Shown here: positions 1-26,621 of the stretch, piece by piece
How positions within the stretch are numbered: the first letter of the stretch is position 1
Layout: every line of letters begins with the position of its first letter
IMG/VR virus record: IMGVR_UViG_3300017724_000067
Location: 1 to 26,621 of that record
Direction: 5' to 3' (one strand)
Length of the DNA: 26,621 bases
DNA from: a virus
Notes under the pieces: model-generated
What the model saw: only the letters and a program-made list of their open reading frames with translations
Database searches by the model: none
What the model was told of the DNA's origin: nothing
Made by a program: the position numbers and the translations under genes

Positions 1-1
1 C

Positions 2-2116
2 ACTAAAGAAGAAAAAGTGAACGAAGGTAAGTACGATGGTATGTTAGATGTTATCGAAGATTTAGTTTCTAAAGCTAGTTCGTTTATGGATGTTGGTAAT
101 CAACTAAAGAAACACAAAGTTAATTATTCTTTTTCTACATCAATGATGCCAATATACAGACTTGATAAACTACCTATCGCTATTGTAAATAAAAGATATG
201 TTGATAAAGCTGATAGAGAAGTTGGTGATATCGCAATCGGTTTGATGGAATCGATGAAGATGAATGAAGCTAAGTACGATATCGGAATGGCTCGTAAAGG
301 AAACGGATTGACTGTTTACAACAAAGCTGAAGAAGAAAAAGGTGATTACAAAAATGTAGCTCACATTGATAACAAAGGTAAGATTAAATATTACGATAAA
401 AAAGTTCCATCTAAAATTAAAAAACAAATCGAAGCTGAGGCTAAGAAGATGATGGAAATAAAAATAGAGGGAACTATGAAACTAACAGACTTATTAAATG
501 AAGATGTTTACGTTAAAAATAAAAAGACTGGGAACACTTACGCTGTAAAAAACGCTGACCCATCTAAACACGTACCACCATCAAAGGATGATATAGCAAA
601 AGCTAAATCAGATGCAAAAGATGAACCAAACAGAGAACCTTCAAAAGATGAACCTAAAAAGGATGAACCTAAAAATGATGGACCTAAAGTTGAATTATCC
701 AAAGATTTTGATAAGTTATATTATGCACAGGATATCGAAGGTGATGTTGAAAAACTTGAAGGTAAAATATCTGATGAAGATTATAAAAAAATGATGGAAA
801 AGCTAGAGGATTTAAGTTATGCACAACAGGATGCTGAAGAAGCTGAAAACTACGATTCTCCAGAAGAAGCAGAAGAAGATGGTTTAGATGTAAGACCAAA
901 AGAAGAATTGGAAAAGATGGCAAGTGATTTAAAAGACATGATTAGACAAGCCAATGGTACTCCAAAAGAAGAACCTAAGAGTGAACCAAAAAAGGATGAA
1001 CCTAAAAGTGAACCAAAACGAGTACCTTTAGATAAAAATGATAGTTACTACATCAAAACTGCAGTAGAAAAAAGAATGGGACCAGCAGCGTTTAGAGCAC
1101 TTAGTTATGGGGATATGCAAAAAGCTTATAATGATGAAATGAAATCTAGAGGTTGGGAAAAGGGTGATGATGGAGAGTGGACTAAACCTGCAAACGAATC
1201 ATCTAAAAGAAAAATAAAAGAATCAAAGGGAAATTCAATGAAATTAAAAGATTTACTAAACGAATCATTTGAAAAGGGTAAAGTTTATTCAAACCCATTT
1301 CACACTCCATTCGTTAAAGAAAATGATATGGATAGAGATGAAGAATCTAATGAAATGACTAACGAACAAAAGATGGCATTTTTAGAAGCAGTTAAAGCAT
1401 ACAAATCATTTGGTGAAACTGTATATAGAAATGAAGGATTGGCTGAAGTTTATGAATCAATCAAAGGGTTAGTAGAATCAGCTGGTAAAAATATGGTTAA
1501 AGAAACTGAAGGTTCGTTTGATGGTATTACAGTTGGTAGACACGTAAAAAGAATGAATGAATCATTTAAAATCTTTGAGAAAACTTTAAGAGAAGTTGGA
1601 ACATTACAACAAAGATTAGAATCAACTTATGATGAGATTGGTGAAGTATTAGGAAAGTATTACGAAATCAATGAATTAGAAGAAGGTAATGAGTTCGGAG
1701 CTGCTAGAGCAAAAGCAATCGCAAATGGTGATAGTGAATTTTCAGTAGATGGTAAAAAATATCCTGTTAAAGGTGTTGATAAAGATGATAAAGAGAACGC
1801 AAAAAAGTTCGCTAACGAATCTAAATCAATAAAACTTACTTCTATGTTAAATGAATCATTCGGATATGGTGAACTACCATCAGAAAAACTAATGAAGATG
1901 AAAGTATCAGCTAAAGATATGCTGGATTCAGTTAAAAACAAAACAACTAAGAAAATTGTTGAAGGTTACTCAACTGAAGAAAAAAGAATCGTATTATTAG
2001 CAGTTAGAAAATTAATGAAGTATAAGAACATTGATATCAACTTAGCAGCACAATATGTAGTAGGTGCAGCTGAAGAATTGAAATATGATATTGATAAGGG
2101 TAGGGTAAAAAAATAA
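2..2116 (+). CDS. Modular head-internal/prohead-associated protein, 5'-truncated by the window edge
   Basis: The frame is open from base 2, so the gene probably begins upstream; the first possible start inside the window is GTG at 17 (residue 1 here), without a clear Shine-Dalgarno site. The protein (about 700 residues) is rich in Lys, Glu and Asp and has no membrane segment. It looks like a string of modules: 4-80; 85-150; a DEPK-repeat linker region (about 200-345); a helical region (418-590) and a C-terminal helical domain (615-699). Module borders carry short tags: MNE-A (82-85), MKLTDLLNE-D (154-163), MKLKDLLNE-S (408-417), MNE-S (513-516), IKLTSMLNE-S (605-614). These resemble T4 gp21 protease sites (hydrophobic-x-Glu, then Ala/Ser/Gly) and the roughly 10-residue capsid-targeting sequences of T4 internal proteins. 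Location upstream of the scaffold and capsid genes fits a head role. The function is inferred; the family is not named. Confidence 0.7.
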   Translation, partial: TKEEKVNEGKYDGMLDVIEDLVSKASSFMDVGNQLKKHKVNYSFSTSMMPIYRLDKLPIAIVNKRYVDKADREVGDIAIGLMESMKMNEAKYDIGMARKGNGLTVYNKAEEEKGDYKNVAHIDNKGKIKYYDKKVPSKIKKQIEAEAKKMMEIKIEGTMKLTDLLNEDVYVKNKKTGNTYAVKNADPSKHVPPSKDDIAKAKSDAKDEPNREPSKDEPKKDEPKNDGPKVELSKDFDKLYYAQDIEGDVEKLEGKISDEDYKKMMEKLEDLSYAQQDAEEAENYDSPEEAEEDGLDVRPKEELEKMASDLKDMIRQANGTPKEEPKSEPKKDEPKSEPKRVPLDKNDSYYIKTAVEKRMGPAAFRALSYGDMQKAYNDEMKSRGWEKGDDGEWTKPANESSKRKIKESKGNSMKLKDLLNESFEKGKVYSNPFHTPFVKENDMDRDEESNEMTNEQKMAFLEAVKAYKSFGETVYRNEGLAEVYESIKGLVESAGKNMVKETEGSFDGITVGRHVKRMNESFKIFEKTLREVGTLQQRLESTYDEIGEVLGKYYEINELEEGNEFGAARAKAIANGDSEFSVDGKKYPVKGVDKDDKENAKKFANESKSIKLTSMLNESFGYGELPSEKLMKMKVSAKDMLDSVKNKTTKKIVEGYSTEEKRIVLLAVRKLMKYKNIDINLAAQYVVGAAEELKYDIDKGRVKK
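467..478 (+). promoter_or_regulatory. Internal ribosome-binding site and ATG within the modular head protein
   Basis: GAGGG at 467-471 lies four bases before an in-frame ATG at 476, which opens the tag MKLTDLLNE. It could start a shorter nested product beginning with its own capsid-targeting-like sequence, or be a relic of gene fusion. Whether it is used is unknown. Confidence 0.35.
1225..1240 (+). promoter_or_regulatory. Internal ribosome-binding site and ATG before the second MKLKDLLNE tag
   Basis: AAAGGGA at 1225-1231 is six bases before an in-frame ATG at 1238 that opens MKLKDLLNES. The spacing is close to ideal. This is the second case in the same ORF in which an SD-like site, an ATG and the tag occur together, which favours nested starts or fused former genes over chance. 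Confidence 0.4.
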
Positions 2117-3090
2117 TGGATTACTCAGATATATTACAAGACATTTCGGTTGATTTATCTTTTATGATAAAGAAACATTTAAAGAATATCAAAAAGTTAG
2201 ATTCTAAAAAGCAAAAAGCTTTTGGAAAACTCTTTGTTGATATGAAGCAAGGTGTTGATGATTTATCTGAAGGAGTAAACGAATCAGTAAACGAAGCTAA
2301 CTATAATACCAAACAAGATGCTATGAACGCATATATGAATGGTAAAGTAAGTGCAAAAGAATTAGATAAGATTGCAAAAAATGATTTTAAATCATCAGTA
2401 GCAACTAAAAAAGAACTACAAAACTTTCTTGATAGTGGGTATATGAAATCCTTAATGGCTAACACCTATGGATTAAAAGTTCCAGCTATGGAAAAGAAAG
2501 TAAAAGAGTTGATGAGGTTTGCAGAAGGAACATTAAAAGAAGATATTCAATACTTCGAATCACTTGATGAAGCCAAATCTATGGATATGAAAAAAAGATT
2601 AAAGGTTTACGATAAACTCAAAAAAGGTGATAAGATTACGATTAAGTATGGTTCATCAATGAGGGGTGGAGTTGAAAATGAATTTGTAGTATCCAAAGGA
2701 AAAACTTTAGTTGGTAAACAAAAAGTAGAAAGAATTATTCTACAAAATCCAGCGAATCCAAAAGGTGTTAAGTATTATCTATACCAAAGAAACGGAAACG
2801 TAACTATGGCTATTGGTGATATGGCGGCTACTATCGAAGATATGCACGAATCAATAAACGAAGCTAAAGAACCTGAAGTAATTACTCAATTAAGAAAAAT
2901 CGTAAAAGATAAACAAAACGATTCTATTAAAGATACTAAGAGTGGTAAGAAGGTAAGAGTTGATATGAATTCAGCAAACCTAATGGTTCAAGTATACGAT
3001 GCACTTAAAAAACAATCTAATAAAGATAAGTTTGTTAAGAGTGGTATAGTAATGATGGGACATACAGCTTATAAACTTCTTAAAAAATAA
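2116..3090 (+). CDS. Modular head-associated protein with protease-site-like module borders
   Basis: The ATG shares one base with the stop of the preceding gene (TAATG), so translation is probably coupled; AAGGG and TAGGG lie just upstream. The 324 residues are basic and soluble, with no membrane segment. Four blocks can be seen: a helical N-terminus (1-53), a block at 61-145, a beta-rich block around 160-240 (KKGDKITIKYGSS, then VGKQKVERI and GVKYYLYQRNG), and a C-terminal block at 251-324. Each border carries a hydrophobic-Asn/Asp-Glu-Ala/Ser tag: VNE-S (54-57), VNE-A (58-61), LDE-A (150-153), INE-A (247-250), as in the upstream protein. Such sites match the T4 gp21 prohead protease preference. 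I infer a protein packaged into, or cleaved in, the prohead. The modules look familiar from marine T4-like phages, but I cannot give a named family. Confidence 0.7.
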   Translation: MDYSDILQDISVDLSFMIKKHLKNIKKLDSKKQKAFGKLFVDMKQGVDDLSEGVNESVNEANYNTKQDAMNAYMNGKVSAKELDKIAKNDFKSSVATKKELQNFLDSGYMKSLMANTYGLKVPAMEKKVKELMRFAEGTLKEDIQYFESLDEAKSMDMKKRLKVYDKLKKGDKITIKYGSSMRGGVENEFVVSKGKTLVGKQKVERIILQNPANPKGVKYYLYQRNGNVTMAIGDMAATIEDMHESINEAKEPEVITQLRKIVKDKQNDSIKDTKSGKKVRVDMNSANLMVQVYDALKKQSNKDKFVKSGIVMMGHTAYKLLKK

Positions 3091-3109
3091 TTTTTGTAAA
3101 ATAATTTTG

Positions 3110-3118
3110 ATATTTATA
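3110..3118 (+). promoter_or_regulatory. Putative late promoter box ATATTTATA upstream of bS21
   Basis: One of thirteen ATATTTATA-type boxes in the window. It lies 49 bases before the bS21 ATG but directly before a terminator-like hairpin that starts within two bases of it, so a transcript starting here would open with, or end at, the hairpin. Confidence 0.45.
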
Positions 3119-3154
3119 TACACCTACACGATATTGTGATAGGTGTATTTTTTT
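3118..3154 (+). terminator. Intrinsic terminator hairpin between the modular head gene and bS21
   Basis: ACACCTACAC (3120-3129) pairs with GTGATAGGTGT (3136-3146) with one bulged A and a six-base loop, followed by seven T at 3148-3154. It ends the upstream unit, and it also lies in the would-be 5' leader of bS21. Confidence 0.7.
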
Positions 3155-3166
3155 AAATAACATTAT

Positions 3167-3427
3167 ATGCAAGATAATAGACAAAAAAAACCTTACAAAA
3201 AAATTAGACGTGAAGATATGGAAGTACCGGGTTGCTTTACAGCCGTAAAAGTAGTTAACGGAAATATTGAATTAGCGTTGAAAGCATTCAAAAGAAAAAT
3301 TAAAGATAGTGGAAAGATTGAAGAACTCAAAGATAGGAAAGAGTACATCAAACCTTCAGCTGTCAAAAGAAAAAAAATGCAACAAGCGGTGAGAGCAGAG
3401 TACAGACGTAGAATGCTCGAAAATTAA
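3167..3427 (+). CDS. rpsU: Phage-encoded 30S ribosomal protein bS21
   Basis: 86 residues, strongly basic. Residues 26-82 have the bS21 pattern: VKVVNGNIELALKAFKRK, then a Lys/Glu-rich helix and YIKPSAVKRKK, ending in an Arg-rich helix. Cellular bS21 is about 65-75 residues; the extra length here is a basic N-terminal arm (1-20). bS21 sits on the 30S platform near the 3' end of 16S rRNA (the anti-Shine-Dalgarno region) and affects initiation. Viral copies are known; a role in biasing host ribosomes toward phage mRNA is a hypothesis. No Shine-Dalgarno sequence precedes the ATG (TAAATAACATTAT), unlike most neighbours. An alternative ATG at 3218 would give a more usual 69-residue protein but also lacks a good SD. 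It stands alone, between the head genes and the scaffold gene. Confidence 0.88.
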   Translation: MQDNRQKKPYKKIRREDMEVPGCFTAVKVVNGNIELALKAFKRKIKDSGKIEELKDRKEYIKPSAVKRKKMQQAVRAEYRRRMLEN

Positions 3428-3432
3428 ATAGT

Positions 3433-3452
3433 AAACACTTTTTTAGTGTTTT
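3433..3452 (+). terminator. Weak terminator-like hairpin after bS21
   Basis: AAACACT (3433-3439) pairs with AGTGTTT (3445-3451) around a five-T loop. The stem is seven AT-rich pairs and the T tract is short, so termination may be partial. Confidence 0.4.
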
Positions 3453-3581
3453 CATTTATAGTACACTATTTATTGCAGATAAAAATATCATCTCCCAATA
3501 GGTGATTAAATATATTAGTAAATAATATTCTATTAAGATTCTCAATAATCTTATTTCCAAAAACAATTTAGGAGAACAATT

Positions 3582-4661
3582 ATGGCAAATAGAAAAGATT
3601 TGTTATCTGAAGCTATTGCTGATGCTAAAGCCGTTAAAGAAACTGCTCTTGCAAATGCAAAACTCGCTTTAGAAGAGGCGTTCACCCCAAAACTACAATC
3701 AATGATTTCTGCGAAATTAGCTGAAGAAGCTGATGAAGAGAACGATGATATGGAAAATGAAGAATTAGATTCTTCAGATTTAGGTTCAGGCGATAACGCA
3801 GAACCATCTGATGATGCTAGTGATTCATCTGAAGTTGAAAACGACAATGAGTTGAGTGAAGAAGAAGGTGAAGAAGAAAAAGAAGTTAAAGATGAAAATG
3901 AAATGACTGATGAAAATGATGACATGGACAATGAAGTGTACGAAGAAGAAGAATCTGATGACATGGAAAATGAAATGGCACATGAAGCTGATGACATGGA
4001 CAATGAAGGTGAAGAAGATGATGAGTTAGACTTAGAATCTGTAATCGCTGAATTAGAAGCTGAAATGGACAGTGCTGATGAAACTTACGAATCTGAAGAA
4101 GAAATGGCATCTGATGATGACATGGAAAATGAAGAAGAAGAAGCTGGAATGAGTAATGAAGAAGAAGCTGAAATGGATGCTGAAGAAGATGAAGATGAAA
4201 TCGATTTAGACGAAGTTATTAAAACTTTAAAAGAGATGGAAGATGATTCTGAAAAAGCAGATGAAGGTGAAAAAGTTGAAGAAGAAGAAGAAGTTGATTC
4301 TGTAAAAGAAGAATTAGAAGAAGCATATTCAACAATTGAAAGTTTAAGAACAACTATCAATGAAGTGAATTTGTTAAACGCTAAACTACTTTACACTAAC
4401 AAACTATTCAGAACTTTTGATTTAAACGAAGGACAGAAAGTAAAAGTACTTGAAAACTTCGATAGAACTTCATCAGTAAGAGAAGTTAAATTAGTATTTT
4501 CAACTTTAGCAGAAAACTTAAATGTCGCTAAAAAGAAAAGAACAGTTGTTAAAGAAGGTTATGCTTCAAAAGCAACAAAAAGTTCCGCACCAAAGAAAGA
4601 AATTATTTCTGAGGGCAATGAATTATCGGCTAGATGGAAAAAACTAGCAGGTTTAAAATAA
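3582..4661 (+). CDS. 22: Prohead core scaffolding protein, T4 gp22-like
   Basis: 359 residues, extremely acidic. The N-terminus (MANRKDLLSEAIADAKAVKE, then about 30 more residues) and the C-terminal helical part (LFRTFDLNEGQKVKVLENF, about 280-310) resemble gp22 scaffolds of marine T4-like phages; T4 gp22 is about 270 residues. The middle (52-235) is Glu/Asp-rich low complexity with DDM(E/D)NE repeated about five times and two related helices, DELDLESVIAELEAEM and DEIDLDEVIKTLKEME. LSE-A at residues 8-11 resembles a gp21 protease site; T4 gp22 is destroyed by gp21 during maturation. The start has a strong AGGAGA site. The gene directly precedes the capsid gene (28-base gap) with no box between, so the two are probably co-transcribed. 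A degenerate promoter box (TATTTATT, 3467-3474) and small hairpins lie upstream. Confidence 0.85.
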   Translation: MANRKDLLSEAIADAKAVKETALANAKLALEEAFTPKLQSMISAKLAEEADEENDDMENEELDSSDLGSGDNAEPSDDASDSSEVENDNELSEEEGEEEKEVKDENEMTDENDDMDNEVYEEEESDDMENEMAHEADDMDNEGEEDDELDLESVIAELEAEMDSADETYESEEEMASDDDMENEEEEAGMSNEEEAEMDAEEDEDEIDLDEVIKTLKEMEDDSEKADEGEKVEEEEEVDSVKEELEEAYSTIESLRTTINEVNLLNAKLLYTNKLFRTFDLNEGQKVKVLENFDRTSSVREVKLVFSTLAENLNVAKKKRTVVKEGYASKATKSSAPKKEIISEGNELSARWKKLAGLK

Positions 4662-4689
4662 TTAATAAGATTAATAACGGAGAAAAAAA

Positions 4690-6294
4690 ATGGATTTAAA
4701 AAACATTTTAAATGAAGGTTCTTCCCACCAAGCAAGATTGTCAGAAACGACAAGAGCTCTTGCAGGAAAATGGGAAAAAACAGGTCTTCTTGAAGGTATT
4801 AGCAACGAAGTTGAAAAAGCTGGTGTTGCAACTCTTTTAGAAAACCAAGCTAAGCAATTAGTAAAAGAAGCTTCTTCTACTGGAACATCAGCAAACTCAG
4901 AAGAGTGGGCAGGTGTAGCTTTACCATTAGTAAGAAGAATATTTAGTGAAATCGTAGCAAAAGATTTCGTATCAGTACAACCAATGAACTTACCATCTGG
5001 TCTAGTATTTTATCTAGATTTCAAATATGGTACGGCTCAGCCAGGTTTCGCAACAGGCGCTGGAAAAGATTCACAAAATGATTCTGTATTCGGTGTAACT
5101 GAAACTACAGCTGACCCATCAGGTGGTTTATATGGTGCTGGTAGATTTGGATACTCAATCAATGATGTAAGTACAGTTGACCAAACATTAGCCGCTTCAG
5201 CAGCTGCTGATAAATTCGTAACTGGTTCTTTATCATCTGATGCATCAATTTATGATTATGATAGCGCTTTCGGAGCAGACTTAACAGGTAAATTTTCTGT
5301 TGCAGTTCCTACAGCTTCTATGGCTGGATTTGATGAAAAAGGTATTAGAGGATTTAGAGTAGTTGCAACTGGTATTACAGACCAATACCCACAATTTACT
5401 AAATTAGTTGGTGGTGATGTAGTATTCGTAGTAAAAGGAGCAGTTGCTGCAGCTAACAAACTACAAGCTAAATATCATGCACAACCATCTGATATTTCAA
5501 GAGGTGATTTTGAAGATAAAGGTTCTGATTTAGATATTCCTGAATTGAACGTAGAGATGAAATCTCTTCCTATTGTTGCTAAGACTAGAAAGTTAAAAGC
5601 ACAATGGACGCCTGAATTCGCACAGGATTTAAACGCTTACCATTCAATTGATGCAGAAGCTGAATTAACTTCTATGTTATCAGAATACATTTCGCAAGAA
5701 ATCGATTTTGAAATTTTAGATATGTTAATGCAAGATGCTAAATCTGAAGGATTCTGGTCAGCTAGAGCTGGTAGAATTTGGAATGGTAGTGCATTTGCAA
5801 ATATGGATGCTACTGAATATGGCGCATCTGCTTACAATCAGGGAGCATGGTTCCAGACTTTAGGAACTGTAATCGCTGGTGTATCTAACTCTATTCACCA
5901 AAAAACATTAAGAGGTGGGGCTAATTTCTTAGTAGTATCTCCTGATGTTGCAACAATCATTGAATCTATCCCAGGATACGCTTCTTCAGCGGATAATGGT
6001 GATGCTCAATTTGCATTCGGTGTATCAAAAGTTGGTTCATTAAATAGTAGATTCCAAGTTTATAAGAATCCTTACATGAAAGAGAACGTAATATTAATGG
6101 GTTACAGAGGAACACAATTCCTTGAAACTGGAGCAGTATATGCACCATATATTCCGTTAATTATGACTCCTCTTGTATATGACCCGAAAAACTTCACTCC
6201 TAGAAAAGGTGTAATGACACGTTACGCTAAGAAAATGCTAAGAGGTGAGTTCTACGGTAAAGTATATGTAGATTCATTGAACAGAATTCAGTAA
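4690..6294 (+). CDS. 23: Major capsid protein, T4 gp23-like
   Basis: 534 residues (T4 gp23: 521), forming the capsid hexamers. Conserved gp23 features include WAGVALPLVRRIF (72-84), VQPMNLPSGLVFYLDFKYG, the KLKAQWTPEFAQDLNAYHSI region, the IDFEILDMLMQDAKS region, and the C-terminal PLVYDPKNFTPRKGVMTRYA. The likely maturation cleavage is VKE-A at Glu60-Ala61, matching the gp21 consensus and the T4 cleavage at Glu65. The N-terminus MDLKNILNEG is itself a variant of the MKLKDLLNE tag of the upstream modular proteins. GGAGA lies upstream with good spacing. The gene follows the scaffold closely and is followed by a strong terminator, consistent with the highest-level virion protein. Confidence in identity is very high. 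Confidence 0.97.
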   Translation: MDLKNILNEGSSHQARLSETTRALAGKWEKTGLLEGISNEVEKAGVATLLENQAKQLVKEASSTGTSANSEEWAGVALPLVRRIFSEIVAKDFVSVQPMNLPSGLVFYLDFKYGTAQPGFATGAGKDSQNDSVFGVTETTADPSGGLYGAGRFGYSINDVSTVDQTLAASAAADKFVTGSLSSDASIYDYDSAFGADLTGKFSVAVPTASMAGFDEKGIRGFRVVATGITDQYPQFTKLVGGDVVFVVKGAVAAANKLQAKYHAQPSDISRGDFEDKGSDLDIPELNVEMKSLPIVAKTRKLKAQWTPEFAQDLNAYHSIDAEAELTSMLSEYISQEIDFEILDMLMQDAKSEGFWSARAGRIWNGSAFANMDATEYGASAYNQGAWFQTLGTVIAGVSNSIHQKTLRGGANFLVVSPDVATIIESIPGYASSADNGDAQFAFGVSKVGSLNSRFQVYKNPYMKENVILMGYRGTQFLETGAVYAPYIPLIMTPLVYDPKNFTPRKGVMTRYAKKMLRGEFYGKVYVDSLNRIQ

Positions 6295-6323
6295 TTATAT
6301 AATTACAGAATAGTTTTTAAATT

Positions 6324-6350
6324 AAGGGTGGCTTCGGTCACCCTTTTTTT
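6324..6350 (+). terminator. Strong intrinsic terminator after the capsid gene
   Basis: A nine-pair stem AAGGGTGGC / GTCACCCTT (one G-U) closed by a UUCG tetraloop (6333-6336), followed by a run of seven T to 6350. A C(UUCG)G loop is exceptionally stable. Confidence 0.9.
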
Positions 6351-6361
6351 ATGCTTATTTC

Positions 6362-6370
6362 ATATTTATC
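6362..6370 (+). promoter_or_regulatory. Putative late promoter box ATATTTATC upstream of phoH
   Basis: One-mismatch copy of the recurrent box, between the capsid terminator and the phoH start 36 bases downstream. Placement after a terminator supports a new transcription start here. Confidence 0.45.
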
Positions 6371-6405
6371 TTAAAGAGTTATTTAATTATTGGAAAAAGG
6401 AAAGT

Positions 6406-7065
6406 ATGGCTGAAAACAAAGACAAAACTCCACCAAAAGGTAATGTGAGATTTTCGATATCTCTATCGGAAGAACAGAAAAAGGCGAAAGCACAAATTTT
6501 AAATCATCCCTTCAATTTTGTAATAGGTAAGGCAGGTAGTGGTAAAACACTGTTGGCTTGTCAAATAGGATTGGATATGTTTTTTAAAAGAAAAGTAAAT
6601 AAAATTGTAATTACACGACCAACAGTATCAAATGAGGATAACGGATTCTTACCAGGTTCATTAGAAGAAAAAATGGAACCTTGGTTAGTTCCCATTAGAG
6701 CTAATATGAGAAAAGTTTACAACAAACCAAACATATTACAGAAGATGGAAAGTGATGAATCTATTGAATTAGTATCATTATCACATTTTAGAGGAAGAAC
6801 TTTTGATAACTCCATATGTATTGTCGATGAGTTTCAAAATCTAACTAAACAACAATTGTTGATGGTATTAGGTAGGGTAGGAAAAGGTTCTACTATGATA
6901 CTTTGTGGTGATAAGCAACAAATTGATTTGAAATTCAACAATGATTCGGCAGTACATGAAGTTCCTAAGTTAAAAGGTTCGGATTATGTTTATGATATTT
7001 GTTTAAAAGATAACCATAGACATGAATCTTTAGATGAAATTTTAACATTACTAACCGATTACTAA
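6406..7065 (+). CDS. phoH: PhoH-like P-loop ATPase
   Basis: 219 residues. Walker A is GKAGSGKT (41-48) and Walker B is SICIVDEFQN (136-145), with the PhoH-type TRPTVSNEDNGFLPG stretch (70-84) and a CGDKQQIDL sensor region (167-175). PhoH proteins are cytoplasmic ATPases, some linked to phosphate starvation and RNA metabolism; their role in phages is unresolved although they are very common in marine phages. I place the start at ATG 6406, which has an AAAGG Shine-Dalgarno site; the frame opens further upstream (6328), but that start would lie inside the terminator stem and add an atypical hydrophobic stretch. Unusually it sits between the capsid gene and the fibre block, with its own promoter-like box, suggesting late expression. 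Confidence 0.93.
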   Translation: MAENKDKTPPKGNVRFSISLSEEQKKAKAQILNHPFNFVIGKAGSGKTLLACQIGLDMFFKRKVNKIVITRPTVSNEDNGFLPGSLEEKMEPWLVPIRANMRKVYNKPNILQKMESDESIELVSLSHFRGRTFDNSICIVDEFQNLTKQQLLMVLGRVGKGSTMILCGDKQQIDLKFNNDSAVHEVPKLKGSDYVYDICLKDNHRHESLDEILTLLTDY

Positions 7066-7073
7066 GAAATATT

Positions 7074-7082
7074 ATATTTATA
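7074..7082 (+). promoter_or_regulatory. Putative late promoter box ATATTTATA before the first fibre-block gene
   Basis: Exact copy of the recurrent box, 32 bases before the GTG start of the SGSAQ-repeat protein and nine bases after the phoH stop. Confidence 0.5.
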
Positions 7083-7113
7083 GTTAAGTAACAAAAATAA
7101 TTAAGGGAAAAGC

Positions 7114-8298
7114 GTGCCAGATTATAGCGGTTCATTTAGTGGTTCATTCGAAGGTAATGGAAATAAGTTGACTAATATTGATTATTATTCACTTAGTAAT
7201 TTACCTGCGAGCATAACACCATTTCAAAAAAATTCAATATTAGCTAATAACTCAATTAGAGATAATTTTGTATCTAATGTTAAGACCAGATTGGATGCAG
7301 AAAGTGTTATTAGTTCATCTGCTCAATTAACAACTGAGTTTGATATTAGATATGGTAACGAAGTGGGGGATGATTTAATTAGTGGTTCGGCACAAATTAA
7401 AACATTACTACCAAGTGGAACGGTAAGTGGTTCGGCACAAACAATCGCTAATTTACCATCTGGTGTAATTAGTGGTTCAGAACAAGTCGATTTTGATAAT
7501 ATAAAAGATAAACCTGTAACTATTTCAGTTACACAATCAAATGCTATTATTGCAAACACTGCTAAAGTTGGATATACAGATGCAGCAGTTAAAATTAAGT
7601 TAAATTCCGAAGGTGTATTTAGTGGTTCAGCTCAAGTAACCATTAATGAATCTCAAATTAGTGATTTACAATCGTATTTAACATCAGTACCTACTGGAAC
7701 TGTGAGTAGTTCAGCTCAAGTAACAATTACAGAATCTCAAATTAGTGATTTACAATCGTATTTAACATCAGTACCAAGTGGAACAATATCCTCATCAGCA
7801 CAAATTACGGCATTAGGGTATTCAACAACAGATAGTACAGGTTCAGAACAATCACTATCTTTAAGTGGAGATAAATTAACCATAAGTAGTGGTAATACGA
7901 TAACTCTTCCAAGTACTGATGAACAAACATTAACATTAGCTGGAAATAATTTAAGTATATCTAATGGTAATACAGTTAATTTATCCGCCCTAGCAGGCGG
8001 TGGTGGTGGTGGCGGTGGTTCATCCATTTGGAATACAGGTTCTCAAGACCCATCATCATACACTCATTTGATGACATCAAATAATTTACAAGTAACTGGT
8101 AGTGTTGATATACACGGAGACTTTACTGTAAATGGACAATCAGTATTCACTCAAACATCAGCATCTGATGTTGGAAACGCAGTTGTGATAAAGGGAAGAT
8201 TGGAAGTTTTAGAAGAACAAATAGGAAGTTATATCGCATCGGCATCTATTCAAGTAGGAAATACGCAAGATACGATAGACTGTGGGGGGTTTTTCTAA
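7114..8298 (+). CDS. SGSAQ-repeat virion structural/adhesin protein
   Basis: 394 residues, Ser/Thr/Asn-rich, with no signal peptide or membrane segment. The GTG start has AAGGGA seven bases upstream. The body carries about seven copies of S(G/S)S(A/E)Q(I/V/L/T) at variable spacing, typical of fibrous surface proteins in marine T4-like phages. Two 28-residue units (IxESQISDLQSYLTSVP) are encoded by an 84-base tandem repeat. A run of eight glycines (295-302) forms a hinge before a C-terminal part with a beta-strand module (VTGSVDIHGDFTVNG) and a short helix (EVLEEQIGSY). The C-terminus TIDCGGFF resembles the IDGGSF end of the 545-residue neighbour. Probably a tail-fibre or head-decorating fibre component; the exact position on the virion cannot be read from sequence. 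Confidence 0.7.
   Translation: MPDYSGSFSGSFEGNGNKLTNIDYYSLSNLPASITPFQKNSILANNSIRDNFVSNVKTRLDAESVISSSAQLTTEFDIRYGNEVGDDLISGSAQIKTLLPSGTVSGSAQTIANLPSGVISGSEQVDFDNIKDKPVTISVTQSNAIIANTAKVGYTDAAVKIKLNSEGVFSGSAQVTINESQISDLQSYLTSVPTGTVSSSAQVTITESQISDLQSYLTSVPSGTISSSAQITALGYSTTDSTGSEQSLSLSGDKLTISSGNTITLPSTDEQTLTLAGNNLSISNGNTVNLSALAGGGGGGGGSSIWNTGSQDPSSYTHLMTSNNLQVTGSVDIHGDFTVNGQSVFTQTSASDVGNAVVIKGRLEVLEEQIGSYIASASIQVGNTQDTIDCGGFF
7626..7793 (+). repeat. 84-bp tandem repeat, two copies
   Basis: Units begin at 7626 and 7710. A 44-base core is identical in both (7648-7691 and 7732-7775); the flanks differ by a few substitutions. Each unit encodes 28 residues in frame, so copy-number change would lengthen or shorten the fibre without a frameshift. 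Confidence 0.85.
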
Positions 8299-8306
8299 AA
8301 TATATT

Positions 8307-8315
8307 ATATTTATA
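8307..8315 (+). promoter_or_regulatory. Putative late promoter box ATATTTATA before the 831-residue structural gene
   Basis: Exact box nine bases after the preceding stop and 51 bases before the next ATG. Confidence 0.45.
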
Positions 8316-8365
8316 AAAAGAAAAAGGTAATAGTAGAAACTATACACAAGTAATGGGATAAAAAT

Positions 8366-10861
8366 ATGAGTCAAACAATAAAACATAGAAGAGGTTCGGT
8401 AGCATCTGTAAGGAATATCACCTCATTTGGTGAAGCAGAGATAGTAATCGGTAGTGGTTCGGTTGATGGTAAGGTTGATGGGCCGATAGTTTATATCGGT
8501 AAGCCGGGTGGTTCAACAGCAGCTAATGATTACGCACCTATATCAAAGATATATACAGGAGCGGGACTTCCAGCGATGACTACTGCTAATTATGGTACTA
8601 CATTGGATGGTTTACCATATTACGATTCAACAAACAAAAAATTATACATTTTAAATGCACATTCTGATGGAACATCAGGACATTCTCAAATTTTGATTAC
8701 ATCAGAATCTATGAGTAACTTTAATACAGTTGTATCGGCATCTGTAGCGGCAGATGGGTTCGGAGCTGGTATATTTGAAGAATTAAGTGCTACATTATAT
8801 AAAGCTGATGGTAAAAACCTACAAATCACAGGTTCTTCTTCTACTGCATTGGATGTATCTCAATCTATAAAGGCACACAACATAAATGTGGGTGTACCAA
8901 CATCAAATGATTGGGGAAGTAACTTAGATGGTTCATATTTTAATAACTTCACAAAAGATACAGATGTATCTGAAGTTTTAAGATTTGTTGCAGGATTATT
9001 ATCCTCATCTGCAGCTAATCCAACCACAAATACAAAAACATATAGTTCTATTTCAGAAAATAAAAGTAATACTGGTACTGGAACGGCGCCAGCAGGACAT
9101 GTACCGCAAGGAAATTCAATAGCTGATATTACTTATTTAGTTGATAAAGGATTTGCAGCAGAAGGTGGAACATTATTTCCAGGAAAAACAATTTATAACA
9201 ATGCTGGATACGCAATAAGTTATACATCTGTAGCAGGTGGTTCAACATCAGTAAATTCATCAGCCGATGCACAATTATTTGGATTGGGTGCTTTAAGTAG
9301 TGGTAATGCTAGTCAATTCCAAGTAAAAGGAACTCATGCATTTAGATTCAACAATAATAATAGTGGAACTCAAACGGAAACTTCAGCATCAACAGTAACT
9401 TTAACACAAAATTCATTTGGAACTTCAAATGGTCTAACTGTAGCTAAAATAAATACTGTAAATCCTGCAGTTATTCCAGCAGCTTTCCAAGATGGTAAAT
9501 TCGTAAGTGTATTCTCTGAAAATATTATGGGATGGACTACTGAAGCAAACACATCAGTATCAGCATCAGGAACTTATATATTAGATACAACAGTTGGAAT
9601 TAAAACTGGTTCTCAAGCAGCATTTGTAGATAAAACCGCAAGTGAAACGATATTTTGGGCACCTGTTTCAAATATAGATTCAAATATTGGTACAAACACA
9701 TTAGCAAGTAATGGTGAAGGAGTAACAGGAGTAACGTTAACATCAGGTTCTCTTTCTGGAGCACCATATATAAGTGGTGGAACTTGGAAATTAGTAGCAA
9801 CTGCTAGTGGATTGTTCGCACCTATGTACGCAGCATCAACTACATTAGTAGATGTAACAATAGGAAGTACAAGTGGATACACAATCACAAATACAGCTGG
9901 TACTGATACATTATCAACATCAGGTGGTTCAATCCAAACATCAGGAATGGTAACATCAGCTGATGGTAACACTGCAAGAAATAGTGGTACTCCTGTAAGA
10001 AATGATTTAGTAGAAGTTGATGCAACTTATACAATTAGTGGAACGGGTGATACTTTTGTGGAAGCAAGAACTGGTGGTGATACATCATATACATTAACAC
10101 TAAAAGGTAGAAATAGAAATAGTTCACAATCTACATTAGATACTCAAACTGTAAACCTACATACAGCAGGTGCATTCGGACAACCTGCTTCTAGTGGTTC
10201 AATGGCTTACTATGGTGGTGGAAATCAATCTTCGGCATTGGATGAGAGATTTACAAACGAAACTTATAGAAGAATTATTAGTACATCAACCGCATTAACC
10301 AATGCATGGAATAGTGTATCAACGGCATTAGATTTAGGTAATGGTGGTGATTTACAGGTTAAGCCAGGTTATTTGGTTGACCCAAAATCAGCAAACGGAT
10401 ATTGGTATCCTACAACTGGATACGATGCATCACATTATAAGTGGTATCTAAGAGAATTTGATACATCAGCATCAAACAATAAAGGTACTTTAACAATTAA
10501 CTTAGACCCTAACTCATCATCTGATTTAGTAGCATTTAGTGATACAACGGCTAATAAAATAGCAGTTGGTGTTATATTTGGAGCTACTAATTCAAAAATA
10601 TTTGATGCAGTAAAAGGTAATCAATCATATGGTGGTTCATTGAACTCACAATCAACAGGAGCAAATAATCCGTTTAGTGATTCAGTTGATGTTGTTGGTG
10701 ATTTCTCATCATTTAGTAATTCATCAGGAACATTAACATTAGGATTGAATAATGCAGGTGGACAAACTATTAATTCATCAAATGATAAAATTTGGTTATT
10801 GATTAGATATAAAGGTACACCAAGTCAAACATTAGAAAGAATGACGGTTTCAGTATCGTAA
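8366..10861 (+). CDS. Large virion structural protein, probable tail fibre/adhesin
   Basis: 831 residues, rich in Ser, Thr, Gly, Asn and Ala, with no signal peptide or membrane segment. The N-terminus (MSQTIKHRRGSVASVRNITS, then FGEAEIVIGSG) follows the pattern (I)K(H/L)(R/K)RG...GE, also seen in the 129-residue protein downstream and in N-terminal domains of phage receptor-binding proteins such as the major tropism determinant. The central part is low-complexity beta-type sequence; the C-terminal 200 residues are more complex (YYGGGNQSSALDERFTNETY, later SANGYWYPTTGYDASHYKWY) and may be a receptor- or glycan-binding tip. It is followed after 15 bases by the next gene, so they form an operon. 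Specific function unknown. Confidence 0.65.
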   Translation: MSQTIKHRRGSVASVRNITSFGEAEIVIGSGSVDGKVDGPIVYIGKPGGSTAANDYAPISKIYTGAGLPAMTTANYGTTLDGLPYYDSTNKKLYILNAHSDGTSGHSQILITSESMSNFNTVVSASVAADGFGAGIFEELSATLYKADGKNLQITGSSSTALDVSQSIKAHNINVGVPTSNDWGSNLDGSYFNNFTKDTDVSEVLRFVAGLLSSSAANPTTNTKTYSSISENKSNTGTGTAPAGHVPQGNSIADITYLVDKGFAAEGGTLFPGKTIYNNAGYAISYTSVAGGSTSVNSSADAQLFGLGALSSGNASQFQVKGTHAFRFNNNNSGTQTETSASTVTLTQNSFGTSNGLTVAKINTVNPAVIPAAFQDGKFVSVFSENIMGWTTEANTSVSASGTYILDTTVGIKTGSQAAFVDKTASETIFWAPVSNIDSNIGTNTLASNGEGVTGVTLTSGSLSGAPYISGGTWKLVATASGLFAPMYAASTTLVDVTIGSTSGYTITNTAGTDTLSTSGGSIQTSGMVTSADGNTARNSGTPVRNDLVEVDATYTISGTGDTFVEARTGGDTSYTLTLKGRNRNSSQSTLDTQTVNLHTAGAFGQPASSGSMAYYGGGNQSSALDERFTNETYRRIISTSTALTNAWNSVSTALDLGNGGDLQVKPGYLVDPKSANGYWYPTTGYDASHYKWYLREFDTSASNNKGTLTINLDPNSSSDLVAFSDTTANKIAVGVIFGATNSKIFDAVKGNQSYGGSLNSQSTGANNPFSDSVDVVGDFSSFSNSSGTLTLGLNNAGGQTINSSNDKIWLLIRYKGTPSQTLERMTVSVS

Positions 10862-10876
10862 TAAAGAGGAATAAAA

Positions 10877-12514
10877 ATGGCATATAATACAAGTAACAGG
10901 TCGGAAAGATTACTACAAGGTAGAAGATTTACAACGGATAATCTATCACTTACTCAGGAAGCATTTACTGATGTATTTGATTTAGGGGCAGGTGAGATAT
11001 TCACCGATGATGGTCTTATTCCAACGGGAAGTACACAATTAGCATATAGTGGTTCATCACAAAATGGTGGTATCATAAGTGGTAGTGTTGTTAACCCATC
11101 AATCGAAACTGATGTAAACGTACTAAAATATCACTATAGAAAAAAATTAAAACAAGCGGCAGATGGGCAAAGAGAAGTTTATTACTTTACAACTTCAGAC
11201 CCATCATCTGTTTCAGATACAGTAACATCCGACCAACTTATCGAAGCAGACCAGCAAACTAATTTTGTATCACCAAAATATATAATCGCAAGTGATTCAC
11301 CAAATAATACTGAGAGTTCTACTCCAGGTTATAAAGTTGTAGTATATAAAGATACGGCGAGTTCAGCAGGAAGTATTTCATCTTCACCAGCAGACCCTTC
11401 TCATTATGTATATGATTTTAAAACAGGTGTTTTAACTTGGGTATCAAACGCACCAGCATCAAATCAGTTTGTTTATATAACGGCTTATCAATATGTTGGT
11501 AGAACACTTCGTTCACAAATCGATGATGGTTCTATCGGTGGTGGTGGAAGTGATATCACAATACAAGAAGAAGGTTCTTCATTATCAACGGCAGCTACAA
11601 CAATTAACTTTGTAGGTAACGCAGTTACAGCGACTGGAACTGGTGCAACTAAAACAATTACAATTAATACTGCAGGGAGTTCATTAGATATAGATTCCCA
11701 AACAGATGGGACAGGAATAACTGTAGAAGCTACTGATAAGTTAATATTATCAGATGCTGGAACAGAGAAAAAGATTAATGTATCTCAGTTATTTGATTCA
11801 GCAGATTTTGATACTGAAGTAGCAGCTAATTCAGCAGTAACTGCTAATACGGCTAAAGTTACTTATCCAACGGCTGATTCAACTAAAGTAGGTTACTTAA
11901 CTGTAACTCAAGCAGTTGATTTAGATAGTGTGGAAGCAGAAGCAACTAGAACATCAATTTGGAATGTAGCAGCGGCAGGTGGAAAATATACTTTCTCAGG
12001 TCCTGGTTTGAGTGGAACAGAAAATAATCCAGCTATATACTTAATGAGAGGTGAAAAATACAGATTCGCAGTAAACGCATCAGGTCATCCTTTCCGAATT
12101 CAAACATCAGCTGGAGCATACGATGCATCTACTCAATTTACAGATGGATTAACTAACTTAGGTACTGCTAGTGGTAACGTAGAATTCAATGTTCAATTTG
12201 ATGCACCTGATACTTTATATTATGTTTGTCAATCTCATTCAGGTATGGGTAATGTTATTCACATCTTAAACAAAAGAGTAGATGGGTTAATTAGTGGTTC
12301 AGCAGGAATCGTTGCTGGGTTAGTAGGACAAAACTTAAACATTGGTGAATTAACTGCTACTAAAGTAGTTACAAATATAGTATCTCAATCCATATCACTT
12401 GCTACGGGTTCTAATATATTTGGTGATGAACAAACAGATACTCATCAAATTACAGGTTCATTACAATTAACAGGAAGTTTTTCATTTACTGAAATAGATG
12501 GTGGAAGCTTCTAA
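10877..12514 (+). CDS. Virion structural protein with a cupredoxin-like domain
   Basis: 545 residues, with AGAGGA seven bases before the start. The N-terminal half (1-215) ends in YITAYQYVGRTLRSQIDDGS, followed by a Gly-rich hinge. Residues 270-300 (DGTGITVEATDKLILSDAGT) recur almost unchanged in the 593-residue protein downstream. Residues 362-464 look like a cupredoxin fold: beta-rich, with GHPF (His404) and YYVCQSHSGMGN (Cys451, His454, Met457), the His, Cys, His, Met ligand order of type 1 copper sites, though the Cys-x2-His-x2-Met spacing is tighter than in plastocyanin. Similar domains occur in structural proteins of marine T4-like phages as far as I recall. The C-terminal part has an ISGSAG element and ends IDGGSF. 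Probably a fibre or whisker component; copper binding is inferred. Confidence 0.7.
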   Translation: MAYNTSNRSERLLQGRRFTTDNLSLTQEAFTDVFDLGAGEIFTDDGLIPTGSTQLAYSGSSQNGGIISGSVVNPSIETDVNVLKYHYRKKLKQAADGQREVYYFTTSDPSSVSDTVTSDQLIEADQQTNFVSPKYIIASDSPNNTESSTPGYKVVVYKDTASSAGSISSSPADPSHYVYDFKTGVLTWVSNAPASNQFVYITAYQYVGRTLRSQIDDGSIGGGGSDITIQEEGSSLSTAATTINFVGNAVTATGTGATKTITINTAGSSLDIDSQTDGTGITVEATDKLILSDAGTEKKINVSQLFDSADFDTEVAANSAVTANTAKVTYPTADSTKVGYLTVTQAVDLDSVEAEATRTSIWNVAAAGGKYTFSGPGLSGTENNPAIYLMRGEKYRFAVNASGHPFRIQTSAGAYDASTQFTDGLTNLGTASGNVEFNVQFDAPDTLYYVCQSHSGMGNVIHILNKRVDGLISGSAGIVAGLVGQNLNIGELTATKVVTNIVSQSISLATGSNIFGDEQTDTHQITGSLQLTGSFSFTEIDGGSF

Positions 12515-12533
12515 AAATATAATAGGTAAATAG

Positions 12534-12923
12534 ATGGCAGGTAAAATTAGATTAAAGAGAAGTGATACAACAGGTAATGTGCCTGATGCAGGTAATTTAT
12601 CATTAGGTGAACTTGCTGTCAATACTTACGATGGGAAATTATTTTTTACAAAGAATGATGGTTCTGTAAGTTTAGAAACAATAGTAACTACTAATGCACA
12701 AATCACTGGTTCTTTAGAAATGACAGGGGCTGTAACATCATCCTTTGCTTTAATTAAAACCCAATCACCATCAGGAGATGTACTTACTGTAAATGTTGGT
12801 GGACAGGATAAAGTAACAATTAATAACGATGGTACATTGGTAGTAAAAGAAGTTGCAACGTTACCAACTGGAGAAAAAGGAGCACTTTCAGTTAGTGGAA
12901 GTAACTTTTTTGTATATTTATAA
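12534..12923 (+). CDS. Small fibre protein with a tropism-determinant-like N-terminus
   Basis: 129 residues. The N-terminus MAGKIRLKRSDTTGNVPDAG followed by LSLGELAVNTYDGKLFF is the recurrent phage fibre pattern (KRS...P...L..GELA.NT.DGKLF), probably an attachment domain of the Mtd-N type. The remainder is a short beta region (ITGSLEMTGAV) with a C-terminus NFFVYL that parallels IWIYVE at the end of the 593-residue protein. The Shine-Dalgarno site is weak (ATAGGTAAATAG). The stop codon lies inside a copy of the ATATTTATA box. Likely a short fibre or an accessory subunit of the neighbouring fibres. Confidence 0.65.
   Translation: MAGKIRLKRSDTTGNVPDAGNLSLGELAVNTYDGKLFFTKNDGSVSLETIVTTNAQITGSLEMTGAVTSSFALIKTQSPSGDVLTVNVGGQDKVTINNDGTLVVKEVATLPTGEKGALSVSGSNFFVYL
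12914..12922 (+). promoter_or_regulatory. ATATTTATA box overlapping the end of the 129-residue gene
   Basis: Exact box within the last codons of the gene. A second copy follows 22 bases later. It may be the outer member of a tandem promoter or a coding coincidence. Confidence 0.25.
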
Positions 12924-12943
12924 AAGTAATCAAATTAAAAACA

Positions 12944-12952
12944 ATATTTATA
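12944..12952 (+). promoter_or_regulatory. Putative late promoter box ATATTTATA before the 593-residue fibre gene
   Basis: Exact box 45 bases before the start codon. A six-pair hairpin (TAAACT/AGTTTA, 12957-12971) lies between it and the AGAGGA ribosome-binding site. Confidence 0.5.
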
Positions 12953-12996
12953 AAGGTAAACTTATAGTTTAACAAAATTAAAAGAGGAACAATAAA

Positions 12997-14778
12997 ATGG
13001 CAGAATGGAAAAAGGTAATAGTCTCCGGCTCAACAGCAGCATTAGCTGCAGCGAACGTAGATGGAACTGTAACCGCTAACGCGTTTAGTGGTGATGGTTC
13101 AAACTTGACAAATGTACCCGCCGGTTCGATAAATATCGAATCATTTACAAATGGTACAGGAATTACGGTAGCCAGTACAGATAAACTTATCTTATCAGAT
13201 GCTGGAACAGAAAAATATATTAACGTATCTCAGTTACCATTTACAACTAATTCATTTAGAGGTATAAGAGTAACGAATGGTGAAACAGAAACTTCATTAG
13301 AAAGTTCAGAAGCCCTAAACATTACAGCAGGAACTAATGTTAGTCTTTCGGAATCAGAAGGTGTAGTAACAATCACTTCTACGGATACTAACACAACTTA
13401 TTCAGTAGGTGATGGTGGATTAACTCAAAAGAATTTTACAACCACATTAAAAAATAAGTTAGATGGAATTGCAGCATCGGCTAATAATTATGCATTACCT
13501 TTAGCAGCATCGGGTACAAGAGGTGGTGCTAAAATTGGATATACTGAAAATGGTAAAAACTATCCTGTAGAATTATCATCAGAAAAAATGTATGTAAATG
13601 TTCCTTGGAGCAACACAACTTATTCAGTAGGTGATGGTGGGTTATCACAAAAGAACTTTACCACTACTTTAAAATCTAAATTAGATGGTATTGCTACATC
13701 AGCAAACAATTACTCATTTTCAAATAGTATTGATGGTGGTGAAGGTGTAGCAGTTGATAGCGGTGGAACACAAGATTTCAGAGCTGGAACTAATGTAACT
13801 CTAACACAAGCAGATGGTGGTGCAATTACAATTGCATCAACAGATACTAACACAACTTATTCAGTTGGTGCTGGTGGTTTAACTCAAGAAAACTTCACTA
13901 CTACTCTAAAAAATAAATTAGATGGAATTGCAGCATCGGCTAATAACTATTCATTACCAGAAGCAACAGCGACTGTGCGAGGTGGTATTGAATTATTCAG
14001 TAATACAGACCAATCAGTAGCAGCTAACACAGTATCAGCAACTGCTGGTAGAACTTATGGTTTACAATTAAACTCAGCTGGACAAGCGGTAGTTAACGTT
14101 CCGTGGACTAATACACAAAGTACTAGAGGTGTAAGAACAGAAAATGGTGAAACTGGAACTGCACTAGGTACATCTGAAACATTAACCCTTAAAGCAGGAA
14201 CAAATGTTAGTATTTCAGAATCAGAAGGAACAGTAACATTTAGTTCAACTGATACTAATACTACATATTCGGTAGGAGATGGTGGATTAACTCAAAATAA
14301 CTTTACAAATGCTGACCATAGTAAATTAAATGGTATTGCGGCTAGTGCAAATAACTACTCACTTACAATCGCTGATGTTAAGAGTGTACTTGGTGGTGGG
14401 ATGCCATCTAACGCATTAACAATTGGTGATACTAATGATACAATTACTATTGCTGGTAATTTAGATGTAAATGGTACAACTACTACTATTGATACAACTA
14501 ACTTAGCAGTTACAGATAAATTCATCGAATTAAACAGAGGTGCAACAACAGAAGGTGATGGTGGTATTGTAATTAATGGTGCTACTAATAAATCATTTGG
14601 TTGGGATGATTCCAACGATAGATGGGCGTTTGATTTTACTGGAGCAACCGCAGGACAAACTACTATCGATACTGATGCATTCGTAGCAGCTGTAGCTAAG
14701 GTTAAAACAGATGTAAACTACCAAAAAAATGGAAACCTTCACGTAGATGGTACAGATATTTGGATTTATGTTGAATAA
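12997..14778 (+). CDS. Repeat-rich tail fibre protein
   Basis: 593 residues, AGAGGA ribosome-binding site. The N-terminus MAEWKKVIVSGSTAAL is nearly the same as that of the 1458-residue fibre (MPNWKKVIVSGSSAEL), suggesting a shared attachment fold. The shaft holds four copies of a unit reading TTYSVGDGGLTQ.NFTT..K.KLDGIAASANNY (near 13390, 13616, 13852 and 14260), one copy of the KIGYTENGKNYPVELSSEKM module (13530-13614), also found four times in the giant fibre, and AGTNVSLSESEG-type strands. Near the C-terminus (about 485-545) is the fibre domain ITIAGNLDVNGTTTTIDTTN with the following FIELNRG and FGWDDSNDRWAF, seen in many marine phage fibres. The C-terminus is DIWIYVE. No chaperone domain or enzyme motif was seen. 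Host-surface binding is inferred. Confidence 0.78.
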   Translation: MAEWKKVIVSGSTAALAAANVDGTVTANAFSGDGSNLTNVPAGSINIESFTNGTGITVASTDKLILSDAGTEKYINVSQLPFTTNSFRGIRVTNGETETSLESSEALNITAGTNVSLSESEGVVTITSTDTNTTYSVGDGGLTQKNFTTTLKNKLDGIAASANNYALPLAASGTRGGAKIGYTENGKNYPVELSSEKMYVNVPWSNTTYSVGDGGLSQKNFTTTLKSKLDGIATSANNYSFSNSIDGGEGVAVDSGGTQDFRAGTNVTLTQADGGAITIASTDTNTTYSVGAGGLTQENFTTTLKNKLDGIAASANNYSLPEATATVRGGIELFSNTDQSVAANTVSATAGRTYGLQLNSAGQAVVNVPWTNTQSTRGVRTENGETGTALGTSETLTLKAGTNVSISESEGTVTFSSTDTNTTYSVGDGGLTQNNFTNADHSKLNGIAASANNYSLTIADVKSVLGGGMPSNALTIGDTNDTITIAGNLDVNGTTTTIDTTNLAVTDKFIELNRGATTEGDGGIVINGATNKSFGWDDSNDRWAFDFTGATAGQTTIDTDAFVAAVAKVKTDVNYQKNGNLHVDGTDIWIYVE

Positions 14779-14784
14779 TAAGTA

Positions 14785-14997
14785 ATGAAACTAAAAAAAG
14801 TTATAAAAAAAATTATGGAAGATTTTAAAAGTTTAAGAAGTAAAGCTGAAGGAAAAGGTAACAAAGATATATCTCTAACTAAAACAGAATTAGAGTTCCT
14901 CTTACAATTGATTGCCAAATCTAATTTTGAAGGAAGAGATGTTCAAATAGTTTACGAAACCGCAGTAAAACTTCAACAATTAATTCAATCAGAATAA
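14785..14997 (+). CDS. Small helical protein of unknown function
   Basis: 70 residues. A Lys-rich N-terminus (MKLKKVIKKIMEDFKSLRSK) is followed by a helical segment, ISLTKTELEFLLQLIAKSNF, and then EGRDVQIVYETAVKLQQLIQ. It begins six bases after the fibre stop, without a Shine-Dalgarno site, so it may be translated by reinitiation; a second ATG at 14815 is also possible. It ends just before a terminator and is the last gene of this unit. Small proteins with this ELEFLL...F.G.DV..V..... .KLQ pattern occur in marine phages to my recollection, with no function assigned. It could be a fibre-assembly helper, given its location, but nothing in the sequence proves this. Confidence 0.65.
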   Translation: MKLKKVIKKIMEDFKSLRSKAEGKGNKDISLTKTELEFLLQLIAKSNFEGRDVQIVYETAVKLQQLIQSE

Positions 14998-15007
14998 TAT
15001 CAACAAG

Positions 15008-15036
15008 ACCCCTTACAGAAATGTAGGGGGTTTTTT
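15008..15036 (+). terminator. Strong intrinsic terminator with a GAAA tetraloop
   Basis: A ten-pair stem ACCCCTTACA (15008-15017) / TGTAGGGGGT (15022-15031), one G-U, closed by GAAA and followed by six T. It closes the unit containing the 593- and 70-residue genes. Confidence 0.9.
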
Positions 15037-15056
15037 ATTTAATAAAAAATTATTAC

Positions 15057-15065
15057 ATATTTATT
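15057..15065 (+). promoter_or_regulatory. Putative late promoter box ATATTTATT before the giant fibre gene
   Basis: One-mismatch copy, directly after a terminator and 89 bases before the start codon, the longest box-to-start distance among the exact or near-exact boxes. The intervening leader is structured. Confidence 0.45.
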
Positions 15066-15076
15066 GATACATATCT

Positions 15077-15129
15077 TTGGATATTGGCCCCATAGTGGGG
15101 AAGTGGGCTCATATTTTGTGAGTATCCAA
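15077..15129 (+). promoter_or_regulatory. Structured 5' leader of the giant fibre gene, possible three-way junction
   Basis: An outer stem TTGGATA (15077-15083) / TATCCAA (15123-15129) encloses two hairpins: CCCC-atagt-GGGG (15088-15100) and CTCA-tattttg-TGAG (15108-15122). A competing stem GGCCC (15086-15090) / GGGCT (15105-15109) excludes both inner hairpins, so the RNA could be bistable. The segment is clearly more GC-rich than its surroundings and lies between the promoter box and the AAAGGA ribosome-binding site. I do not recognise a known riboswitch class. Structure was read by eye, not computed. Confidence 0.45.
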
Positions 15130-15153
15130 CCATAACTAAAAGGAAAAGAAATT

Positions 15154-18100
15154 ATGCCAAATTGGAAAAAAGTAATCGTTAGTGGTTCATCTGCAGAACT
15201 AACAACACTAAAACTAACAGGAACTTCAGGACAATCTTCTGAAGCAACTTCACTAATGATTAATAGTAGTGGGGTAGTGGGAACTAGAGAATTAGGTTCA
15301 AACGCATTTAATTCAAACACATATAATAACTATTCATTACCATTAGGTTCATCATCAACAAGAGGTGGATTTAAAATTGGATACACAGAGAGTGGTAAAA
15401 ATTATCCTGTTGAGATATCCTCTGAAAAAATGTACGTTAACGTACCTTGGACTGATACCAATACTGATACAAACACTTTTAGAGCCGTAAGAACAACAAA
15501 TGGTGAAACTGGAACTACATTAGGTTCAACTGAAACTTTACACCTAGTGGCAGGAACTAATGTTAGTCTTTCAGAATCAGAAGGTGAAGTAACAATATCT
15601 TCAACTGATACAAACACCAACACAACGTATTCAGCAGGAAATGGAATTGGATTAAGTGGAACTACATTCTCGGTATCAGCAGGAACATCTTTAACTCAAA
15701 ATTCATCTGGTTTAAGTGTAACTTCAAATGGAATTGGAGCAACTCAACTTAACGTATCAGGAAATGGAACAACTGCACAATTCCTTAGAAGTGATGCAGA
15801 TGGTTCATTCACTTGGGCAACTCCAACCAATACCACTTATTCAACGGCAACTTCTTCTACTTTAGGTTTAGTTAAAATTGGATATTCAGAGAATGGAAAG
15901 AACTATCCTGTAGAATTATCAAGTGGTAAAATGTACGTTAACGTACCTTGGAGTGATACAAATACTGATACTAACACTCAACTATCAACTGAAGAAGTAA
16001 GAGAAGCATTCTCAGCAGGTTCTAATGTAACAATTGAAGATGGTGTAATTAGTTCTACAGATACCAATACAGATACAAATACACAAAATCGATATTCAAC
16101 TTCAGTTGTATCTTCAAGTGGTATTAAATTAAGATTAAGTGGTACAGGTCATAATGGTTCAACAAGTGATGATGTAAAATTTGTTGGTGCAGGGGCAACT
16201 ACTGTAAGTAGAACAGATGCAAGTACCATAACTATAACATCAACCGATACTAATACAAACACAACGTATTCAGCAGGAACTGGATTATCATTAAGTGGTA
16301 CTACATTCAGCTTATCAGGTGATACATTTGATAATGAGGGAACATATAGTAAATTAAGAGCACAAGCAACTACTGCTGGTGATGTTGGTTTAGGTAGTGT
16401 AACAAACGAATCGAAAGCAACAATGTTTTCATCAGCAGCACTAACTGGAAACCCAACTGCACCAACACAAGCAGCAAATAACAATTCTACTAGAATAGCA
16501 ACAACTGCATATGTACAAACAGAAATAACTGATTTAATTGGTGGAGCTCCAGGCGCATTAGATACTCTTAATGAACTAGCCGCAGCTATCGATGATGATG
16601 CTTCATACGCAAGTGGGATTACAACATCATTAGGTACTAAACTACCAAAGAGTGGTGGTACTATGACTGGTGCTATTGCGATGGGTAATTTTAATATCAC
16701 AGGTGTTAATGCATTCACATTTAACGACCCCGGTCCAAACGAAGGAATAAGTTGGAGTGGTGGTAATATAAAAATATATGAATCACCAAACGATTTAACA
16801 ACAAACACCGCAGGTAACTTACAAATCGTATATGGTTCAACTCGAAGATTGACTGTTGATAGTACGGGAATTAATGTAAATGGTAATGCTAATATATCTG
16901 GTACTATAACAAACGCTACTTGGAATGGTGATGTTATTGCAGATTCATATTTATCAACAAATACGGCTCATCTAAGTGGAACACAAACATTTTCAGGTAA
17001 CAAAACCTTCAGCGGTACTTTAACAGCAAGTGGTGGTGTTAAATTTACAGGATTAGATTCTAGTGAAGAATCAAAAGCTTTAGTGATTAATAGTTCTGGT
17101 GTTGTAGGAACGCGTGGTTTGGGTACTGGAGCATTCACATCTGCATACTCTCTACCTGCTGGTTCATCATCAACAAGAGGTGGATTCAAAATTGGATATT
17201 CTGAAAATGGAAAGAATTACCCAGTTGAGGTATCTTCAGAAAAAATGTATGTAAATGTTCCGTGGAGTGATACCAATACAGATACAAATACTGTAACTCA
17301 AATTAGAAGAGATAATACAGGCACATATAGAACTGGAAATATTAATTTAGTTGGTGGAACAAACGTAACAATCTCAGAAGGTTCTGCAGGTGTATTCACA
17401 ATCACATCTACAGATACAAACACCAACACAACATATTCTGCTGGAAGTGGATTATCTCTAAGTGGAACAACCTTTTCACATAGTGATACCTCATCAGCAG
17501 GTTCATCAAATAATAGTGGTAGAACATATATCCAAGATATCACATTAGATACTTACGGACACGTTACTGGGTTATCAACTGCAACTGAAACAGTAGTTAA
17601 TACCGATACTAACACTCAGTTATCAACTTCAGAAGTTAGAGAAGCATTTTCAGCAGGTTCTAATGTAACAATTGAAGAAGGTGTAATTAGTGCAACCGAT
17701 ACTAATACAAATACTGTAACTCAAATTAGAAGAGATAATACAGGCACATATAGAACTGGAAACATCAACTTAGTTGGTGGAAGTAATGTTACAATCTCAG
17801 AAACATCAACAGGCGTATTTAATATATCATCAACAGATACAAACACCGATACAAATACTACATATTTGTTAAAAGCAATTCAATATGATGGTTCAAATAC
17901 AAATCCATATCTAAAATTAGATGCTAATAGTGGAACTGATGATTTAGTACGATTAGTTGGTAGTGGTGCAACTACAGTAACAAGAGAGAATGATGGCCAA
18001 ATCAAAATATCATCAACCGATACTAATACAAATACCACTTATTCAACGGCAACTTCTTCTACTTTAGGTTTAGTAAAAATTGGATATACTGAAAGTGGAA

Positions 18101-19530
18101 AGAATTATCCTGTAGAATTATCATCTGGTAAGATGTTTGTTAACGTTCCTTGGAGTGATACAAATACTAACACTACATATTCAGCAGGAACTGGATTATC
18201 TCTAAGTGGTACTACATTCAGTTTATCATCTACTTATGACAATTATAATGGATGGGATTTATTTGTTAATAGTATAAGTAGAGGAACAATTACATCAGGA
18301 GAAAATGTAAACTTCATCGCTGGAACAAATGTATCTTTAGGTTATTCATCTACAAACAATGCTATTACTATATCCTCAACAGATACTAACACAGATACTA
18401 ACACATTTAGAGCCGTAAGAACAACATCTGGTGAAACTGGAACTTCATTAGAGGCAAATGAAACTTTACACCTAGTGGCAGGAACTAATGTTAGTCTTTC
18501 AGAATCAGGAGGTGAAGTAACAATATCCTCAACGGATACAAACACTAACACATTTAGAAACGTAACTGCAGGTGGTAATACTTTAGGTAGTACTGAATCT
18601 TTAGATTTTATCGCTGGTTCAAACGTATCAATTTCAGAAAGTGGTGGTAATATAACAATATCCTCAACAGATACTAATACTGATACCAACACAACATATT
18701 CTGCTGGAAGTGGATTATCTCTAAGTGGAACTACATTCTCTCATACTGATACTTCATCAGCAGGTTCAGTAAATAATAGTGGTAACACAGTAATTCAAGA
18801 TGTAACATTAGATACATATGGACACGTTACTGGGTTAACATCAAAAGCATTATCAATACCATCTTCCGCAGATATTATAGGTGAATTTTCAGCAGGTGAT
18901 GGTATTGAAATTACTGATGATGGCGAAATTAGTTCTACAGTTACAAATACCAACACAACCTATTCAGCAGATGGAAACTATGGTATGACTTTAAGTGGAA
19001 CTTCGTTCCGTTTAGAAAATGATAGACGTAGAAACTCAACATCTACAGACATCTACACAGGTAACACACACGACTATACATTCTACGATGCTTCTGTAGG
19101 TATTAGATGGTATGCTGCCGGTGCAGAAGATATGAGATTAGCTAATGGTGGTACTTTACACGTTGATGGTGATGTTGTTGCTTATTCAACAACAATATCT
19201 GATGAAAGATTAAAAGATAATGTAACCACAATTGAAAATCCATTAGATAAAATCAAAGCACTTAGAGGTGTTGAGTATGATTGGAATGCAGGTAGTAGAA
19301 AAGGTAAGCGTGATTTAGGATTAATCGCACAAGAAGTAGAAAAGGTTATACCTAATATTGTGCATGAGCATGAACAACCACTCTTAAACGATGATGAAGA
19401 TGATAAAACATTATATAAAACTGTAGATTATGAAAAAATGGTAGCAGTATTAATTGAAGGTATGAAAGAACAACAATCTCAGATTGATGAATTGAAATCA
19501 GAAATTAATCAACTTAAAGGGAAAATGTAA
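15154..19530 (+). CDS. Giant modular tail fibre with C-terminal S74 intramolecular chaperone
   Basis: 1458 residues, the largest gene here. The start has AAAGGA and shares MxxWKKVIVSGS with the 593-residue fibre. The shaft consists of repeats: S(S/T)TDTNT(D/N)TNT linkers, TYSAG(T/S)GLSLSGTTF strands, AGTNVSLSES(E/G)G strands, KIGY(T/S)E(N/S)GKNYPVE modules (four copies), and two RRDNTGTYRTGNINLVGG modules. Near 430-510 is a classical fibre segment (GNPTAPTQAANNNSTRIATT, then LDTLNELAAAI). The C-terminal 110 residues are a peptidase S74 (endosialidase-type) chaperone: SDERLK with Ser1349 and Lys1354 as the expected dyad, then GVEYDWN, RDLGLIAQEVEKVIP and a terminal coiled coil. In this family the trimer folds and the chaperone is released by self-cleavage at the Ser. 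Probable host-recognition fibre. Confidence 0.92.
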   Translation: MPNWKKVIVSGSSAELTTLKLTGTSGQSSEATSLMINSSGVVGTRELGSNAFNSNTYNNYSLPLGSSSTRGGFKIGYTESGKNYPVEISSEKMYVNVPWTDTNTDTNTFRAVRTTNGETGTTLGSTETLHLVAGTNVSLSESEGEVTISSTDTNTNTTYSAGNGIGLSGTTFSVSAGTSLTQNSSGLSVTSNGIGATQLNVSGNGTTAQFLRSDADGSFTWATPTNTTYSTATSSTLGLVKIGYSENGKNYPVELSSGKMYVNVPWSDTNTDTNTQLSTEEVREAFSAGSNVTIEDGVISSTDTNTDTNTQNRYSTSVVSSSGIKLRLSGTGHNGSTSDDVKFVGAGATTVSRTDASTITITSTDTNTNTTYSAGTGLSLSGTTFSLSGDTFDNEGTYSKLRAQATTAGDVGLGSVTNESKATMFSSAALTGNPTAPTQAANNNSTRIATTAYVQTEITDLIGGAPGALDTLNELAAAIDDDASYASGITTSLGTKLPKSGGTMTGAIAMGNFNITGVNAFTFNDPGPNEGISWSGGNIKIYESPNDLTTNTAGNLQIVYGSTRRLTVDSTGINVNGNANISGTITNATWNGDVIADSYLSTNTAHLSGTQTFSGNKTFSGTLTASGGVKFTGLDSSEESKALVINSSGVVGTRGLGTGAFTSAYSLPAGSSSTRGGFKIGYSENGKNYPVEVSSEKMYVNVPWSDTNTDTNTVTQIRRDNTGTYRTGNINLVGGTNVTISEGSAGVFTITSTDTNTNTTYSAGSGLSLSGTTFSHSDTSSAGSSNNSGRTYIQDITLDTYGHVTGLSTATETVVNTDTNTQLSTSEVREAFSAGSNVTIEEGVISATDTNTNTVTQIRRDNTGTYRTGNINLVGGSNVTISETSTGVFNISSTDTNTDTNTTYLLKAIQYDGSNTNPYLKLDANSGTDDLVRLVGSGATTVTRENDGQIKISSTDTNTNTTYSTATSSTLGLVKIGYTESGKNYPVELSSGKMFVNVPWSDTNTNTTYSAGTGLSLSGTTFSLSSTYDNYNGWDLFVNSISRGTITSGENVNFIAGTNVSLGYSSTNNAITISSTDTNTDTNTFRAVRTTSGETGTSLEANETLHLVAGTNVSLSESGGEVTISSTDTNTNTFRNVTAGGNTLGSTESLDFIAGSNVSISESGGNITISSTDTNTDTNTTYSAGSGLSLSGTTFSHTDTSSAGSVNNSGNTVIQDVTLDTYGHVTGLTSKALSIPSSADIIGEFSAGDGIEITDDGEISSTVTNTNTTYSADGNYGMTLSGTSFRLENDRRRNSTSTDIYTGNTHDYTFYDASVGIRWYAAGAEDMRLANGGTLHVDGDVVAYSTTISDERLKDNVTTIENPLDKIKALRGVEYDWNAGSRKGKRDLGLIAQEVEKVIPNIVHEHEQPLLNDDEDDKTLYKTVDYEKMVAVLIEGMKEQQSQIDELKSEINQLKGKM
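15531..15580 (+). repeat. 50-bp direct repeat, copy 1 (copy 2 at 18459-18508)
   Basis: Identical 50 bases encoding ETLHLVAGTNVSLSES, nearly 3 kb apart inside the giant fibre gene and in the same frame. Recombination between the copies would delete shaft modules while keeping the frame. Confidence 0.85.
15829..15872 (+). repeat. 44-bp direct repeat, copy 1 (copy 2 at 18031-18074)
   Basis: Identical 44 bases encoding NTTYSTATSSTLGLV, both followed by a KIGY module. Offset 2202 bases, a multiple of three. Confidence 0.85.
17283..17339 (+). repeat. 57-bp direct repeat, copy 1 (copy 2 at 17706-17762)
   Basis: Identical 57 bases encoding TVTQIRRDNTGTYRTGN and flanking residues, offset 423 bases (a multiple of three). 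Similarity continues beyond the perfect block at the protein level (INLVGG(T/S)NVTISE). Confidence 0.88.
17706..17762 (+). repeat. 57-bp direct repeat, copy 2
   Basis: Second copy of the block at 17283-17339, in the same frame of the giant fibre gene. Confidence 0.88.
18031..18074 (+). repeat. 44-bp direct repeat, copy 2
   Basis: Second copy of the block at 15829-15872. Confidence 0.85.
18459..18508 (+). repeat. 50-bp direct repeat, copy 2
   Basis: Second copy of the block at 15531-15580. Confidence 0.85.
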
Positions 19531-20000
19531 TGGCAGTTCCATCATCAGGTATGTTATCTTTGTTCTCAATACGAAGAGAACTCGGTATTAATAATTATAA
19601 TGGGTATGCCGTTTACAGTAATGTAGGTTTATATTCATGTAGTATCGGTCAATATGGTACAATCAATACGGCAAATTCAACTTCAGATAGACCTGATACA
19701 CTTCCACCTCATCAAATGAGTGAGTTTTACTCATACGACCACGATAAAGTTTCCGTTACAGCGTTTACAGCAAATGGTAGTCCGAACAATAGCCAGGTAT
19801 GTGGAAATTCACCCGATACAACCTTCTATCACGATGGTAGTGGAACATTACCAACAACTGGTGATACAGTATATACAAACTCAGCTGGAACTACTCTAGC
19901 TGGAGCAGGATTCTTAGCAACAAGTACAACCGGTGGTATTCAACTTAATGATGATAGCGCAGTATCCAATACATATACTTGTGAAGAAAAGAAAAAATAA
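19530..20000 (+). CDS. Small fibre-associated structural protein
   Basis: 156 residues. The ATG shares a base with the fibre stop codon (TAATG) and AAAGGGA lies just upstream, so it is translationally coupled to the giant fibre. The N-terminal part has the pattern PSSGMLSLFSIRRELG (4-19) and MSEFYSYDHD (63-72), a motif pair common in small phage structural proteins. The C-terminal part (74-151) is a compact beta-type domain with Cys91 (VCGNSPDTTFYHDGSG) and Cys151 (TYTCEEKKK at the end). The two cysteines could form a disulfide or bind metal; Cys37 is a third. Coupling to the fibre gene suggests a tip protein, adhesin or assembly factor, which is inference. Confidence 0.65.
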   Translation: MAVPSSGMLSLFSIRRELGINNYNGYAVYSNVGLYSCSIGQYGTINTANSTSDRPDTLPPHQMSEFYSYDHDKVSVTAFTANGSPNNSQVCGNSPDTTFYHDGSGTLPTTGDTVYTNSAGTTLAGAGFLATSTTGGIQLNDDSAVSNTYTCEEKKK

Positions 20001-20094
20001 CATAACTATCTGAAAACCAATGGGTTATGATAGTGATAGTGAAAAGCTCTGAGTATCAATGAGTTACAAAACAAAGTGATTCTTAAAGATTCTC
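20001..20094 (+). other. Non-coding spacer with short repeats and hairpins
   Basis: No ORF of note. CATAAC (20001-20006) can pair with GTTATG (20024-20029), and alternatively ACTATC (20005-20010) with GATAGT (20029-20034). GATAGT is repeated in tandem, and CAATGGGTTATGA recurs imperfectly as CAATGAGTTACAA. There is no T tract after the stems, so it is not a clear terminator. Confidence 0.35.
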
Positions 20095-20103
20095 ATATTT
20101 ATA
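20095..20103 (+). promoter_or_regulatory. Putative late promoter box ATATTTATA before the gp13-like gene
   Basis: Exact box in the context TTCTCATATTTATATA, which also occurs before the 99-residue gene (22640). It is only 22 bases before the ATG, with AGGAGA between, so a transcript would have a very short leader. Confidence 0.5.
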
Positions 20104-20125
20104 TAAAAGAATTAGGAGATAGTAA

Positions 20126-21286
20126 ATGGCAGTAAACATTCCAATATGGCCGGGTTCATCATCTTTCTCAGAAGGTAGTACACCTTTTGGATACTATGAT
20201 ACCGATTTAGAATTCACATCATCAGCTGATAAAACAGCCGGTTGGTGCGCAAAACGTTTGGGTTATCCTATAGTTGATATAGAACTACAGGACATAAACT
20301 TCTATGCTTGTTTTGAAGAAGCTGTAACAGAATACTCATCTCAAGTAAATCAATTTAATATTAGAGAAAATTTACTTTCAATAAAAGGCCAAGCAACTGG
20401 TTCTAATTTATCTCAAAAACAAATGAATGCTAATTTAGGTGGATTAGTAACTTTAGCAAAAGATTATGGTTCTGAAGTAGGTAGTGGTGGTAGTGTAACA
20501 TATTATACTGGTTCATTCGCAGCTAAAAAAGGACAACAAATATATGATTTACAAGACGTATCCAATTCAGGAGCATCTTTAGAAAGTGGAACTGCTGGTG
20601 TTGATAAATTCGAAATAAAAAAGATGATGCATAACGCACCACCTGCTATGGTTAGATACTTTGACCCATTCGTAGGAACTGGTTTAGGTTCACAACAAAT
20701 GATGGATACATTTGGATGGGGTAATTATTCGCCAGGTGTTTCATTTATGATGCAACCACTTTATGATGATTTATTAAGAGTTCAAGCGATTGAATTTAAT
20801 GATAAGGTTCGTAAATCTCAATATGGGTTTGATATTCAAAACAATAGAATTAGAATATTTCCAAAACCAGAACGAGATTATACAGTGCACTTTCACTATG
20901 TTTTAGAATCAGAAAGAAATAACCCAATAGTAGCTAATTCAGTAGTATCTGATTATTCAAATGCTAAATATGATAGAATTGAATATACACATATAAACCA
21001 CGTAGGTAGAAGGTGGGTTGAAAAATATACATTAGCATTGGCTAAAGAAATGTTAGGTGCAGTAAGAGCTAAGTTTAGTTCAGTACCAATTCCTAACTCA
21101 GAAATAACATTAGATGGGGCTGATTTAAGAAGTGAAGCAGCATCAGAAAAGGAAATCCTAATTTCAGAATTAAGAGAAAACTTAGAAGCTACTTCTAGAA
21201 AAGCATTACTTCAAGCACAACAAGAAGAATCAGAAGCGATGGAAGCTACTTTAAGTAGAGTACCTCGTGCAATTGATATAGGGTAA
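20126..21286 (+). CDS. 13: Neck protein, T4 gp13-like
   Basis: 386 residues (T4 gp13: 309). It forms part of the head-tail neck that closes the filled head and joins the tail. Family-type features are the N-terminal AKRLGYPIVDIELQDINFYA region (44-63), FDPFVGTG (around 188), and the conserved C-terminal part WVEKYTLALAKEMLGAVRAK (about 298-317), then FSSVPIPNSEITLDGADL. A long charged helix follows (340-370). An ideal AGGAGA ribosome-binding site supports the start. It is the first gene of a neck/tail operon (gp13, gp14, gp15) with gaps of only a few bases. The identification rests on the C-terminal motif and gene order. Confidence 0.82.
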   Translation: MAVNIPIWPGSSSFSEGSTPFGYYDTDLEFTSSADKTAGWCAKRLGYPIVDIELQDINFYACFEEAVTEYSSQVNQFNIRENLLSIKGQATGSNLSQKQMNANLGGLVTLAKDYGSEVGSGGSVTYYTGSFAAKKGQQIYDLQDVSNSGASLESGTAGVDKFEIKKMMHNAPPAMVRYFDPFVGTGLGSQQMMDTFGWGNYSPGVSFMMQPLYDDLLRVQAIEFNDKVRKSQYGFDIQNNRIRIFPKPERDYTVHFHYVLESERNNPIVANSVVSDYSNAKYDRIEYTHINHVGRRWVEKYTLALAKEMLGAVRAKFSSVPIPNSEITLDGADLRSEAASEKEILISELRENLEATSRKALLQAQQEESEAMEATLSRVPRAIDIG

Positions 21287-21289
21287 CAA

Positions 21290-21817
21290 ATGGCATTATT
21301 CGGTGGACAAAGAGATATGGCTTTGTTTAGTAAAATAAACAAAGAGTTGATAACGGATATCATAGATACCGAAGTGTATTACTATAAGGTCATTGTAGAA
21401 GATACAAAACAAAACTTATATGGTGAAGGTAAAAACAAAGTTTATTATAATCCTGTAAAAATACCAACATTAGTTGATAGAACAAACGCAGAAGCTGTAT
21501 TTGATGAGTTTGGTACATCTTATACTAGAAACGTAAACTTCTACTTCCTAAGAGATACATTAGTAGATAAAAATATATTTCCTGAATTAGGTGATGTAAT
21601 TGAATGGAACGATGAACAACACATTGTAGATGTAACATTCCAAAACCAATTTTTCGCAGGTAAAAACCCAACTACTTGGGATGGTGGTGATGAGCATGGA
21701 TATAGTGTATCTATTATATGTGAAACGCATGTGGCTAAGAGAAGTCAACTAAAATTAAAAGATGATTTTAGAGTAGGTGTTAATAAAGATAATAATGATT
21801 TACCAGTAGGAATCTAA
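21290..21817 (+). CDS. 14: Probable neck protein, T4 gp14-like
   Basis: 175 residues, shorter than T4 gp14 (256). It starts three bases after the gp13-like stop, with TAGGG upstream. The region YYNPVKIPTLVDRTN, the following FYFLRDTLVDKNIFPELGDV (about 85-104) and IEWNDEQHIVDVTFQNQFFA resembles the gp14 arrangement, in which an acidic 'P..GD.I' turn is followed by a beta strand and an 'N.F...GK' segment. In T4, gp13 and gp14 form the neck ring with fibritin. Order 13-14-15 supports the call. A generic head-tail adaptor is the alternative. Confidence 0.66.
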   Translation: MALFGGQRDMALFSKINKELITDIIDTEVYYYKVIVEDTKQNLYGEGKNKVYYNPVKIPTLVDRTNAEAVFDEFGTSYTRNVNFYFLRDTLVDKNIFPELGDVIEWNDEQHIVDVTFQNQFFAGKNPTTWDGGDEHGYSVSIICETHVAKRSQLKLKDDFRVGVNKDNNDLPVGI

Positions 21818-21818
21818 T

Positions 21819-22625
21819 ATGGCTCAAAGATATAGAATACAGAGAGATGATAAGATTGATTTGAAAAGAACCCAAAGTTCTTTTTCAGATGACCCTAAAT
21901 TGAATAAATCTAAACAAGTATCTCGTAGAAAAGATAATGTTAAAAACGTAAACGTAGGTATTTACGATATTGATTTAGCATTTAAAAGCTTTTTGGAAAA
22001 GGATGTTAAACCACTTATTGAAGAAAATGGTAAATTTATTCCTGTTCCTGTAATGTATGCATCTCCTGAAAATTGGGCATCTGCTCAAAGAGAAGGATTC
22101 CTAAGAGATAATAATGGTAAGGTACAAACACCATTGATTTCGTTTAAAAGAAATTCATTAGATATCAATACAGAGTATTCTAAATTGAAAGTAATGACTG
22201 ATGAAGATACATCACAATCATTTGTTAAAAAATATTCAAAAGAAAATAGATATGACCAATTTTCTCTTTTACAAGACCAAAAACCTGTTATAGAGAAATA
22301 TATAGTAGATAGGCCAGATTACGTTAATATAGCATATGATGTAATTGTATGGTGTGATTTTATGGAAGATTTGAATAAGGTTGTAGAACAAATCATATAC
22401 TTTCAGGGTGGTGCATTCGGTGAAAGATACAAATTCCAAATTAAAGGAGAATCTTATTCGTTTGATACAACCAATGGAGTGGGTGAAGAAAGAATCGTTA
22501 GAAGTAATGTAACACTAACTGCTAAGGCGTATTTAGTACCAGAAGATAGAGGTAAAAATACAATAAATACTCAAAAAGCATTTGGTGCATCGAAGATAGT
22601 TTGGAAAACAACTCCTAAAATTTAA
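21819..22625 (+). CDS. 15: Probable tail sheath stabiliser/terminator, T4 gp15-like
   Basis: 268 residues (T4 gp15: 272). Start has TAGGAA upstream, one base after the preceding stop. Family-type features: a basic N-terminus, GIYDIDLAFKSFLEKDVKPL (about 47-66), FIPVPVMYASPENWASAQRE (73-92), an LISFKRN strand, then YDVIVWCDFMEDLNKVVEQI (about 174-193), which resembles the gp15 pattern of a strand followed by a helix ending in a bend before FQGGAFGE. T4 gp15 caps the tail at the neck and holds the contracted sheath. Last gene of the 13-14-15 operon. There is no recognisable terminator after it. Confidence 0.68.
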   Translation: MAQRYRIQRDDKIDLKRTQSSFSDDPKLNKSKQVSRRKDNVKNVNVGIYDIDLAFKSFLEKDVKPLIEENGKFIPVPVMYASPENWASAQREGFLRDNNGKVQTPLISFKRNSLDINTEYSKLKVMTDEDTSQSFVKKYSKENRYDQFSLLQDQKPVIEKYIVDRPDYVNIAYDVIVWCDFMEDLNKVVEQIIYFQGGAFGERYKFQIKGESYSFDTTNGVGEERIVRSNVTLTAKAYLVPEDRGKNTINTQKAFGASKIVWKTTPKI

Positions 22626-22644
22626 TCTTTAGAAAAAAATTCTC

Positions 22645-22653
22645 ATATTTATA
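22645..22653 (+). promoter_or_regulatory. Putative late promoter box ATATTTATA before the coiled-coil gene
   Basis: Exact box in the same TTCTCATATTTATATA context as upstream of gp13, 43 bases before the ATG. Confidence 0.5.
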
Positions 22654-22695
22654 TACACATAAAGTATAACAAACAAATTAAAAAACATTAAAGTT

Positions 22696-22995
22696 ATGGC
22701 AGAAGTAAAAGAAATTACGGAAAAACAAGTTATCAATATCGATGAAAAAGATATTGAAAGAGTTAACAAATTCAGAAGCGATTTTGCTGAGGTTACAGCA
22801 AGAATAGGTGAGGTAGAGGTAGAAAGATTGAATGCACAAATGATATTGAAAAATATTGAAGATGCTAAAGATAATCTATCTGAACAGTTTAAGTCTATGA
22901 GAAATGAAGAAGTTGCTATTACCAATGAATTCAAAGAGAAATATGGTAATGGTGAGTTCGATATTGAAAATGGAACTTTCACTCCTATCGCATAA
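22696..22995 (+). CDS. Small coiled-coil protein in the tail cluster
   Basis: 99 residues. After an 18-residue charged N-terminus comes an uninterrupted helical region (19-81) with heptad-like hydrophobic spacing, probably a coiled coil, and a short end KYGNGEFDIENGTFTP. Small proteins with this KYG.G..D...G.FTP ending occur in marine T4-like phages, to my recollection, without a function. There is no Shine-Dalgarno site (TTAAAGTT). It lies where T4 carries genes 16 and 17, between 15 and 18. It is shorter than typical small terminase subunits and I see no DNA-binding motif, so I do not call it gp16. A tail assembly or tape-measure-chaperone role is possible but unproven. Confidence 0.72.
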   Translation: MAEVKEITEKQVINIDEKDIERVNKFRSDFAEVTARIGEVEVERLNAQMILKNIEDAKDNLSEQFKSMRNEEVAITNEFKEKYGNGEFDIENGTFTPIA

Positions 22996-23020
22996 ATATA
23001 ATCGTTTTGAGTTTTTTGAT

Positions 23021-23029
23021 GTATTTATA
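23021..23029 (+). promoter_or_regulatory. Putative late promoter box GTATTTATA before the tail sheath gene
   Basis: One mismatch to ATATTTATA, 40 bases before the ATG. A second AT-rich element, CATAAATATA (22991-23000), overlaps the preceding stop and is close to the T4 late box in the conventional orientation. Confidence 0.42.
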
Positions 23030-23068
23030 GATATAATAAAAACCAAAAGAAATTAATAGGAGAATCAA

Positions 23069-25468
23069 ATGGCAGAAAGAATAGTAAGTCCTGGAGTTTT
23101 TACGAGAGAAAAGGACTTGTCATTTCTACCTCAAGGGATTGGCGAAATTGGAGCAGCATTAATAGGTTCAGCAGTTAAAGGACCAGCATTCGTTCCAACA
23201 ACAGTATCATCTTTTCAAGAGTTTCAACAAGTATTCGGTGGATTGACAGAAGATTCATATCTACCATATACTGCACAAGCTTATTTAGAAGATGCTGGTA
23301 CTGCAACAATCGTTAGAGTATTAGGAAAAGACGGGTACAAATTAGAAAACCCAGTAGCATTGACAGTATCATCATCACATGGTGCAAAAGTAGTAGGTGT
23401 ACTACACCCAACACATGATATCGTATCCGATACAGATGTGTTCATTAAATCAACAATTACAGACCACTTAGCAAGTACAGATGTTTCAGCATCAATATTT
23501 TCACTAAAGTTATCAGGTTCTGAAGCAGCTGAACATTTTTATTCAGCATCTTTAAACCCGACTAGTGATAATTATTATACTAAATCATTTGGATTTTCAG
23601 CAAGAGGTGCAGAAGATGCATATGTTTATTCAAACTTTAAAACATTCCAATCAGCATCATTCGCTAAAGCCGGTGAGATTCCTGTAGTAACTATCGCTAC
23701 AAGTTCAGATATTGATTATGGTAAAGCTTATACTGAAGCATCTACACCATTTATTACATCACAAAAAGTTGGTGGTAATACTACTAACTTATTTAAGTTC
23801 CATACATTATCACATGGTACGGCAACTAACTACGAATTTAAAATTGGTATCCAAGATATTAAGCCAGCCGGTTCAGTTCCTGGTTCTGAATATGGTTCAT
23901 TTACTGTAGTAGTAAGAAGAGTTGACCAAGATAAGATTGCTGGTTCACCATTTGTAGGTGTAGTTGATTCTGATATCAGACCTAATTTAGTTGAAACCTT
24001 TCAAGGTGTTAACTTAGACCCTGATTCACCAAACTACATTGTTAGAGTAATTGGTGATAAGTATATTACTGTAGATGATGATGGTAAATTATCAACTAAT
24101 GGTGATTACGCTAACAATTCAGAAAATATTAGAGTTGAAGCAAGTGCAGCAGTAATGAACAAAGCAATTGATGAAAGTTTAGTACCTTTCGGATTCGGAG
24201 CAATACAAAACCCATTCGGTTCAGCATTCGCATTACCTAATCCATCTTATGTAGCAGCACAAAAAATTAATGATTCATATAATCCTAAAAGATTTTGGGG
24301 ATATGATTTTGATTTCGCTGGAACAGATAACAGAAACTTCTTAGCACCAACACCAAAGGTTGGAGCTAGTGTAGGTACGGCATTCTATTTAGGTGATTAC
24401 AATCAAGACGCTGGGGCTAACTTCCCATCATCAGCATCACCTAATACATCAGCAATTTCATTAAATGATAACGCAACTTCTATTAACTCTAGAAAGTTCT
24501 TAGTACCTTTCCAAGGTGGTTTTGATGGATTCAAACCAAATAGAGTTGTTTCTTTAGGAAACGATATCATAGCAGGAAATTCGCAAGGATATGATTTATC
24601 TTCAAACACAGCAGCAGGTACATTAGCATACAGAAAAGCAATAAACGCTGTATCTAATCCTGATGAATTTGATATCAATATGTTAGTATTACCAGGTGTT
24701 ATCCACAGATTACACTCTTCAGTAACTACTTTCGCTAAAGATATGTGTGAAGATAGACAAGATACATTCTTTGTAATGGATGCATCTGCATGGAGTGATT
24801 CAATTTCAACGGCTGTTAACGCAGTTCAAGCATTTGATTCAAACTATGTAGCATCTTACTATCCTTGGGTTAAGATACTTAATACAGATAAGAACAAACC
24901 AGTATGGGTTCCGCCATCGGTTGTACTTCCAGGCGTTATAGCATTTAACGACCAGGTTGCCGCTGAATGGTTCGCACCAGCTGGATTGAACAGAGGTGGA
25001 TTAACTTCAGTAATTGAAGCTAAGACAAGATTAACGAGAGTTGAGAGAGATGCACTTTACGAAGGTAGAATGAATCCAATCGCTACGTTCCCTGGTCAAG
25101 GTGTTACTGTATTTGGACAGAAAACATTACAAGCTAAACCATCGGCATTGGATAGAATCAATGTAAGAAGATTGTTAATCGCAGTGAAGAAATTCATCGC
25201 ATCATCTACTCGTTACTTAGTGTTCGAAAACAACACAGCAGCTACGAGAAATAGATTCTTATCAATCGTTAATCCTTATTTAGAATCAATCCAACAAAGA
25301 CAAGGTTTATACGCATTTAAAGTGAAGATGGATGAAACCAACAACACTCCAGATGTAATTGATAGAAACATTATGGTAGGTGAGATATTCTTACAACCAG
25401 CAAAAACAGCAGAGTTTATAGTACTTGATTTCAATGTATTACCAACTGGAGCAGCATTTCCAGAATAG
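23069..25468 (+). CDS. 18: Tail sheath protein, T4 gp18-like
   Basis: 799 residues (T4 gp18: 659). It forms the contractile sheath around the tail tube. The N-terminus (RIVSPGVFTREKDLSFLPQG, then AALIGSAVKGPAFVPT and YLEDAGTATIVRVLG) is typical of gp18. The C-terminal sheath core (about 620-799) contains WVPPSVVLPGVIAFND, WFAPAGLNRGGLTSVIEAKT, RVERDALYEGRMNPIATFPG and the INVRRLLIAVKKFIASST helix, ending with the strand FIVLDFNVLPTGAAFPE. The extra length is in the middle domains (about 100-470), which protrude on the sheath surface in T4. A strong AGGAGA site precedes the start. A strong terminator follows, so it is probably transcribed at high level on its own. Confidence 0.96.
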   Translation: MAERIVSPGVFTREKDLSFLPQGIGEIGAALIGSAVKGPAFVPTTVSSFQEFQQVFGGLTEDSYLPYTAQAYLEDAGTATIVRVLGKDGYKLENPVALTVSSSHGAKVVGVLHPTHDIVSDTDVFIKSTITDHLASTDVSASIFSLKLSGSEAAEHFYSASLNPTSDNYYTKSFGFSARGAEDAYVYSNFKTFQSASFAKAGEIPVVTIATSSDIDYGKAYTEASTPFITSQKVGGNTTNLFKFHTLSHGTATNYEFKIGIQDIKPAGSVPGSEYGSFTVVVRRVDQDKIAGSPFVGVVDSDIRPNLVETFQGVNLDPDSPNYIVRVIGDKYITVDDDGKLSTNGDYANNSENIRVEASAAVMNKAIDESLVPFGFGAIQNPFGSAFALPNPSYVAAQKINDSYNPKRFWGYDFDFAGTDNRNFLAPTPKVGASVGTAFYLGDYNQDAGANFPSSASPNTSAISLNDNATSINSRKFLVPFQGGFDGFKPNRVVSLGNDIIAGNSQGYDLSSNTAAGTLAYRKAINAVSNPDEFDINMLVLPGVIHRLHSSVTTFAKDMCEDRQDTFFVMDASAWSDSISTAVNAVQAFDSNYVASYYPWVKILNTDKNKPVWVPPSVVLPGVIAFNDQVAAEWFAPAGLNRGGLTSVIEAKTRLTRVERDALYEGRMNPIATFPGQGVTVFGQKTLQAKPSALDRINVRRLLIAVKKFIASSTRYLVFENNTAATRNRFLSIVNPYLESIQQRQGLYAFKVKMDETNNTPDVIDRNIMVGEIFLQPAKTAEFIVLDFNVLPTGAAFPE

Positions 25469-25479
25469 TATAAAATAAA

Positions 25480-25516
25480 TTAGTTCCCCTTTTTTAAGGG
25501 GGACTAACTATTTTTT
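25480..25516 (+). terminator. Strong intrinsic terminator after the tail sheath gene
   Basis: A twelve-pair stem TTAGTTCCCCTT (25480-25491) / AAGGGGGACTAA (25496-25507), one G-U, with a four-T loop; six T follow at 25511-25516. Confidence 0.9.
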
Positions 25517-25526
25517 GAAATAAACT

Positions 25527-25535
25527 ATATTTATA
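25527..25535 (+). promoter_or_regulatory. Putative late promoter box ATATTTATA before the tail tube gene
   Basis: Exact box eleven bases after a terminator T tract and 28 bases before the ATG, so the tube gene must be served by a start in this interval or by read-through. This is one of the best-supported boxes. Confidence 0.58.
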
Positions 25536-25562
25536 TTAAAGAATTAGAAACGGAGAACATAA

Positions 25563-26051
25563 ATGGCACAATTATTAGACCCAACAGAAGTAATGTTTAC
25601 ATCATTCGAACCGAAGATGTCAAACAGATTCATTATGTACATAGAAGGAATTCCAGCGTACTTAGTGAAAGCCGCTAACAGACCAGAAATAGCAAATGGT
25701 AAGGTTACAATCGACCATATCAATGTTAGAAGATATGTAAAAGGAAGAAGTGAGTGGAGTAGTTTAACTATATCATTATACGACCCAGTAGTTCCATCAG
25801 CAGCGCAAGCAGCAATGGAGTGGGTAAGATTACACCACGAATCAGTAACAGGTAGAGATGGTTACTCCGACTTCTATAAAAAAGATATCACATTTAACAG
25901 TTTGGGTCCTGTTGGTGATAAAGTAGAAGAGTGGACGTTAAAAGGAGCTTTCATCGAAACAGCAAAATTCTCAGACATGGATTATACTGGTGAAGATTTA
26001 GCAACTGTAGATTTAACACTTGCATACGATTACGCAATATTACAATATTAA
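25563..26051 (+). CDS. 19: Tail tube protein, T4 gp19-like
   Basis: 162 residues (T4 gp19: 163). It polymerises into the inner tube through which DNA passes. Family features are the N-terminal FEPKMSNRFIMYIEGIPAYL (15-34), which crosses the first strand of the tube fold; PEIANGKVTIDHINVRRYVK (41-60); WSSLTISLYDPV; the helix AAQAAMEWVRLHHES; and the C-terminal strand VDLTLAYDYAILQY, equivalent to the end of T4 gp19 (VTLALDY). CGGAGA gives a good ribosome-binding site. It lies directly downstream of the sheath gene, as in T4, but in its own terminator-bounded unit, consistent with independent high expression of both proteins. Confidence 0.95.
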   Translation: MAQLLDPTEVMFTSFEPKMSNRFIMYIEGIPAYLVKAANRPEIANGKVTIDHINVRRYVKGRSEWSSLTISLYDPVVPSAAQAAMEWVRLHHESVTGRDGYSDFYKKDITFNSLGPVGDKVEEWTLKGAFIETAKFSDMDYTGEDLATVDLTLAYDYAILQY

Positions 26052-26063
26052 TTTCAGATTGTT

Positions 26064-26072
26064 ATATTTATA
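26064..26072 (+). promoter_or_regulatory. ATATTTATA box immediately before a terminator
   Basis: Exact box thirteen bases after the tube gene stop and 24 bases before a terminator stem, with no ORF between. A rightward start here would give only a very short RNA; see findings. Confidence 0.35.
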
Positions 26073-26095
26073 TATTAGAAATTAAATAATGAGAG

Positions 26096-26122
26096 ACCTC
26101 AACAGAAATGTTGAGGTTTTTT
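26096..26122 (+). terminator. Intrinsic terminator with a GAAA tetraloop after the tail tube gene
   Basis: A perfect nine-pair stem ACCTCAACA (26096-26104) / TGTTGAGGT (26109-26117) with a GAAA loop and six T. Same design as the terminator at 15008. Confidence 0.9.
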
Positions 26123-26143
26123 CGTTTAATTAATATTATTTGT

Positions 26144-26152
26144 ATATTTATA
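26144..26152 (+). promoter_or_regulatory. Putative late promoter box ATATTTATA before the baseplate gene
   Basis: Exact box 22 bases after a terminator and 44 bases before the next ATG, the expected place for a new transcription start. Confidence 0.55.
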
Positions 26153-26195
26153 TATGGTTAACCAATATTAAAAAAGTTTTAAAACGAGAAACGTT

Positions 26196-26621
26196 ATGAG
26201 TAAAGAAAAATTACAAGATGATTACAAATCACCAGTTTCCAATGAGGATATGGTGGAGCTCGCTAAACAACAATACGAGCAAAAAAAGGTTTCTGATTAC
26301 AAATTTCCAACAGAAATCGTAGATTTACCTTCCAAAGGTCTTATATATTCGAAAGATAATCCTCTATCAACTGGAAAGATAGAGATGAAGTATATGACTG
26401 CTAAAGAAGAAGATATCTTAACTACCCAATCTTATATTAAAGATGGTTCAGTATTAGATAGATTATTTCAATCTCTTATTATATCAAATGGTGAAGGTAC
26501 ACCTATAAAGTATGTAGACCTTACAATGGGTGATAAGAACGCTATTATGATTGCAGCCAGAATCTTAGGATATGGTAAAGATTATGAAGTAGAGATTGAT
26601 GACCCAACACAACCAGGTACA
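26196..26621 (+). CDS. T4-type baseplate hub/assembly protein (gp26-like), 3'-truncated by the window edge
   Basis: 142 codons are open to the last base of the window, so the gene continues beyond it. The start ATG at 26196 has ACGAGAAA upstream, a modest ribosome-binding site. After a charged N-terminus (1-35), FPTEIVDLPSKGLIYSKDNP (37-56) is followed by GKIEMKYMTAKEEDILTTQS, the signature of the T4 baseplate protein family, in which a 'LPS.G..Y....PLS.G' turn precedes a 'MT..EEDILT' helix. A 'VLDRLFQSLII' helix follows. Such proteins act in baseplate hub assembly, and the location after gp18 and gp19 agrees. T4 gp26 and gp51 belong to this group; I cannot tell from this fragment which is the true counterpart. 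Confidence 0.85.
   Translation, partial: MSKEKLQDDYKSPVSNEDMVELAKQQYEQKKVSDYKFPTEIVDLPSKGLIYSKDNPLSTGKIEMKYMTAKEEDILTTQSYIKDGSVLDRLFQSLIISNGEGTPIKYVDLTMGDKNAIMIAARILGYGKDYEVEIDDPTQPGT

Follow-up and report, generated by a model that had tools for sequence, protein, structure and literature searches.

An SD-less gene for an N-terminally extended bS21 among the SD-led late genes of T4-like phages, and its possible role in ribosomal message selection

The window analyzed here is a 26.6-kb fragment (26,621 nucleotides) of a T4-like phage from an IMG/VR record, and it carries a gp23 capsid gene. On its plus strand, an open reading frame (ORF) at positions 3167-3427 encodes a protein of 86 residues that the first-pass annotation had named as ribosomal protein bS21. 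Searches upheld this identification: the ORF matched Pfam PF01165 (E=2e-11; 43.7 bits against a cut-off of 27, and 46.1 bits in a second run), PHROG 21469 in a PHROG search, and 30 PDB sequences of bS21 chains from solved ribosomes (best, 1e-9); with the F. johnsoniae bS21 chain 7jil_z, the E-value was 1e-7. Alignment with F. johnsoniae-type bS21 delimited an N-terminal extension of about 22 residues (codons at 3167-3232) which is basic, ends in an EDMEVPG-type motif, and is absent from host bS21. Residue 54 of the window protein is Arg, not an aromatic residue. The gene lies inside a TerL-portal-protease-MCP block, on the same strand as the neighboring structural genes in both the window and its relatives. 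Upstream of it is a head-region gene to which no function was assigned (2116-3090, plus strand; SD energy -8.0), and downstream are a prohead core/scaffold-like gene (3582-4661, plus strand) directly before gp23 and the gp23 major capsid protein (MCP) gene itself (4690-6294, plus strand; PF07068, E=2e-76); protease, portal, and TerL genes are found further upstream in relatives. The scaffold-like ORF had no match in Pfam or PHROG, and it is homologous to its counterpart in relatives. The setting of bS21 among head genes had earlier been singled out as notable; it is ordinary for the clade, with bS21 positioned upstream of gp23/MCP in nearly all related loci that carry it.

Directly 5' of the bS21 start is an AU-rich leader, AAATAACATTAT (3155-3166, plus strand), without a Shine-Dalgarno (SD) site. 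No pairing of UUUUUUUAAAUAACAUUAUAUG with the anti-SD was found (+2.0 kcal/mol; mock 0.0), and hence the earlier claim of a missing SD was borne out; this value is not stronger than the level of about -13 kcal/mol associated with autoregulated rpsU. With phage bS21 genes more generally, G accounts for 1-7% of the leader at -12 to -8, and positions -3 to -1 are mostly TAT. The SD-led surroundings that had also been described stood for the most part: most other long genes of the window have AGGAG/GGAG/AGGA-type sites of about -4 to -9.5 kcal/mol, including the AGGAG of the scaffold gene (3570-3574, plus strand; -7.3 kcal/mol) and the GGAG of the MCP gene (4679-4682, plus strand; -6.6). The description failed for a second gene (22696-22995, plus strand), which is likewise SD-less (+1.6) and has its own TATTTATA box at 22646, and for the portal and TerL genes, which largely lack SDs clade-wide. 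Even where the surrounding locus is SD-led, just 9% of portal and 24% of TerL genes have an SD, in contrast to the capsid, scaffold, and protease genes.

Further upstream on the same strand, a TATTTATA box (3111-3118) is followed by a hairpin, UACACCUACAC-loop-GUGAUAGGUGUA (3119-3147; -13.6 kcal/mol, z=-3.5), and by a run of seven T residues (T7; 3148-3154), with the bS21 AUG left unpaired. The box is invariant in 12 relatives, as are the outer stem and T-run of the block ATATTTATATACACCTA-loop-TAGGTGTATTTTTTT, the loop of which is variable. The window contains 11 copies of TATTTATA (3111, 7075, 8308, 12915, 12945, 20096, 22646, 23022, 25528, 26065, and 26145), all of them plus-strand and either intergenic or at the end of a gene, where 5.1 would be expected on both strands together, and counts summed between the genes of six relatives were 67 forward and 10 reverse. 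T4's TATAAATA, of which TATTTATA is the reverse complement, was forward-biased in a T4 control of the same count. Judged from these motif counts and its conservation, TATTTATA is likely the T4-type late promoter of the clade and the box at 3111 that of the bS21 gene. If the spacing between T4 late promoters and their transcription starts applies here as well, the bS21 transcript would begin near 3124. A transcript from about this position loses most of the 5' arm, and when folded no longer has the hairpin (-5.3, z=-0.1). With T7 directly after it, the hairpin is shaped like an intrinsic terminator. Since a late start near 3124 removes it, the element resembles a terminator that would end the transcript of the upstream gene, overlapped by the late promoter of bS21, rather than a translational switch. 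Among 74 phage bS21 leaders, a terminator-like hairpin was seen in only 27, whereas most lack an SD. Thus, the stable hairpin noted earlier is indeed present, but the regulatory role suggested for it was unsupported, and translational regulation was rejected in favor of termination given the T7, the unpaired AUG, and the loss of the structure from a start at 3124.

The large relatives of the window phage provide an indication of the host. The early promoter pattern TTGG-N18-21-TATATTTG, which matches the flavobacterial sigma-A box TAnnTTTG (PMC9723704), was found 17 times forward and never in reverse in genome G005, and 13 times forward and once in reverse in G004, against about 0.2 expected; G008, with a bS21 93% identical to that of the window, has two forward and none in reverse, and no copy was found in the T4 or Mosig pieces. 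Bacteroidota-type early promoters are present in G003, G004, G005, and G008. In the known Flavobacterium phage immuto, a gp23 relative (57%), the strict pattern TTG-N17-21-TAnnTTTG occurred once forward and three times in reverse, and CGTATATT occurred 13 times forward and twice in reverse; the strict pattern is specific but not sensitive, therefore, as it failed in a phage where CGTATATT worked. The many near-identical promoters of the form TTGG-N-TCGTATATTTG seen in L130-L138 (G005) and L120-L129 (G004) are of the Bacteroidota host type and could serve as a useful host marker for uncultured phages. With such promoters in the large relatives, a Bacteroidota host is suggested, and on this sequence evidence the host of the clade appears to be Bacteroidota. 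Mel-JY01, a member of the clade, is labeled a Microcystis phage, and in its subclade the bS21 gene is SD-led and SDs precede 14 of 56 genes at 90-130 kb, so hosts may vary within the clade. This group (L002, L260-L288) thereby places a Microcystis label inside a clade with Bacteroidota-type traits, and its host label or range may deserve a check. A likely Bacteroidota-type host gives meaning to the SD asymmetry of the phage bS21 gene, since in such hosts bS21 hides the anti-SD and the arrangement at rpsU is the opposite, with a strong SD.

SD use across relatives was assessed with two measures, the pairing energy with the 16S tail (cut-off of -5 or -5.5 kcal/mol) and the presence of AGGA, GGAG, GAGG, or AGGG at -16 to -5, each accompanied by a mock window further upstream; the thresholds are arbitrary and both measures agree. 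Genes were called by a simple ATG-only caller with a fixed start rule. The SD motif was found before 722 of 1258 nearby genes (57%; mock 50) at loci with an extended bS21 and before 58 of 767 genes (mock 47) at loci without bS21. The difference recurred gene by gene between bS21-bearing and bS21-less loci: 63/68 against 0/43 for MCP, 39/42 against 3/12 for the scaffold, 48/58 against 5/44 for the protease, and 18/27 against 0/25 for the neck gene. The bS21 gene itself had the motif in 12 of 96 extended-bS21 loci, of which 10 belong to the Mel-JY01 subclade and two are L232 and L245, and in the same-locus comparison it was SD-led in 5 of 72. A conserved SD in close relatives had been named beforehand as an observation that would weaken the case for the asymmetry; none was seen beyond that subclade and the two loci L232 and L245.

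Every locus with a bS21 bearing at least 10 extra N-terminal residues had an SD fraction of at least 0.27 (96/96). Two bS21-bearing loci with less extension, L072 and L378, had SD fractions of 0.07 and 0.12, and phages with an unextended bS21 on the reverse strand had the motif on 2 of 72 structural genes. Given these exceptions, the presence of bS21 alone as the correlate was refined to that of an extended bS21, a criterion which, having been picked after the exceptions were seen, constitutes a hypothesis for new data. The extension is basic, with a median net charge of +3, and contains a PG motif in 62 of 98 cases. SD use thus tracks the N-terminally extended bS21 across relatives, as an association. 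The identity of residue 54 does not account for it: among 74 unique phage bS21s, this residue is Arg or Lys in 34 and Tyr or Phe in 40, and SD-led genes were found in both sets, with mean SD fractions of 0.59 and 0.50, respectively (p=0.008, confounded by ancestry). Loss of Tyr54 was accordingly rejected as the cause, because Y/F54 proteins also accompany SD-led genes.

When the bS21 label was placed on a capsid-protein tree (156 sequences), it changed at least six times, with four of the changes on well-supported branches. Five of the six bS21-less lineages are SD-poor, and the sixth, the L321/L374 clade, is intermediate with some SDs (18/81). Most members of this bS21-less clade (L321, L374, L359, L365, L366, and L373) have an SD on the capsid gene, an exception to the association. 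With four independent evolutionary contrasts on well-supported branches, a sign test gave a median p of 0.25. The association between loci is thus large but depends on a small number of independent events, the independent pairs being too few for significance.

Stronger evidence than this association is the split between early and late genes inside genomes. Six large relatives were read in pieces, with structural and replication labels taken from BLAST comparisons to immuto and the window. The motif preceded 76 of 116 structural genes (mock 9) and 14 of 62 genes of replication and metabolism (mock 6), for a Fisher p of 5e-8 with genes treated as independent; the early genes of these genomes are, by the latter count, SD-poor rather than SD-free. 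When genes were sorted by promoter, SDs were found on 50 of 105 lying no more than 150 nt from a TATTTATA box, compared to 9 of 87 at such a distance from a Bacteroidota-type early promoter (p=2e-8, again with genes treated as independent). The controls had no such split: SDs were found on 19 of 29 early and 14 of 19 late genes of T4, and on 16 of 26 early and 13 of 17 late genes of the pelagiphage Mosig, the bS21 gene of which has an SD of -17.7. Immuto, in which no bS21 was detected, is SD-free everywhere. The earlier suggestion that initiation on the bS21 message follows another route than on SD-led late mRNAs fits these findings and now has comparative support, from the mostly SD-less early genes, the SD-less relatives that lack bS21, and the tracking of SD use with the extended protein.

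A basis for such a route is known from F. johnsoniae, where bS21, bS18, and bS6 form a pocket for the 16S tail that keeps the anti-SD hidden, and where loss of bS21 or its Y54A replacement leads to more translation of mRNA with a strong SD, as possessed by rpsU (PMC9976891). Starting from what was observed directly, namely the sequences, the SD statistics, the promoter classes, and the association with the extended bS21, we infer ribosome incorporation, anti-SD exposure, timing, and competition as follows. Host ribosomes with their own bS21 would hide the anti-SD, and for that reason the early genes of the phage, together with its bS21 gene, would have to be readable without an SD; ribosomes in host mode would translate these SD-less mRNAs. 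With late transcription from TATTTATA promoters, phage bS21 would accumulate and replace or compete with host bS21 on 30S subunits. Entry into 30S subunits is proposed by analogy with the bS21 of pelagiphage HTVC008M, which enters E. coli ribosomes (PMC6375957). The extended phage protein would then leave the anti-SD in the 3' tail of 16S rRNA available for pairing with messages, and SD-led mRNAs for capsid, scaffold, and tail proteins could win over the SD-less mRNAs of the host and the early genes. Being SD-less, the bS21 message would itself be disfavored as the switch proceeds, which would limit bS21 in the self-limiting manner suggested earlier. That an extended phage bS21 switches Bacteroidota ribosomes from SD-less to SD-led late mRNAs in this manner is given a probability of roughly 0.6. 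The broader formulation, in which a viral ribosomal protein turns SD-blind message selection by host ribosomes into SD-dependent selection during infection and the phage genome uses two matching initiation codes, the early genes and the switch gene SD-less and the late genes SD-led, may with about equal chance prove right or wrong.

Several observations count against the proposed switch: residue 54 is aromatic in 40 of the 74 phage bS21s, the bS21-less L321/L374 clade has SDs, the independent contrasts are few, and the early genes are not SD-free. A further difficulty is that the late phage SDs, at about -6 to -9, are weaker than the F. johnsoniae circuit needs, where autoregulation called for an SD of exceptional strength, below about -13 kcal/mol (PMC9976891).

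Some of these data would also fit a difference between hosts only, where the bS21-bearing phages infect hosts that use SDs in part, their bS21-less relatives infect Bacteroidia that do not, bS21 is a passenger, and late SDs reflect high expression. The Microcystis label of Mel-JY01, the SDs on bS21 and at 90-130 kb in its subclade, and early genes that are not wholly SD-free in bS21-bearing genomes would agree with this explanation, which is nevertheless considered unlikely: Bacteroidota-type early promoters were found in four of the large relatives, including the near relative G008, the genes behind such promoters are almost SD-free, which is not so for early genes in T4 and Mosig, phages of SD-using hosts, and Y/F54, described as unique to Bacteroidia, is present in half of the phage bS21s. 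Somewhat less probable again is that the phage depletes or inactivates host bS21, leaving bS21-less ribosomes to read the SD-led late mRNAs, and that phage bS21 has another task, e.g., holding some of the ribosomes in SD-less mode or mending initiation. F. johnsoniae ribosomes without bS21 do prefer mRNA with an rpsU-type SD, the authors of that study speculated on a phage protease acting against host bS21 (PMC9976891), and the aromatic residue 54 is retained in many phage bS21s; depletion, however, does not account for the dependence of SD use on an extended bS21, or for its loss with an absent or unextended bS21, and ribosomes without the C-terminal part of bS21 initiate worse on weak-SD mRNAs too (PMC9976891). 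Autoregulation of bS21 translation or termination by the leader hairpin, with the missing SD incidental, is very improbable in spite of a stable, conserved structure directly preceded by a promoter box, given the terminator-like T7, the unpaired AUG and preceding bases, the abolition of the hairpin by a T4-type late start, and its restriction to a minority of the mostly SD-less phage bS21 leaders.

Several elements of the proposed switch are already known, viz., phage bS21, its place among head genes and a proposed late favoring of phage mRNA (PMC9723584), its N-terminal extensions (PMC7162821), and the hidden anti-SD of Bacteroidia. The huge phages of freshwater Bacteroidetes, for which Bacteroidota hosts were predicted, also have bS21 in the head/packaging block, and the protein was proposed to enter host ribosomes late in infection (Chen et al., 2022; PMC9723584). 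Their bS21 is encoded on the strand opposite the structural genes and residue 54 is always aromatic, whereas the window has a same-strand, extended bS21 with Arg54 and SD-led late genes; loci taken to be of the former kind, judging by sequence and by a bS21 on the reverse strand, encode an unextended protein and have SDs on 2 of 72 structural genes. The autoregulation of rpsU in F. johnsoniae (McNutt et al., 2023; PMC9976891) is alike in that bS21 decides the use of the anti-SD by the 30S subunit and the presence or absence of an SD on the bS21 gene belongs to the circuit. In a set of host rpsU genes from a genome scan with Flavobacterium-type bS21, all 80 had an SD, of -18.4 to -21.6 kcal/mol, and Tyr at residue 54. 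The phage arrangement is the reverse of that of Flavobacterium, in which rpsU has an extremely strong SD and other genes have none. The pelagiphages HTVC008M and Mosig (Mizuno et al., 2019; PMC6375957) share a myovirus-encoded bS21, but Mosig differs in having both early and late genes SD-led and a very strong SD on its bS21 gene. For huge phages, rpS21 with basic/aromatic N-terminal extensions has been described, and these were proposed to help the protein bind ribosomes or help phage mRNAs to initiate (Al-Shayeb et al., 2020; PMC7162821); the SD observation in the parts of that report considered here concerns phages with S1-like proteins that lack SDs, and these parts report no link between rpS21 and SDs. 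With the bS21 homologues of Francisella (PMC9578407), ribosome protein composition is reported to govern gene expression as well, in a cellular and not a viral setting.

A search of published open-access papers did not find a link between phage bS21, its extension, and the SD use of phage genes. For the frequent carriage of bS21 by aquatic phages, the published proposals, in the portions cited here, are that phage mRNA is favored, and they name no mRNA feature on which this would act. The present work names the SD, mainly of late genes, as such a feature and ties it to the N-terminal extension. If true, the proposed switch would represent a clear case of a virus-made specialized ribosome and offer a means of switching SD use in Bacteroidota, and it could be tested in F. 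johnsoniae with existing types of reporter.

Some minor features of the window were also noted. A strong terminator hairpin, AAGGGTGGC-TTCG-GTCACCCTT with a T-run, is located 3' of the capsid gene (6324-6345). The GTG called as the start of the PhoH gene (6328) falls within this hairpin, which makes the ATG at 6406 more probable as the start codon. Several proteins of the head region, encoded at 17-2116 and from 4690 in the window and also in L374, L321, and L072, start with or repeat a KLKDLLNE- or ELKQLIREE-like motif, possibly a capsid-targeting or processing signal. Large tail-fiber-like proteins with many TNTTYSVGDGGLTQKNFTTTLKNKLDGIA-type repeats are encoded at 12997-14778 and 15154-19530, the latter of which seems to end with a chaperone-like domain.
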